Shown here: positions 1-54,189 of the stretch, piece by piece
Numbering within the stretch: position 1 is the stretch's first letter
Layout of the letters: the number at the start of each line of letters is the position of its first letter
Source of the DNA: Dehalococcoidia bacterium
GTDB taxonomy: Bacteria; Chloroflexota; Dehalococcoidia; Tepidiformales; Tepidiformaceae
NCBI GenBank assembly: GCA_022826585.1
Contig: JAJDUR010000079.1
Coordinates: 1-54,189 of the forward strand
DNA length: 54,189 bases
Reading direction: 5' to 3'
Notes under the pieces: generated by a model
Told to the model about the DNA's origin: nothing
Database searches by the model: none
Seen by the model: the letters and a program-made list of their open reading frames with translations, nothing else
Translations under genes and position numbers: made by a program

Positions 1-195
1 ATCAGTGCCGAGATCGACACGGAAACCCGGGTCGGCCTGTCACTCGAAGCCCAGGGCATGCTCTTCGAGGATCTGCCAACGATCCCGGTTGGGCAGGGCC
101 CCCAGGTCATGCCCATCAGCAAGAAGCTGAGCGGGTACGGCGAGCACTGGAGCTACGGCATGCCCGCCCTGGAGAAGTCGTGGTTCAACGCGTAA
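1..195 (+). CDS. ABC transporter family-5 solute-binding protein, C-terminal fragment
   Basis: The window opens inside a reading frame that ends with TAA at 193-195. The last 64 residues end in ...YGEHWSYGMPALEKSWFNA, the kind of tail seen in periplasmic or lipoprotein peptide/nickel/opine-binding proteins (SBP family 5). The assignment rests mainly on context: two Dpp/Opp-type permeases follow in the same orientation, the usual order of such operons. A strong hairpin lies between this gene and the permeases. The start and signal peptide are outside the window, and the substrate cannot be deduced. Confidence 0.7.
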   Translation: MSAEIDTETRVGLSLEAQGMLFEDLPTIPVGQGPQVMPISKKLSGYGEHWSYGMPALEKSWFNA

Positions 196-222
196 GGAGC
201 GCAGCCAGCACCTAACAAGGCG

Positions 223-252
223 CCGGGCGCCGGGTTTCGGCTCGGCGCCCGG
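223..252 (+). terminator. Hairpin between binding-protein and permease genes
   Basis: A perfect 10-bp stem (CCGGGCGCCG at 223-232, CGGCGCCCGG at 243-252) with a 10-nt loop lies 28 nt after the binding-protein stop. Only a short T run (258-260) follows, so it may be a partial terminator or a 3' end stabiliser rather than a full stop. The same placement recurs at the second transporter locus. Confidence 0.6.
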
Positions 253-276
253 ACGCTTTCGGGGAGAAGGCCCAGA

Positions 277-1227
277 TTGCAGCGCTACATCGCCACCAGG
301 CTCGTGTACAGCATTCCCGTGCTGGTTATCGTGGCGACGCTGGTCTTTTTCTCCCTGCGGCTTGTGCCGGGCGATGTGCTCACCGCTCGGTTTGAGGACG
401 ACTCGCGCATCACGCCCGAAACCCTTGAGGCCATTCGGGACGAACTAGGCATCAACGAGCCAGCCTGGAAACAGTACTTTCCCTGGATGGGGGGCGTCAT
501 CCGGGGTGACTTTGGCGACTCCCTCCTGACGGGGAGGCCGGCCAGCGACGCGATTCTTCGGGGACTTCCGATCACTCTTGAGATCGCCCTGTGGTCGACC
601 CTCCTCTCAGTCCTTATCGGCGTGCCGGCTGGCATTATCTCTGCACTCTGGCGACACGGAGTCACGGACTACGTGGCTCGCCTCGTGGCAGTGCTCGGCC
701 AGTCCGTCCCGAATTTCGTTCTCGCCACACTGCTCGTGCTCCTGCCCGCGCTCTGGTGGGGGTGGTCCGCGCCCATTGGGTACGAGAGCATCGCTTCGGC
801 GCCCAAAGCGCACTTTCAGCAGCTGGGCCCGGCGGCGCTGGTGCTCGGTTTCTCCCTTTCCGCATCAATCATGCGAATGACGCGGAGCTCCCTGCTGGAG
901 GTTCTCAGCCAGGAGTACGTGCTGGTAGCGCGGAGCAAGGGCCTCGCCGAAGGAGCCGTCGTCTTCCGCCATGCACTGAAAAACGCCTTCATACCCGTGC
1001 TCACAACGGTCGGGAATCAGCTCGGGTTCCTGATCGGCGGGTCCGTAATTGTGGAGAGTGTCTTTGGACTGCCAGGACTTGGGCAGCTCGTGTTGCAATC
1101 CATCCAGGTCCGGGACTACACGCAGGTCCAGGGCGCCGTTGTTCTCATCGCCCTCGGGTATGTGCTCATCAACTTGATAATCGACCTGTCCTACGGCTGG
1201 TTCGATCCGCGAGTCCGGTATGAGTAG
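277..1227 (+). CDS. ABC transporter permease, DppB/OppB type
   Basis: Inner-membrane permease of a peptide/nickel-type ABC importer, 316 aa, normal length for the family. The N-terminus (MQRYIATRLVYSIPVL) is typical of DppB: a positive start, a first membrane helix, then the R-L-V-P-G-D motif and an extracytoplasmic domain, followed by about five more helices. The ATPase-coupling EAA loop is visible near residues 205-230 (EYVLVARSKGLAEGAV). The protein ends in the family's ...DPRVRYE. The start is TTG at 277, chosen because GGGGAGAAGG sits 6 nt upstream; no better in-frame start is near. It pairs with the permease 15 nt downstream. No ATPase gene is adjacent. Confidence 0.9.
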   Translation: MQRYIATRLVYSIPVLVIVATLVFFSLRLVPGDVLTARFEDDSRITPETLEAIRDELGINEPAWKQYFPWMGGVIRGDFGDSLLTGRPASDAILRGLPITLEIALWSTLLSVLIGVPAGIISALWRHGVTDYVARLVAVLGQSVPNFVLATLLVLLPALWWGWSAPIGYESIASAPKAHFQQLGPAALVLGFSLSASIMRMTRSSLLEVLSQEYVLVARSKGLAEGAVVFRHALKNAFIPVLTTVGNQLGFLIGGSVIVESVFGLPGLGQLVLQSIQVRDYTQVQGAVVLIALGYVLINLIIDLSYGWFDPRVRYE

Positions 1228-1242
1228 ACGAGAGGGCCTCTC

Positions 1243-2148
1243 ATGCTGAGTGAGCTGGAACTCGAACAGCAATTCGAGGAGCACGTAGCCGACCGCCCTT
1301 CGTCCGCCTTCACGCGGACTGTGCAGTTCTTCCGGAGCTGGGATGCTATCGGCCTGGTCTGCCTGGTCTTGATTGTCATACTCGTTGTGAGCGCTCTCAC
1401 GGCCCCCTGGATATCGCCCTACGACCCGCTCCAAATCGAATTTGGCGCGGAGCTCCAGTCTCCATCAATCGACCATCCCTTCGGGACCGACAACCTCGGG
1501 CGCGACGTGCTCAGTCGCGTTATCTTCGGCTCCCGCAGCGTCTTGCGCGTCGGCATCTCGGCCGTGTTTCTTGGCGTCATCATTGGGTCGCTGCTTGGCT
1601 TGCTCTCGGGATACCTTGGCGGGTACCTGGACCTCGTGCTCCAGCGGGTGATGGACGCCCTGATGGCATTCCCCACACTGATCCTGGCCCTGGTGGTTGT
1701 CAGCGTTCTGGGAACAAGTCCCATCAACACCATCATCGCGATCGCCACGATCCAGATTCCGCTCATCAACAGGATTGTCCGGGGATCCGTCGTGTCCACG
1801 CGGGAATACGCCTTTGTCGATGCGGCAGAGGTCATCGGGTGCAGCCCCTGGCGGATCATGGCGCGCCACATTACGCCGAACGTTGCAGCGCCGGTCATCG
1901 TCTTCGCCAGCCTGGCAATTGCGAACTCATTTATCATCGTCGCATCGCTGAGTTTCCTGGGCCTTGGAGCCCCTCCACCCACTCCCGACTGGGGCTCGAT
2001 GCTGGCTGGCGACGGACGCCGCTTCATGGAGAGGGCGCCGTGGATGGTGCTGTTCCCGGGAGTCGCGATCTCACTCGCAGTGTTCGCCGTCAACATCGTT
2101 GGGGATACGCTACGAGATGTCCTGGATCCACGGTTGCGCCACCGCTAA
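1243..2148 (+). CDS. ABC transporter permease, DppC/OppC type
   Basis: Second permease subunit, 301 aa. A cytoplasmic N-terminal segment of about 40 residues precedes the first helix. Then come the family motif HPFGTDNLGRDVLSRV (about residues 78-93), five further helices, an EAA-type loop (EYAFVDAAEVIGCSPWRIM) and the conserved end GDTLRDVLDPRLRHR. It would form the heterodimeric channel with the DppB-type protein encoded just upstream. After it the operon continues with a CoA-transferase rather than with the DppD/DppF ATPases, so the energy-supplying subunits must be encoded elsewhere. The substrate is unknown. Confidence 0.92.
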   Translation: MLSELELEQQFEEHVADRPSSAFTRTVQFFRSWDAIGLVCLVLIVILVVSALTAPWISPYDPLQIEFGAELQSPSIDHPFGTDNLGRDVLSRVIFGSRSVLRVGISAVFLGVIIGSLLGLLSGYLGGYLDLVLQRVMDALMAFPTLILALVVVSVLGTSPINTIIAIATIQIPLINRIVRGSVVSTREYAFVDAAEVIGCSPWRIMARHITPNVAAPVIVFASLAIANSFIIVASLSFLGLGAPPPTPDWGSMLAGDGRRFMERAPWMVLFPGVAISLAVFAVNIVGDTLRDVLDPRLRHR

Positions 2149-2223
2149 CGCTCAACGGCGTTGCCTGCCGTGAAGCCCTTGGGCGGCTTGCGCCCGGACG
2201 CCGGGCATTGAAAGGGGTCAGCA

Positions 2224-3438
2224 ATGGCTGATGTGCAGTCGGAGTCTTCGGGGCTCCCCCTGGAGGGCATCAAGGTGCTCGAGATCGCGAGCTGGATCGC
2301 GGCGCCCGCCTGCGGTCGCATCCTGAAGGAGTGGGGGGCGGAAGTCGTGAAGCTCGAGCCGGTGAACGGAGACGCGCTCCGCGGGATGGGCAATCCCGCA
2401 CGCGTTCCAGGGCTGAGCCCTCCGTTCGAGATCACCAACCCGGGAAAAAGGAGCGTCGCATTGAATCTGAGGGCCCCGGAGTCACTGCCGCTCCTACGTC
2501 GAATGGTAATGGCCAGCGACGTGGTGCTCACCAACCTGCGTCCAGCAGGTCGGTCCGCACTCGGGATCGAGTATTCGGACATCGCGGAGTACGCGCCGGG
2601 CGTGGTGTTTTGCGTGGTATCGGGCTATGGCTACGAGGGGCCGGCCGCCAACCTTCCCGGATTCGACGGCGCCGCCTACTGGGCCGCTTCCGGGATGGGC
2701 ATGGCCGTCAGCAGCGGTCTGGAGGAACCCGTAGCGCCGCGGCCGGCCGTTGGCGACCACGCAACGGCGATGTCCGCTGCCGCGGGAATCTGTGCGGCCC
2801 TGTTCGCCCGGACTCGGACAGGTCGTGGCCAATTGGTGCACACCTCACTCGTCGGAAACGGGACGTATCAACTCGGGTGGGACTACGCGAACCTCGCGTG
2901 GGTGGGTGAGGCCGCTCCGCCGCCTAGCCGCCGGAGCGCGACGAACCCGCTCAACAACTCCTACAGGTGTGCGGACGGCGAGTGGCTCGTGCTCGTCAAC
3001 CTGCAGTCCGATGTTGCATGGGGGCCCTTCTGCGAGGCTATGGGCCTCGATCGGTTGCTCGAGAACGACGCGTACGCGACAGCGCGCGGCAGGGCCATCC
3101 ACCGTGAGGAGCTGGTAGCGATCCTCGACGAAGCGTTTGCCGGCAAGACTCGCGCCGACATCGGGAGAGAGCTTGAAGAGCGTGATGTGATCTGGGCTCC
3201 CCTCCGGACTCTCGAAGAGGCGATCGAGGACGAGTCACTCGAGGGCGTGGGATTCGCCGACTCCCAGTCGGGCGACACGCCCAGGAGAATCCCGCCGTCT
3301 CCGGTCGACTTTGCGAGCGCCCCCCGGCTGGGCGGGGATGTTGCGGAGGTCGGCCAGCACACCGAAGAGCTCCTGCTCGAGCTGGGCCTGGACTGGTCGG
3401 AGATCGAGAGCGCCAAGTCGGCCGGAGCGATTATCTAG
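2224..3438 (+). CDS. CaiB/BaiF family (class III) CoA-transferase
   Basis: 404 aa, full length for a family III CoA-transferase, which moves CoA between carboxylic acids through an aspartyl-CoA intermediate. Family features seen: LPLEGIKVLEIASWIAAPACGRILKEWGAEVVKLEP at the N-terminus, NPGKRSVALNL near residue 75, and PAVGDHATAMSAAAG, in which Asp178 matches the usual catalytic aspartate. The motif ARTRTGRGQLVHTSL follows. An AAGGGG Shine-Dalgarno lies 6 nt before ATG 2224. It sits 75 nt after the permeases in the same orientation, so it may act on the transported acid. The actual CoA donor and acceptor cannot be told from sequence. Confidence 0.88.
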   Translation: MADVQSESSGLPLEGIKVLEIASWIAAPACGRILKEWGAEVVKLEPVNGDALRGMGNPARVPGLSPPFEITNPGKRSVALNLRAPESLPLLRRMVMASDVVLTNLRPAGRSALGIEYSDIAEYAPGVVFCVVSGYGYEGPAANLPGFDGAAYWAASGMGMAVSSGLEEPVAPRPAVGDHATAMSAAAGICAALFARTRTGRGQLVHTSLVGNGTYQLGWDYANLAWVGEAAPPPSRRSATNPLNNSYRCADGEWLVLVNLQSDVAWGPFCEAMGLDRLLENDAYATARGRAIHREELVAILDEAFAGKTRADIGRELEERDVIWAPLRTLEEAIEDESLEGVGFADSQSGDTPRRIPPSPVDFASAPRLGGDVAEVGQHTEELLLELGLDWSEIESAKSAGAII

Positions 3439-3552
3439 GCCCTCACGGCAGGCTCCGACCGGGTAGATCCGCGACGCCATCGGTTTCATGCAACGTTCAC
3501 CGGGCTGTCACGTCGCCGCAACACCCATCGCCCACCGTGGAGGCGAGGCGCG

Positions 3553-5082
3553 GTGTCGATGGCGAACAAGATCGAGGTACTGAAGCAGGCGAAGGACGGG
3601 CTCGACGTCTACCCCGACCTGCTTCGCTATGCGCGCGAAGGGAACGCCGCGATAGACCCCGACGACTTCGAACGCCTCAAGTGGTACGGGCTCTTCCACC
3701 GCAAGGCGACGCCGGGCTACTTCATGCTCCGGCTGCGGATTCCGAACGGGGTGCTCACGAGCGAGCAGGCAGCTGCGGTCGGCGAGATCGCGAATCGCTG
3801 CGGACGGGGCCAGGCGGACATCACCACCCGGCAGAACATCCAGCTGCGCTGGATCGAGATCGAGGACGTCCCCTGGATCTTCCAGCGCCTCTCCGCTGCC
3901 GGCCTCACCTCGCAGCAGAGCGGTATGGACAACGTTCGCAACGTGGTCGGCTGCCCCATTGCCGGCCTCGATCCCGAGGAGCTGATCGACAGCCGCACGC
4001 TCGCCGTGCGGCTCCAGCAGGCGATCATCGGGCACAAGGCCTTCAGCAATCTCCCGCGCAAGTTCAACCTGGCTATCACCGGCTGCCGGGACGACTGCAT
4101 CCACGCCCAGACGCACGATCTCTCCTTCGTTCCCGCGTTGGCCGGCGACGGTCAGACCGCCGGATTCAACGTGCTGGTGGGCGGGGCGATGGGTGGCCGC
4201 GAGCCCATGTACGCGCAGCCACTGGATGTCTTTGTCGAGCCAGGGGACGTGGTGCCGCTGGCGACAGCCATCCTCGAGGTCTTCCGCGACCACGGTCCTC
4301 GTGAGTCCCGGCGGGCCTCGCGCCTGAAGGTGCTCCTGAAGGAGTGGGGCATCGAGCGTTTTCGGGAGGTCGTCGAGGAACGCTTTGGGCGTCCGCTGGC
4401 GCAGGCGGGCGAGCCGGCGACCACGCGAGATGGCGGCGACCACATCGGCGTGACCGCGCAGAGGCAACCGGGCCGGCGCGTCGTCGGCTGCCTGGTTCCG
4501 GTCGGGAGGATCACGGGCGACCAGCTCATCGAGTTCGGTCGCCTGGCGCGTGTCCACGGCGAGGGGGAGCTGCGGCTGACGGTGCAGCAGAACGTGCTCA
4601 TTCCGCATGTGCGGGAGGCCCGCCTGGAGGCGCTGCTGGCGGAGCCGCTGCTCGAGACATTCAGCCCCGAACCGTCGCCCTGGATGCGGTCGGTCGTCAC
4701 CTGCACGGGCACGGAGTACTGCCACTTCAGCCTGATCGATACGAAGGGCGAAGCGCTCAAACTCGCTCGCGCCCTTGACGCGCGCTACGAGATCGATGCG
4801 CCCGTGCGGCTCCAGATGTCCGGCTGTCCACACGCGTGCGGACAGCACCGGGCCGGCGAAGTCGGCCTGCTGGGCAGCCGCGTCCGCAAGGGCGAGACGA
4901 TCGTGGACGCCGCGGACCTGTTCGTGGGCGGGAGGCTGGGCGAGGATGCCGCCCTCGGCGAGCGCATCACCACGGGGGTTCTCGTCGACGACCTGCCGGA
5001 GACCGTGGCCGGCGCCCTGCGGTCGCTACGCGGCAGCGAGGCCGTGCGCGTTCGCGAATCCGGCTCCGAGGCCGCGGGCTAG
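3553..5082 (+). CDS. nirA: Ferredoxin-type nitrite/sulfite reductase (siroheme, 4Fe-4S)
   Basis: 509 aa cytoplasmic enzyme reducing nitrite to ammonium (or sulfite to sulfide) with six electrons. Two half-domain repeats are visible, each with a T-V-Q/T-R-Q-N motif (DITTRQNIQLRW near 93; LRLTVQQNVLIPH near 343). The siroheme/4Fe-4S ligands are intact: Cys384-x5-Cys390 (CTGTEYC) and Cys425-x3-Cys429 (SGCPHACGQ). The start is GTG 3553 with GGAGG 9 nt upstream; ATG 3559 is an alternative. The next gene begins 6 nt after the stop and encodes a nitrate reductase, so nitrite is the more likely substrate than sulfite. Confidence 0.88.
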   Translation: MSMANKIEVLKQAKDGLDVYPDLLRYAREGNAAIDPDDFERLKWYGLFHRKATPGYFMLRLRIPNGVLTSEQAAAVGEIANRCGRGQADITTRQNIQLRWIEIEDVPWIFQRLSAAGLTSQQSGMDNVRNVVGCPIAGLDPEELIDSRTLAVRLQQAIIGHKAFSNLPRKFNLAITGCRDDCIHAQTHDLSFVPALAGDGQTAGFNVLVGGAMGGREPMYAQPLDVFVEPGDVVPLATAILEVFRDHGPRESRRASRLKVLLKEWGIERFREVVEERFGRPLAQAGEPATTRDGGDHIGVTAQRQPGRRVVGCLVPVGRITGDQLIEFGRLARVHGEGELRLTVQQNVLIPHVREARLEALLAEPLLETFSPEPSPWMRSVVTCTGTEYCHFSLIDTKGEALKLARALDARYEIDAPVRLQMSGCPHACGQHRAGEVGLLGSRVRKGETIVDAADLFVGGRLGEDAALGERITTGVLVDDLPETVAGALRSLRGSEAVRVRESGSEAAG

Positions 5083-5088
5083 CGGGCG

Positions 5089-7209
5089 GTGCCGGGAGAA
5101 CGTGGCGGCAAGGGCTGGCTCCGGTCCATCTGCTGCTACTGCGGCACGGGCTGCGGGATTCTGGCCCAGGCCCGCGATGGGGTGGTCACGAAGGTCAAGG
5201 GCGACCCGGACCACCCGGTGAACCGGGGTCGCCTCTGCGCGAAGGGCGCCCTGCTCCCCGCCATCTTCGAGTCAGAGGACCGCCTCCTGCGGCCGGCCAT
5301 CCGCGAGAGCAAGGGCGGCGCCCTCGCCCCAGCCTCCTGGGACGAGGCGATCGATCGTGTAGCCGGCGCCATCCGGTCGGCGGTGGAGCAGCACGGCCCT
5401 CACTCGGTCATGTTGTACGGCTCGGGGCAGTTCCACACGGAGGACTACTACCTCTTCGGCAAGCTCGCCAAGGGCTACATCGGGACCAACAACCAGGACA
5501 CGAACTCGCGCCTCTGCATGGCCAGCACGGTCGCCGCCTACAACCTCGCATTCGGCAGCGACTCGCCCCCGGCCTCCTTCGCGGACATCGAGCAGGCCAA
5601 CACGTTCCTCATCCTCGGGGCCAACATTGAGGCCTGCCACCCGATCCTGTTCGATCGCATCAAGGCGCGGAAGCGCCGTGGCGGCGATGACGTCAGGGTC
5701 ATCGTCGTGGACCCCCGTCGCACACGCACGGCGGAAATCGCCGACCTCTACCTGCCGGTCAAGCCGGGGACCGATGTCGCGCTCCTGCAATCCCTGCTCT
5801 TCGAGGTTCGGCTCGCGGGAGGCCTCGACGAAGCCTTCATCGCCGAGCACACGAACAGCTGGGACGAGGTGGCCGCTTCGCTCGCCGGGTGGTCCGCCGA
5901 GCGCGCTGCCGATCTCACCGGGCTGGCCGCGCAAGAGATCGTCGACGCCGCGCGGATCATCGCCTCGAACGGGCCCGTGCTCACGCTCTGGACCATGGGC
6001 GCGAGCCAGAGCACGTCAGGGGTCGACAAGAACCTCGCCCTGATCAACCTCTCGCTGGCGACGGGGAACATCGGCCGCCCCGGCGCCGGACCGTTCTCGC
6101 TCACGGGCCAGCCGAACGCGATGGGCGGTCGCGAGGCGGGCGGCCTCGCGCCTACCCTCCCCGGTCACCGCCTTGTCGCCGACGCTCAGGACCGAGCGGA
6201 CGTGGAGGCGGCCTGGGGGGTGGCCCCCGGGTCGATCGCCTCTCTTCCCGGGGTGACCGCCTCGGAGATGGTCGAGGCGCTGGAACGCGGTGAGTTGAAG
6301 GTCGTGTGGGTGGCCGCTACGAACCCCGTCGCCTCGCTTCCGAATAGCGAACGGGTACGCGCCGCCTTTGCGAAGGCCGAGCTGGTAGTCGTCCAGGACG
6401 CCTACCATCCAACGGAGACGGGCGAGCTGGCCGACGTCCTCCTGCCCGCAGCGCAGTGGTCCGAGCGCACCGGCACCATGACCAACAGCGAGCGCCGCAT
6501 CTGCCTCCTTGAGGCGGTCGGGGAAGCGCCCGGGGAGGCGCTTCCTGACTGGCAGATCATCAGCCGCGTGGCCGCCGCCCTCGGGTACGCCGAGGCGTTC
6601 TCGTACGGCGACGTCGAGGAGATCTTCGCCGAGTACCGGGAGTTCACACGGGGACAGGACCTCGACATCACGGGGGTCAGCTACGAGCTGCTGCGGGCCT
6701 CCTCGAGCGGCGTCCAGTGGCCCCTTCCCGAGGGAGGCCGCGAATTGCCCCGGCTCTTCGAGGGCGCGGCCTTCGCCACGCCGGATGGCCGCGCGCGCTT
6801 CCACGTGCCCACCTATCGGGAGCCCGACGACGCCCTGACCGAGGGCTATCCCCTCTCGCTCGTGACCGGGCGGGTGAAGGACCAGTGGCACACGATGACC
6901 CGCACGGGGAGCGTGCCCAAGCTCAACAAGAGTGAGGTTGAGCCCGTCGTTGAGATACATCCCGCGGATGCCCGCCCCCTGGGCATCCGCAACGGGCGGC
7001 CTCTGCGCGTCAGCTCACGGCGAGGCAGCTTCCAGGCCCGCGCGCGGGTCGACCGGACGGTGAGGCCGGGCACGGTCTGGGCGCCGTTCCACTGGGGCGC
7101 CCTGCACCACGTTGGAGGGCCCGTAAACGCCGTTACGAACGAGGCGTTCGACCCCCGTTCGAAGCAGCCGGAGCTGAAGTTCGCAGCCGTACGGGTGGAA
7201 CCGCTCTAG
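5089..7209 (+). CDS. narB: Assimilatory nitrate reductase catalytic subunit (Mo-bisMGD, 4Fe-4S)
   Basis: 706 aa molybdopterin oxidoreductase, the size of NarB/NasA enzymes. The N-terminal 4Fe-4S ligands are Cys15, Cys18, Cys22 and Cys50 (CCYCGTGC ... RLCAKG). The motif TNSRLCMAS places Cys143 where Nap/Nas-type enzymes ligate molybdenum. The C-terminal dinucleotide-binding domain is recognisable from GRVKDQWHTMTRTG to the end. No Tat signal is present, so the enzyme is cytoplasmic. The N-terminal FAD/NADH domain and the C-terminal 2Fe-2S domain found in some NasA proteins are absent, which suggests ferredoxin or flavodoxin as donor. GTG 5089 lies 6 nt after nirA. A cytoplasmic formate dehydrogenase is the main alternative; context argues against it. 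Confidence 0.85.
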   Translation: MPGERGGKGWLRSICCYCGTGCGILAQARDGVVTKVKGDPDHPVNRGRLCAKGALLPAIFESEDRLLRPAIRESKGGALAPASWDEAIDRVAGAIRSAVEQHGPHSVMLYGSGQFHTEDYYLFGKLAKGYIGTNNQDTNSRLCMASTVAAYNLAFGSDSPPASFADIEQANTFLILGANIEACHPILFDRIKARKRRGGDDVRVIVVDPRRTRTAEIADLYLPVKPGTDVALLQSLLFEVRLAGGLDEAFIAEHTNSWDEVAASLAGWSAERAADLTGLAAQEIVDAARIIASNGPVLTLWTMGASQSTSGVDKNLALINLSLATGNIGRPGAGPFSLTGQPNAMGGREAGGLAPTLPGHRLVADAQDRADVEAAWGVAPGSIASLPGVTASEMVEALERGELKVVWVAATNPVASLPNSERVRAAFAKAELVVVQDAYHPTETGELADVLLPAAQWSERTGTMTNSERRICLLEAVGEAPGEALPDWQIISRVAAALGYAEAFSYGDVEEIFAEYREFTRGQDLDITGVSYELLRASSSGVQWPLPEGGRELPRLFEGAAFATPDGRARFHVPTYREPDDALTEGYPLSLVTGRVKDQWHTMTRTGSVPKLNKSEVEPVVEIHPADARPLGIRNGRPLRVSSRRGSFQARARVDRTVRPGTVWAPFHWGALHHVGGPVNAVTNEAFDPRSKQPELKFAAVRVEPL

Positions 7210-7419
7210 GCGCCGCTCCCTCGCCGATCAACGCACGCGACCCGGCGGCCCATGCGTGGGGGCTGCACGGCGTCGCCGCGCGCCCCCACGAAACATGCCC
7301 GGCACGAAACGTGGCCGAAGCACGGTGTTCTCGCGGAGTTCACCTGCCTGCAAACAGCCTTAAACGCGGGGCTCCTACCGTTCTTTCAAGACCGACACGG
7401 GTTCAGCCGGAGGCCTCCA
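7210..7419 (+). promoter_or_regulatory. Leader between nitrate reductase and transporter with long hairpin
   Basis: This 210-nt gap can be read as open frame but shows no protein-like content. It holds an 8-bp perfect stem (GTGGGGGC at 7256-7263, GCCCCCAC at 7282-7289) with an 18-nt structured loop, a possible -10 box TACCGT at 7376-7381, and GGAGG at 7409-7413 serving the GTG start at 7420. The hairpin could be a terminator/antiterminator controlling the transporter. That role is inferred. Confidence 0.4.
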
Positions 7420-8802
7420 GTGGACACAGCCCAAATCCGGAACAAGGCGACCCGCATCGACTTGTTCAGCCTGAAGAGCATGCAGATGCGGACGTTCCAC
7501 ATGACGTGGGCGGCCTTCTTCCTCGCCTTCTTCGGCTGGTTCGGTATTGCGCCACTCATGGCGATCGTGCGCGAGGACCTCGACCTCTCGAAGGCCGAGG
7601 TCGGCAACACCATCATCGCTTCCGTCGCGATCACGATCATCGCCCGGCTGGTCATCGGCTACCTCAGCGACCGCTACGGCCCCCGACGCACCTACACGGG
7701 CCTCTTGATTCTCGGCTCCCTGCCCGTGATGGGCATCGGGCTCGCGCAGAGCTACGAGACCTTCCTGCTGTTCCGCCTCGGCATCGGCGTGATCGGCGCC
7801 TCCTTCGTCATCACGCAGTACCACACGTCCGTCATGTTCGGCCCCAATGTCGTCGGCACCGCCAATGCCACCACCGCTGGCTGGGGGAACCTTGGCGGCG
7901 GCGTCACGCAGATGGTGATGCCGCTCGTCTTGACGGTGGTCGTCGCCATGGGGGTGGGGGAAGCGCTGGGCTGGCGCGTGGCCATGATCGTGCCCGGCAT
8001 CGCGCTCTTCCTGACGGGTATCGCCTACTACCGCGTCACCCGGGACGCCCCCGATGGGGACTTCCGCGACCTGCGCGCCAGCGGAGTGCTGCCCCCGTCG
8101 GATGAGTCAAAGGGGTCGTTCTGGTCTGCGGCGCGAGACCACCGCGTCTGGGCGCTCTTCCTGATCTACGGCGCCTGCTTCGGCGTCGAGCTCACGATCA
8201 ACAACGTGGCCGCCCTCTACTTCCACGACCGCTTCGGCATGGGCGTGGGACTGGCCGGTGTCGTTGCGGGGCTCTTCGGACTGATGAACATCTTCGCCCG
8301 CACGACGGGGGGCTTCTTCGGAGACCGTGCCGGAATCCGATTCGGGTTGCGGGGCCGCGTGCTCTTCCTCGGCGGGGTCCTGTTGATGGAGGGCATCGCC
8401 CTGATGTTCTTCTCCCGCATGGACGCGCTCCTGCTGGCGATCCCCGCCATGCTCGTCTTCAGCGTCTTCGTGCAGATGTCGGAGGGGGCGACCTTCTCCG
8501 TGGTGCCGTTCATCAACCGCAAGGCACTCGGAACGGTTGCCGGAATCGTGGGCGCCGGGGGTAACGCGGGCGCGGTGGCGGCGGGCTTCCTCTTCCGCAT
8601 GGAGAGCCTCGCGTTCCAGGACGCCTTCCTCTACATGGGCGTGGCGGTCGTGGCAGCGTCGAGCCTGGTCCTGGTCGTGCGCTTCACCCCGAGGGTCGAG
8701 GCGCTGGAACGACGGCGGCTGCGCGAGGTGCTCGCGGCCAGAGCCGCCCCGAGGCTCGGCGAGCCCGAGGTGGTGGCGGAAGGCAGCGCCGGCGGCAAGT
8801 AG
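7420..8802 (+). CDS. narK: NarK-type nitrate/nitrite MFS transporter
   Basis: 460 aa, 12 predicted membrane helices, NNP family of the major facilitator superfamily. The two family nitrate-signature regions are visible: GWGNLGGGVTQ in helix 5 and GAGGNAGAVAAG in helix 11. The cytoplasmic loop motif GYLSDRYGPRRTY follows helix 2. The upstream open frame reaches ATG 7252, but the protein-like sequence begins at the GTG at 7420 (VDTAQIRNKATRIDLF), which has GGAGG 6 nt before it, so I use that start. It imports nitrate (or exports nitrite) for the two reductases encoded immediately upstream. The C-terminal tail is cytoplasmic and basic. Confidence 0.9.
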   Translation: MDTAQIRNKATRIDLFSLKSMQMRTFHMTWAAFFLAFFGWFGIAPLMAIVREDLDLSKAEVGNTIIASVAITIIARLVIGYLSDRYGPRRTYTGLLILGSLPVMGIGLAQSYETFLLFRLGIGVIGASFVITQYHTSVMFGPNVVGTANATTAGWGNLGGGVTQMVMPLVLTVVVAMGVGEALGWRVAMIVPGIALFLTGIAYYRVTRDAPDGDFRDLRASGVLPPSDESKGSFWSAARDHRVWALFLIYGACFGVELTINNVAALYFHDRFGMGVGLAGVVAGLFGLMNIFARTTGGFFGDRAGIRFGLRGRVLFLGGVLLMEGIALMFFSRMDALLLAIPAMLVFSVFVQMSEGATFSVVPFINRKALGTVAGIVGAGGNAGAVAAGFLFRMESLAFQDAFLYMGVAVVAASSLVLVVRFTPRVEALERRRLREVLAARAAPRLGEPEVVAEGSAGGK

Positions 8803-8888
8803 GCACGGCCGGGGCGCTCAGGGTCGCGCGATGTGTTCGGCGGCTACGGGGCGACCTCCCGGCGGAAGGTGCGCAGGACCGTTGCCCC

Positions 8889-9320
8889 TCAACGCAGGAC
8901 CGCCTCGATCTGCGCGATGTGGTCCTCGCGATGACGCCAGCGCTCGACCGCAAACTCCACCCCCTGCTCGAACAGCTCCGCTCGCTGCGCCGCTGTCAGG
9001 CCCGCGACCGTGGCGTCGACCAGCTCGGCCGCACGCACGGCCTCCGAGCCGGCCCGGGAAGCGTGCAGGAGAGGCGCCACCGCTTCGAGCGTGTCGTTGA
9101 CTGCCTTGTCTTCCGGGGGAAAGCCATCCCCACGGGCGTAGCTCAGCAGCGCGAAGTGCTGGCGTGCGTCCCAGAACGCCAGGTGTGCGAGTGCAAACGC
9201 CACCGTCCAGCCGCCGCCGAGGGACCGTTCCAGGTCCGCCTCGGTGAGCCGTTCCACCAGGCCGCCCAGGCGGTTGGTGGCCTCCGCGTTTCGCTGCAGA
9301 TGGGCGCCTTCCGCACTCAT
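8889..9320 (-). CDS. DinB-like four-helix-bundle protein
   Basis: 143 aa, all-helical, with the DinB/maleylpyruvate-isomerase-like layout: an N-terminal helix, then GGGWTVAFALAHLAFWDARQHFALL (about 35-59), where the histidine and downstream acidic residues resemble the metal site of the superfamily, and a late HREDHIAQIEAV motif near the C-terminus supplying further histidines. Members are often metal-dependent thiol transferases or of unknown function; the substrate here is unknown. It lies 7 nt downstream of the HExxH gene on the same strand. A TAGAGT box 9 nt before the ATG may also drive it separately. Confidence 0.7.
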   Translation of the reverse strand: MSAEGAHLQRNAEATNRLGGLVERLTEADLERSLGGGWTVAFALAHLAFWDARQHFALLSYARGDGFPPEDKAVNDTLEAVAPLLHASRAGSEAVRAAELVDATVAGLTAAQRAELFEQGVEFAVERWRHREDHIAQIEAVLR

Positions 9321-9327
9321 GCGGCGC

Positions 9328-10602
9328 CTACTCTACGGCCGCCCCCTCTACCGTCACCGTCGACGGGTCCACCCCCAGCCGCACCAGCAGCGCGTCCAGG
9401 TCCGCCACGCTCTCAATCTCCCGCACCAGGGCGAAGAACGGCGCCAGCTCGCCCGTCTCCTCCCACACGCGTTCAATCTTCGGGCCGATGGGGTCCGACG
9501 ACTGCGGCAGGGTCGCGTAGGACCCGTAGAAAGCGAAGTACGCCTGGTTGATCTTGCGGATGAAGATGCCGTGCGCTGCCAGGTGCAGCCGCCGTTCCTC
9601 CATCAGCGCCTCCGCCTCCGCCACCCGTCCCTCCGCCAGCAGGTCGTCGACTGCCAGGCGCAGCCCCCGCATCTCCTCGCTAAAGGAAATCGAGGACCGC
9701 TCCCGCGGCGGCGCACGTCCATCTGCCCCCTCGGGCAAGTCGATCGGGTGCAGCTCGCGAGCAATGCGTGCGATCTCCCGCTCCGCCACGTTGGCCACCG
9801 TCTCGTTCAGTGTGGGCCCGTCGGGCGTGTTGTAGGCGAGCCCCAGCGGGTAGAAGGCGAGGTAGAAGTGGACCCACTCATGCGACGCCGTCCGCAGGAT
9901 CGAGTAGTACGACCGGTCCTCGCGAATGATCGCCGGGTACACCGCCAGCCCCCCGATAGGCAGCACAACGGACACCGTGTCCTCGTCGTCCGTTTGCGCC
10001 TCGATCCGCTCGATCGCGTCCAGCGTCAGGTCCGGCTGCAGGAGCGTGTACCCCGCTGACCGGATCTCGTCCCGGGGAGAACGCACGAGCACCTGCGGCG
10101 GGTTCGTCAGTTCGATGTCCACGGCCGGCCAGAGCATCTTCACGTCGCTGAAGAGCGGCAGCGGCCGCCGCAGTCCCGCCTCCTCCACCGCGTTGGTCAC
10201 GTACCGCTCGATGATGCGCTCGACGTCGTTCTCGTAGAGCGCGCGTTCGTTCGTGAGCGCCTCCACCAGCGCCCGGTCTGGTGCCTCCGCCTGCAGCTCG
10301 GCCCGGATGGCGGATGTCAGGCGGAAGTACTCCCGCAGCCGCTCCGCCTCCTCCCGCTCGTTGAGTGCTTCGCCCACGCCCAGCAGGCTGAAGATGGACC
10401 CGGCCAGGTGGTCGGCCTGCCATCGCGCGATCGAGTATTCGTGCTCCGCGAGATCGCCCCGGTCCAGCGACAGGCTGAGCCCAATGGTCAGCGCGAGCGT
10501 GAAGACCGCCGCCGCCGTCGTCGAGAGCAGCAGCAGCGGAGGGCGCCACGGCCGTAGTGTGGCGGGCCCGGTGCGCAACCCCGGAAGGCGGTCGTGCTGC
10601 AT
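9328..10602 (-). CDS. Membrane-anchored putative zinc peptidase (HExxH, gluzincin-like)
   Basis: 424 aa. A short basic N-terminus is followed by one membrane helix (about residues 22-43), so most of the protein should be outside the membrane. The segment TASHEWVHFYL gives His241-Glu242-x2-His245, and a second glutamate occurs at Glu267 in LNETVANVAERE. HExxH-x21-E is the spacing pattern of gluzincin metallopeptidases. No family name was recognised with certainty, and no propeptide or substrate clue was found. A TAGACT box sits exactly 6 nt before the ATG, with no Shine-Dalgarno. The histidine and glutamate pattern is what I see; peptidase activity is inference. Confidence 0.6.
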   Translation of the reverse strand: MQHDRLPGLRTGPATLRPWRPPLLLLSTTAAAVFTLALTIGLSLSLDRGDLAEHEYSIARWQADHLAGSIFSLLGVGEALNEREEAERLREYFRLTSAIRAELQAEAPDRALVEALTNERALYENDVERIIERYVTNAVEEAGLRRPLPLFSDVKMLWPAVDIELTNPPQVLVRSPRDEIRSAGYTLLQPDLTLDAIERIEAQTDDEDTVSVVLPIGGLAVYPAIIREDRSYYSILRTASHEWVHFYLAFYPLGLAYNTPDGPTLNETVANVAEREIARIARELHPIDLPEGADGRAPPRERSSISFSEEMRGLRLAVDDLLAEGRVAEAEALMEERRLHLAAHGIFIRKINQAYFAFYGSYATLPQSSDPIGPKIERVWEETGELAPFFALVREIESVADLDALLVRLGVDPSTVTVEGAAVE

Positions 10603-10608
10603 CCCTTC

Positions 10609-10614
10609 AGTCTA
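10609..10614 (-). promoter_or_regulatory. -10 box TAGACT, 6 nt before start (leaderless candidate)
   Basis: Read on the minus strand, TAGACT ends 6 nt before the ATG of the HExxH protein. Transcription would begin at or next to the start codon. No GGAGG lies between. Confidence 0.55.
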
Positions 10615-10673
10615 GGGGCTCGCTACCGCCCCTATCCCGGCTCTTTCCCTGCCGCCCGGCCCCTTTCCGGCGA

Positions 10674-10679
10674 TACAAT
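10674..10679 (+). promoter_or_regulatory. -10 box TACAAT upstream of RDD gene
   Basis: A near-consensus -10 box that overlaps the first in-frame ATG (10678). Initiation about 7 nt downstream would leave ATG 10690 as the first usable start codon, which argues for the shorter protein. Confidence 0.5.
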
Positions 10680-10689
10680 GAAGGGGCTC

Positions 10690-11271
10690 ATGGCGGCAGG
10701 CTCAGCGGCAGTTCCGGGAGCGGCGTTCGAACACCCCTCCGCGCGCCGGCTGCGCTACGCCTCCTTCGAGATGCGCGTGGCCGCGGTCGCCGTCGATGCC
10801 CTCGTCCTCTTCTTCGTCGCCGGCGTCCTCGTCATCGCCGGTTCGGTCAACCTCCTCCTCTCCTCCGACTTCGACCGTGTGAACGCCTCGGGCGGCTCGA
10901 TCACCCTCTTCTGGGCGCTCGTTGGGGCCGTTCCCGCAGCCTTCTTCCTCTATTTCTTTGTCGGCCTCGCGTTCTGGGGAAGGACCGCCGGCGCCACGGT
11001 GATGCGTATCAGCGTGGTCCGCTCCGATGGCGCTCCCCTTGGCCTGCTCGGCGCCCTCGCCCGCGTGACCGGCGTGCTCAGCTACGTGCTCGTGCTCGGG
11101 ATCGGCGCCGTCCTCGCCTATGTGCTCCGCGGCACGCCCGCCGCTGCCGCCTTCCTCGTCGGGCTCAGCCTGCTCATCTGCGTGGCCGGACTCCTCTGGG
11201 CCGTCTTCGACCCCTACCGCCGCGCCCTCCACGACCGCATCGCCGGGACCATTGTGGTGCAGGGCGTGTAG
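10690..11271 (+). CDS. RDD family membrane protein
   Basis: 193 aa integral membrane protein. The RDD domain begins at RRLRYASFEMRVAAVAVDALVLFFVAG; the third helix region is preceded by FWGRTAGATVMRISVVRSDG and the protein ends with FDPYRRALHDRIAGTIVV. Both are hallmark segments of the family, with arginines and aspartates at helix ends. RDD proteins have been linked to ion or solute movement and are often uncharacterised. An in-frame ATG at 10678 would add four residues, but it lies inside a -10 box. The next gene starts 9 nt after the stop, so the two are likely cotranscribed. Confidence 0.85.
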   Translation: MAAGSAAVPGAAFEHPSARRLRYASFEMRVAAVAVDALVLFFVAGVLVIAGSVNLLLSSDFDRVNASGGSITLFWALVGAVPAAFFLYFFVGLAFWGRTAGATVMRISVVRSDGAPLGLLGALARVTGVLSYVLVLGIGAVLAYVLRGTPAAAAFLVGLSLLICVAGLLWAVFDPYRRALHDRIAGTIVVQGV

Positions 11272-11280
11272 GGTGAACGG

Positions 11281-12327
11281 GTGCTGAGCCGTCGGTCCAA
11301 CTTCCCCCGCCGGGGCCCCGTAAGCGAGCGGATCTTCGGCCGCGCCTACTCCGAGGCCGAACACGGGGGCACCTGGCTCGCCGCCGGGCTCTTCGCCATC
11401 GCCCTCTTCCTCTTTGTCGTCTCGCTCAGCGTTTACAACATCACCCAGCCCAATCGCGCGCAGACGCTCCTCGCGGCCGGCATCGCCTCCCTCACCGACA
11501 TCGACCGGACCCTGGAGAAGAACGTTCCCGCCCTGCGCGAGGAGGCCCGCGCCTCCTCCGCGGATAACCTCGAGGTGCCCGGCTACCCCCTCCCCGTCAC
11601 CCTCACCCGAGTCGAGGCCCTGACCGCCGACACTCCGACCATCCGCGCCCTCCTCCTCGATCGCTCCGCGAAGCTCGTCTACGCCACCGGCCTCGAGGCT
11701 TTCGACGAGACCGGTGAGCAGTCCTCGGATCTCCTCTCCATCTCCAGCGTCATCCGCGAGCTTGTCGGCTTCCTCACCGGCGATGCCCACGCGCGCGCCC
11801 GCTGGGTGGTGCTCGCCAGCCTCGTCGTCGCCACGGTCACGGGCGCCGCCACGCTCGCGCTCAACCGCGGCTTCGCCCGCTTCACCTCCTTCGGGTTGGC
11901 CGTGCTCCTCGCCTCCGCTCCCGGCTACCTCGTCGCCCGTGGCGGCACCTACCTGATCGACCGCTTCGGTTCCGACGACGCCTTCGTGATCGACCTGCAG
12001 GTCATCGTCCAGGCCATGCTCGATGTGCCCGAACGGAACTTCCTCATCACGGGCTCGCTCGGGCTCATCATCGCCGTCGCCGGCCGCGCGTTCGGCCTGA
12101 TCGCGAACCGCTTCTTCTCCGACGAGTCGCTCGACCCCCTGGCCTACGACACCGGCCCCGCCCTCCCCTTCACCGCCGTCCCAGGCCCCGCCCACGAGCA
12201 GTCCGATCGCGAAGGCATCCGCCTCTCCGCCCTGCCCGGCGTTTCCGGGCTGCTCGACCGGCTTCGCGCCTCCCCCGCCCCCGCGGAACCTGAACCCCGG
12301 CCCGGCCCCCGGGACGGAACGCCCTAG
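11281..12327 (+). CDS. Unknown multi-pass membrane protein
   Basis: 348 aa, not recognised. GTG 11281 is preceded by AGGGTGA about 5 nt upstream. It has one membrane helix at about 33-55, an extracytoplasmic domain of about 100 residues with several acidic stretches, then helices near 165-188, 196-218 and 248-268. The cytoplasmic tail is rich in proline and glycine. No enzyme motif was seen. It follows the RDD gene closely and its stop codon shares CTAG with the convergent endonuclease III gene. Confidence 0.6.
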   Translation: MLSRRSNFPRRGPVSERIFGRAYSEAEHGGTWLAAGLFAIALFLFVVSLSVYNITQPNRAQTLLAAGIASLTDIDRTLEKNVPALREEARASSADNLEVPGYPLPVTLTRVEALTADTPTIRALLLDRSAKLVYATGLEAFDETGEQSSDLLSISSVIRELVGFLTGDAHARARWVVLASLVVATVTGAATLALNRGFARFTSFGLAVLLASAPGYLVARGGTYLIDRFGSDDAFVIDLQVIVQAMLDVPERNFLITGSLGLIIAVAGRAFGLIANRFFSDESLDPLAYDTGPALPFTAVPGPAHEQSDREGIRLSALPGVSGLLDRLRASPAPAEPEPRPGPRDGTP

Positions 12328-12992
12328 CCGGCCGCCCCTGCCCCCGGCACGCTGCTTGGACACGCCGCCTGCAGCGGACAGGCCTCGCAGCGCGGCGCGC
12401 GCGAGGCGCACGTCCGCCGCCCGTGCTTGATGAGCAGCATGTGGAAGCGGTAGTACTCCTCCGGCGGCACGAGCGCCTCGAGCCGCTCGTGCGCCTGCTC
12501 CGCCGTCGTCTTCGGGGGAACGAGCCCCAGCCGCTTCGCCACGCGCTCGACGTGCGTGTCTACGGGCAGCGCCGGACGCCCCAGCGCGAACAGCAGCACG
12601 CAGGCTGCCGTCTTCGGCCCCACCCCCGGCAGCCCTCGCAGCCAGGCGCGCGCCTCCTCCAGCGGTTCCTCCTCCAGGAACGCGAGGTTCCAGTCTGGAG
12701 CCCGCTCGCGCACGGACTCCAGGATGCGCTGGATGCGCGGCGCCTTCTGCTGCGCCAGGCCGCCCGTCTGGATCGTCGCGATCAACTCGTCCAGCGGCGC
12801 CTCCGCGATCGCGTCCCAGTCCGGATAGCGCCGCATCAGCTGCACGAATGCACGGCCGCTGTTCTTGTCCGATGTGTTCTGCGAGAGCACCGTCAGCACC
12901 AGCTCCGCCACCGCGTCGCCGTGGGGGCGCGACACCGGCTCGCCGTACAGCTCGGCGAGCGCCGCCATGATCGTCTCCGGGTCGGGGGTCAC
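12324..12992 (-). CDS. nth: Endonuclease III (DNA glycosylase/AP lyase)
   Basis: 222 aa base-excision repair enzyme removing oxidised pyrimidines. The helix-hairpin-helix LPGVGPKTAACVL carries the catalytic lysine, and PVDTHVERVAKRLGL carries the catalytic aspartate. The C-terminal 4Fe-4S loop is complete: Cys-x6-Cys-x2-Cys-x5-Cys (CASRAPRCEACPLQAAC). The open frame extends upstream to 13058, but homologous sequence begins at the GTG at 12992, which has CAGAAT exactly 6 nt before it. The divergent selD starts 56 bp away. The last codon overlaps the stop of the membrane protein gene on the other strand. Confidence 0.88.
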   Translation of the reverse strand: MTPDPETIMAALAELYGEPVSRPHGDAVAELVLTVLSQNTSDKNSGRAFVQLMRRYPDWDAIAEAPLDELIATIQTGGLAQQKAPRIQRILESVRERAPDWNLAFLEEEPLEEARAWLRGLPGVGPKTAACVLLFALGRPALPVDTHVERVAKRLGLVPPKTTAEQAHERLEALVPPEEYYRFHMLLIKHGRRTCASRAPRCEACPLQAACPSSVPGAGAAG

Positions 12993-12998
12993 GGCGAC

Positions 12999-13004
12999 AT
13001 TCTG
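12999..13004 (-). promoter_or_regulatory. -10 box CAGAAT, 6 nt before nth start
   Basis: Minus-strand CAGAAT with a 6-nt gap to GTG 12992 and no Shine-Dalgarno. It is half of a compact divergent promoter region shared with selD. Confidence 0.5.
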
Positions 13005-13036
13005 GCACGCCCCGATCCCGCTACGCCTCCGTCCCT

Positions 13037-13042
13037 TACGAT
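13037..13042 (+). promoter_or_regulatory. -10 box TACGAT, 6 nt before selD start
   Basis: TACGAT followed by six pyrimidine-rich bases and GTG 13049. There is no Shine-Dalgarno. The box supports the selD start proposed here, which lies upstream of the in-frame TGA. Confidence 0.55.
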
Positions 13043-13048
13043 CCCCCT

Positions 13049-14098
13049 GTGACCGCACACGAGATCCGGCTCACCGATCTGACCGGCTGCGGCGGCTGAG
13101 CGTCCAAGGCGGGCCCCGAGGCCCTGGCGCAGGTTCTGTCGCCGCTGACCGACGCGTTCGACCCCGAAGCCCATCCCGACCTCCTCGCCGGGCTCGGGAC
13201 GCCCGACGATGCCGCCGTCTACCGCATCAACGCGCGGACCGCCGTCATCGCCACGGTCGACTTCTTCGCGCCGCTCGTCGACGATCCCTGGCAGTACGGC
13301 GCCATCGCCGCCGCCAACGCCATGTCCGACGTCTACGCGATGGGCGGCGAGGTCGTGCTCGCCCTCAACGTCGCCGCCTTCCCCGAGGACCTGCCGCCCG
13401 ATGTCGCCGCCGGGATCATCCGCGGGGGCGCCGACAAGGTTGCCGAGGGTGGAGGCGTCGTCGCCGGCGGCCACACCGTCTGGGATGAGGAGCCCAAGTA
13501 CGGCCTCAGCGTTCTCGGCCTCGCGAACCCCTCCCGCCTGCTCCGCAAGGCCGCCCTCCGCCCCGGCGACCGCCTCTACCTGACCAAGCCACTCGGTACC
13601 GGCGTCATCCTCTCCTCGACGGGCAGCGGTCGCGGCGACTCCGCCTGGCTCGACGCTGCCATCGAGTCGATGCTGCGCCTCAACCGCCACGCCGCCCACC
13701 TCGCCACCGGCCACCGCCTGCGCGCCGCCACCGACGTCACCGGCTTCGGCCTCCTCGGCCACCTCTGGGAGATGGTCGAGCGCTCCGGCGTGGCCGCCAA
13801 CATCGACGCGGACGCCCTCCCCCTCCTTCCCGGCGCGCTTGAATCCGCCGCCATGGACGCCCATACCGGCGGCGAGGGCCGCAACCGCGACTGGGTCGGC
13901 GACAACCTCATCGTCGGCCGGCGCGTCCCGCCCGAGCTCGCTGCCATCGCCTTCGACCCGCAGACCTCCGGCGGCCTCCTCCTCGCCTGCCCGGCCCGCA
14001 AGGCGAAGGCCCTCGAAGCCGCCTTCGCCGCCGACGCCGAACCCCTCCACCCCATCGGCCGCGTGGGCAAGGGCGAGCCGGGCATCACGCTCCGCTAG
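13049..14098 (+). CDS. selD: Selenophosphate synthetase SelD, probable selenoprotein (UGA = Sec17)
   Basis: Makes selenophosphate from selenide and ATP for selenocysteine or 2-selenouridine. From GTG 13049 the frame reads VTAHEIRLTDLTGCGG, then TGA at 13097-13099, then ASKAGPEAL and on without interruption to 14098 (349 aa counting Sec). The TGA falls where SelD proteins carry the catalytic Cys/Sec, just before the A-x-K motif. Downstream are the AIR-synthase-like ATP-binding features: DDAAVYRI, ATVDFFAPLVDDPWQYG, AANAMSDVYAMGG and GGHTVWDEEPKYGLSV. Ordinary gene finding would start at ATG 13322 and lose 91 residues. A hairpin follows the TGA. Full SelD length and motif continuity on both sides argue against a pseudogene. 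Confidence 0.85.
13100..13130 (+). promoter_or_regulatory. Candidate bacterial SECIS hairpin after selD UGA
   Basis: Starting one base after the TGA, a stem can be drawn: GCG 13100-13102 with CGC 13128-13130, CCA 13104-13106 with TGG 13125-13127, and GGGCC 13111-13115 with GGCCC 13120-13124. It has a bulged U at 13103, a four-base bulge at 13107-13110 and a CCGA loop. Position and size fit a bacterial SECIS, but the apical loop lacks the E. coli GGUCU signature. Folding was done by eye. Confidence 0.45.
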
Positions 14099-14103
14099 CG
14101 CGG

Positions 14104-14904
14104 CTATTCTTGGGAGGCTTCTAGTCCTATGGCGTGGTGCTCCTTGGTACCCCTCTCTGCAGAGATGAACCCCGCGTCCCTCAGCGGGTAGAGGACCTGT
14201 TTGGGGAGGTTCTTCTCGTCAAACGTTACGCCGTAGGTAGCGGTGGCCAGCTTCTCGATGTCGTTCGACGAATGCGGGCCGCAGCTTCCCATGTTCGCTA
14301 GCGTCTTGAGGTAGGTGCGCTGCTCTGTGGAGAGCATGGCGAGTGCATCAAAGTCGTCGGTCCCGACGCCTAGGACGGCTTCCAACCGGTCATGATCGAC
14401 GCGGTACTGTGTGGAGAAGATGCCGGCCTTCTCCAGCCAGAGCCGCATCGTGCTCATGTGCTTCCCGCCGCGAGGTACATGGATGCCTCGCTCCTCGAGA
14501 GCCGGGCGGAGGGTCTTGAGAGTGATGGTTTCGTTCGCTGCCTGCATGTCGAGGATGCACTGCACGAAGGCCATGCCTCGGCACTCCGTGAGGATGTGAC
14601 GCGCGAGAGCCTTGTGGAGTTCCTGGGGGTCGTCGCGCAGAGCGTACAAGGCGTGACCGGTGTCGGTGAGGGTCGTGTCCTTCTCGGCGATGAGCCCGTA
14701 TGCGCGCATAGACAGCTTCGTGTTGTTCGCCAGCTTCAGCTTGTTGTAGTCGGTCGTTGAGTTGCTAACGAAGTAGCGGTCGCGTACAGCGACCTCGAAG
14801 GCTTGCCAGTCGTCAGCGTGCCGATGCGCCAACTCTAGAAGAAGACCGAGGTCAATCGTCTGTGGCGAGAACTCACTGCCGAACGGAAGGTCGCTACGCG
14901 GCAT
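14104..14904 (-). CDS. Accessory protein of unknown function, winged-helix-like
   Basis: 266 aa, not securely recognised. It looks mostly helical with charged turns ([24 protein letters not shown] at the N-terminus, [19 protein letters not shown] in the middle, [22 protein letters not shown] near the end), a pattern suggesting repeated winged-helix or DNA-binding units. I have a vague memory of similar N-termini on longer restriction-endonuclease-like proteins; if so, this copy ends before the nuclease domain. Base composition is clearly less GC-rich than the neighbours, and its codons are correspondingly different, which suggests transfer. It has a classical promoter and a hairpin over its ribosome site, and ends 5 bp from the selD stop. 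Confidence 0.6.
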
Positions 14905-14907
14905 CGC

Positions 14908-14930
14908 ACCCTGCTTTGGCTACGCAGGGT
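14908..14930 (-). promoter_or_regulatory. Hairpin sequestering the ribosome site of the accessory gene
   Basis: ACCCTGC (14908-14914) and GCAGGGT (14924-14930) form a perfect 7-bp stem with a 9-nt loop just before ATG 14904. On the transcript the AGGG that would pair with 16S rRNA lies in the 3' arm, so the hairpin could limit translation or serve as a protein-binding operator. Confidence 0.45.
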
Positions 14931-14970
14931 TCCCTCCTCTGTCGACCGTGCGGACTGACCCAGTGCCCGC

Positions 14971-14999
14971 ATATTGGTGCATCAGTAGGAGGTTGTCAA
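14971..14999 (-). promoter_or_regulatory. Promoter TTGACA-N17-CAATAT for the accessory gene
   Basis: On the minus strand TTGACA (14999-14994) is followed after exactly 17 nt by CAATAT (14976-14971). This is one of few places here with a consensus -35, unlike the resident -10-only promoters. The leader would be about 60 nt. Confidence 0.55.
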
Positions 15000-15015
15000 A
15001 CAGATGTTCGCATTA

Positions 15016-15024
15016 TGGTATGCT
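15016..15024 (+). promoter_or_regulatory. Extended -10 promoter upstream of gatB
   Basis: TGGTATGCT fits the extended -10 pattern TG-N-TATNNT. TTGTCA lies further upstream at 14993-14998 but 20 nt away, so the extended element would have to carry recognition. It would give gatB a leader of about 70 nt in addition to the start-proximal box at 15090. Confidence 0.35.
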
Positions 15025-15089
15025 TCTGTTCTCCCGGGTGGACCCGTTTCCGCATCCTCCCTGCGCTAGCGCCCTCGCGCTCCCCTTCC

Positions 15090-15095
15090 TACACT
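15090..15095 (+). promoter_or_regulatory. -10 box TACACT, 6 nt before gatB start
   Basis: TACACT, six bases, then ATG 15102; no Shine-Dalgarno. It fixes the gatB start although the reading frame stays open to 14862. Confidence 0.5.
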
Positions 15096-15101
15096 GCCCC
15101 C

Positions 15102-16574
15102 ATGACCGTCGCCGCCACCGAGTTCGAGACCGTGATCGGCCTCGAGGTGCACTGCCAGCCCATCACCCAGAGCAAGATGTTCTGCGGGTGCAGCGCCGAG
15201 TACTCCGGCGCCGAGCCCAACACGCACGTCTGCCCCGTCTGTCTCGGGCTCCCCGGCGTCCTGCCCGTCATCAACGAGGAGGCCATCCGCCTCATCGTCA
15301 AGACCGGGCTCGCCCTCAACTGCGAGATCTCCGGGTTCTCCAAGTTCGACCGCAAGAACTACCCCTACCCCGACCTCATGAAGGGCTACCAGGTCAGCCA
15401 GTACGACCTCCCCATCTGCCACGACGGCTGGCTCGACGTCGACGTCGAGGAGGAGCGCACGCGCGTCGGCATCACCCGCGTGCACATGGAGGAGGACACC
15501 GCCCGCCTCCTCCATCGCACCGACCCCATCACCGGCGAGGGCTACAGCCTCATCGACATCAACCGCTCGGGAACGCCCCTCATGGAGATCGTCAGCGAGC
15601 CCGACATCCGCTCTCCCGAAGAAGCGCGCGCCTACCTCGTGAGCCTGCGCGCCATCCTCCGCGCCATCAGCGCCAGCCGCGCCAACATGGAGGAGGGCAA
15701 CTTCCGCTGCGACGCCAACATCAGCCTCCGGCCGCGCGGCCAGGAGGCCTTCGGCTCCAAGGTCGAGGTCAAGAACATGAACAGCTTCCGCGCCGTCTAC
15801 GAAGCCCTTGTCTTCGAGATGGCCCGACAGGCGGAAGTGCTCCGCGAGGGCGGGGAAATCCCCCAGGAGACGCGCGGCTGGGACCAGGATCGCCAGGAGA
15901 CCGTCTCCCAGCGCTCCAAGGAAGAGGCGAACGACTACCGCTACTTCCCCGAGCCCGACCTGCCCCCCCTCGCCCTCAGCCGCGACTTCGTCGAGGGCGT
16001 CCGCTCGGAGCTTCCCGAGCTTCCCGCCGCCCGTCGCGAGCGCTACCTCGGCTTGGGCCTCTCCGACTTCGAGGCCTCCACCCTTGCCGAGGCCCGCGAC
16101 CGCTCCGACTTCGCCGACGCCGTCGCCGCCGCCCTCCCCTTCGACCCCGCCCGCTCCGCCAAGCTCGCCGCCAACTGGGTGCTCGGCGAGGTCGGGCGCT
16201 GGGCCAACGAGCGCGACGCCGAGGTGGAGCAGTTCCCCCTCGAACCCGCCGCCCTCGCCGAGCTCATCGAGCTCGCCGAAGGCGGAACCGTGACCGGCCG
16301 GGTCGCCAAGCAGGTCTTCGACGAGATGGTCGAGAGCGGAAAGGCCGCCGCCGCCATCGTCGAGGAGGGTGGCCTCGCCCAGGTTCGCGAGAGCGACGAG
16401 CTGGTCGCCATCGTGCGCCGGGTGATCGCCGAGAACGAGAAGGCGGTCGCCGATTACCGTGGCGGCAAGACCGCCGCCATCAAGCGTCTCCTCGGCGGCG
16501 TCATGCGCGAGACCAAGGGTCGCGCCAACCCCCAGATCGCGCAGGAGCTCCTCGCCCGCGAACTCGACGAGTAG
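15102..16574 (+). CDS. gatB: Aspartyl/glutamyl-tRNA(Asn/Gln) amidotransferase subunit B
   Basis: 490 aa, normal GatB length. It converts misacylated Glu-tRNA(Gln) or Asp-tRNA(Asn) to the amide with GatA and GatC, which are not in this window. Family motifs: [11 protein letters not shown] at the N-terminus, [11 protein letters not shown]-type segment ([16 protein letters not shown]), [51 protein letters not shown] and a C-terminal YqeY/GatB tail domain ending [22 protein letters not shown] 15102 is chosen because homologous sequence starts there and a -10 box is 6 nt before it. The gene stands alone, separated from the accessory gene by a 197-bp divergent region. Confidence 0.95.
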
Positions 16575-16648
16575 ACCCGCTGTCGTCTCCGGCGGGCAAT
16601 CCTTGCGCCTTTCCCTCGTTCTCTCTTCGAGCGAAGCCGTTCCGCTGG

Positions 16649-16654
16649 TAGACT
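16649..16654 (+). promoter_or_regulatory. -10 box TAGACT upstream of yvcK
   Basis: TAGACT lies 11 nt before ATG 16666, with no Shine-Dalgarno in between. The transcript leader would be only a few bases. Confidence 0.4.
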
Positions 16655-16665
16655 CTGCTAGCGAA

Positions 16666-18009
16666 ATGCCACGCAGGATGCGCAATCACTCCCTCTTGAC
16701 CTGGCTCTATCCAGGAATGCACATCAAGCGATGGCTGTTCCTCCTCGTCGTCGGTCTCACGCTCCTCAGCCTTGGCGCCGCTTACCTGTTCCGCGAGGCC
16801 TACCTCGCCTACGACTTCCCCGGCGTCGCCCACTACCTCACGCTCCAGATGATTCCCCGCTGGGCGCGCGGCGTGATCTTCGTGTCCGTCGCCATCGGGA
16901 GCGTCGGCATCGCCTTCTGGAAGCTGAACCAGTCGCTCCTCTACGCCGTCGTCCGGCCCGGGGCCCAGAACGGCAGCATGGCCGAATCGCTCTACACGAA
17001 GCGCGTCCTCAGCCGCGGACCCCGGATCGTCGCCATCGGCGGCGGCACGGGCCTCTCCGTCCTCCTGCGCGGCCTCAAGGAATACACCAGCAACCTCACC
17101 GCCATCGTCACCGTTGCTGATGACGGCGGCTCATCCGGGCGCCTGCGCCAGGACTTCGGCGTGGTCGCTCCTGGCGACATCCGCCAGTGCGTCGCCGCCC
17201 TCGCCGAGGCCGAACCCCTCATGTCTCGCCTCTTCCAGTACCGCTTCCGCTCGGGCGACGGGCTCGAGGGGCACTCCTTCGGGAACCTCTTCATCGTCGC
17301 CATGGCCAACGTCACCGGGAACTTCGAGACGGCCATTCACGAGGCCGGCCGGGTCCTCAACGTGCGCGGCGCCATCCTCCCCTCCACCCGCGCCGACGTC
17401 ACGCTCTCCGCCCGCACCCACGACGACGAGATGGTCCACGGTGAGCACAACATCACCGAGCACGGCGCCCGCATCCGCGAACTCTTCCTCAATCCCACCG
17501 ATGCCGAAGCCCACCCCGACGCCGTCGCCGCCATCCTCGCTGCCGATCTCGTCGTCGTCGGCCCCGGCAGCCTCTACACCAGCGTGATGCCCAATCTGCT
17601 CGTCGAGGATCTGCGCAAGGCCCTGCTCTCCACCGGCGCGCAGCGCCTCTTCGTCTGCAACGTTGCCACGGAGAACGGCGAGACCGACGACTTCGGGGTT
17701 GCGGACCATATCGAGGCCATCGAGCGCCACACCGCCCCCGGCATCATCGAGACCGTCATCGCCAACGACAACCTCGGGGCGCTGCCCGAGGAGCTCCACT
17801 CCCGACCCGTCTCCCTGGCCCACCCCGACGCCCGCGTCTTCCAGCGCGTGCGCGTCGTCCAGGCCGACGTGGTCGCTGCGGAGAACCGCTACCGCCACGA
17901 CTTCCAGAAGCTCGCCGCTGCCATTATCGACGTGTACCATGGCCGGGAGAACGGCGTGCTCGAAGCCGAGCACCTGCCTCCCGAAGAGGCCGCTTTCGCT
18001 ACCCGCTAA
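16666..18009 (+). CDS. yvcK: Membrane-anchored YvcK/GlmR (CofD-like) regulator of cell-wall precursor supply
   Basis: 447 aa. Residues about 20-45 and 60-85 are two membrane helices; the CofD-like Rossmann domain follows from RIVAIGGGTGLSVLLRGLKEY. Other family motifs are VADDGGSSGRLRQDFGVVAPGDIRQCV, GNLFIVAMANVTG and VVVGPGSLYTSVMPNLLV. In Bacillus, YvcK/GlmR binds UDP-GlcNAc and directs carbon to peptidoglycan precursors; it is soluble there, whereas this one is tethered to the membrane. The open frame extends upstream to 16459, but that stretch is low-complexity antisense-like sequence. The start is ATG 16666. The stop overlaps the secG start (TAATG). Confidence 0.87.
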   Translation: MPRRMRNHSLLTWLYPGMHIKRWLFLLVVGLTLLSLGAAYLFREAYLAYDFPGVAHYLTLQMIPRWARGVIFVSVAIGSVGIAFWKLNQSLLYAVVRPGAQNGSMAESLYTKRVLSRGPRIVAIGGGTGLSVLLRGLKEYTSNLTAIVTVADDGGSSGRLRQDFGVVAPGDIRQCVAALAEAEPLMSRLFQYRFRSGDGLEGHSFGNLFIVAMANVTGNFETAIHEAGRVLNVRGAILPSTRADVTLSARTHDDEMVHGEHNITEHGARIRELFLNPTDAEAHPDAVAAILAADLVVVGPGSLYTSVMPNLLVEDLRKALLSTGAQRLFVCNVATENGETDDFGVADHIEAIERHTAPGIIETVIANDNLGALPEELHSRPVSLAHPDARVFQRVRVVQADVVAAENRYRHDFQKLAAAIIDVYHGRENGVLEAEHLPPEEAAFATR

Positions 18010-18227
18010 TGCTGAACGCCATCCAGATCATCGTTTCCGCGCTGCTCATTGTTGCGGTCCTGCTGCAGGTCAAGGGCTCGGGCTTTGGCGCCGCCCTTGG
18101 CGGTCTCTCCGGGGGCTCCGTCTACCGCACGAAGCGCGGCCTCGAGAAGACCCTCTTCCAGGCGACGATCATTCTCGTCATCGTGTTCCTCTTCGTGTCC
18201 TTCCTGAGCGTCCAGTTCCAGCGCTAA
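18009..18227 (+). CDS. secG: Preprotein translocase subunit SecG
   Basis: 72 aa, normal SecG size, with two membrane helices (about 3-22 and 50-68) joined by the conserved glycine-rich cytoplasmic loop GSGFGAALGGLSGGSVYRTKRGLEK. SecG assists SecYE-dependent export. Its ATG overlaps the yvcK stop as TAATG, so the two genes are translationally coupled. Confidence 0.93.
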   Translation: MLNAIQIIVSALLIVAVLLQVKGSGFGAALGGLSGGSVYRTKRGLEKTLFQATIILVIVFLFVSFLSVQFQR

Positions 18228-18241
18228 CCCCGTTCCGGCGC

Positions 18242-18247
18242 TAACCT
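18242..18247 (+). promoter_or_regulatory. -10 box TAACCT, 6 nt before binding-protein start
   Basis: TAACCT, six bases, ATG 18254, no Shine-Dalgarno. It would separate the downstream four-gene unit from yvcK-secG. Confidence 0.45.
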
Positions 18248-18253
18248 CTTGGC

Positions 18254-19924
18254 ATGCTTCGCGCTGTTGCGACCTCGCGCCGCATGCTCCTTGCTGGGGC
18301 CGCTCTGGCCGCGGGCGCCGTCGTGGCCGCGGTTCTCGCCGTCGTCCTCACGCGTCCCGAGAGCGCTCCGCCACAGGTCCTGTCCACTCCCACCCCCACT
18401 CCCTCGCAGCAGACGGTCTACGCCGAGGGTGTCGTCGGCGCGTGGCAGCGCATCAATCCCCTCTTCGCCGCCGACAACGCCGCCGACCAGGACCTCGCCC
18501 GGCTCGTATTCGCCGGGCTCCTGCGCGTGGGCGAGGACGGCCGCCTGCTGCCCGACCTCGCCCCCCTGCCCGAGGTCGGCGAGGACGGCCGCACCTACAC
18601 CTTCCGCCTCCACCGCGACCTCCGCTGGCACGACGGCGCCCCCGTGCGCTCCCTCGATGTCGCCTTCACCATCGACCTCATCCGCGCCCCCGACTTCCAG
18701 GGCGATCCTCGCCTCCGCGAGGCCTGGTCGGGCGTCGACGTACGCACGCCCGACCTGCGCACCATCATCATCCGCCTCCCCGCGCCCAACGCCGGTTTCC
18801 TCGCCCGTTTCGCCACCGTCGGCATCCTTCCGGAGCACCTGCTCCAGGGACTCGACGGCGCCGCTCTCTTCGATGCGCCCTTCAACGCCCGCCCCGTCGG
18901 CGCCGGGCCCTACCGCCTCGACTCCGTCACGTCGCTCGAGGCGACCCTGAGCGCCAATCCCCGCTACCACCTTGGCCGGCCCCACATCGACGTCATCGTC
19001 GTGCGCTTCCTGCCCGACTTCGCCGCTGCCCGGCATGCGCTCGAGCAGGGCGAAATCGATGGCATCTTCCTGCGCCAGGATCTCAGCCAGGCGCAGCTCG
19101 ACTCCCTCGATGCCATCGAGGGAGTCGTCCACGAGGACCTGCAGCGGGCCGTCTCCCTCGTGCTCTACCTCAACAACGGCCAGGCCGCCTACTTCCGCGA
19201 TCCCCGGGTGCGCACCGCTATCTCCCTCGCGCTCGACCGTCAGACGCTCGTGGAGAGCGCCCTCCTCGGCCTGGGGACGGCCTCGTCCTCGGCCATCGCC
19301 CCCGGCACCTGGGCCTACGATGCCTCTCTCGACAGCCCTCCCAGCGACACTGAGCTGGCCATCGATCTGCTCGAGCAGGCGGGCTGGTACCGCAGCCCCA
19401 CCAAGGGCGTGCTTGTCCGCCAGGGCTCCGAGTTCCGTCTCACCATCCGCACCGACAACGACCCCCAGCACCTCGCCCTTGCCCGCGAGATCGCCCGCCA
19501 GCTCGAACCGATCGGCATCCGCGCCACCGTCGCGAGCACCAGCTTCACCGTCCTCCACCGCGACTTCCTCGCCCCCCGTACCTACGACGCCGCTCTCGCG
19601 GGCTGGGACCAGGGCCCCGATCCCGACCCCTACCTCGCCTGGCACAGCTCGCAGATCGTGCATCCGGGCTCGAACGTCGCCAACTACGGCAGCATCGTGA
19701 TCGATGCCCTCCTCGAGCGCGGGCGCACCACCTCCGACGTGCTCATTCGCCTGGATGCCTACCAGCAGATCCAGGAACTCTGGAGCCGGGAGGCGCCCAG
19801 CGTCATCCTTGCCTACCCGCTTATCCGCTACGTCCGCTCCACCACGGTCACGGCGCCTCCCTTCGGCGTGCTCTTCAACCCCGCCGATCGTTTCCTGAAC
19901 GTGCATCTCTGGCGGATCGGGTAA
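18254..19924 (+). CDS. Family-5 extracellular solute-binding protein (orphan)
   Basis: 556 aa peptide-type binding protein. The N-terminus MLRAVATSRRMLLAGAALAAG contains a twin-arginine followed by a long hydrophobic segment; there is no lipobox cysteine, so it is either exported or anchored by that helix. The family-5 core is visible: NPLFAADNAADQDLARLVFAGLLR, the YTFRLHRDLRWHDGAPVRSLDV motif, the GAGPYRLDSV segment and LALDRQTLVESALLG. No permease or ATPase is nearby. Instead it begins a tightly packed unit with a SAM hydrolase, fmt and rlmN; its stop overlaps the next start (TAATG). The ligand is unknown. Confidence 0.85.
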   Translation: MLRAVATSRRMLLAGAALAAGAVVAAVLAVVLTRPESAPPQVLSTPTPTPSQQTVYAEGVVGAWQRINPLFAADNAADQDLARLVFAGLLRVGEDGRLLPDLAPLPEVGEDGRTYTFRLHRDLRWHDGAPVRSLDVAFTIDLIRAPDFQGDPRLREAWSGVDVRTPDLRTIIIRLPAPNAGFLARFATVGILPEHLLQGLDGAALFDAPFNARPVGAGPYRLDSVTSLEATLSANPRYHLGRPHIDVIVVRFLPDFAAARHALEQGEIDGIFLRQDLSQAQLDSLDAIEGVVHEDLQRAVSLVLYLNNGQAAYFRDPRVRTAISLALDRQTLVESALLGLGTASSSAIAPGTWAYDASLDSPPSDTELAIDLLEQAGWYRSPTKGVLVRQGSEFRLTIRTDNDPQHLALAREIARQLEPIGIRATVASTSFTVLHRDFLAPRTYDAALAGWDQGPDPDPYLAWHSSQIVHPGSNVANYGSIVIDALLERGRTTSDVLIRLDAYQQIQELWSREAPSVILAYPLIRYVRSTTVTAPPFGVLFNPADRFLNVHLWRIG

Positions 19925-20754
19925 TGGCCCTCCCCGTCGTCCTGCTGACCGACTTCGGTACCCGCGACACCTACGTGGGCCAGGTGAAGGCTGTCCTGAG
20001 CGCCCGTGCCCCCGGGGCGCCGCTCATCGACCTCACCCACGAGGTCTCCCCCTATGCCATCGACGAGGGCGCCTGGCTGCTCGAGACCGCCCTCCCCTTC
20101 CTCCCCGCCCCGGCCGTGGTGCTCGCGGTCGTCGACCCGGGTGTCGGGAGCGAGCGCCTCCCCGTCGCCGTCCGCGCCCCCGCCTCCTCCGGCACCGGCG
20201 CCGTGCGGTATTTCGTCGGCCCCGACAACGCCCTTCTCTCCCCCGCCGTTTCCTCTGACCACCGCCCCGCCCGTCCTGGTCCCTCCCCCGTGCCGGAGGG
20301 CCTCGCCGTCCGCGCCATCGAGAACCCCGCGGCCCGTCTCGAGACCGTAAGCGCCACCTTTCACGGACGCGACCTCTTCGCCCCCGTCGCCGCTTACCTT
20401 GCCGGGGGCGGCGACTACGAGTCCCTTGGCCCGCCCCGCGAAGAGCTCACCCTGCTCCCGCCCTTTGGCGGCATCGCCGAGGGAGAAGCCATCCGGGGGA
20501 CCGTCGTCCACGTCGACCGCTACGGCAACCTCGTCACCACCATCCGCAAGGAGCAGTTGCCCGACGCGTTCTACCTCGACATAAATGGCTGCCGCATCGC
20601 GCGGACCGTCCGCACCTTCAGCGATGCGCCCCGCGGCCAACTTGCGTGCCACGTCGACTCCAGCGGCTTTCTCGCCATCGCCGAGCGCGAGGGCAATGCC
20701 GCCCTGCGTACCGGCGCCGCCCGTGGCGACGCCGTCCTCCTGACGCCCTCATGA
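19924..20754 (+). CDS. S-adenosyl-L-methionine hydrolase (DUF62/SAM hydroxide adenosyltransferase)
   Basis: 276 aa. Members split SAM with water into adenosine and methionine; chlorinases and fluorinases are relatives. Visible family motifs: LLTDFGTRDTYVGQVKAVL with the nucleoside-binding Asp, IDLTHEVSPYAIDEGAWLL, VLAVVDPGVGSERLPVAV, YFVGPDNALLSP, TFHGRDLFAPVAAYL and VDRYGNLVTTI. The D-R/H pair expected of hydrolases, rather than the halogenase loop, fits what is seen. ATG 19924 overlaps the stop of the binding-protein gene, and its own stop overlaps the fmt start (ATGA). Confidence 0.9.
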   Translation: MALPVVLLTDFGTRDTYVGQVKAVLSARAPGAPLIDLTHEVSPYAIDEGAWLLETALPFLPAPAVVLAVVDPGVGSERLPVAVRAPASSGTGAVRYFVGPDNALLSPAVSSDHRPARPGPSPVPEGLAVRAIENPAARLETVSATFHGRDLFAPVAAYLAGGGDYESLGPPREELTLLPPFGGIAEGEAIRGTVVHVDRYGNLVTTIRKEQLPDAFYLDINGCRIARTVRTFSDAPRGQLACHVDSSGFLAIAEREGNAALRTGAARGDAVLLTPS

Positions 20755-21698
20755 AGCCCTCCGAAGTGCGCACCATCTTCATGGGCTCCCCCGAGTTCGC
20801 CCTCCCCAGCCTCCGCGCGCTGGTCGAGGCGGGCTACGACATCCGACTCGCCGTCACCCAGCCCGACCGGCGCGCCGGTCGCGGAGGCCGCATGCGCGCG
20901 CCTGCCGCGAAGGCCGAGGCCGAGCGCCTCGGTATCCCCGTCTTCCAGCCCGCTTCCCTCCGCGATCCCGGGGCCGTTGCCGAGCTCGCGGCCGTCGAGC
21001 CCGACCTGGTCGTCGTTGCCGCCTACGGACGGATCCTGCCCCCCGCCGCGCTCGACCTCCCCCGCCATCCCATCGTGAACGTCCATCCCTCGCTCTTGCC
21101 CCGCTGGCGCGGCCCCTCCCCCGTCGCCGCCGCCATCCTCGCCGGCGACGACACGACCGGCGTCTCCATCATGGAGCTCGTTCCCGAGATGGATGCGGGG
21201 CCCGTCCTCGCAGCCCGGCCCTTCCCCATCGGCCCCACCGATACCACCGCCTCCCTGGAGGCTCGCCTTGCCGGCGAGGGTGCGGAACTGCTGGTGGAGA
21301 CCCTGCCCGCCTGGCTCGATGGCCACCTCCGCCCCGTTCCCCAGGACGACGCCCTCGTCACCACCTGTCCCCTGCTGGCGAAGGCCCACGGCCACCTCCG
21401 CGCCGACATGACCGCCGTCGAGGCCGAGCGCGCCGTCCGCGCCTTCGACCCCTGGCCGGGCGCCTTCGTCACCTACAACGGCGATCGCCTCGGCATATGG
21501 GGCGCCCACGTAGCGGATGCCGGCGACGAGCTCGTCCCCGGCGTCCTCACCTCCCACGCCGGGAAGCCCGCCGTGGCCTTCCGCGAGGGCGTGCTCGTCC
21601 TCGACGAGGTCCAGCGCAGCGGCTCCCGTCGCGTGATGGGTGAGGCCTTCCTGAACGGGGAGCGCGGCAGCCTCGCCGCCGCGGCCGTGCTCGCATGA
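20751..21698 (+). CDS. fmt: Methionyl-tRNA formyltransferase
   Basis: 315 aa, normal length. It formylates initiator Met-tRNA using 10-formyltetrahydrofolate. Motifs: TIFMGSPEFALPSLRAL, VTQPDRRAGRG, AAYGRILPPAALDLPRHPIVNVHPSLLPRWRGPSPV-type catalytic core (Asn, His and Asp residues present; DTTGVSIMELVPEMDAGPVLA carries the Asp), and a C-terminal OB-like domain with FDPWPGAFVTYNG. ATG 20751 overlaps the preceding stop as ATGA. Upstream in-frame sequence to 20646 lies within the SAM hydrolase gene and was not used. rlmN follows with another ATGA overlap. A formyltransferase next to leaderless-type genes is of note because leaderless initiation depends on fMet-tRNA. Confidence 0.95.
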   Translation: MKPSEVRTIFMGSPEFALPSLRALVEAGYDIRLAVTQPDRRAGRGGRMRAPAAKAEAERLGIPVFQPASLRDPGAVAELAAVEPDLVVVAAYGRILPPAALDLPRHPIVNVHPSLLPRWRGPSPVAAAILAGDDTTGVSIMELVPEMDAGPVLAARPFPIGPTDTTASLEARLAGEGAELLVETLPAWLDGHLRPVPQDDALVTTCPLLAKAHGHLRADMTAVEAERAVRAFDPWPGAFVTYNGDRLGIWGAHVADAGDELVPGVLTSHAGKPAVAFREGVLVLDEVQRSGSRRVMGEAFLNGERGSLAAAAVLA

Positions 21699-22783
21699 CC
21701 AGCCTCCTCCGCCTCCTGCCGGACGAGCTCGAGGAGGCGCTCTCCGCTCTCGGGGCGCCCCGCTACCGCGCCGACCAGGTCCTTCAGGCCCTCTACCGCC
21801 GTGGCCTCGACTCGCTCGACGCCATCACCCAGCTCCCCGCCGCCCTCCGCGAGGCGATGGGCGAAGCCGGCCTGACCCTCGAGACCCCCGCCGTCCTCCG
21901 CGAGGTCGCCAGCGACGACGGCGAGACCACCAAGGCACTCCTCGCGCTCCCCGGCGGCTCCACCGTCGAGACCGTCCTGATGCAGTACCCCCGCTCCGGT
22001 CGCGGCCCGCGCTCGACCGTGTGCGTCTCCACCCAGGCCGGATGCGCCATGGGTTGCGTCTTCTGCGCCACCGGCCAGATGGGCTTCGAGCGCAACATCC
22101 CCGCCGAGGACATCATCGCCCAGGTGCTCCACTTCCAGCGCCTTCTCGCCCCGCGCGGCGAGCATGTCACCAACGTTGTCTTCATGGGCATGGGCGAGCC
22201 CCTCGCCAACTACGACGAAACCCTCCGCGCCGTCCGCCTCCTCACCGATGCCCGCGCCTTCGACCTTGCCCAGCGCGCCATCACGGTCTCCACGGTGGGA
22301 ATCCCGCGAGCCATCGATCGCCTCGCCGCCGAGAACCTCCAGGTCGGCCTCGCCATCTCCCTGCACGCGCCCGACGACGCTCTCCGGCGGCGGCTCGTCC
22401 CCACCGCCCGCCCCAACTCCGTCCGCGAGCTGCTCGACGCCGGGAAGCGCTACTTCCGCGCGACGGGCCGCCGCGTCTCCCTCGAATACGCCCTCATCGA
22501 CGGCGTCAACGACGCCCCTGAGCAGGCGCACGCCCTCGCCAGGCTCCTCCGCGGCGCCGGCATGCACGTCAACCTGATCCCCCTCAACCCCACCGCCGGC
22601 CCCTTTGCCGCCCCCTCGCGCCGGGGCGTGCGCGAGTTTCGACGCATCCTCACCGAGGCGGGCGTGAATGCCACCGTCCGTATCGAGAAGGGCTCCGAGA
22701 TGGCCGCCGCCTGCGGCCAGCTCCGGACGGACGTCGAGGCGGCTACCGGAAGAGGCTCCGCAGCATCCCCCGGCCAAGGCTGA
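21695..22783 (+). CDS. rlmN: Dual-specificity 23S rRNA/tRNA adenine-C2 methyltransferase RlmN
   Basis: 362 aa radical SAM enzyme methylating A2503 of 23S rRNA and A37 of some tRNAs. The radical SAM cluster is Cys117-x3-Cys121-x2-Cys124 (GCAMGCVFCATG). The N-terminal RlmN domain (APRYRADQVLQALYRRG) and the motif VVFMGMGEPLANYDETL are present. The conserved C-terminal cysteine (EMAAACGQLR) that takes part in methyl transfer is also present. It starts with ATGA overlap on fmt. Its 3' end overlaps a gene on the opposite strand by 41 bp. Confidence 0.95.
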   Translation: MTSLLRLLPDELEEALSALGAPRYRADQVLQALYRRGLDSLDAITQLPAALREAMGEAGLTLETPAVLREVASDDGETTKALLALPGGSTVETVLMQYPRSGRGPRSTVCVSTQAGCAMGCVFCATGQMGFERNIPAEDIIAQVLHFQRLLAPRGEHVTNVVFMGMGEPLANYDETLRAVRLLTDARAFDLAQRAITVSTVGIPRAIDRLAAENLQVGLAISLHAPDDALRRRLVPTARPNSVRELLDAGKRYFRATGRRVSLEYALIDGVNDAPEQAHALARLLRGAGMHVNLIPLNPTAGPFAAPSRRGVREFRRILTEAGVNATVRIEKGSEMAAACGQLRTDVEAATGRGSAASPGQG

Positions 22784-23129
22784 GCGCGAAGCTCCCCACC
22801 GCCAGACCCAGCCCCACCGCGAACGCCGTCCGCAGGTCGAACCACGTGTGCACCTCGCCCCGCACCACCGGCGCCGCCAGCACCCCCACGTACGTCCCGT
22901 CCATGGCCGTCGACTTCGTCACGACCACCGCCGCCGCGCTGTCCCGCAGCGTCGCCCGCTCGGCTCTCATGGCCGCCACGGCGCTCTGCTCCATGCTCAC
23001 CGCCCCCGCCTCCATCTGCGCGACCGCTCCCTGCTCCACCGAGACCTCCTCCGCCTGCACCGCCTGCGCGTAGTCACGCCGGATGCCGGCGAACCGCGCC
23101 CTCGCGCCCCTCGGGTCGAACTCGGCCAC
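22743..23129 (-). CDS. Small tail-anchored protein with 15-residue repeats
   Basis: 128 aa. After a charged N-terminal 30 residues come four 15-residue units beginning VSVEQGAVAQM, VSMEQSAVAAM, ATLRDSAAAVV and TAMDGTYVGVL. They have alternating hydrophobics and a small-residue turn, as in a short beta-solenoid. A hydrophobic helix at about 102-122 and an arginine-rich end (GRGMLRSLFR) suggest C-terminal membrane anchoring. I do not recognise a named family. GTG 23129 has GGAGG 6 nt upstream and TAGCGT at 23150-23155 as a possible -10 box. The gene overlaps the 3' end of rlmN. Confidence 0.65.
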   Translation of the reverse strand: MAEFDPRGARARFAGIRRDYAQAVQAEEVSVEQGAVAQMEAGAVSMEQSAVAAMRAERATLRDSAAAVVVTKSTAMDGTYVGVLAAPVVRGEVHTWFDLRTAFAVGLGLAVGSFALSLGRGMLRSLFR

Positions 23130-23176
23130 CTCGTTCCTCCAGCGCGCGTACGCTAGACCCCGGCCCGAGAAAGGGC

Positions 23177-23182
23177 AATGCT
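23177..23182 (+). promoter_or_regulatory. Weak -10 box AATGCT, 6 nt before queA start
   Basis: AATGCT with the same 6-nt gap to GTG 23189 as at other leaderless candidates. It is weaker because the first T is missing; no Shine-Dalgarno was seen. Confidence 0.3.
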
Positions 23183-23188
23183 CCCCGC

Positions 23189-24202
23189 GTGCGAACCTCG
23201 GACTTCGACTACGAGCTGCCTCCGGACCTGATCGCGCAGCAGCCCATCGAGCCCCGCGACGCCGCTCGCCTCCTCCTCGTAAGCCGCGCGACCGGAGCCC
23301 TCGCCCACCACCACGTGCGCGCCCTCCCCTCCCTTCTCCACCCCGGCGACCTCCTGGTCCTGAACGACACGCGCGTCATGGCCGCGCGCCTCCTCGGGGT
23401 TCGCAGCGATACGGGCGGGCGCGTCGAACTCCTGCTCCTGCGGGAACACGAGGACGGCGCCTGGTCTGCCATGGTTCGCCCCGGGCGCGCTGCCGTTCCC
23501 GGGCGCGAGTTCCGGCTCGACACCGGGGATGGCTCCCTCACCGCCACCGTCCGCGACCGCGAGGAGGAAATCGCAACCGTCACCTTCGACCGCCCCATCG
23601 ACCCGGCCTCGATCGGCGCCGTCCCCCTCCCGCCCTACATCCACGACTACGACGGCGACCCCGAGCGGTACCAGACCATCTACGCCCGCGAGGCGCGCAG
23701 CGCCGCCGCCCCCACCGCCGGCCTCCACTTCACCCCCGCGCTCTTCGATCGGTTGGACGCGGCCGGAATCAAGCGCGCCTTCCTCACGCTAGAGGTTGGC
23801 GCCGGCACCTTCCGCCCCGTCCGCACCGAGGATCCCGCCGCGCACGTGCTCCCTCCCGAGCGCTTCCGCCTCCCACCAGCCACCGCCGACGCTATCGCCG
23901 CCGCCCGCGCCGAGGGCCGGCGCGTTGTCGCCACCGGCACCACCGTCGTCCGCACCCTCGAGCACGCCCTTGTTGGTGGCAGCAACGCGCCGAAGGGCGA
24001 AACCGACCTCTACATCCGCCCCGGCTACACCTTCAGGGTGGTCGATGCGCTCCTCACGAACTTCCACCTGCCCCGCTCGACGCTCCTCATGCTCGTCTCC
24101 GCCTTTGCCGGCCACGAGCGTATCCGCGAGGCCTACGCCGAGGCCGTCCGCGAGCGCTACCGCTTCTACAGCTTCGGCGATGCGATGCTCATCCTGCCCT
24201 AG
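23189..24202 (+). CDS. queA: tRNA preQ1(34) S-adenosylmethionine ribosyltransferase-isomerase
   Basis: 337 aa. Transfers and isomerises the ribosyl moiety of SAM to preQ1 in tRNA, giving epoxyqueuosine. Family motifs run throughout: DFDYELPPDLIAQQPIEPRDAARLL, VLNDTRVMAARLLGVR, VRPGRAAVPG, IPLPPYI-type segment (VPLPPYIHDYDGDPERYQT), the SAM-binding AAPTAGLHFTP and GAGTFRPVRTE, then TNFHLPRSTLLMLVSAFAG. GTG 23189 is the only start before the first conserved block. Other queuosine genes are not in the window. It converges on mutY, sharing CTAG (24199-24202) for both stops. Confidence 0.95.
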   Translation: MRTSDFDYELPPDLIAQQPIEPRDAARLLLVSRATGALAHHHVRALPSLLHPGDLLVLNDTRVMAARLLGVRSDTGGRVELLLLREHEDGAWSAMVRPGRAAVPGREFRLDTGDGSLTATVRDREEEIATVTFDRPIDPASIGAVPLPPYIHDYDGDPERYQTIYAREARSAAAPTAGLHFTPALFDRLDAAGIKRAFLTLEVGAGTFRPVRTEDPAAHVLPPERFRLPPATADAIAAARAEGRRVVATGTTVVRTLEHALVGGSNAPKGETDLYIRPGYTFRVVDALLTNFHLPRSTLLMLVSAFAGHERIREAYAEAVRERYRFYSFGDAMLILP

Positions 24203-25122
24203 CCGTCCTCGGCCAGGCCCCAGCGCCCCTCCCGGGTGGTCACGATCCCGTCCCGCTCGAGGGCTGCGAGGTACTCCGCACATGCCGGTCGATGCTCCTC
24301 TGGCAGCCGCCCCGCGATCGCTTCCGCGTCGAGTGGTCCTGCCTGGGCCAGCATCGCGACGATCCGCCCCCGCGCGAACCGCGCCGTCGACTCGAATGGC
24401 GTGGCCTTCCCCTTTGGCACGGCTGGACCCGCCTCGGGCCGCCCCGCCGCCAGCCAGGCGCAGTCCCGCGCCAGCGGACACGCCCCGCAGTCCGGCGATG
24501 ACGCCCGGCACACCATCGCGCCCAGGTCCATGACCGCGAGCTGATGGTCCCGCGCTCCTCGTGCTGGCAGCCACGCCCCCGCCGCCTCCCGTACCTCCCG
24601 ACCATAGGGCGGGCGAGCCCTCCCCTGCCCCAGGAGTGCCCGCGCCACCACCCTCGCGACGTTCGTGTCCAGCGCCGCCGTCCGCCGCCCGCCCGCGAAG
24701 CACGCGACGGCGGCAGCCGTGTACGGCCCCACCCCCGGCAGCGACACGAGCTTTGCCTCATCCAGGGGGATGCGCCCGAACCGTTCCAGCGCCTCTCGCG
24801 CCGCCCGCTGCAGATTCACGGCCCGGCGGTTGTACCCCAGCCCCGACCACTCCCGGATGACCGCCGCCGCCGGCGCCTCCGCCAGGCTGGCTGCCGTCGG
24901 CCAGCGCCGGAGCCACGCCTCGTAGCGTGGGCGTACGCGCTCCACCTGCGTCTGCTGCAGCATGACTTCCGAGACCAGCACGGCGTAGGGGTCCCGCGTC
25001 AGCCGCCAGGGGAGGTCGTGCCGTCCGTTCGCGCGGTACCACCGGCCCAGCGCCCGTCGCAGCCGCGACAGCTCGCCGGGCGCCCTTCCCGCGCTAGTCG
25101 TCGTCCTCGATCTCCTCGCCAT
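24199..25122 (-). CDS. mutY: Adenine DNA glycosylase MutY, short form
   Basis: 307 aa. Removes adenine opposite 8-oxoguanine. The catalytic Glu is in SEVMLQQTQVERVRP; the HhH is SLPGVGPYTAAAV, followed by the catalytic Asp in LDTNVARVVAR. The 4Fe-4S ligands are Cys-x6-Cys-x2-Cys-x5-Cys (CRASSPDCGACPLARDC). The C-terminal NUDIX-like 8-oxoG recognition domain of E. coli MutY is missing; a winged-helix-like tail of about 55 residues is found instead, as in short actinobacterial forms. The frame is open up to 25308, but the first sensible start is ATG 25122, overlapping the previous gene by 29 bp. Confidence 0.88.
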   Translation of the reverse strand: MARRSRTTTSAGRAPGELSRLRRALGRWYRANGRHDLPWRLTRDPYAVLVSEVMLQQTQVERVRPRYEAWLRRWPTAASLAEAPAAAVIREWSGLGYNRRAVNLQRAAREALERFGRIPLDEAKLVSLPGVGPYTAAAVACFAGGRRTAALDTNVARVVARALLGQGRARPPYGREVREAAGAWLPARGARDHQLAVMDLGAMVCRASSPDCGACPLARDCAWLAAGRPEAGPAVPKGKATPFESTARFARGRIVAMLAQAGPLDAEAIAGRLPEEHRPACAEYLAALERDGIVTTREGRWGLAEDG

Positions 25123-25828
25123 CGCCGCCGCCGCTCCCCGTGGGCACGATCGCGAACCCGCCGCCCTCGCTGCGGCGCTTCGGGCTCCGCAGCGGCACGG
25201 CATCGAGCTGCTCGATGATCCCCGCCAATTCGTCGGAGGGACCCACCACGCCTCCCGCGCCGCTCTCCCGCAGCGCCGCCAGGTCCGCGCTCGATACGCC
25301 CGCCCCAACGGTCACGATCAGTGGCGCCCCGCAGAGGGCCGCCACCCGTGCCAGCGAGATGCGGCGCGCGACCGTGAAGCGCTCGACCGGCTCCCGCACG
25401 AGCACCGCGTCGAGCGAGAGCGGGGCCAGCGCCCGCAGCGGCGCGTCCTCCCACGCCTCGTTCGCCGCCAGCACCAGGCCGACCTCGCTCTCGACGATGC
25501 CGGCCGCGGCCTCTTCCGGGGCGGCGATGACGAAATCGGCGCCGGCCTCTTCGAGCGCCTCGATCCCCTCCGCCTCCAGCGACCCGATCTGGGCGCCCAG
25601 CAGCCCGTCGAGCCCGTCCAGCGCGGCGACGGCCTTCTCCGTGTCGTCGGCAGCCAGGGCCGCGAAGTCGGCCCCCGCCTCCAGCGCCTCGGCGGCGTCG
25701 CTCGCGGAGACCCCCGTCACCCCGAGCAGGAGCGCCCGGTCCTTCCCTGTCGCCTGCGCCCCGAACCCCATCACCCTGGCGCTTTCGCCCCGTCGCTTTC
25801 GCTGGAGCGCCTCGCTCAGCTTGCTCAA
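25094..25828 (-). CDS. Unknown acidic protein, possible TIM-barrel fold
   Basis: 244 aa, not recognised. It shows alternating short hydrophobic strands and alanine-rich helices (RALLLGVTG, ADFAALAADD, GADFVIAAPEEA, VGLVLAANEAW, LDAVLVREP, PLIVTVGAG, AGGVVGPSDE), a spacing that resembles a (beta/alpha)8 barrel. The C-terminus is a low-complexity Gly/Asp/Glu tail (SGGGDGEEIEDDD). No catalytic motif was identified. The start is TTG 25828 with a strong GGAGG about 7 nt upstream, overlapping the amidohydrolase stop by 4 nt. It lies between mutY and the amidohydrolase in one transcription unit. Confidence 0.6.
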   Translation of the reverse strand: MSKLSEALQRKRRGESARVMGFGAQATGKDRALLLGVTGVSASDAAEALEAGADFAALAADDTEKAVAALDGLDGLLGAQIGSLEAEGIEALEEAGADFVIAAPEEAAAGIVESEVGLVLAANEAWEDAPLRALAPLSLDAVLVREPVERFTVARRISLARVAALCGAPLIVTVGAGVSSADLAALRESGAGGVVGPSDELAGIIEQLDAVPLRSPKRRSEGGGFAIVPTGSGGGDGEEIEDDD

Positions 25829-27036
25829 ATCGTTCCTCCAGTGCTCCCCGCCGGCCTGCCGCCCTTGACCACGCCCGCGAGTGCCGCGGGCCTGGTGAGG
25901 CAGCGAATGTCGACGAGGGGATCTTCGCTCAGTCTCACGATATCGGCGGCCAGCCCCACGCGCAGCCGGCCGGTCTCTTCGGCCAGTTCCAGCAGGTCGG
26001 CGGCCCAGCCGCCTGCCGCCAGCAGCGCCGCCGCCGGGGAGAGGCCGTGGTCGGCCATGCGGACCGCTTCCTGCGCGTTCTCCCCCGGCCGGTTCAGGGG
26101 CGTGCCCTGGTCCGTGCCCATCGCCACTTTCACGCCCGCCTCAAGCGCCCGCTCGTAGCTCGCGATGTGGTCTTCCAGTACGGCCTGCCCCTTCTCCACC
26201 GCGTACTCGGGAATGCCCGCCTCCGCCCCGTACGCGATGTGGTACGGCGCCGTCAGTGTCGGGACGAGGTACGTGCCCCGCTCGATCATCATCGCGATCG
26301 CTTCCTCGTCCAGCCACACCCCGTGCTCGATCGAGGTCACGCCCGCCGCCACCGCGTTCTTGATGCCTTCGGTCGATTGCGCGTGCGCGGCCACCGTCCG
26401 GAACGCCTTCGTCGCCTCCTCCACGCCCGCCGTCAGCTCGTCGCGCGTGAACGCCGGAGAACGCGGGTCCACCCCTGGCGTGAGCACGCCCCCGCTCGCG
26501 AACAGCTTGATGGCTCCTGCCCCCGCCCGGATTTCCTCTCGAACCGCCTTCCGCACCTCGTCGGCGCCGTCCGCCTCGCGCGCAATGAACCCGTGCCCGT
26601 GACCGCCCGACATCGTCACGCCCATGCCCGCGGCCAGCACCCGTGGCCCCTCCACCTCGCCCCCCTCCACCGCCCTCGCCAGGTCGATGTTGAGCCGGTC
26701 GGCCGCGCCCAAGTCCCGCACGGTCGTGATCCCGCCCGCGAGCGTGGCGCGGGCGTGCTCGGCCGTGCGCCACGCCCTTCGCGCCAGCGACAGGCGCTGG
26801 CCCGGCGTCAACTCCGCCGGGTCTCCCGAGGAGCTGATGTGCACATGGCAGTCGATCAGCCCCGGGATGAGGTACTCCCCCGCGCAGTCGATCGCCGCCG
26901 CTCCCTCCGGCGCCTCCACCTCCCCCAGCCCCGCGATGCGTCCATCGATGCAGAGCACGTCGCCGCGCACGAACGTACGGGAGTCGCTCTCGAAGAACGC
27001 TCCCCCGCGCAGGACCAGTGGCTGCTGTTCAGGCAT
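25825..27036 (-). CDS. Amidohydrolase family metal-dependent hydrolase (prolidase/carboxypeptidase-like)
   Basis: 403 aa, complete amidohydrolase: N-terminal beta-sandwich residues, then the metal-binding IDCHVH (His64, His66), a lysine in AIKLFASGG that is probably carboxylated, histidines in AAHAQST and SIEHGVW, and the catalytic Asp in AMGTDQGTPL. The closest subgroup by pattern is the one that includes Xaa-Pro and Xaa-Arg dipeptidases (GGITTVRDLG, GHGHGF), cleaving dipeptides or similar amides. It has no signal peptide. ATG 27036 is preferred over TTG 27042 because GGAG lies 8 nt before it. It heads a unit with the acidic protein and mutY. Confidence 0.8.
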   Translation of the reverse strand: MPEQQPLVLRGGAFFESDSRTFVRGDVLCIDGRIAGLGEVEAPEGAAAIDCAGEYLIPGLIDCHVHISSSGDPAELTPGQRLSLARRAWRTAEHARATLAGGITTVRDLGAADRLNIDLARAVEGGEVEGPRVLAAGMGVTMSGGHGHGFIAREADGADEVRKAVREEIRAGAGAIKLFASGGVLTPGVDPRSPAFTRDELTAGVEEATKAFRTVAAHAQSTEGIKNAVAAGVTSIEHGVWLDEEAIAMMIERGTYLVPTLTAPYHIAYGAEAGIPEYAVEKGQAVLEDHIASYERALEAGVKVAMGTDQGTPLNRPGENAQEAVRMADHGLSPAAALLAAGGWAADLLELAEETGRLRVGLAADIVRLSEDPLVDIRCLTRPAALAGVVKGGRPAGSTGGTI

Positions 27037-27097
27037 CGGCAACGCTCCGCATTGTCCCTGCCGCCCCTCGTGCGCGGCAAGCGAGCCGCCGGCCCGC

Positions 27098-27121
27098 TAT
27101 CCTCCGCCCATCCCGGGGAGG
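27098..27121 (+). promoter_or_regulatory. -10 box TATCCT and Shine-Dalgarno GGGGAGG
   Basis: TATCCT (27098-27103) followed by a strong ribosome site GGGGAGG (27115-27121), 6 nt before ATG 27128. This is a clear leadered gene, contrasting with the next gene downstream. Confidence 0.5.
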
Positions 27122-27127
27122 TGTCCC

Positions 27128-27478
27128 ATGGCGAAGATGATCCTGGTCGGGCTGGTCGAGCCCCCGACCCCCGAGGCCGACGAGCTGTTCCGCGAACGCT
27201 ACCTGGGCAACCACATCGAGGACATCGCGAACTGCCCCGGCTTCCTTTCCGGCACGGTCTACGAGCTGGAGCACCAGCACGACGACTTTCCCGTTGTCTC
27301 CCGCTTCCTCACCATCTACGAGCTCGAAGCGGACTCCTGGGAGGAGGCGAACGCCAACCTCCAGGCCTGGATCTCCGACCCCGACGCCTACCCCGGCCGC
27401 CTTTCCGGCGAGGGGGCGCTCTCCATCGTGGGCTCCGGCTGGTACAAGTTCGAGCGCGCCTACCACACGCGCGCCTGA
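27128..27478 (+). CDS. Dimeric alpha/beta-barrel (EthD/DUF-type) protein
   Basis: 116 aa ferredoxin-like fold. MAKMILVGLVEPPTPEADELFRERYLGNHIEDIANCPGF resembles dimeric alpha-beta barrel proteins in which a strand leads to an active-site His in a yy-x-x-H-ipd-like motif (here NHIEDI), followed by VVSRFLTIYELEADSWEEANANL. Such proteins include EthD-like oxidase helpers and small monooxygenases. The specific role is unknown. It is encoded 21 nt before an LLM oxidoreductase on the same strand, so the two may act on the same substrate. Confidence 0.7.
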   Translation: MAKMILVGLVEPPTPEADELFRERYLGNHIEDIANCPGFLSGTVYELEHQHDDFPVVSRFLTIYELEADSWEEANANLQAWISDPDAYPGRLSGEGALSIVGSGWYKFERAYHTRA

Positions 27479-27486
27479 GCGCGGGT

Positions 27487-27492
27487 TACGAT
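27487..27492 (+). promoter_or_regulatory. -10 box TACGAT, 7 nt before LLM gene start
   Basis: TACGAT, seven bases, ATG 27500. The box allows transcription separate from the preceding small gene. Confidence 0.45.
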
Positions 27493-27499
27493 TCCGCTC

Positions 27500-28804
27500 A
27501 TGCTCATCGGGTACTTCACCGAACGTCCCTACCAGGACCCCGGCGCCAGCTGGTGGGGAACCACCGGCCGCCGCCTCGTCGACCTCGACGCCAGCAACGA
27601 CGAGTACGACCCCGTCCTCGGCGCCGACCTCTACAACCGCTACATCGACGAGAAGCTCTACGCCGAGGAGATGGGCTTCGACGCCCTCGCCCTCAACGAG
27701 CACCACAGCACCCCCTTCTGCATGGGCAGCGCCTGCAACGTCGAGGCCTCGATCCTCGCGCGTGTCACCAACCGCGCGAAGATCGTCCTCATCGGCAACA
27801 TCCTGCCCATCTGGGACGACCCCCTCTGGCTGGCCGAAGAGCTGGCCATGATCGACCTCATCTCCGAGGGCCGGCTCGTGACCGGCTGGGTGCGCGGCAC
27901 CGGACGCGAGAGCATCTCCCACGACGCCAACCCGCCCTACAACTGGGAGCGATTCCAGGAGGCGCACGACCTGATCGTGGCCGCCTGGACTCGGGACGGC
28001 CCCTTCCGCTGGGAGGGCGAGCACTACAACTTCCGCTACGTGAACCCCTGGGCCCGCCCCTACCAGTCTCCCCATCCCCTCATCATGATCCCCGGCGCTG
28101 TCAGCCGCCGAACGGTCCAGTGGGCAGCCCAGCGCCGCTACCCCTACGTCATGCTCGCAACCCGCCTGGAGCCCACGCGCATGTCCTTCGAGTACTACGA
28201 CGAATGCGCCGCCGAGAACGGCTACGAGGCTGGCCCCCAGCACCGCGGCTACCTCTTCAAGGTGCACGTCGACGAGACCGAGGAGCTCGCCGAGGAGGTC
28301 GGCCGCAAGTACCTGACCGGTCCCGGCAACATCTTCCTCGAAGGCAGCCGTGGCGACGCGAGGGGCCATCTCCAGAACCTGCCCGGCCTCACCGATCGCC
28401 GCGCCCTCCTCCCCACCGGCGGCGTCCGGCAGGTGGCCGAAGCCCGCGGCCAGGCCACCCCCAACGACCCCGACCTCCGCCCCATCGCCCTCGACTCCGC
28501 CGAGTCCTACCGAAACGTCGACGACACCTACAAGGGGCTCGTCGAGGCGCAGTCCATCATCACGGGCACTCCGAAGACCGTCCTCCCCAAGATCCGCAAC
28601 GTGCTCGAATACCTGCGCCCCGGCAGCATCTTCCTCTGGGACGGCGACGGCTCCATGTCGCACGAAGACGCCATGCGCAGCCTTCGGCTGATGGGCGAAG
28701 AGGTCCTGCCCGCCGTCCGCGAGATGGGTGAGGAGCTCGGGCTCGACAGCCCCTTCGAAGTCGACCCCGCCACCAACGAGCCGGCCGCTTCCGCCCCCCA
28801 GTAG
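27500..28804 (+). CDS. LLM-class flavin- or F420-dependent oxidoreductase
   Basis: 434 aa, bacterial-luciferase-like monooxygenase fold. Visible features: the N-terminal strand MLIGYFTERPYQ, then EEMGFDALALNEHHSTPF with the glutamate-His-His of the family, ILARVTNRAKIVLIGNILPIWDDPLWLAEELAMIDLISEGRLVTGWVRGTGRES, which is the standard LLM core, and a late GTPKTVLPKIRNVLEYLRPG. The family includes FMNH2-dependent monooxygenases and F420 enzymes; the sequence does not settle the cofactor. It is longer than average, with an insertion around residues 255-340. It converges on the dppC2 gene with only 3 bp between the stops. Confidence 0.85.
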   Translation: MLIGYFTERPYQDPGASWWGTTGRRLVDLDASNDEYDPVLGADLYNRYIDEKLYAEEMGFDALALNEHHSTPFCMGSACNVEASILARVTNRAKIVLIGNILPIWDDPLWLAEELAMIDLISEGRLVTGWVRGTGRESISHDANPPYNWERFQEAHDLIVAAWTRDGPFRWEGEHYNFRYVNPWARPYQSPHPLIMIPGAVSRRTVQWAAQRRYPYVMLATRLEPTRMSFEYYDECAAENGYEAGPQHRGYLFKVHVDETEELAEEVGRKYLTGPGNIFLEGSRGDARGHLQNLPGLTDRRALLPTGGVRQVAEARGQATPNDPDLRPIALDSAESYRNVDDTYKGLVEAQSIITGTPKTVLPKIRNVLEYLRPGSIFLWDGDGSMSHEDAMRSLRLMGEEVLPAVREMGEELGLDSPFEVDPATNEPAASAPQ

Positions 28805-28807
28805 TTC

Positions 28808-29767
28808 CTAGATCAGCCCGCTGCCGCGCAGCCGCGGATCCAGCATGTCCCGCAGCGAGTCCCCGAGGAAATTGAAGGCCAGCACCGTGAGCGAGAGCGC
28901 GATACCCGGGAAGATCGGGAGCCACCACGCCAGGTAGAAATAGGCGCGGGCGCTCGGACCGATGTCCACGCCCCAGGAGGGCGCTGGCGGCGGAAGTCCG
29001 AAGCCGAGGAAGGCGAGCCCCGCCTCCGTCATGATCGCAGCCGGGACGATGATGCTGGCGTTCACGATCGCGAGCGGCAGCAGGTTCGGCAGGATGTGGC
29101 GGAGCATGATCCGCGTGTTCGATGCTCCCACAACCCGCGCCGCCTCCACGTATGCCGTTGATGCTTCCTGCAGCACATTGCCGCGCAGCACCAATGTCGT
29201 CAGTGGTGCGAACGCCAGGGCGACCGCGACCATGATGACTGGCAGGCTGCGGTCGATCGCCGTCGTGAACAGGAGCAGCCAGATCAGGCCGGGCACGGCA
29301 ATGCCCGTCTCGAGGATCCGTAACAGGATGAGGTCGACGAAGCCCTTCAGGAACCCCATCGCCAGCGAGAGCACGAGCGCCACCGCCATCGCGATTCCAA
29401 CGGAGCCGACGCCGATGAACAGGGCCGGCCGGGTCCCGTAGATCACTCGGGACCAGACGTCCTGGCCCGCGCTGTTCGTGCCGAACCACCAGGTCGAGTC
29501 GGGCGGCTGCAGGTACCCGGTCGAGTCGAGCTGCTTGCCCTGCGCGAGCGCGATGCGCCGCACATCGCGCTCACCCTCGCCGATGGTCTTCAGGTGTGGC
29601 GCGAAGATCGCTGCCACGACCACGAGCAGGATGACAGCGATGCCGAACGTACCGCCCGGCTGCAGCCGCGCGAAGCGCGCCGCTCCCTGCAGGGCCCGCT
29701 TTGGGAGGGGTCCCCGCTCCGCTGTGAGGCCAAGCTCGGTGTCGTGTCCAGGGGCAGCTGTTGCCAT
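28808..29767 (-). CDS. ABC transporter permease, DppC type (second copy)
   Basis: 319 aa DppC-type permease, paralogous to the gene at 29884-30882. Six-helix layout, FGTNSAGQDVWSRVIYG motif, EAA loop AYVEAARVVGASNTRIMLRHILPNLLP and terminal GDSLRDMLDPRLRGSGLI. The start is ATG 29767; GGTGGAG is just upstream, and the longer frame to 29827 runs through the promoter region. The gene lies beyond a terminator and has its own promoter (TTGACA-N17-CAGTGT), so it can be expressed independently of the rest. Only one DppB-type partner is encoded in the locus, so the two DppC proteins may compete for it. Confidence 0.88.
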   Translation of the reverse strand: MATAAPGHDTELGLTAERGPLPKRALQGAARFARLQPGGTFGIAVILLVVVAAIFAPHLKTIGEGERDVRRIALAQGKQLDSTGYLQPPDSTWWFGTNSAGQDVWSRVIYGTRPALFIGVGSVGIAMAVALVLSLAMGFLKGFVDLILLRILETGIAVPGLIWLLLFTTAIDRSLPVIMVAVALAFAPLTTLVLRGNVLQEASTAYVEAARVVGASNTRIMLRHILPNLLPLAIVNASIIVPAAIMTEAGLAFLGFGLPPPAPSWGVDIGPSARAYFYLAWWLPIFPGIALSLTVLAFNFLGDSLRDMLDPRLRGSGLI

Positions 29768-29795
29768 CTCGCTCCACCGCGCTGGACGCCGCGCG

Positions 29796-29824
29796 ACACT
29801 GCGCCATTGCCAGGCCCCTGTCAA
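29796..29824 (-). promoter_or_regulatory. Promoter TTGACA-N17-CAGTGT for dppC2
   Basis: Minus strand: TTGACA 29824-29819, then 17 nt, then CAGTGT 29801-29796. It lies between the terminator at 29834-29855 and the permease start at 29767. Confidence 0.5.
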
Positions 29825-29833
29825 CAAACGGAA

Positions 29834-29855
29834 ACGCCGCCCCGGAGGGCGGCGT
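29834..29855 (-). terminator. Intrinsic terminator between dppC1 and dppC2
   Basis: A perfect 9-bp stem (ACGCCGCCC, GGGCGGCGT) with a CGGA loop, followed on the minus strand by the T-rich TTCCGTTTGTTG. The stem core is shared with the terminator at 34093-34119. Confidence 0.75.
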
Positions 29856-29883
29856 CGAGTCCGTTGTCAGGCGGCCTGAACTC

Positions 29884-30882
29884 CTAGACGAGTCCGCTGC
29901 CCCGCAGGCGCGGGTCGAGCACGTCCCGGAGCGAGTCGCCCAGGAAGTTGAACGCCAGCACGGTGAGCGACAGCGCGATGCCGGGGAAGACCGGCAGCCA
30001 CCACGCCGTCTGGAAGTAGGCTCGCGCGTTCGGCCCGATGTCCGCACCCCACGAGGGAATCTGCGGGTCCAGCCCCAGCCCGAGGAATGAGAGCCCCGCC
30101 TCGGCGATGATCGCCGCCGGCACGATGATGCTCGCGTTCACGATGGCGAGCGGCAGCAGGTTCGGCAGGATGTGCCGGAACATGATGCGGATGCTCGAAG
30201 CTCCGACCACCCGGGCGGACTCCGCGTAGGTCGAGGCCGACTCCTGGATCACGTTCCCGCGCAGGACGAGCGTCGTCAGCGGCGAGAACGTGAACGCGAT
30301 CGCGAACAGGATCACGGGAATGCTGCGCTCAAGCGCCGTCGTGAACAGGATGAGCCAGACGATCCCCGGGACCGCGATGATGACCTCGATGATTCTTAAG
30401 ATGAGGGCGTCGACCACCCCCTTCAGGAAGCCCATCGCGAGCGACAGTGTCACTGCTACGACAATCGCGACGCCAACCGCGCCGATGCCGATCAGGAGCG
30501 CTGGCCGCGCCCCGTAGACAACCCGCGACCAGAGATCCTGGCCCGTGCGATTCGTGCCCAGCCACCAGTCGGGGCCCGGACCCTGCAGCACGAAGTTGAC
30601 GCCGGAAACATCGCGCTCCGGGGTCTCCCCCCGCTCGACGGCTTCCCGCGCCTCCTGCTGCCACACGTTGCGGATGCTGCGCTGGCCGTCGCCCACTGTA
30701 TTGAGATACGGCGCGAAGGCTGCTGCCAGCCCCACGATTACGATGATGATGATGCCCGCCGTGCCACCCGGCTGGAGCCGGATGAATCGTGCCACTGTCC
30801 TGGCCCACCTCTTCGGCAGCGGGTCTTGCGCTGCGAGCGGTCCCAGTTCGAGGTCTTGTGCAGATGCCGATGCGCTGGTCAT
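29884..30882 (-). CDS. ABC transporter permease, DppC type (first copy)
   Basis: 332 aa. Cytoplasmic N-terminus of about 40 residues, first helix GTAGIIIIVIVGLAAAFAPYL, an extracytoplasmic loop longer than usual with charged residues, LGTNRTGQDLWSRVVYG, five more helices, EAA loop TYAESARVVGASSIRIMFRHILPNLLP, and terminal GDSLRDVLDPRLRGSGLV. It follows dppB by 15 nt and is the natural partner of that gene. Much of it is alignable residue by residue with dppC2, and the highest similarity is in the membrane domain, so the pair arose by duplication. Confidence 0.9.
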   Translation of the reverse strand: MTSASASAQDLELGPLAAQDPLPKRWARTVARFIRLQPGGTAGIIIIVIVGLAAAFAPYLNTVGDGQRSIRNVWQQEAREAVERGETPERDVSGVNFVLQGPGPDWWLGTNRTGQDLWSRVVYGARPALLIGIGAVGVAIVVAVTLSLAMGFLKGVVDALILRIIEVIIAVPGIVWLILFTTALERSIPVILFAIAFTFSPLTTLVLRGNVIQESASTYAESARVVGASSIRIMFRHILPNLLPLAIVNASIIVPAAIIAEAGLSFLGLGLDPQIPSWGADIGPNARAYFQTAWWLPVFPGIALSLTVLAFNFLGDSLRDVLDPRLRGSGLV

Positions 30883-30897
30883 GATCAGCCCCCGCCC

Positions 30898-31878
30898 CTA
30901 GTACCGAATTCTCGGGTCGATGTAGGCGTAGCCGACGTCCACAAGCAACCGGATGACCAGGAACCACGTCGAGAGGATCAGCACGATCGCCTGGATGACC
31001 TGGAAGTCCCGGTCACCGACGTTGTTCACGATCCAGAAGCCGATGCCGGGGATGCTGAACAGCGATTCGATGATCGCCGAGCCCCCGAGGATGAGACCGA
31101 ACTGCAGGCCGGCGATCGTAAAGACCGTGATCATCGAGGGGCGGAACGTGTGCCGCACGATGATCAGCGTCTCCCGCAGCCCCTTCGCCCGCGCCGTCCG
31201 AACGTAGTCGCTGCGCATCACCTCAAGCATCGAGGAGCGCGCGATGCGGGCGAGATAGCCCGCGCTGGAGATACCCAGCACGAGCGCGGCGATGACCAGG
31301 ATCTGCAAGTGCGTGCCTGGTTCCGCCCATCCCGTCCAGTCCGGAACCCAGCGCTGCTGCCAGGCCCAGGCCGGCATCGCCACGATCAGCGTGCCGATCC
31401 AGAAGTTCGGAACGCTCAGCGCGAGGATCGCGAAGAAGCGCGCCGCGTAGTCGGATAATTTCCCGGCCCGGATTGCCGAGAGCACCCCGATGGGAATGCC
31501 GATGACCATGCTGAACGCGATGCTCAGCATTCCGAGCTGGATGGTGTTGCCCAGCCGCCACCAGATTTCCTCGGAAATCGCCCGCGGGGGAACGATCTGG
31601 TGTCCGAAGTCCCCCTGGAAGATCTCCGAGACCCATTTCCAGTACTGCTCCGCCGTGCAGGCGATGTCCTCGCCGAAATTATCGGCCTTGTCGCAGATGT
31701 TCAGCCCGAGCTCTCGGCGGAGTCCCTCGATGCAGGTCTGATCGGCGATTCCCGAGGCTCCACAGCGCACCTCCGCCGCGTCGCCCGGGAGGATTCGCAT
31801 GAACACGAATACCAGGATCGACACCGCGAGGATCGTGAGCGGTAGCAGAATCAATCGTCCGATGATGTAGTTCCGCAC
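30898..31878 (-). CDS. ABC transporter permease, DppB type, with cysteine-rich loop
   Basis: 326 aa DppB-type permease: MRNYIIGRLILLPLTILAVSILVF, RILPGDAAE, a central GDFGHQIVPPRAISEEIWWRLGNTIQLG, EAA loop SDYVRTARAKGLRETLI and terminal YIDPRIRY. The first extracytoplasmic loop carries four cysteines (RCGASG, DQTC, NICDKA, IACTAE), uncommon for DppB and suggesting one or two disulfides. The start is GTG 31878 with GGTGA just before. It is the only DppB gene of the locus. The upstream binding-protein gene ends in a terminator 35 nt before it, so permease transcription must depend on read-through or an unseen promoter. Confidence 0.9.
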   Translation of the reverse strand: MRNYIIGRLILLPLTILAVSILVFVFMRILPGDAAEVRCGASGIADQTCIEGLRRELGLNICDKADNFGEDIACTAEQYWKWVSEIFQGDFGHQIVPPRAISEEIWWRLGNTIQLGMLSIAFSMVIGIPIGVLSAIRAGKLSDYAARFFAILALSVPNFWIGTLIVAMPAWAWQQRWVPDWTGWAEPGTHLQILVIAALVLGISSAGYLARIARSSMLEVMRSDYVRTARAKGLRETLIIVRHTFRPSMITVFTIAGLQFGLILGGSAIIESLFSIPGIGFWIVNNVGDRDFQVIQAIVLILSTWFLVIRLLVDVGYAYIDPRIRY

Positions 31879-31912
31879 GGTTCACCGCCTGCGCTGAAAT
31901 GGGAAAGGAAAA

Positions 31913-31945
31913 GACTCCCGGGAGAAGATACTCCTCCCGAGAGCC
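31913..31945 (-). terminator. Strong intrinsic terminator between binding protein B and dppB
   Basis: Minus strand: a 12-bp stem (GGCTCTCGGGAG with CTCCCGGGAGTC, two G-U pairs) and a 9-nt loop, followed directly by TTTTCCTTT. This is a textbook rho-independent terminator placed between a binding-protein gene and its permease gene. A CTTTT also follows on the plus strand. Confidence 0.85.
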
Positions 31946-31973
31946 TTTTGGGAGTACTTGGCTGGCCGGGGGA

Positions 31974-33947
31974 TTAGCCCTCGAGCCAGGTGTTGTGCGC
32001 CCGGAAGATACCGAACGCCGCGGTCTGGTCGCCGTCCGGCGGCGGCGCGAGGCCCTTCAGCCTCGACCCGACCGCGTGGTACTTCGTCGTACCGGTCGGC
32101 AGCGGCAGCGTGCAGCAGTACCGGGAGAAGATGCGGTGCTGCATCTCCTTCAGGATCTGCGCCCGCTCTTCGTCGTCGAATGTCGCCGCCTGGCGGTCGG
32201 CGTAGTCCTGCAGCTCGCGAGCGTACGGGTGCGTGATCTCCAGCGCCGCGCGCACGGCCTCGCCCTTCTCCGAACCGCCGGTCTCGGCGTAGTTCGGGTT
32301 GTCGGGGTTGACCCACGGGTCGGAGATGTTGACGCCCTTGTACCAGTTGCCGCCCCAGATGGCGCCGTAACCATCCGGCGTGTACGCAACCAGCGCGTTC
32401 CAGTCCGGCATCGTCGAGATGGCGTTGTTCCCCGCGATGAAGAAGTGCCAGTCCTTGGTACCGGTGGGCCCGTTCGCCGAGGCGATGTACGTCGCCAGCT
32501 CGAGCGGGTTGTAGTTGACCTTCACGCCCAGCGAGTCCTCGAAGCTCTGCCCGATGAACTGCACGTAGCTGTAGTCGGGAATCCACGACGCAACCGTCGT
32601 GTCGAGCTCGGGGAAGATCTCGGGGCCGTTGTTGGCCTCCCAGAGCTGGCGCGCGCCCTGCGGGTCGTACACCTGGTAGCTCTTGATCTCTTCCTGGGTG
32701 AGGGCGTACTTGGGGAACGCCGTCGGGCTCACGGGCGCGCTGCGGCGGCCCTCGCCGCCGAGCACCACGTCGATGTAGCCGTCCCAGTCCATCGCCATCG
32801 AAAGCGCCTTCGAAAGCTCCGGATACGGCGTCCACTTGGCCGCCGCCAGCTGGATCATGCGCGAACCGTCGTCGATGGCCGGGCCCGTCACGATATTGAC
32901 GTTCGGCTGGCCTTCCCACTGCTCGGCCGTGATCTTGTCGACCCCGCCGTAGTAGTCGGAGTCACCGGCCAGGAAGCGTGCCTGGTTGGCGGCGCCGTCC
33001 GTGATGATGACCGCCTCCATCTCGTCGATGTAGGGGTAGTCGTGGACGAAGCGCGTGCCGGGAAGATCCTGTTCCGGGTGCTCGTAGTAGTTCGGGTTTC
33101 GCTTCAGCGAAATCCGCGTCTCCGAGACCTCGTCGAACATGTACGGACCCGTGCCCGCGTTGATGCCCGAAACCTGGCCCAGATCGCCCGACTCCTCAGC
33201 CGCGAGGCGCTCCGGCGAGACGACCACGAGGGAGGCTGCCGCGAACGCGCGCAGGTTCGAGGAGAACGGCTTGTTCTGGTTGATCCGGAGCGTCAGGTCG
33301 TCCGGCGTGTCGAAGGTCGCGCCCTGGTTCTCGTCCATGAACGAGAAGAAGAGCTCGTTCACGTTTGAACCGCGGTTCGCGCGGGAGTCCGGGTAGCGGC
33401 GGAGGCTGACGTACCAGTCCTCCGAGTTCACTTCGCGGCCGTCCGAGGCCTCCGGGTTGAACTTCACGCCCTCGCGGAGGTTGAACACGAGCGTCTCGGA
33501 GTCCACCTGCTCCCAGCTCTGCGCCGCGTCGGGGTAGAACTGGTCCTCGATGATCGAGAACGCCATCAACTGGCTGTAGGTCTGCGCCATTCCGTACGGG
33601 AACGTGATCGTGATCGAGGGGTCGAAGCCTGTCGGGTACGCGCGCTCCGTCCAGTTGAACTTCCCGCCGTACTTCGAGCGGTCCTCGGGCTCCGGCTGGG
33701 AGCCGGTGTCGGCGGCCTGATCCTCGCCGCCCGTGTCTCCACCGGTGTCGGCCGCCTGCGTCGGCGCAGCGGTCGCCGTGGGGTCGGCGGACGTCCCGCC
33801 GGTGTCCCCACCGGTGTCATCATCGTCGTCGTCGCCGCAGCCTGCGAGAATGGCCGCGGAACCGGCGGCGAGGGTCGCCCCGCCTGCCAGCACGCGCCTG
33901 CGCGACACGCGCCTGCGCCAGTACTTGCCCCAATAGCCTTCTTTCAA
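31974..33947 (-). CDS. Family-5 solute-binding lipoprotein B (tandem paralogue)
   Basis: 657 aa. The signal region WRRRVSRRRVLAGGATLA has a twin-arginine and is followed by the lipobox LAGC, so a Tat-exported lipoprotein is likely. The cysteine is followed by a run of aspartates and a Gly/Thr/Asp/Ala linker of about 60 residues. Then comes the family-5 core (FDPSITITFPYGMAQTYSQL, LVFNLREGVKFNPEAS, GTGPYMFDEVSETRISLKRNPNYYE, LSMAMDWDGYIDVVLGGEG). The start is TTG 33947, aligned with the paralogue's ATG and preceded by AGGAGG; the frame is open to 34088, but that part holds the promoter and leader hairpin. Large blocks are identical to the upstream paralogue; the linker differs most. Confidence 0.9.
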   Translation of the reverse strand: MKEGYWGKYWRRRVSRRRVLAGGATLAAGSAAILAGCGDDDDDDTGGDTGGTSADPTATAAPTQAADTGGDTGGEDQAADTGSQPEPEDRSKYGGKFNWTERAYPTGFDPSITITFPYGMAQTYSQLMAFSIIEDQFYPDAAQSWEQVDSETLVFNLREGVKFNPEASDGREVNSEDWYVSLRRYPDSRANRGSNVNELFFSFMDENQGATFDTPDDLTLRINQNKPFSSNLRAFAAASLVVVSPERLAAEESGDLGQVSGINAGTGPYMFDEVSETRISLKRNPNYYEHPEQDLPGTRFVHDYPYIDEMEAVIITDGAANQARFLAGDSDYYGGVDKITAEQWEGQPNVNIVTGPAIDDGSRMIQLAAAKWTPYPELSKALSMAMDWDGYIDVVLGGEGRRSAPVSPTAFPKYALTQEEIKSYQVYDPQGARQLWEANNGPEIFPELDTTVASWIPDYSYVQFIGQSFEDSLGVKVNYNPLELATYIASANGPTGTKDWHFFIAGNNAISTMPDWNALVAYTPDGYGAIWGGNWYKGVNISDPWVNPDNPNYAETGGSEKGEAVRAALEITHPYARELQDYADRQAATFDDEERAQILKEMQHRIFSRYCCTLPLPTGTTKYHAVGSRLKGLAPPPDGDQTAAFGIFRAHNTWLEG

Positions 33948-34002
33948 GTCGTCCCTCCTGAGGACCTGTTCTGGCGCGGTACCCGCAGGTAGCCAACGCC
34001 GC

Positions 34003-34025
34003 GTGCGGGCCCATGCGGCCCGCAC
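34003..34025 (-). promoter_or_regulatory. 5'-terminal hairpin of the binding protein B transcript
   Basis: A perfect 9-bp stem (GTGCGGGCC 34003-34011, GGCCCGCAC 34017-34025) with a CATGC/GCATG loop. It begins about 4 nt after the transcription start predicted from TAGAAT at 34041-34036. Such a hairpin could protect the mRNA 5' end. Confidence 0.55.
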
Positions 34026-34035
34026 AGATTCCGGC

Positions 34036-34063
34036 ATTCTACCCATGGCTTTGCTTGAGGCAA
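34036..34063 (-). promoter_or_regulatory. Promoter TTGCCT-N16-TAGAAT for binding protein B
   Basis: Minus strand: TTGCCT 34063-34058, 16 nt, TAGAAT 34041-34036. It lies between the terminator of gene A and the start of gene B, so the two binding proteins have separate transcripts. The leader is about 80 nt. Confidence 0.6.
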
Positions 34064-34092
34064 GTCTTGATCCCGGGGCTCCCGACACAAGA

Positions 34093-34119
34093 AGACGCCG
34101 CCCGCGAGGGGCGGCGTCT
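34093..34119 (-). terminator. Intrinsic terminator after binding protein A
   Basis: A perfect 11-bp stem (AGACGCCGCCC, GGGCGGCGTCT) with a 5-nt loop, followed on the minus strand by TTCTTGTGTC. It lies 36 nt after the stop of gene A. Confidence 0.8.
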
Positions 34120-34154
34120 GAGCGGGATGTCGTCCCGTGCGAGGCCGGTTGGGG

Positions 34155-36137
34155 CTAGCCCTCCAGCCAGATGTCGTGCGCCCGCCACATGCCGAACGCA
34201 GCCGTCTGGTCGCCGTCCGGCGGGTTGGCCAGGCCCTTCAACCGCGACCCGACCGCCACGTACTTCGTGAGCGGCGTGGGCAGCGGGAAGGTGCAGCAGT
34301 ACCGCGAGAAGATGCGGTGCTGCAGCTCCTTCAGGATTTGCGCCCGCTCCTCGTCGTCCGAGGCGGCCGCCTGGCGGTCGGCGTAGTCCTGCAGCTCGCG
34401 AGCGTACGGGTGCGTGATCTCCAGCGCCGCGCGCACGGCCTCGCCCTTCTCCGAACCGCCGTTCTCGGCGTAGTTCGGATTTTCGGGGTTGACCCACGGG
34501 TCGGAGATGTTGACGCCCTTGTACCAGTTGCCGCCCCAGATCGCGCCGTAGCCGTCCGGTGTGTACGCAACCAGCGCGTTCCAGTCCGGCATCGTCGCCA
34601 CCGCGTTGTTCCCCGCGATGAAGAAGTGCCAGTCCTTGGTGCCGGTGGGCCCGTTCGCCGAGGCGATGAACGTCGCCAGCTCGAGCGGGTTGTAGTTGAC
34701 CTTCACCCCCAGCGAGTCCTCGAAGCTCTGCCCGATGAACTGCGTGTTCGGGTAGTCGGCCACCCAGGCCGGAACCGTCGTGTCCAGTTCGGGGAAGATC
34801 TCGGGGCCGTTGTTGGCCTCCCAGAGCTGGCGCGCGCCCTGCGGGTCGTACACCTGGTAGCTCTTGATCTCCTCCTGCGTGAGCGCGTAGTTCGGGAACG
34901 CCGTCGGGCTGACGGGGGCGCTGCGGCGGCCCTCGCCGCCGAGCACCACGTCGATGTAGCCGTCCCAGTCCATCGCCATCGAAAGGGCTCGCGAGAGCTC
35001 CGGATACGGCGTCCACTTGGCCGCCGCCAGCTGGATCATGATGCTGCCGTCGTCGATCGCCGGGCCCTTCTGAATGTTGACGTTCGGCTGGCCTTCCCAC
35101 TGATCGGCTGTGATCTTGTCGACCCCGCCGTAGTAGTCGGCGTCACCGGCCAGGAAGCGTGCCTGGTTGGCGGCGCCGTCCGTGATGATGACCGTCTCCA
35201 TCGAGTCGATGTAGGGGAAGTCCCGGTTGAACCGCGTCCCGGGGATGTCCTCGGGATGCTCGTAGTAGTTCGGATTTCGCTTCATCGAAATCCGCGTCTC
35301 GCCCACCTCGTCGAACATGTAGGGACCGCTGCCGGCGTTGATGCCCGAGACCTGCCCCAGGTCACCCGACTCCTCGGCCGCGAGGCGCTCCGGCGAGACC
35401 ACCACGAGGGAAGCCGCCGCAAACGCGCGTGTGTTCGATGCGAACGGCTTGTTCTGGTTGATCCGCAGCGTCAGGTCGTCCGGCGTGTCGAACGTCGCCC
35501 CCTGCCCCTCGTCCATGAAGGAGAAGAAGAGCTCGTTCACGTTCGAACCGCGGTTCGCGCGCGAGTCCGGGTAGCGCCGAAGGCTGATGTACCAGTCCTC
35601 CGAGGTCACCTCGCGGCCGTCCGAAGCCTCGGGGTTGAAGCGCACGCCCTCGCGCAGGTTGAACACCAGCGTCTCCTGGTCGACCTGCTCCCAGCTCTGC
35701 GCCGCGTCCGGGTAGAACTCGTCGTTCTCGATCGAGAACGCCATCATCTGGCTGTAGCTCGTCGACATCCCGAACGGGAACGTGATCGTGATCGAGGGGT
35801 CGAAGCCCGTGGGGTAGGCCGGGTAGGTGTAGCTCAACCTGCCGCCGTAGCGTGAGCGGTCCTCGGGCTCCGGCTGGGAGCCGCTGTCTGCGGCCTGGTC
35901 CTCGCCGCCGGTGTCTCCACCGGTGTCGGCCGCCTGCGTTGCCGTGGCTTCCGCCGCGGCCGTGGGAGTGGCCCCGCCGCCGGTGGCGGTGTCGGGACCC
36001 GTGTCGTCGTCGTCATCGTCGTCGCCGCAACCCGCGAGGATCGCGGCCGAGCCGGCCGCCAGCGTCGCGCCGCCTGCCAGCACGCGCCGTCGCGAGACGC
36101 GCCTGCGCCAGTACTTGCCCCAGTAGCCTTCCTTCAT
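34155..36137 (-). CDS. Family-5 solute-binding lipoprotein A (tandem paralogue)
   Basis: 660 aa, same design as protein B: MKEGYWGKYWRRRVSRRRVL Tat-like start, lipobox LAGC, aspartate run, low-complexity linker, then the peptide/nickel-type binding domain (AYPTGFDPSITITFPFGM, LVFNLREGVRFNPEAS, GSGPYMFDEVGETRISM, FPELDTTVPAWVADYP). ATG 36137 has AAGGAGG 6 nt upstream. Differences from B cluster in the linker, around the hinge residues and in ligand-side loops (for example WVADYPNTQ against WIPDYSYVQ), which may mean related but distinct ligands. It is first in the locus in the direction of transcription. The ligand is unknown. Confidence 0.9.
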   Translation of the reverse strand: MKEGYWGKYWRRRVSRRRVLAGGATLAAGSAAILAGCGDDDDDDDTGPDTATGGGATPTAAAEATATQAADTGGDTGGEDQAADSGSQPEPEDRSRYGGRLSYTYPAYPTGFDPSITITFPFGMSTSYSQMMAFSIENDEFYPDAAQSWEQVDQETLVFNLREGVRFNPEASDGREVTSEDWYISLRRYPDSRANRGSNVNELFFSFMDEGQGATFDTPDDLTLRINQNKPFASNTRAFAAASLVVVSPERLAAEESGDLGQVSGINAGSGPYMFDEVGETRISMKRNPNYYEHPEDIPGTRFNRDFPYIDSMETVIITDGAANQARFLAGDADYYGGVDKITADQWEGQPNVNIQKGPAIDDGSIMIQLAAAKWTPYPELSRALSMAMDWDGYIDVVLGGEGRRSAPVSPTAFPNYALTQEEIKSYQVYDPQGARQLWEANNGPEIFPELDTTVPAWVADYPNTQFIGQSFEDSLGVKVNYNPLELATFIASANGPTGTKDWHFFIAGNNAVATMPDWNALVAYTPDGYGAIWGGNWYKGVNISDPWVNPENPNYAENGGSEKGEAVRAALEITHPYARELQDYADRQAAASDDEERAQILKELQHRIFSRYCCTFPLPTPLTKYVAVGSRLKGLANPPDGDQTAAFGMWRAHDIWLEG

Positions 36138-36210
36138 GTGGTTCCTCCTTGGCCCTTTCCTGGCGGCGCCGTCAGCCCTGCGAGCCCGCGTTGCCGCCGG
36201 GGCACATCAC

Positions 36211-36265
36211 CCCAATCTGGATTCGGGATAGTCTACCCGTCCTGTCAAATCAATTCGTCAACAGG
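36211..36265 (-). promoter_or_regulatory. Promoter/operator region of binding protein A
   Basis: The 36138-36288 gap holds TAGACT on the minus strand (36235-36230) and TTGAC elements at 36248 and 36261 at non-standard spacing. CCTGT-N15-ACAGG forms an interrupted palindrome at 36241-36265 that could bind a regulator. A small hairpin (36211-36226) lies at the predicted 5' end. No gene was seen in the gap. Confidence 0.4.
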
Positions 36266-36288
36266 CGTATTCGGGAGCCTGCTGTCCC

Positions 36289-37509
36289 TTAGCTGGCGTC
36301 CGGCGTGTTGTCGAAACCGGCCGTGATTGGGGTGTCCACGCGCTGCCCCGCGCTCCCGTTCGGGCTGTACCCCTCGACGACTTCCCCGAGCTCGGCCCGG
36401 GCGGGCGCCGGAGGCACTTCCGGTGGCTGGCCCGGCTGCGAGGCGACGTGCAGCGTCTGCGTCGGGAAGGCGAATTCGACGCCGAGATCCTCCGCCAGCC
36501 GCATGATGTCGAGGTTCAAAACGTGCCGCGTGCGCAGCTCGGCGTTCCAGTCCGGCGCGTCGATGAAGCAGTACACCAGCACGTCCAGCGAGGATGCCCC
36601 GAACCCGTGGAACTCCACGATGTAGTAGTCCTTGCGCATCCCCGGGTTCGAGCGGATGAGCGCTCGCACGCCCTCCACGAACGCCTGCACCTGGTCGGGC
36701 GTCGTTTCGTACGCCAGGCCAAGGGTCGTCTTGTAGCGCCGCCACTGGCGCAGGCCCATGTTGTCCACGTGCGTATCGACGATGCGCGCGTTCGGCACCG
36801 TCACCACCGAGTTGTAGAAGGTGCGCACCCGGGATGAGCGGAAGCCGACGTGCTCCACCGTCCCCTCGATGTCGTTCATGACCACCCAGTCCCCGACCTG
36901 GAAGGGCCGGTCGGCGAAGATCGTGACGCCCCCGAGCAGGTTCCGGATCGTGTCCTGTGCAGCCAGCGCGACCGCCAGCCCTCCCAGCCCCAGCCCTGCC
37001 AGCAGCGAGGTCACGTTCACGCCCAGGTTCCCGAGCACGAACACCGCCCCGATCAGCACCACCACACCCTTCAGCGCCGAGCTCACGATGGGCACCAGCT
37101 GGTCGTCGAAGCGGCTCTCCGTCTGGTCCGCGCGCCGCTCGAGGACGTCCGTCAGCACGTCGACGCCGCGGAACCCGAGGACCACCAGCGCCCCCGCCCC
37201 GAACAGGCTCGCGACCTGGTTCACCACGTTCTCGACGCTGCCCTCGAAGCCCAGCGTGGGGAAGCCGAGGATGACCGTGATGGCTGCGATCAGCGCCAGC
37301 GTGGCCCGCCCCAGGCGCCCCCGCTCCTTGTCCCAGAACTCCCGGTCGTCGCCCCGGAGCCGCGCTCGCACGTACAGCCGCAACGCCTGCGACACCACCA
37401 CGTGCACCACCGCCGCCACCAGGATCATCACCCCGATCCCGATGAACTGCTCCACCTCGATCCCGATGTACGTATTCTTGAACCAGTCCGGCGCGAGGAA
37501 GAGGGGCAC
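36289..37509 (-). CDS. MscS-family mechanosensitive ion channel
   Basis: 406 aa. Three to four N-terminal helices are followed by the pore helix GVNVTSLLAGLGLGGLAVALAAQDTIRNLLGGV, with the Gly/Ala packing pattern of MscS TM3. The beta domain follows (IFADRPFQVGDWVVMNDIEGTVEHVGFRSSRVRTFYNSVVTVPNARI), then an alpha/beta domain and a Pro-rich tail ending NTPDAS. It releases solutes on hypo-osmotic shock. The start is GTG 37509 with GGAG 6 nt upstream; TAGGCT at 37535-37530 (minus) is a likely -10 box that overlaps the -10 box of the divergent VOC gene. Confidence 0.92.
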   Translation of the reverse strand: MPLFLAPDWFKNTYIGIEVEQFIGIGVMILVAAVVHVVVSQALRLYVRARLRGDDREFWDKERGRLGRATLALIAAITVILGFPTLGFEGSVENVVNQVASLFGAGALVVLGFRGVDVLTDVLERRADQTESRFDDQLVPIVSSALKGVVVLIGAVFVLGNLGVNVTSLLAGLGLGGLAVALAAQDTIRNLLGGVTIFADRPFQVGDWVVMNDIEGTVEHVGFRSSRVRTFYNSVVTVPNARIVDTHVDNMGLRQWRRYKTTLGLAYETTPDQVQAFVEGVRALIRSNPGMRKDYYIVEFHGFGASSLDVLVYCFIDAPDWNAELRTRHVLNLDIMRLAEDLGVEFAFPTQTLHVASQPGQPPEVPPAPARAELGEVVEGYSPNGSAGQRVDTPITAGFDNTPDAS

Positions 37510-37529
37510 GACGTTCTCCGTTGCGGCCT

Positions 37530-37557
37530 AGCCTATCATTTGCTAAGCCGCATAAGC
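37530..37557. promoter_or_regulatory. Overlapping divergent -10 boxes and palindrome
   Basis: TAGGCT (minus, 37535-37530) serves mscS and TATCAT (plus, 37534-37539) serves the VOC gene. They overlap by two bases, so RNA polymerase could not occupy both. An imperfect palindrome GCTAAGCCGCATAAGC lies at 37542-37557 in the VOC leader. Confidence 0.4.
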
Positions 37558-37605
37558 ACCTTTGCTCACGATTCCACCATCGCCGCCAGCAGCCGGGAGC
37601 CCGTC

Positions 37606-38136
37606 ATGATCCATCGCCCCTTCGTCCAGCTTGCCTACCACGTCCCCGACATCTTCGAAGCGGCCGAGCGCTGGGCCGCCGAGCGCGGGGCCGGGCCCTT
37701 CTACATCAACGAGCACATCCCCGTTGAGCGCGCCCTCTACCGCGGCCAGCCCGGCGAGTTCGACCACTCCTCCGCCTACGGCCAGCTCGGCTCCGTCATG
37801 CTCGAGCTCGTCCAGCAGAACAACGACGGCCCCTCCGGCGTCCGCGACATGTACGCCCCCCACGAGCAGGGCCTTCATCACTGCGCCACCATCGTCCCCG
37901 ATTTCAAGGAGGAGCTCGCCCGCTACGAGGCCCTCGGCTTCACCGTCGCCAACGAGTTCTGGCTCGGAGGCGGCATGCAGTTCGCCTTCATCGACACCGT
38001 CTCCGTCTACGGGCACATGGTCGAGGTGTACGAAGGCCAGCCCGGCCTGCTCGGTTTCTACGAAGCCATTGCCGCCGCCGCCGAAGGCTGGGACGGTGCC
38101 GACCCCATCCGCTTCGTCGCCGACATGAACCGCTGA
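37606..38136 (+). CDS. VOC (glyoxalase/dioxygenase) superfamily protein
   Basis: 176 aa, one pair of beta-alpha-beta-beta-beta modules. The metal-type histidine in QLAYHVPDIFEAAERWAA at the start of module 1, HHCATIVPDF at the start of module 2 and the glutamate in GHMVEVYEG near the end fit the 2-His-1-carboxylate pattern of glyoxalase-fold enzymes. The W-AA-ERGAGPFYI segment is common in a group of VOC proteins near aromatic or steroid catabolic genes. ATG 37606 is preceded by GGGAG at 6 nt. The frame is open far upstream, but that lies antisense to mscS. Substrate unknown. It converges on the metallo-hydrolase gene with 4 bp between stops. Confidence 0.8.
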   Translation: MIHRPFVQLAYHVPDIFEAAERWAAERGAGPFYINEHIPVERALYRGQPGEFDHSSAYGQLGSVMLELVQQNNDGPSGVRDMYAPHEQGLHHCATIVPDFKEELARYEALGFTVANEFWLGGGMQFAFIDTVSVYGHMVEVYEGQPGLLGFYEAIAAAAEGWDGADPIRFVADMNR

Positions 38137-38140
38137 CGGC

Positions 38141-38893
38141 CTACGGCGCGGACCCGGGCATGATCCAGGTCGACATCGGGACCGCCTCGAAGCGCAGGCC
38201 CTCGCGCCCGGGCTCCAGGTTCGTGATCGTGAGCGAGAACGGCTCCAGGTAGTCCGCTTCCCCGTCAACCACCCGGAAGGGACGGTCGTGCCCCGGGTAG
38301 ATGATGTCCGCCGCGCTCAGCCCCTTGGCGACGCTCTCCCGTGCCTGCGTGAGCGACCCGAACACGATCGGCGGCTGGCGCGACTCCAGCACCCAGCTCG
38401 AGTGCACGGCATCCCCGGAGACGAGCGCCGTCCCCGCCTCCGTCTCCACCACCAGCCCGATGCTCCCCACCGAGTGCCCCGGCAACTCGATCACGCGTAC
38501 CCCCGCCGCCAGCTCGTCCCCCTCCACCACTTCCTGGAGCCGGTGCGTCTCCAGCGCCAACCCGGTCCAGTACGGCGTCGCCCAATCGTTCTCGTGCGGT
38601 GCGCTCGCGTAGCGGCGCTCCCGCGGGTGCAGCAGCACGGGCGCCTCCGCGAAGCGGTCGAAGTTCTGGGCGTGATCCCAGTGCGCGTGCGTGAGCACGA
38701 CCGCGTCGATGCTCGCCGCCGTGAGCCCCCGCTGCTCGAGCGCGGCCCGCAGCTCGCTGCGCCGCCCCACGTGCGCCGGATCCACGAGGATCAGCCGCCC
38801 CTCCGACTCCACCAGCGTCACCGAGCAGAAGGCCGGGCGCCCCTGGTTGGTCGAGAACGAGAATCCACTCAGCAGGACATCGACGGTAGCCAT
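38141..38893 (-). CDS. Metallo-beta-lactamase fold hydrolase
   Basis: 250 aa MBL-fold enzyme with the binuclear zinc motif THAHWDH (about residues 68-74), the later metal histidine in ELPGHSVGSIGLVVE, the bridging aspartate in ALVSGDAVHSS and the last histidine in IIYPGHDRPF. This group contains lactonases and other ester or thioester hydrolases; the particular substrate is not evident. There is no signal peptide, so it is probably cytoplasmic. ATG 38893 has TAGGCT exactly 6 nt upstream and no Shine-Dalgarno. The divergent Rieske oxygenase gene starts 74 bp away, so the two may share control. Confidence 0.85.
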   Translation of the reverse strand: MATVDVLLSGFSFSTNQGRPAFCSVTLVESEGRLILVDPAHVGRRSELRAALEQRGLTAASIDAVVLTHAHWDHAQNFDRFAEAPVLLHPRERRYASAPHENDWATPYWTGLALETHRLQEVVEGDELAAGVRVIELPGHSVGSIGLVVETEAGTALVSGDAVHSSWVLESRQPPIVFGSLTQARESVAKGLSAADIIYPGHDRPFRVVDGEADYLEPFSLTITNLEPGREGLRFEAVPMSTWIMPGSAP

Positions 38894-38899
38894 GAATGG

Positions 38900-38905
38900 A
38901 GCCTA
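38900..38905 (-). promoter_or_regulatory. -10 box TAGGCT, 6 nt before metallo-hydrolase start
   Basis: Minus-strand TAGGCT, six bases, ATG 38893; no ribosome site. Leaderless candidate. Confidence 0.5.
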
Positions 38906-38927
38906 CGCCGCCGCCGCTCCGGCTGCG

Positions 38928-38957
38928 TACAATCGGGGCGCGCGGCCCATCGCCGCG
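38928..38957 (+). promoter_or_regulatory. -10 box TACAAT and 5' hairpin of the Rieske gene
   Basis: TACAAT (38928-38933), then, starting about where transcription should begin, a perfect 6-bp stem CGCGGC/GCCGCG (38941-38957), then GGGAGG 5 nt before ATG 38968. Confidence 0.5.
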
Positions 38958-38967
38958 GGAGGCCCCC

Positions 38968-40176
38968 ATGAGCCGGGAACAGTTGCTGGAGATGGCCCGC
39001 CGCGAGGTCGAGAACCTCGCCGCCGATCGCATCGACCTCGCCGAGGACGTCTACCGGATCCCGACGAGCGCCTACTACGACCCCGACCGCTGGCAGCTCG
39101 AGGTTGACCGCATCTTCAAGCGGCTGCCGCTCGCGCTCGGCTTCTCCTGCGAGATGCCCGAGCCCGGCGACTACCGCTCCCTCGAGGTCTGCGGCGTGCC
39201 CGTGCTCATGGCCCGCGACATCGATGGCGAGGTTCGCGCCTTCGTCAACATGTGCAGCCACCGCGGCGCTATCGTCGTCGATGAAGGCGCCGGCAACTCG
39301 CGCGGCTTCCGCTGCCCGTACCACGCCTGGAGCTACGACCTCCAGGGCAACCTCGTCTCCATCTTCGACTCCGGCAATTTCGGCGATGTCGACAAGTCCT
39401 GTTACGGGCTCACGCCCCTCCCCACCGCCGAGCGCGCCGGCCTCGTCTGGGTAACGCTCAACCCAAACTCCGATGTCGACATCGACCTCTTCCTCGCCGG
39501 CTACGACGAGATGCTCGACCACCTCGGGTTCGCCGGCTGCCACGTCATCGGCCGCCAGAACCTCGATGGCCCCAACTGGAAAGTCGCCTACGACGGCTAC
39601 CGCGACCTCTATCACATCCCCATCCTCCACCGGAACAGCTTCGGCCCCGACTCCGCCTACCAGCCCGACTACTACGCCTGGGGCTCGCACGTGCGCATGG
39701 TCTCGCCCACCCGCTTCACCCGCGCCGCCGACCTCCCAGAGGACCAGTGGGATCTGGACGACCTGACGCCCGGCATCTGGACCATCTTCCCCAACATCTC
39801 CATCGCCGGCGGCCGCGGCTCCGCCGCCTACGACGGCCAGGGCGGCGCCACGCCCTTCATGGTCTCCCAGATGTTCCCCGGCAGGTCGCCGGAGGAGTCC
39901 GTCACAATCCAGAACTTCCTCCTCCCCGAGGAGCCCAACCCGGACGAGGAGGAGCGCTACGCCGACATCATGAAGATGTACTACGACGTCGTCCTCGACG
40001 AGGACTACTACACCGGCCTTCGCGTCCAGCGCGCCCTCAAGACGGGCGCCAAGGACCACTCCCTCTTCGGGCGCAACGAGGGCGGTGGCCAGATGTTCCA
40101 CAAGTGGGTGCAGGCCCTCATCGACACCGAGGACGAGGACCTGAACGCCCTCCTCGATCGTGGCGTCGAGGTCTAG
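38968..40176 (+). CDS. Rieske non-heme iron aromatic ring-hydroxylating oxygenase, alpha subunit
   Basis: 402 aa. The Rieske 2Fe-2S ligands are Cys96, His98, Cys116 and His119 (CSHRG, CPYH). The catalytic domain has Asp213-x2-His216-x4-His221 (RDLYHIPILH), matching the bridging Asp and two iron histidines of the family. It would insert oxygen into an aromatic or related substrate using electrons from a ferredoxin and reductase, neither of which is nearby; no beta subunit is encoded either, so a homotrimer is likely. ATG 38968 has GGGAGG 5 nt upstream; the frame extends 24 codons further up but over the promoter. A ThDP enzyme and an MFS transporter follow. Confidence 0.9.
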   Translation: MSREQLLEMARREVENLAADRIDLAEDVYRIPTSAYYDPDRWQLEVDRIFKRLPLALGFSCEMPEPGDYRSLEVCGVPVLMARDIDGEVRAFVNMCSHRGAIVVDEGAGNSRGFRCPYHAWSYDLQGNLVSIFDSGNFGDVDKSCYGLTPLPTAERAGLVWVTLNPNSDVDIDLFLAGYDEMLDHLGFAGCHVIGRQNLDGPNWKVAYDGYRDLYHIPILHRNSFGPDSAYQPDYYAWGSHVRMVSPTRFTRAADLPEDQWDLDDLTPGIWTIFPNISIAGGRGSAAYDGQGGATPFMVSQMFPGRSPEESVTIQNFLLPEEPNPDEEERYADIMKMYYDVVLDEDYYTGLRVQRALKTGAKDHSLFGRNEGGGQMFHKWVQALIDTEDEDLNALLDRGVEV

Positions 40177-40199
40177 CGCCGCGGCCTTCCAGCAGTTGG

Positions 40200-40232
40200 T
40201 AGGCTTGCCCCCGCGAGCAGCGCTCGCGGGGG
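40200..40232 (+). promoter_or_regulatory. -10 box TAGGCT and 11-bp hairpin before ThDP enzyme
   Basis: TAGGCT (40200-40205) is followed by a perfect 11-bp stem CCCCCGCGAGC/GCTCGCGGGGG (40208-40218, 40222-40232) with a 3-nt loop. The 3' arm contains the G run that would act as ribosome site for ATG 40240. It may be a terminator after the Rieske gene, a 5' hairpin, or a translational control element. Confidence 0.5.
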
Positions 40233-40239
40233 TGTCGCC

Positions 40240-41970
40240 ATGAAAGGCTCCGAGTACATCGCGAAGAGCTGGCTCGCCTACGGTGTCGAGGCCATCTTCC
40301 TCGTCCCCACCAACCTCTTCGATTCCCTCGTCATGCTCGAGGGGACCGGCGTCCGCCGCGTCCTCACCCACGGCGAGAAGGCCGCCGGGTATATGGCCGA
40401 TGGCTACGCCAAGGCCGCCGGCCGCCCCGGCATCGTCATCAGCCAGGGCGGCCCCGGCGCGACCAACCTTGCCGCCGGCCTCGCCGAGCCCTGGCAGGCC
40501 TCGATCCCCGTCATCGCCTTCACCGGCGCCCGCTCCGGCGCCCAGGCCTACAAGAACGCCTACCAGGACGTGCGCGCCCACTTCGAGAGCGTCACCAAGT
40601 TCAGCGCCGACGTGACCCGCACCGAGCGCCTCGCCGACCTCATCCCCCAGGCCTTCCGCGAGGCCACCACCGGCGACCCCCGCCCCGTCCACCTCGCCAT
40701 CGCCGCCGAGGCGGAGGCGGGCGAGGCCGACCTCCCCGAGCCCACCGGCGATCCCCGCTACACAACCTGCCCCTCCGTCCGCACCGAAGCTCCCGCCGAG
40801 GGCGTCGACGAAGCACTGGCGCTCCTGCTCGAAGCGGAGCGGCCCGTCATCATCGCCGGCGGCGGCGTCATGACCTCCGGCGCCTGGCCCGAGCTCATCG
40901 AGCTGGCCGAGAAGCTCGCCATCCCCGTCGCCACCTCCCTCTCCGGCAAGGGCGCCATCAACGAGAACCATCCCCTCGCCGTGGGCGTGCTCGGTTCCTA
41001 CGCCCGCAAGTCCGCCAACGAGATCGTCGCCAACGCCGACCTCGCCCTCATCGTCGGCACCCGCACCGGCAGCCAGAGCACCAACGGCTGGACCCTCCCG
41101 AGCCGCGACGCCGACATCATCCACATCAACGTCGACCCCTCGGAGCTGGGCCGGAACTACCCCGCCAACACGAAGGTCGCCATCGCCGCCGACGCGAAGA
41201 CGGCCCTCGGTGCCGTCGTGGCCGCCGCCGGCGACACCGTGCGTCCGCCCGGGGAGTGGGTCGCCGAGGTGCAGCGCATCGTGCGCCACTGGTGGGAAGG
41301 CAAGGAGCCCCTCCTCGCCTCCGGCGACGCCCCCATCCGCCCGGAGCGCCTCTGCCGCGAGCTCACCGAGACACTCCCGCCCGAGGCGGTCATCGTTGCC
41401 GATACCGGCTACGCCGCCGCCTGGGCCGGCGCCTTCGTCGAGCTCCGACAACCCGGCAAGCGCTTCTTCCGCTGCGAGGGCTCGCTCGGCTGGGCCCTGC
41501 CCGCCGCCCAGGGCGTGAAGGTCGCCGTGGGCGATACGCCCGTCGTCTGCTTCACCGGCGACGGCGGCTTCTGGTACCACCTCGGCGAGCTGGAGACGGC
41601 CGTCCGCTACGGCCTTAACGTCGTCTACGTCGTCCTCAACAACCACGCCCTCGCCTTCGACACCCACATCCTCGACTTCCGCTTCGACAGCAAGGCCTAC
41701 GAGCTTGCCGAGTTCGGCGACGTCGACTTCTCCGCCGTCGCCCGCGCCGTCGGCTGCGACGGCGTTCGCGTCACGGACCCGGCGCGGCTCCGGGGCGCCA
41801 TCGAGGACGCGCTCGGCAACGCCCGCCCGACGGTTATCGACGTCGTCATCGACCACGACGCCGTCGCGCCCGTAACGGCCTACGACCGCGCCGGCCGCCG
41901 CGAGCGCATGGTCGTCGACGACCTCGACGAGATCGTCACCAGCCTTGGAGACGGCGGCCCCACGGCGTGA
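40240..41970 (+). CDS. Thiamine diphosphate-dependent enzyme, acetolactate synthase-like
   Basis: 576 aa, three-domain ThDP enzyme. The cofactor-activating glutamate lies in LTHGEKAAGYMADGYAKAAGRPGI; the phosphate-loop ISQGGPGATNLAAGLAEPW follows; the ThDP-Mg motif is GDGGFWYHLGELETAVRYGLNVVYVVLNN (GDG-x24-NN type). The family contains acetolactate synthases, benzoylformate and oxalyl-CoA decarboxylases and others. Since no small regulatory subunit is present and the neighbours are a Rieske oxygenase and an MFS carrier, a 2-keto acid decarboxylase or carboligase in a catabolic pathway is more likely than branched-chain amino acid synthesis. The stop overlaps the start of the transporter gene (GTGA). 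Confidence 0.87.
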   Translation: MKGSEYIAKSWLAYGVEAIFLVPTNLFDSLVMLEGTGVRRVLTHGEKAAGYMADGYAKAAGRPGIVISQGGPGATNLAAGLAEPWQASIPVIAFTGARSGAQAYKNAYQDVRAHFESVTKFSADVTRTERLADLIPQAFREATTGDPRPVHLAIAAEAEAGEADLPEPTGDPRYTTCPSVRTEAPAEGVDEALALLLEAERPVIIAGGGVMTSGAWPELIELAEKLAIPVATSLSGKGAINENHPLAVGVLGSYARKSANEIVANADLALIVGTRTGSQSTNGWTLPSRDADIIHINVDPSELGRNYPANTKVAIAADAKTALGAVVAAAGDTVRPPGEWVAEVQRIVRHWWEGKEPLLASGDAPIRPERLCRELTETLPPEAVIVADTGYAAAWAGAFVELRQPGKRFFRCEGSLGWALPAAQGVKVAVGDTPVVCFTGDGGFWYHLGELETAVRYGLNVVYVVLNNHALAFDTHILDFRFDSKAYELAEFGDVDFSAVARAVGCDGVRVTDPARLRGAIEDALGNARPTVIDVVIDHDAVAPVTAYDRAGRRERMVVDDLDEIVTSLGDGGPTA

Positions 41971-43289
41971 CCGCCCCTCCCACGCTGCCCATCCGCCGCC
42001 CCCTCGCGGCGCGGCTGCTGCCCTCGCGCTACTACTACGGCTGGTACGTCGTCGTCGGCGTCGCCCTCGTCATGCTCTGCGGCATCGGCGTCGGCTACTA
42101 CGGCCTCGCCGTCTTCCTCAAGCCGCTGCAGCAGGCCCACGGCTGGTCGAACGCGAGCGTCAGCGGCGCCACCGGCCTCTACTTCGTCGTCTCCGGAATC
42201 TCCGCCGCCGCCGTGGGCCCGGCCATCGACCGGCGCGGCCCCATGCTCTTCCTCACCATCGGCGTGGTCCTCACCGCCGTCATGGTCGGCTGCATCGGCT
42301 TCGTCGAGGAACTCTGGCAGCTCTACGCCGTCTACGTGGTCCTCGCCGCTTCCTTCGGCATGGCCGGCGGCGTCTCCACGAACGTGATCATGGCGCGCTG
42401 GTTCATCCGCCGCCGCGCCCGCGCCATGAGCATCTCGGCCACCGGTGTGTCCTCCGCCGGCGTCATGCTGCCACCCCTCGGCGCCTGGCTCATCGCCTCC
42501 GGCGGCCTGGAGCTGACGACCCCCGTCATCGCCGCCTTCACCCTCGTGGTGGGCCTCCCCGTGATCTTCCTCGTGCTCGTCTGGGATCCGAGCCAGATGC
42601 GCCTGCCCCCCGACGGCGCCGTCCCCCAGACCGGCCCGCCCCCGTCCGCCTCCCTCAGCGAGGAGGTCCAGACCCGCCGCTGGACGCTCTCCCAGGCGAT
42701 GCGCACGCTCTCGTTCTGGGCCGTCGCCGTCGCTTTCATCCTCGTCCTCCTCGCCCAGACCGGCTTCCTCATCCACGAGATCGCGTTCTTGGAGGACCGC
42801 ACCGGCTCGCGCACCGCCGCCTCCCTCGCCCTCAGCTTTGGCGCCATCGGCAGCATCGTCGCCCGCCTCATCGTCGGGGGCTTCGCCGACGCCCTCAACA
42901 AGCGCTACCTCACCGCCGCGCTCTTCGTCTGGCAGGCCGTGTCCGTCCTCCTCGTGGCCCACATCGACACGGACGCCACCAACTACCTTTTCGCCTTCAC
43001 CTTCGGCATGACCATCGGCAACATCTACATGATGCAGTCCCTGCTCACGAGCGAGATCTTCGGCTACGTCTCGTTCGGGGCCGTGTTCGGCATGATCTCG
43101 TTCACGAGCCAGGTCAGCAGCGGCGCCGGCCCCCTCCTCGTCGGCCTCCTGGAGCAGGCGACCGGCGGCTACGAGACGCCCTTCCTCGTCACCGCCGGCA
43201 TCACCCTCGCCGCCGCCCTCGTGGTGCTCTTTGCCCGGCCCGTGCTCCCGCTGGCGGGCGAGCAGTCGCCGTCCTACCCACCCTCGTAG
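41967..43289 (+). CDS. MFS transporter, oxalate/formate or monocarboxylate-type
   Basis: 440 aa, 12 membrane helices. SRYYYGWYVVVGVALVMLCGIGVGYYGLAVFLKPLQQAHGWSNASVSGATGLYF is typical of the OxlT/MCT-like MFS group, and so are PAIDRRGPM after helix 2 and MARWFIRRRARAMSISATGVSSAG. It probably moves a carboxylate. GTG 41967 overlaps the stop of the ThDP gene, so uptake is tied to that enzyme. The 3' end overlaps the convergent NadD-like gene by 16 bp. Confidence 0.87.
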   Translation: MTAPPTLPIRRPLAARLLPSRYYYGWYVVVGVALVMLCGIGVGYYGLAVFLKPLQQAHGWSNASVSGATGLYFVVSGISAAAVGPAIDRRGPMLFLTIGVVLTAVMVGCIGFVEELWQLYAVYVVLAASFGMAGGVSTNVIMARWFIRRRARAMSISATGVSSAGVMLPPLGAWLIASGGLELTTPVIAAFTLVVGLPVIFLVLVWDPSQMRLPPDGAVPQTGPPPSASLSEEVQTRRWTLSQAMRTLSFWAVAVAFILVLLAQTGFLIHEIAFLEDRTGSRTAASLALSFGAIGSIVARLIVGGFADALNKRYLTAALFVWQAVSVLLVAHIDTDATNYLFAFTFGMTIGNIYMMQSLLTSEIFGYVSFGAVFGMISFTSQVSSGAGPLLVGLLEQATGGYETPFLVTAGITLAAALVVLFARPVLPLAGEQSPSYPPS

Positions 43290-43978
43290 AGCCCGTGCTC
43301 GCGGATGTAGCCCGCGACCTCCGCCGGCACGTCGTCGCTGCCCTCCCCCGCCGCCATCCGCGCCCGCGCCTCGCTCGAAGCCATGCCTCCGTGCGCCTCG
43401 TCCAGCTCCACCGTCACGATGCGGCCGCCGTAGCGTGATGCTTGCCGGGCCACGTAGGCGTCGACCCCCGAGGCCGTGACCTCCCCGCGGTTCGCCACGA
43501 TCACCCGGTGCCGCTCGAAGAACGGGTCCAGCTCCAGCTCCATTGCTCCCGTGTAGTACCGCTCGTCGAACAGGCGAATGAGCGTGTCGTACCCCAGCAC
43601 GAAGTCGAACGCGGCTTCCGGCCAGGCCGCCCGCAGCGCCGCCGCCTGGTCGACGATGCGCGCCTGGTTCGCCGCCAGCACCGCCAGGCCCGGGCGCGAT
43701 TCCCGCGCCGCCAGCAGCATCCCGATGCGGTCCGCCAGTGCCGCCCCCTCGATCCCCTTCGCCACGTTCCGCGTCGTCAGGAGCGCCGCCCCGCCCTCCA
43801 CGCCCTCCACCGCCAGCGCCAGCTCGAGCAGCCGCAGGTGCGCGTGGGTCGGCGGGTTGAAGGCCGAAGGCAAGACCGCCCAGCGGCCCTCCAGCGGCTC
43901 GTCGGAGTCGAACCGTTCCGCCACCGGCGCCTCCAGGTGGGAGAACGCCTCCACCCGCTCCGCGATGGTTCCCGTCAT
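43274..43978 (-). CDS. NadD-like nucleotidyltransferase
   Basis: 234 aa HIGH-superfamily nucleotidyltransferase. About 35 unusual N-terminal residues precede SAFNPPTHAHLRLLELAL, the G-x-FNPP-H-x-GH ATP-binding motif, here with Ser for Gly and THAH for HxGH. FDFVLGYDTLIRLFDERYY occupies the place of the substrate-binding D/W region, and ASSEARARMAAGEGSDD matches the SST-x-x-R motif in weakened form. The end (VAGYIREHGLYEGG) matches NadD. The altered motifs leave open whether it makes NaAD or uses another nucleotide. ATG 43978 has TAGAAT exactly 6 nt upstream. Confidence 0.75.
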   Translation of the reverse strand: MTGTIAERVEAFSHLEAPVAERFDSDEPLEGRWAVLPSAFNPPTHAHLRLLELALAVEGVEGGAALLTTRNVAKGIEGAALADRIGMLLAARESRPGLAVLAANQARIVDQAAALRAAWPEAAFDFVLGYDTLIRLFDERYYTGAMELELDPFFERHRVIVANRGEVTASGVDAYVARQASRYGGRIVTVELDEAHGGMASSEARARMAAGEGSDDVPAEVAGYIREHGLYEGG

Positions 43979-43984
43979 GCCTCG

Positions 43985-43990
43985 ATTCTA
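43985..43990 (-). promoter_or_regulatory. -10 box TAGAAT, 6 nt before NadD-like start
   Basis: Minus-strand TAGAAT, six bases, ATG 43978, no Shine-Dalgarno. It is one of the clearest leaderless candidates. Confidence 0.6.
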
Positions 43991-44034
43991 GGCGCTCGGG
44001 CCCGCCGCCCTTGCCTCCCCGCCCCGCCTCCCCC

Positions 44035-44040
44035 TAGCGT
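44035..44040 (+). promoter_or_regulatory. -10 box TAGCGT, 7 nt before EamA start
   Basis: TAGCGT, seven bases, GTG 44048. The alternative GTG at 44039 overlaps the box, which favours 44048. Confidence 0.45.
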
Positions 44041-44047
44041 GGCGACC

Positions 44048-44941
44048 GTGCCGGCTTCGCGGACACCGCTGGTCGTGCTCCTCGTCGGGGTCCTTGGCAT
44101 CTCCTGGGCCGCCATCTTCGTGCGCCTCGCCGACGAGGCGCCCGCCCTCACCATCGCCGCCTACCGCCTCCTCTTCGCCGCCGGCCTCCTCGTCCTCTTC
44201 GTCGCCGTCGCCAGCGCCCGCGGCAAGCTCGCCCTTCCGCCCCGCTCCAGCCTCCCGCTGCTCGCGCTCTCCGGCGTCTTCCTCGCCGGCCACTTCTGGA
44301 GCTGGTTCGCCTCGCTCGAGCACACCTCTGTCGCCTCGAGCGTCGTCATCGTCGGCTTGCAACCCCTGCTGGGGGCGCTCATTGCCTTCGCCGTGCTGCG
44401 TGAGCGCCCCGCCCCCCGCGAGTACGGCGGCCTCGCCATCGCCATCGCCGGCCTTCTCTGCATCACCATCTCCGACCTGACCCGCGGCATCGAGTTCCTT
44501 ATCGGCGACCTGCTCGCCCTCCTCGCCGCCTTCTTCGTCGCCGTCTCCCAGACCATCCGCCGCAAGACCCGCCACGAGACCGGCGCCCTTCCCTACTCCG
44601 CCGTCGCCTACACCTCCGCGACTGTCGTCCTCTGGCTGGCGGTCCTCATCGTTCGCCCTTCCCTGACCGGTTTTGCCGCCGATGCCTGGGTCTTCATCAT
44701 CCTCCTCGCCCTCATCCCCCAGCTCGTGGGCCACACGTCCATCAACTACGCCCTCGGACACCTGCGCGTCGTCACCGTCGGTCTCGTCATCCTCGGCGAG
44801 CCGCTCCTCGCGACCCTCTACGCCATTCCCGTGCTCGGCGAGACCCCGCCCGTCGGCGTCCTCGTCGGCGGACCGCTGATCCTCGCGGGCGTCGCCCTCG
44901 GGCTCAGCGGTTCCCGCGAGCCCGTCGAGCCGCAAGCGTGA
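44048..44941 (+). CDS. EamA/DMT-family drug/metabolite transporter
   Basis: 297 aa with ten hydrophobic helices in two EamA repeats (first from PLVVLLVGVLGISWAAIFVRLADEAP, second from LIGDLLALLAAFFVAVSQTIRRKTR). Members export amino acids, purines or other metabolites; the substrate is unknown. The start GTG 44048 was chosen from a -10 box 7 nt upstream; the frame is open much further upstream but runs antisense to the NadD-like gene. The 3' end overlaps the DinB-like gene by 38 bp on the opposite strand. Confidence 0.85.
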   Translation: MPASRTPLVVLLVGVLGISWAAIFVRLADEAPALTIAAYRLLFAAGLLVLFVAVASARGKLALPPRSSLPLLALSGVFLAGHFWSWFASLEHTSVASSVVIVGLQPLLGALIAFAVLRERPAPREYGGLAIAIAGLLCITISDLTRGIEFLIGDLLALLAAFFVAVSQTIRRKTRHETGALPYSAVAYTSATVVLWLAVLIVRPSLTGFAADAWVFIILLALIPQLVGHTSINYALGHLRVVTVGLVILGEPLLATLYAIPVLGETPPVGVLVGGPLILAGVALGLSGSREPVEPQA

Positions 44942-45452
44942 GCGTCGTCGCGTCCGGCGGCGTCTCCATCGCCTGCCGGATGGCCGCCTCGTGCTCGCTG
45001 TCGTGCTCGGCCCAGATGGCCAGGTAGGTTCGGAGCGGGAGCCCCTGCGGCGCCCCCGCCACCCGCACCTCCCGTTCCAGGGCCGCCACCGACATCCCCA
45101 GGACCGCCATCACCGCCGCTTCCCGCGACTCCCGCATCGTTTCGACCAGCGCCCCGACGTTCTGCTCCCGGACGCCGTCCATGAGCGCGACCCGGCGCTC
45201 TTCCAGCACCGCCGCGTCGCTCGTGTCGCCCGCCCACAGGGCCCCGCTCGACTCCTGCGCAGCCTTCAACAGGTCGACCAGCATCCGGTCGACGGTGGCG
45301 ACGTGTCGCAGGTGGTCCTGCGCGGTCCAGTCGTCCCCGGGATCCTGTCGCTGCCAGTAGTCGTCGGGCACCGACTCGATGAGCCCCTCCAGCATGTGCC
45401 GGCGCGCGGCGGCGCGCTCGACCAGGGTTCGCAGTTCCGGAACGGCTGTCAT
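44904..45452 (-). CDS. DinB-superfamily protein
   Basis: 182 aa four-helix bundle. DWTAQDHLRHVATVDRMLVDLLKAA (about 48-72) carries the first metal-type histidine, and LAIWAEHDSEHEAAIRQAME near the end has the H-x3-H pair typical of DinB/YfiT-like proteins. These are often thiol-dependent metal enzymes. Substrate unknown. ATG 45452 has CAGAGT 6 nt upstream and no ribosome site. It is unlike the shorter DinB-like protein at 8889-9320 beyond the common fold. The frame extends further upstream but runs antisense to the HAD gene. Confidence 0.78.
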   Translation of the reverse strand: MTAVPELRTLVERAAARRHMLEGLIESVPDDYWQRQDPGDDWTAQDHLRHVATVDRMLVDLLKAAQESSGALWAGDTSDAAVLEERRVALMDGVREQNVGALVETMRESREAAVMAVLGMSVAALEREVRVAGAPQGLPLRTYLAIWAEHDSEHEAAIRQAMETPPDATTLTLAARRARGNR

Positions 45453-45511
45453 GCCCCAACTCTGCCAGACCTCCTGCCGCCCCGCGACCTGCCCCTGTCG
45501 GGATCGCGGGC

Positions 45512-45517
45512 TACACT
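45512..45517 (+). promoter_or_regulatory. -10 box TACACT, 7 nt before HAD gene start
   Basis: TACACT, seven bases, GTG 45525. With the minus-strand CAGAGT at 45464-45459 it forms a compact divergent promoter pair. Confidence 0.5.
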
Positions 45518-45524
45518 GCCTTCG

Positions 45525-46196
45525 GTGCGCCTCCTCCTCTTCGACATCGATGGCACCCTCATCGCCAGCGGCGGCGCCGGACGCGACGCCATCGCCGACG
45601 CCTTCTCCGCCGAGTACGGCCTCTCCGGCCTCGACGGCGTCCAGATCGACGGCCGCACCGACACCGGCATCTTCGAGGACGCCCTCCGCCTCGCCGGCGT
45701 CGACCCCACCCCCGCCGATGTCGACCGTATGACCGAGGCCTATATCGAGCGCCTCCCCGAGGCCCTCCGCACCCACGACGGCCGCGTCCTCGAGGGCGTT
45801 GTCGACCTGCTCGACGCGCTCGAAGGCACGGGCGCGGTCGTCGGCCTCGCCACGGGGAACGTTGTCCGGGGCGCCGAGCTGAAGCTGCGCTACTACGGCC
45901 TCTGGGACCGCTTCGCGGGGGGTGGCTTCGGCGACGTCTCCTCCGACCGCACGAGGGTCCTGGCCGCCGCCGTCGGGGAGCTTGCGCGCGTTGGTGGCGT
46001 CGCGCCCTCCGCCGCCAGCCCCATCGTCATCGGCGACACGCCCCGCGACGTCAGCGCCGGACACGAGGTCGGGGCCGGTGTACTCGCCGTCGCGACCGGG
46101 AACTACGACGAGGCCGCACTCCGCGAGAGCGGGGCCGACTTCGTCCTCCCCGACCTGCGCGAGACGCAGGCCGCCCTCGACATCCTGCTCGGCTAG
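45525..46196 (+). CDS. HAD-superfamily hydrolase (phosphoglycolate phosphatase-like)
   Basis: 223 aa. Motif I is LLLFDIDGTLIASGG with the nucleophile Asp and acid/base Asp; motif II is LATGN; the lysine position of motif III is not clear; motif IV is IVIGDTPRDVSAGHEVGAGVLAVATGNY. A helical cap lies between motifs I and II. It is a cytoplasmic phosphatase, possibly of 2-phosphoglycolate or a similar small phosphate ester. GTG 45525 places motif I at residues 6-10. The stop shares CTAG (46193-46196) with valS on the other strand. Confidence 0.85.
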   Translation: MRLLLFDIDGTLIASGGAGRDAIADAFSAEYGLSGLDGVQIDGRTDTGIFEDALRLAGVDPTPADVDRMTEAYIERLPEALRTHDGRVLEGVVDLLDALEGTGAVVGLATGNVVRGAELKLRYYGLWDRFAGGGFGDVSSDRTRVLAAAVGELARVGGVAPSAASPIVIGDTPRDVSAGHEVGAGVLAVATGNYDEAALRESGADFVLPDLRETQAALDILLG

Positions 46197-48904
46197 CTCC
46201 CCAGCGCCCCGATTCGCTCGCGCAGCCCCTCCGCCCGCGCCTGTGCCTGCGCTAGCCGGTCGCGCTCCCCCTGCACCACTGCCTCGGGGGCGCGTTCCAG
46301 GAAGCGCTCGTTCGCGAGCTGCTTCTCCAGGCGCGCGATCTGCCCGTCCGCTTCCGCCAGCTCTCCCTCGAGCCGCGCGAGCTCGGCCGTCAGGTCGACC
46401 TCGGGAAGCGCCAGCGCCACTTCCGTGTCGCCCACGCGCGCGAAAGCGAACTCCCCCTCGGGCAGCTCCGCGTTGGCGCTCGTCACCTGTGGCTCGACCC
46501 GTGACGTGAACGCCGTCGCCGCCGCCGTCTCGCCGAGCGCATCCGTCTGTCCGCTCGCCCGCAGGTACACCGCCGGTCGGGCGCCCGCCTCGAGGCCCTT
46601 CTCCGCGCGCAGGTTGCGGATGGCGCGGTTCACCTCAATCACGTGGCTCATGGCCGTTTCCGCCGCCTCGTCCCGCCAGATGCCCGCGCTCTTCGGGAAC
46701 CACGCCACGATTAGCGCCTCGGCAAGGTCGTCGTCGAGGTGCTCCCGCAGCTTCCCCCAGAGCTCCTCGGTCACGAACGGCATGATCGGGTGCAGCAGCC
46801 GCAGCCCGTGGTCGAGCACGTGGGCGAGCACCGACAGTGGGCGCTCGTCGCCCTCCCGCAGCCGGACCTTGCTCATCTCCACGTACCAGTCGGCCAGCTC
46901 GTTCCAGAGGAAGTCGTGGATGCGCCGCGCCGCCTCCCCCACCTGGTACGCCGTCAGCAGCGAGTCGACGTCGCCCTCCAGCGCCTCAAGCCGCGACAGT
47001 AGCCAGCGGTCCTCCAGCGCCAGCGTGTCCCGGTCCGCCGCGTGCGGACGCTTCACGCGCCGGCCCTCCAGCTGCATCAACACGTAGCGGGTCGTGTTCC
47101 AGAGCTTGTTCGCGAAGTTGCGAGCCGCGGCCATGCGGTCCTCGCTGTACTTCATGTCCTGCCCGAGCGTGCCCATCGTCAGCAAAGCGAAGCGGAACGC
47201 GTCCGCCCCGTACTGCCCCGCCGCATCGAGCGGGTTCACGACGTTTCCCCGTGACTTCGCCATCTTCACGCCGTTCGCGTCCCGGATGAGTCCGTGGAAG
47301 ATGACGGTGCGGAAGGGGATGTCCCCCTCGGGCGCGTGCTCGCGCATGTTGTAGAGCCCGAACAACACCATCCTGGCGCACCAGAAGAACATGATGTCGT
47401 AGCCCATCTGCATGTCCGTCGTCGGGTAGAAGTAGCGCAGGTCCTCCGTGTCGTCCGGCCAGCCCAGGTCGGAGTGGGGCGCCAGCGCCGAGGAGAACCA
47501 CGTGTCCAGCACGTCCTCCTCCTGCCGGATGTCCGTTCTGCCGCACGACGCGCAGGCGTCCGGATCCTCGATCGCGACCGTCATCGCCCCGCAGTCGCAG
47601 TACCACACGGGAATCTGGTGCCCCCACCAGAGCTGCCGGCTGATGCACCAGTCCCGGAGGTTGTCGGTCCAGTTCAGGAACGTGCGCGCCATCCGCCCCG
47701 GCACGACGCGGATGCGCTCCTCCCGGATCGCCGCGCTCGCTGCGCTCGCCAGCGAGACGCCCGGTGCGTACTCCTTGTTCACGTCGACCCACCACTGCTC
47801 GCTCGGCAGGGGCTCGACGACGAAGTCGCAGCGTTCGCAGCGGCCCACGCTGTGCGTGTACGGCTCCGTCTTCTCAAGGAAGCCGCCGTCCTCCAGGTCG
47901 CGCACGATCGCCGTCCGCGCCTCGTCGACGGTCATCCCCTCGTAGGGGCCGGCCTCGTCGTTCATGCAGCCGTCCTGGTCGATGGCCACGATCACGTCCA
48001 GGTCGTGCCGCTGCCCGATGTCCCAGTCGAGGGGATCGTGCCCTGGCGTCACCTTCAGGGCGCCCGTGCCGAACTCCGGCTGGATCGAGTCGTCCCCCAC
48101 CACCGGCAGCTCCCGCCCCATGATCGGCAGCAACACCGTCCGCCCGATGCGGTCCTCGTAGCGCTCGTCCTCGGGGTGAACGGCGACGCCCGTGTCCGCC
48201 ACCATCGTCTCGGGACGCACCGTCGCGACCGTCACCGCGTCGGGCAGGGCCATGCCCCCCTCCCCCACCACCGGGTAGCGCACGTAGTAGAGCTGCGCCT
48301 CCTCCTCTTCGTGCTCGACCTCCAGGTCGCTCAGCGCCGTGCTGCAGCGCGGGCACCAGTTGATCATCCGCAGGCCGCGGTAGATGAGCCCGTCGTTGTA
48401 GAGGTTCACGAACGTCGTGCGGACGGCCCGCACGATCTGCGGGTCCAGCGTGAAGGTGTCGCGGCTCCAGTCGGCGCTCGCGCCCAGCCTGCGGTGTTGC
48501 TCGTAGATGCGCGGCCGCAGCTGCCGCACCCACTGCCAGACGCGCGCCTCGAACCCCTCCCGCCCCAGGTCGTGCCGCGTGAGCCCTTCCTTCGCCAGCT
48601 CCCGCTCCATCACGTTCTGCGTGGCGATGCCGGCGTGGTCTTCCCCCGGGAGCCAGAGCGTCGGCTCACCCTGCATCCGGTGCCAGCGCACGAGCGTGTC
48701 CGTGAGCGCATCCTCCAGCCCGTGGCCCAGGTGCAACTCGCCCGTGACGTTCGGCGGCGGCATCACGATGCTGTACGGCGCCTCGCCCGGCACGACGTTC
48801 GCGCGGAAGTAGCCGCCTTCCTCCCAGAAGGCGTAGATGCGGTCTTCCACCGTACCCGGCTCGTAGGCCGAGGCGAGCCGCGTGCTGGCCGGCGCGTCGG
48901 TCAT
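46193..48904 (-). CDS. valS: Valyl-tRNA synthetase
   Basis: 903 aa, normal ValRS length. HIGH motif as ELHLGHGLEDALTDTL (near residue 56), the editing domain (TVRPETMVADTGVAVHPEDERY), a CxC...CxxC zinc-like segment (CDCGAMTV, CASCGRTD), KMSKS as KMAKSRGNVVNPLD, the anticodon-binding domain, and the C-terminal coiled coil (from LARLEGELAEADGQIARLEKQL) characteristic of ValRS rather than IleRS or LeuRS. A GAGGG ribosome site precedes ATG 48904. The leader begins with a hairpin; no T-box features were found. Confidence 0.96.
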   Translation of the reverse strand: MTDAPASTRLASAYEPGTVEDRIYAFWEEGGYFRANVVPGEAPYSIVMPPPNVTGELHLGHGLEDALTDTLVRWHRMQGEPTLWLPGEDHAGIATQNVMERELAKEGLTRHDLGREGFEARVWQWVRQLRPRIYEQHRRLGASADWSRDTFTLDPQIVRAVRTTFVNLYNDGLIYRGLRMINWCPRCSTALSDLEVEHEEEEAQLYYVRYPVVGEGGMALPDAVTVATVRPETMVADTGVAVHPEDERYEDRIGRTVLLPIMGRELPVVGDDSIQPEFGTGALKVTPGHDPLDWDIGQRHDLDVIVAIDQDGCMNDEAGPYEGMTVDEARTAIVRDLEDGGFLEKTEPYTHSVGRCERCDFVVEPLPSEQWWVDVNKEYAPGVSLASAASAAIREERIRVVPGRMARTFLNWTDNLRDWCISRQLWWGHQIPVWYCDCGAMTVAIEDPDACASCGRTDIRQEEDVLDTWFSSALAPHSDLGWPDDTEDLRYFYPTTDMQMGYDIMFFWCARMVLFGLYNMREHAPEGDIPFRTVIFHGLIRDANGVKMAKSRGNVVNPLDAAGQYGADAFRFALLTMGTLGQDMKYSEDRMAAARNFANKLWNTTRYVLMQLEGRRVKRPHAADRDTLALEDRWLLSRLEALEGDVDSLLTAYQVGEAARRIHDFLWNELADWYVEMSKVRLREGDERPLSVLAHVLDHGLRLLHPIMPFVTEELWGKLREHLDDDLAEALIVAWFPKSAGIWRDEAAETAMSHVIEVNRAIRNLRAEKGLEAGARPAVYLRASGQTDALGETAAATAFTSRVEPQVTSANAELPEGEFAFARVGDTEVALALPEVDLTAELARLEGELAEADGQIARLEKQLANERFLERAPEAVVQGERDRLAQAQARAEGLRERIGALGS

Positions 48905-48927
48905 TGCGGTTCCCTCACCGATGCGGG

Positions 48928-48962
48928 AAGGCCGCCCCCGGGCGGCGCTTGGGAAAAGTGTA
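48928..48962 (-). promoter_or_regulatory. -10 box TACACT and 5' hairpin of valS
   Basis: Minus strand: TACACT 48962-48957, then, about 7 nt later, a hairpin spanning 48950-48928 (six GC pairs, one bulged base, three more pairs). The leader is about 46 nt. Confidence 0.5.
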
Positions 48963-48985
48963 GCAGCAGCCCGCGAATGGTCCCC

Positions 48986-50149
48986 TCACATCGCCCCCAG
49001 CCGCCGCGCCGCCTCCGCCAGCGTCTCGTCCGACTTCGAGAAGGTGAAGCGCACGAAACGGGACCCCGCCTCCCGGTCGTGGTAGAAGCTCGAACCCGGT
49101 ACCGGCGCCACCCCCACCCGCTCGATCAGGTGCAGGGCGAAGGCCGTGTCGTCGCCCTCGAAGCCGAGGTCGCCGAAGTCCGCCATCACGTAGTACGCCC
49201 CCTCCGGCCGGTGGCACTCGAACCCCGCCTCCCGGAGCGCGACCAGGAGCCGGTCCCGCTTCCCCTCGTACATCGCCCGTAGCTCCGGGTAGTACGGCTC
49301 GCCCTGCTCCAGGGCGACCGCTCCTGCCTGCTGCAGCGGGGCCGGCGCCCCCACGGTCAGGAAGTCGTGCACCTTGCGCACCGCCTCGCTCAGGTGCGGC
49401 GGCGCCACAACGTAGCCCAGCCGCCACCCCGTCACGCTGAACGTCTTGGAGAGCCCGCTCACGGTGACCGTCCGGTCGTACATCCCCGGCAGCGTCGCCA
49501 TCGGCAGGTGCTCGCGCTCGTCGAAAAGGATGTGCTCGTAGATCTCGTCCGTGAAGCAGAGGCAGTCGAACTCCTGGCAGAGCGCCGCGATCCGGCCCAG
49601 CTCCTCCCGGTCGAACACCTTGCCGCTCGGGTTGTTGGGCGAGTTCACGATGATCGCCTTCGTGCGCGGCCCGAAGGCCGCCCGCAGCTCGTCCGGGTCG
49701 AACACGAAGTCGAGTCCCCGCAGCGTCACGAACTTGAGGGTCGCCCCGCTCATCGCCGCGTCCGGCACGTAGTTCTCGTAGAACGGCTCGAAGACGATGA
49801 CCTCGTCCCCCGGCTCCACAAAGGCGAGCATCGTCGCCATCATCGCCTCGGTCGCCCCGCACGTGACCGTCACCTCGCGCTCGGGGTCGATGTCGAGCCC
49901 GTAGTGGCGCCCCACCTTCGCGGCGATGGCGGCTCGCAGGCGCGGGTCGCCCCACGTGATCGCGTACTGGTTCACGTCAGCCTCGATCGCCTCGATCGCA
50001 GCCCGCTTCACGAACTCTGGCGCGGGGAAGTCCGGGTAGCCCTGCGCCAGGTTGATCGCGTCGTGCAGGAACGAAAGGCGCGTCATTTCGCGAATCACGG
50101 ACTCGGAGAACACCGAGGTCCGCGAGGCGACCAGGGGGCGTTCGGGCAT
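48986..50149 (-). CDS. PLP-dependent class I aminotransferase (kynurenine/methionine aminotransferase-like)
   Basis: 387 aa fold-type I aminotransferase. INLAQGYPDFPAPEFVKRAA and YAITWGDPRLRAAIA at the N-terminus are typical of the kynurenine-oxoglutarate/methionine (YbdL, KAT) subgroup. VNSPNNPSGKVF contains the Asn of the PLP site, CFTDEIYEHILFD the Asp and Tyr, and VSGLSKTFSVTGWRLGY the Schiff-base lysine. SSFYH...SRFVRFTFS carries the carboxylate-binding Arg. The exact amino acid cannot be told. ATG 50149 has TAGAAT 7 nt upstream. Confidence 0.9.
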   Translation of the reverse strand: MPERPLVASRTSVFSESVIREMTRLSFLHDAINLAQGYPDFPAPEFVKRAAIEAIEADVNQYAITWGDPRLRAAIAAKVGRHYGLDIDPEREVTVTCGATEAMMATMLAFVEPGDEVIVFEPFYENYVPDAAMSGATLKFVTLRGLDFVFDPDELRAAFGPRTKAIIVNSPNNPSGKVFDREELGRIAALCQEFDCLCFTDEIYEHILFDEREHLPMATLPGMYDRTVTVSGLSKTFSVTGWRLGYVVAPPHLSEAVRKVHDFLTVGAPAPLQQAGAVALEQGEPYYPELRAMYEGKRDRLLVALREAGFECHRPEGAYYVMADFGDLGFEGDDTAFALHLIERVGVAPVPGSSFYHDREAGSRFVRFTFSKSDETLAEAARRLGAM

Positions 50150-50156
50150 GCCCGCG

Positions 50157-50162
50157 ATTCTA
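50157..50162 (-). promoter_or_regulatory. -10 box TAGAAT, 7 nt before aminotransferase start
   Basis: Minus-strand TAGAAT, seven bases, ATG 50149, no Shine-Dalgarno. Confidence 0.55.
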
Positions 50163-50195
50163 CGGACGCCCCCCGAATGCGCCTCCAGTTGGGGG

Positions 50196-50627
50196 CTAGG
50201 CGTCTATCTCCCGAAGGATCACGACCGGAATCTTCCGGGTCGTCCGCGCCTCGTGCCCCCCGTAGTGGCCGGAGCCCGCCTTGAACAGGTCGTAGAGGCG
50301 CTGCCGGTCCTCTTCCGGCGCCGGTTCGGCCCGCATCGTCCGCTTCCCGCCCCGCGTCTCCACGACCACCTCCGGGTTCGCGACGCAGTTGTGGTACCAC
50401 GCCGGACTCCGTGGTCCTCCCCACAGCGAGGCCGGGAGGAGCAGGGTTCCCTCGTGCTCGATGTAGAGCAGGGGTGCGGTCCGCTGACGTCCTGTGCGCG
50501 CTCCCGTGGTCGTCAGGAGCAGAACGGGCAGTTCGAATTTCCCCAGCAGCCGCCCACGGGTCAGCCGGAACACGAACGTGTGAAACGGCGAGAACAGCTT
50601 CAGGAAGAGCAGCTGGAGCGCCAGCAT
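50196..50627 (-). CDS. Deazaflavin (F420)-dependent nitroreductase family protein
   Basis: 143 aa split-barrel protein of the Ddn/F420-dependent family: LLLTTTGARTGRQRTAPLLYIEHEGTLLLPASLWG and SPAWYHNCVANPEVVVE are the family's conserved blocks (the TGR-SG-x-R-x-x-PL-like loop and the W-x-xN-xxANP motif). An N-terminal amphipathic segment of about 25 residues may touch the membrane. The family reduces quinones, nitro compounds or coumarins with F420H2, although some members bind other flavins or heme. ATG 50627 overlaps the stop of the dehydrogenase gene upstream (ATGA), so the two are coupled. Confidence 0.8.
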   Translation of the reverse strand: MLALQLLFLKLFSPFHTFVFRLTRGRLLGKFELPVLLLTTTGARTGRQRTAPLLYIEHEGTLLLPASLWGGPRSPAWYHNCVANPEVVVETRGGKRTMRAEPAPEEDRQRLYDLFKAGSGHYGGHEARTTRKIPVVILREIDA

Positions 50628-51679
50628 CAGCGGTTCGGCCCCCGGTTCATCGGGTAGGGCTGCCAGCGGCTCAGGTTCGTGCGTGGCAGCACCTCCGGGT
50701 TCACCGCGCTCCGCGGCCAGCCGCCCTGCAGCGCCGTCGCGATCTCGCGACCCGTCCGCCGGCGCGTCTCTGGCATCATCCGCGCCGTCGCCGAGGCCAC
50801 GTGCGGCGTCACGATCACGTTGTCCATGTGCAGCAGCGGGTTCTCCGCGTTCGTGGGCTCCACCTCGAACACGTCCAGCGCCGCCCCCGCGATCTCGCCG
50901 TCCTCCAGCGCCGCGATGAGCGCCGTCTCGTCCACCGTCGGCCCGCGCCCGTTGTTGACGAAGATCGCGGAGGACTTCATCGCGGCGAAGTGCTCCGCCT
51001 TCATCAGCGGCCGCGTCTCCGCATTGAGGGGGGCGTGCATGGAGACGAAGTCGGAGCGCTCCAGCATCTCCATGAGGCCCACCGGCTCCACGCCTTCGGC
51101 CGTCATCGTCAATTCGCTCACGAACGGGTCGTAGGCGATCACGTGCAGCCCGAAGGGCTGGCAGCGACGCGCCACCGCCCGCGCGATGTTCCCGAACGAG
51201 ATCAGCCCCACCGTCTGCCCCCACAGCCGCGGCACGTCGCTGAACACCGGGCGCGCCTCGCGCCAGTTGCCCGCTCGCATCAGCTGGGCCATCAGCTTCA
51301 GCCGGCGGGCGGCGGCCAGCATCAGCGCCATCGTGTGGTCCGCCACCTCCTCCACGAAGACGTCGGGCACGTTCGTCACGACGATGCCCTTCTTCGTTGC
51401 CGCCTCCACGTCGACGGTGTCCGCGCCCACGCTGCTGAGCCCGATCACGACGCACCGGTCGAGCCCCTCGATGATCTCGGCGGTGATGCGCCGGCCCGGT
51501 GCGATCACCGCGTCGGCGTTGCGCGCCGCCTCGGCGAACTCGGCGTCCGTCTCGGCCGGAATCTCCAGGATCGTCGCGCCGATCGGGTCGAGCGCCTCGC
51601 GCTCGTAGCGAAAGTCGCCCATCCCCCGGCCCTGGCGCGCCTGCGCCGCCACCACGTAGCCGCCTGACTCGTCAGCCAT
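50627..51679 (-). CDS. D-isomer-specific 2-hydroxyacid dehydrogenase
   Basis: 350 aa NAD(P)-dependent enzyme of the D-2-hydroxyacid/phosphoglycerate dehydrogenase family. The substrate-domain motif is VVIGLSSVGADTVDVEAATKKGIVVTNVPDV. The dinucleotide fold is LWGQTVGLISFGNIARAVARRC, with Ser where the Rossmann G-x-G-x-x-G second Gly is usual. The catalytic Arg lies in VNNGRGPTVDE, the Glu in VFEVEP and the His in TPHVASAT. The substrate is unclear (hydroxypyruvate, glyoxylate and others are possible). The start is ATG 51679, with GGGAG 7 nt before; the frame is open to 51724 without support. Confidence 0.88.
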   Translation of the reverse strand: MADESGGYVVAAQARQGRGMGDFRYEREALDPIGATILEIPAETDAEFAEAARNADAVIAPGRRITAEIIEGLDRCVVIGLSSVGADTVDVEAATKKGIVVTNVPDVFVEEVADHTMALMLAAARRLKLMAQLMRAGNWREARPVFSDVPRLWGQTVGLISFGNIARAVARRCQPFGLHVIAYDPFVSELTMTAEGVEPVGLMEMLERSDFVSMHAPLNAETRPLMKAEHFAAMKSSAIFVNNGRGPTVDETALIAALEDGEIAGAALDVFEVEPTNAENPLLHMDNVIVTPHVASATARMMPETRRRTGREIATALQGGWPRSAVNPEVLPRTNLSRWQPYPMNRGPNR

Positions 51680-51763
51680 CGTCGATCTCCCTGTGTGTTG
51701 AGTGCGCGCGATTCTCACGCTCACGGAGGGGCGTGTCTACGGGTTGGGGAGGGGGAGAGTGGG

Positions 51764-54189
51764 TCAGGCGGGAACCGGCACGCCCACGCGCACCGCCGGG
51801 ACCGCCGCGCCTTGGAAGAACCCGACGACCGCGCCGCCCTGCAGGAGGCTCGACACGTACACCGCGCCCTCGGGCACCCGGTCCGTCACGGTCGCGGGCG
51901 CGCGCAGCGTGACCTCGCCGTCCGACAGCTCGACCTCATCCTCGTCGGAGATACCGAGGCGTTCGGCATCCTCTTCGCTCACCTGGATGTGGTCGTAGCG
52001 GTGTAGCTGCTCCGCCTCGGGGTGGCGCAGCGCTGCCGCATCCGTAGCCGTGTACTGGTCGCGACCAGTAATGATGCGCAGCCCCTCGCCGCCGCCCGCA
52101 GCGTCCGCCACCGGCGCCATCGAGCCTTGACCCGACGGCGCGACCTCCAGCCGCACGCCCTCGCCGATGATGAGGTCGGCGGCGGGCTGGTACTCCGATG
52201 TCTCGTTTGCGATGGCCGCGAGTGCTGTCTCCGGGTCGGCGGGAACGTCGGCGCCGAGCGCGCCCGCGAGCGCCGAAAGTGCCGCGAAGCACGTGACCGC
52301 CTCGCCCTCGGGCGCGATCGCCGGTTCGAGCCGCTGCACGCGGAAGTCGCCCTGCGTGTACGTGCCCCGCGAGGCGTACGAACGCCCCTCCGCAAGCACC
52401 GCCGTCGCGCGCTTCGCCGTCTCGTGCGCCACGTTGTCGATCACGACGAGCGCGTCGAGCCCGTCGAGCGCCGCAACCGCGCCCGGCAGGCGCATCGTCG
52501 GGTCGTCGCGGACCACGAGCAGGCCGCTCAGGCCCTCGAGCGGGTTGTCCCCGCCCTCGACGGCCACACCCACGTCGAGCAGGCCGTGCGTGTTCACTTC
52601 GGGCGGCGCCACGACCAGGTGGTCCGAGGCCGCCTCGCCATGCAGCGCGACCGCGAGGTTCGCCGCCCCGCCCGCCATCGCCCCCGCAATCGCGGGCGAC
52701 ACCGGGTTCGGCGCGCACACCACGAGCGCGCCCTCGCTCGCTCGGAGCGCGTCCGCTGCCGCACCGATGTCGCCGCTCGCAGCCTCGCCCGCCACGGCGC
52801 CGGCAAGGGCGGCCGCAGCCTGCCCTTCCTCGCCCGCGGCCGGGCGAATCCAGTGCGTCGCGAAGTCGACAAGCTCGCTCCGTAGCGCGCCGATGACGAC
52901 CAGCGTCGCCTTCTCGTGCACCACCGCGTCCTTGATGCGGACGCTGAGGACGTTGTGGCTCTCCTCGAGGTCGTCCGCGACCACCACGATCGCCTTCGCC
53001 TTCGGGATGCGCGTCATGTCGGTGGCCATGCGCCACGTGCCCAGCCGCGCTTCGAGCGCGTCCTTCGTGGCCCGCATCACGGGACCGAGGGGGCTGTCGG
53101 CGGCCGTGCCCAGCGCCTCGCCCGCGATCAGCTTCGCCAGGTACGCCTCTTCGTTCGTGACGGTGCCTCCCACGAGCACGCCCACGCGGCCCTTGCCGGC
53201 GGCCTCGCGCAGGGCGCTCGCCGCTTCCGCCGCGGCGTCCTCGAGGGACGCCGGCGCCTGGATGACCCCTCGCTTCACCAGGTGCCGCGAGAGTCGCTCG
53301 CGCGGCTTCAGCGAGTCGTAGTGGTAGCGCCCGCGAACGCAAATCTGGTCGCCCGAGAACTCGTTCCCGGGACCGGGTCGCACGATCACGCCCCGCCCTT
53401 CCCGGGACCCCATGCTGATGCTGCACCCGACGGCGCACGAGTCGCAGGTCGTCGTGGTCCACGTGTCCGGCTTCGCCACCCACTTGTTCGGGTGCTCCAT
53501 GAGCGCCGCCGTCGGACAGACATCGATGCAGGCGCCGCTGAAGTCGCAGTTGCTCTCATGGATGGCGCCGCCCGCCCCGAACGTGATCTGCAGGTCGAAC
53601 CCGCGGCCCCCGAGCGTGATCGCGCTCGTGTGCCGCTTCTCCTCGCAGACCCGCTGGCAGCGCGTGCAGATGATGCACATCTGCGGGTCGAACTCCATGT
53701 ACGGGTTCGCCCGGTCGGCCGGGGGCTGCGGCGCCTGGTAGAAGGTGCGCTCCTCGCCAACCCACGGTTCGTAGCCCGACATGCCCACCATCTCGCAGGT
53801 CGCCTGGAGCTCGCAGCGGTAGTTCTTCGAGCAAGTCAGGCAACGGTGTGTGACCACGTCGTCGCGAAGGCAGATGTCGCCCGGGTGGCAGTGCTCCCGC
53901 CGGTGACAGGTCAGGCAGCGCTCGCTGTGGTTCGAGATCAGCACCGAGAGGACGGCGCGACGCCCCTCCTTCACCTCGTCGGTGTCCGTGCGAACGGTCA
54001 TCCCGTCCTGGACCACGCTTGTGCAGGCGAGCTGCAATCCCGGCGGCCCCTCGATATCGACCAGGCAGGTGCGGCAACCCGCGTACGGCTTCAGGCCGTC
54101 CACGTAGCAGAGGTTCGACATGTAGATGCCGTTGTTCTTCAGGACCTCGACGAGGGGCGCCCCCTCGGGCGCCTCGATCGTGCCGCCGT
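51764..54189 (-). CDS. NuoG-like iron-sulfur/molybdopterin oxidoreductase subunit (5' end beyond window)
   Basis: More than 800 aa; the frame runs through the right edge, so the start is missing. Domains from the N-terminus: a 2Fe-2S ferredoxin domain (NLCYVDGLKPYAGCRTCLVD); a His-Cys cluster HSERCLTCHRREHC; a second CLTC-x5-C-x5-C copy; two 4Fe-4S ferredoxin clusters (CIICTRCQRVC and CDFSGACIDVC); and a 4Fe-4S lead-in (CDSCAVGC) to a molybdopterin-fold domain. The last lacks an obvious catalytic Cys/Sec of formate dehydrogenases, which favours an NADH-quinone oxidoreductase G-type subunit. A formate-dehydrogenase-like electron-transfer subunit is the alternative. The C-terminal ADC-like domain ends at 51766. 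Confidence 0.8.
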   Translation of the reverse strand, partial: GGTIEAPEGAPLVEVLKNNGIYMSNLCYVDGLKPYAGCRTCLVDIEGPPGLQLACTSVVQDGMTVRTDTDEVKEGRRAVLSVLISNHSERCLTCHRREHCHPGDICLRDDVVTHRCLTCSKNYRCELQATCEMVGMSGYEPWVGEERTFYQAPQPPADRANPYMEFDPQMCIICTRCQRVCEEKRHTSAITLGGRGFDLQITFGAGGAIHESNCDFSGACIDVCPTAALMEHPNKWVAKPDTWTTTTCDSCAVGCSISMGSREGRGVIVRPGPGNEFSGDQICVRGRYHYDSLKPRERLSRHLVKRGVIQAPASLEDAAAEAASALREAAGKGRVGVLVGGTVTNEEAYLAKLIAGEALGTAADSPLGPVMRATKDALEARLGTWRMATDMTRIPKAKAIVVVADDLEESHNVLSVRIKDAVVHEKATLVVIGALRSELVDFATHWIRPAAGEEGQAAAALAGAVAGEAASGDIGAAADALRASEGALVVCAPNPVSPAIAGAMAGGAANLAVALHGEAASDHLVVAPPEVNTHGLLDVGVAVEGGDNPLEGLSGLLVVRDDPTMRLPGAVAALDGLDALVVIDNVAHETAKRATAVLAEGRSYASRGTYTQGDFRVQRLEPAIAPEGEAVTCFAALSALAGALGADVPADPETALAAIANETSEYQPAADLIIGEGVRLEVAPSGQGSMAPVADAAGGGEGLRIITGRDQYTATDAAALRHPEAEQLHRYDHIQVSEEDAERLGISDEDEVELSDGEVTLRAPATVTDRVPEGAVYVSSLLQGGAVVGFFQGAAVPAVRVGVPVPA

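Follow-up and report, generated by a model that had tools for sequence, protein, structure and literature searches.

Does the in-frame TGA near the start of a selD gene in a Dehalococcoidia bacterium interrupt that gene, or does it encode a selenocysteine (Sec) in a longer protein? The gene lies within a stretch of 54,189 nucleotides which was analysed as a whole and is referred to here as the window. An initial annotation of this DNA had proposed that selD was hidden by the TGA, with a complete SelD N-terminus from GTG 13049, a TGA at the position of the catalytic Cys or Sec, and an ordinary frame starting only at 13322 and lacking the catalytic loop. The evidence now favours, with a probability of about 97%, a SelD that is itself a selenoprotein, in which UGA codon 17 is read as Sec by way of SelB and a hairpin, probably on a leaderless mRNA.

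The frame opens with GTG (13049–13051, plus strand), closes with TAG (14096–14098) and has one interruption, the TGA at 13097–13099. As codon 17 this is the sole codon of 13049–14098 which has to be read otherwise than by the standard code. Read-through would yield a selenide, water dikinase of 349 amino acids with Sec at position 17 (U17). Over residues 7–318 this protein scores 343 bits with the SelD profile TIGR00476, for which the cut-off is 125, and AIRS and AIRS_C domains are found in it. It is homologous over its whole length (E 1.5e-64) to the SelD chain 3u0o, which we take to be the E. coli enzyme, the database entry naming the molecule alone. In the alignment, U17 stands opposite Cys17 of the GAGCGCK loop of 3u0o and K20 opposite K20; Cys/Sec17 and Lys20 are presumably the catalytic residues of the loop. 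The standard code gives an ORF of 258 amino acids from ATG 13322 (13322–14098, plus strand), which lies in the same frame, is no separate gene and lacks the catalytic loop. The profile match, the alignment and the ORF listing thus uphold the earlier description of the frame on each of these points.

A search for SelD in 99 genomes, including the window's own, returned 68 places at E <= 1.2e-67. Exactly one internal TGA is present in 65 of these; the three without one are in G024, G068 and G031, the last being a fragment which lacks the N-terminus. Codon 17 was read in 44 loci, which reduce to 34 distinct sequences as two sets of loci overlap. The codon is TGA in 33 of these and TGC, for Cys, in the remaining one. 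Identity to the window is 80–100% for ten of the sequences, counting that of the window itself. The TGA is still present in the most distant loci read, at 46–47% identity, from records titled Deltaproteobacteria bacterium and Candidatus Binatus soli. The 14 loci of one set of relatives come mostly from records titled Dehalococcoidia, Chloroflexi, Chloroflexota, Tepidiformaceae or Anaerolinea, and from their names we take several to be derived from sponge metagenomes. The one locus with TGC is L057, from G024. It shares 62% identity with the window, and its CGGCASK, which aligns with the window's CGG-U-ASK, places a Cys opposite U17 and keeps the Lys; a swap of this kind between Cys and Sec is what one expects in a family of selenoproteins.

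The loop itself had been described as unusual, partly on the ground that it departs from the GAGCGCK of the E. coli type. The departure is real, but it is no sign of an unusual motif, since CGG-U-ASK is the rule in the family of the window's SelD among the distinct loci read at the codon. Five SelD genes were also read from plasmid records. Four have Cys at the site, in the loops GAGCGSK, GGGCACK (two) and GGGCGCK, and the fifth, from Photobacterium, has TGA in the loop AG-TGA-AAK. On these few records from outside the family, the contrast with the E. coli loop looks like the ordinary difference between Sec-type and Cys-type enzymes.

The genome encodes the machinery that Sec decoding calls for, as the initial annotation had anticipated in placing SelA, SelB and SelC elsewhere in it. 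Profile and tRNA searches located selA on contig C93 (518 bits, cut-off 268), selB on C73 (293 bits, cut-off 242, with a C-terminal match in the same frame) and tRNA-Sec, the product of selC, on C25 (71 bits, Rfam gathering score 47). ARAGORN names this last gene tRNA-SeC(tca), with anticodon TCA. Together with selD these genes occupy four different contigs of a draft assembly of 127 contigs, 94% complete and with 5% contamination. Among 38 genomes of the family, SelD is found in 29 and was not matched in nine (G020, G021, G022, G023, G028, G032, G034, G036 and G037). SelB exceeds its cut-off in 27 of the 29 genomes with SelD (not in G011 or G019) as against none of the nine without. For tRNA-Sec the corresponding figures are 28 of 29 (not in G010) and none of nine at scores above 60 bits, a line set after the match list had been viewed and subsequently supported by the ARAGORN calls. 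The three genomes which each fall short of threshold for one Sec component are 77–86% complete.

Matches of 47–50 bits to tRNA-Sec, over the Rfam threshold, occur in six of the nine genomes without SelD (G020, G028, G032, G034, G036 and G037), and ARAGORN identifies all six as tRNA-Ser(gct), as it does an extra match of 47.7 bits in G027. The tRNA-Ser(gct) genes of this family (loci L112–L118) thus pass the gathering score for tRNA-Sec and are false positives in counts of that tRNA. In G024 the Cys-type SelD lies near tRNA-Sec and selB on one contig (L076, G024:C4:156001-175000), a cluster which was perhaps acquired laterally.

Shortly after the TGA the sequence can fold into a GC-rich hairpin like those of bacterial SECIS elements, GGGCC-CCGA-GGCCC (13111–13124, plus strand), in which 13111–13115 pair with 13120–13124. 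An alternative register pairs 13112–13116 with 13120–13124, leaving the loop CGA and one C-C mismatch, and in many relatives the form is GGGGCC-NGA-GGCCC(U). The sole Cys homologue, L057, is without the hairpin. A published model of bacterial SECIS elements places the apical loop 16–37 nt after the UGA, with a G in the first two loop positions (PMC13188914). In the window's selD the distance from TGA to loop is 16 nt, within that range; the apical loop lies at 15–17 nt in 21 of 26 distinct sequences (at 15 in three) and at 19–23 nt in the other five. As to the G, the MFE loop CCGA has it in third place while the CGA of the alternative register agrees with the model, as do 12 of the 26 sequences by MFE.

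Constraint on the nucleotide sequence is strong in this region. Across codons 18–33, a stretch picked after the hairpin had been seen, synonymous-codon identity is 0.649, whereas the 300 16-codon windows farther along the gene average 0.464 and do not exceed 0.568. The comparison used 24 SelD sequences from the 33 TGA loci, the nine excluded being 80–95% identical to the window, and none of 20,000 random draws of positions reached 0.649. When 12-codon windows along the entire gene are ranked, which does not depend on that choice of codons, each of the top twelve begins at one of codons 14–26. Synonymous identity at codons 24–28, 30 and 31 is 0.76–1.0. The hairpin sits inside the most synonymously constrained stretch of selD.

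The evidence for the structure as such is of a different order. The folding energy of the window's own hairpin is no better than chance (z = -0.09 with dinucleotide shuffling, -0.78 and -0.46). When synonymous codons were redrawn, 25 of the 26 sequences, which are related to one another, folded better than the mean, though with an average gain of only 1.05 standard deviations. Covariation is weak, the sequences being too alike: one pair shows a compensatory change (U-A for G-C) in two sequences, or in one in a second analysis. Covariation rises (two pairs, four cells) when the partners are slid by +1, and RNAalifold chose another, weak fold over the hairpin. An Rfam search of the window returned nothing at gathering scores. 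Of the 28 matches to E = 10 that a covariance model of the SelD region produced in 14 sources, one was SelD (75 bits) and the other 27 were weak; none at the remaining selenoprotein candidates was convincing. The best of the weak matches (20.6 bits, in selB of G024) was rejected as a SECIS element, being explained by coding similarity (TLAQV). The hairpin which had been noted directly after the TGA is thus present in a constrained region, with unexceptional folding energy and weak covariation, and as an RNA structure it is plausible.

The initial annotation had further suggested a search for other Sec proteins, and ten more genes with an internal TGA were found in the genome. They comprise four of 11 AhpC-TSA matches, one of two Rdx/SelW-like matches and five of nine CMD/AhpD-like matches, on contigs C11, C126, C74 (two), C97, C25, C14, C69 (two) and C34 (loci L084–L087 and L094–L098). 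Their TGA sites are FTGGU, EWUPFC, SWUGC (two copies), YCVPU, CRYU, CGYU, CDFU (two) and CFTU. By a reading of these motifs all ten would be at catalytic Cys positions, which argues that this genome decodes UGA as Sec. The candidates are peroxiredoxin-like, ResA-like, SelW-like (TIGR02174) and, in five cases, AhpD-like (PF02627), and with SelD they number 11. Counterparts of the best-scoring TGA peroxiredoxin (C11) and of the TGA SelW-like gene, each containing one TGA, occur in all nine genomes of the genus. These candidates resemble selD in having a TGA in place of a catalytic Cys and a hairpin downstream, but they differ from it in being other enzymes. Their hairpin loops lie at 16–29 nt, a distance partly imposed by confining the search to loops 14–38 nt downstream, and have a G in the first two bases in nine of ten cases. 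Among the nine candidates scanned against NCBIfam, the SelT/W/H model was matched over its cut-off; the WAxxUGC ResA-like model (NF041054) reached 260 bits against 300, and the thiol peroxidase, SelL-related, YciW-related (seleno)protein and AhpD models were likewise matched below theirs. In six candidate loci a tRNA was all that Rfam reported.

A codon-score scan for read-through genes, covering the window and L076–L079, listed five candidates. The best, at 27476 in the window, was rejected as two neighbouring genes in one frame, and the other four looked to be of low complexity or in the wrong frame. SelD was not among the five, so the scan is insensitive and its silence proves nothing.

Three other accounts of the locus have to be weighed against a Sec-containing SelD. 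In a draft metagenome assembly an in-frame stop is commonly an error or a mark of decay, and with TGC at codon 17 in one relative it might be supposed that the TGA is a nonsense mutation in a dead gene, or a misread TGC or TGT in a gene which is really of the Cys type. Such a history is very improbable for a codon common to separately assembled genomes, found in all but one of the distinct loci down to 46% identity and occurring once in 65 of 68 SelD places; the reading frame continues unbroken beyond it, in a genome which has the machinery for Sec. The two grounds on which the initial annotation would have given up its reading, a missing selB or selC and a base error in the TGA, are both contradicted by these findings. 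That the TGA is decoded otherwise than as Sec, whether as Trp through a change of code or by plain read-through, found no supporting point and is scarcely credible. The codon occupies the catalytic Cys position, tRNA-Sec and SelB co-occur with SelD, and where other TGA codons were read, their sites were of the CxxU, UxxC or peroxiredoxin type. Moreover, TGA seems to be an ordinary stop elsewhere in the window, as at 27476, between two genes in one frame.

The third account takes the ORF from ATG 13322, which is what the standard code gives in this frame, as the real product and the part upstream as a remnant. Yet the 91 residues ahead of that ATG are conserved at the protein level, the codons after the TGA are constrained, and the short form would be a SelD without its catalytic loop; there is very little to be said for it. 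A SelD with Sec at position 17 remains by far the best explanation.

The start of the gene has features of a leaderless transcript. A -10-like (TANNNT) box, TACGAT (13037–13042, plus strand), ends 6 nt before GTG 13049, as the initial annotation had observed, and it is conserved: in 25 of the 34 distinct SelD loci TANNNT precedes an in-frame start by 6–7 nt, and in two more by 8–9 nt. As background, the motif was found 5–8 nt before ATG or GTG in 13 of 1251 and 6 of 1590 cases on the two strands of the window. Seven of the 34 loci are without the box, three of these having a Shine-Dalgarno-like match, and a scan for two-hexamer sigma-70 promoters gave no match. A TANNNT motif about 12 bp upstream of the start has been described as a mark of leaderless bacterial genes, with four of 12 Chloroflexi genomes in this category (PMC3160421). 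The selD mRNA is thus likely to be leaderless, beginning at or beside GTG 13049. An endonuclease III-like ORF, recognised by eye (12324–13058, minus strand), diverges from selD, and the two starts share a short region. Another gene of the window (in 27476–28804) is likely to be leaderless too: it begins at ATG 27500, looks luciferase-like on inspection, and is preceded by TTACGAT at a distance of 7 nt.

By analogy with the known bacterial pathway we infer that Sec is inserted through SelB and the hairpin, the latter acting as a SECIS element. Transcription would proceed from TACGAT, and on the resulting mRNA SelB bound to the hairpin just downstream would bring Sec-tRNA-Sec to UGA codon 17, where the ribosome would read through instead of stopping. 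Sec17 would then form the catalytic loop with Lys20, and this loop would make selenophosphate from selenide and ATP for use by SelA. A catalytic role for Sec in the SelD loop is stated in the literature (PMC13188914). Because the TGA sits in selD itself, production of SelD would need Sec just as production of Sec needs SelD; any regulatory effect of this feedback is a matter for speculation. Sec-containing SelD is well known in bacteria (SelD-Sec/SPS2), and the window's protein agrees with it in family, in the position of the loop, in having a UGA with a downstream stem-loop and in the accompanying SelA, SelB and tRNA-Sec. It differs only in details of sequence, the CGG-U-ASK loop and the probably leaderless mRNA with its GTG start. 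E. coli-type SelD (3u0o), homologous throughout, has Cys where the window's protein probably has Sec. As a single gene, the window's selD is biologically ordinary and adds one more case.

The company it keeps is of wider interest. In the 38 family genomes no internal stop was present among the formate dehydrogenase alpha matches listed; the window itself holds a formate dehydrogenase/assimilatory nitrate reductase-like molybdopterin enzyme (5089–7209; TIGR01591, 559 bits, cut-off 666), which is without a TGA. SelU is absent from all 38 genomes, in a search whose control matched seven of 14 named genomes including E. coli, and this agrees with its reported absence from Chloroflexi, for which three selenoproteins in three families were counted in 2006 (PMC1794560). 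From these two absences it had been considered that SelD might be the genome's only selenoprotein, in a closed loop, an idea rejected once the peroxiredoxin-like, SelW-like and AhpD-like TGA genes were found. Selenoproteins of the Prx-like, SelW-like, AhpD-like and CMD-like types are already known, and aerobic bacteria rarely retain selenoproteins (PMC13188914). The titles and opening lines of abstracts searched contained no report of a selenoprotein-rich lineage of Chloroflexota.

For annotation, the standard code reduces this SelD to 258 amino acids without the catalytic loop, and the other selenoprotein candidates of the lineage would likewise be cut short or missed. A set of 11 candidates from the few families tried, with no SelU and no TGA among the listed matches of the formate dehydrogenase type, would make the lineage helpful in studying what maintains the Sec trait where formate dehydrogenase is not what maintains it. 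It is tentatively proposed, at somewhat less than even odds, that the family is an undescribed, selenoprotein-rich lineage of Chloroflexota in which thiol-redox enzymes (Prx-like, ResA-like, SelW-like and fivefold AhpD-like), and not formate dehydrogenase, may keep the Sec trait, with SelD on its leaderless mRNA as a self-dependent gatekeeper.
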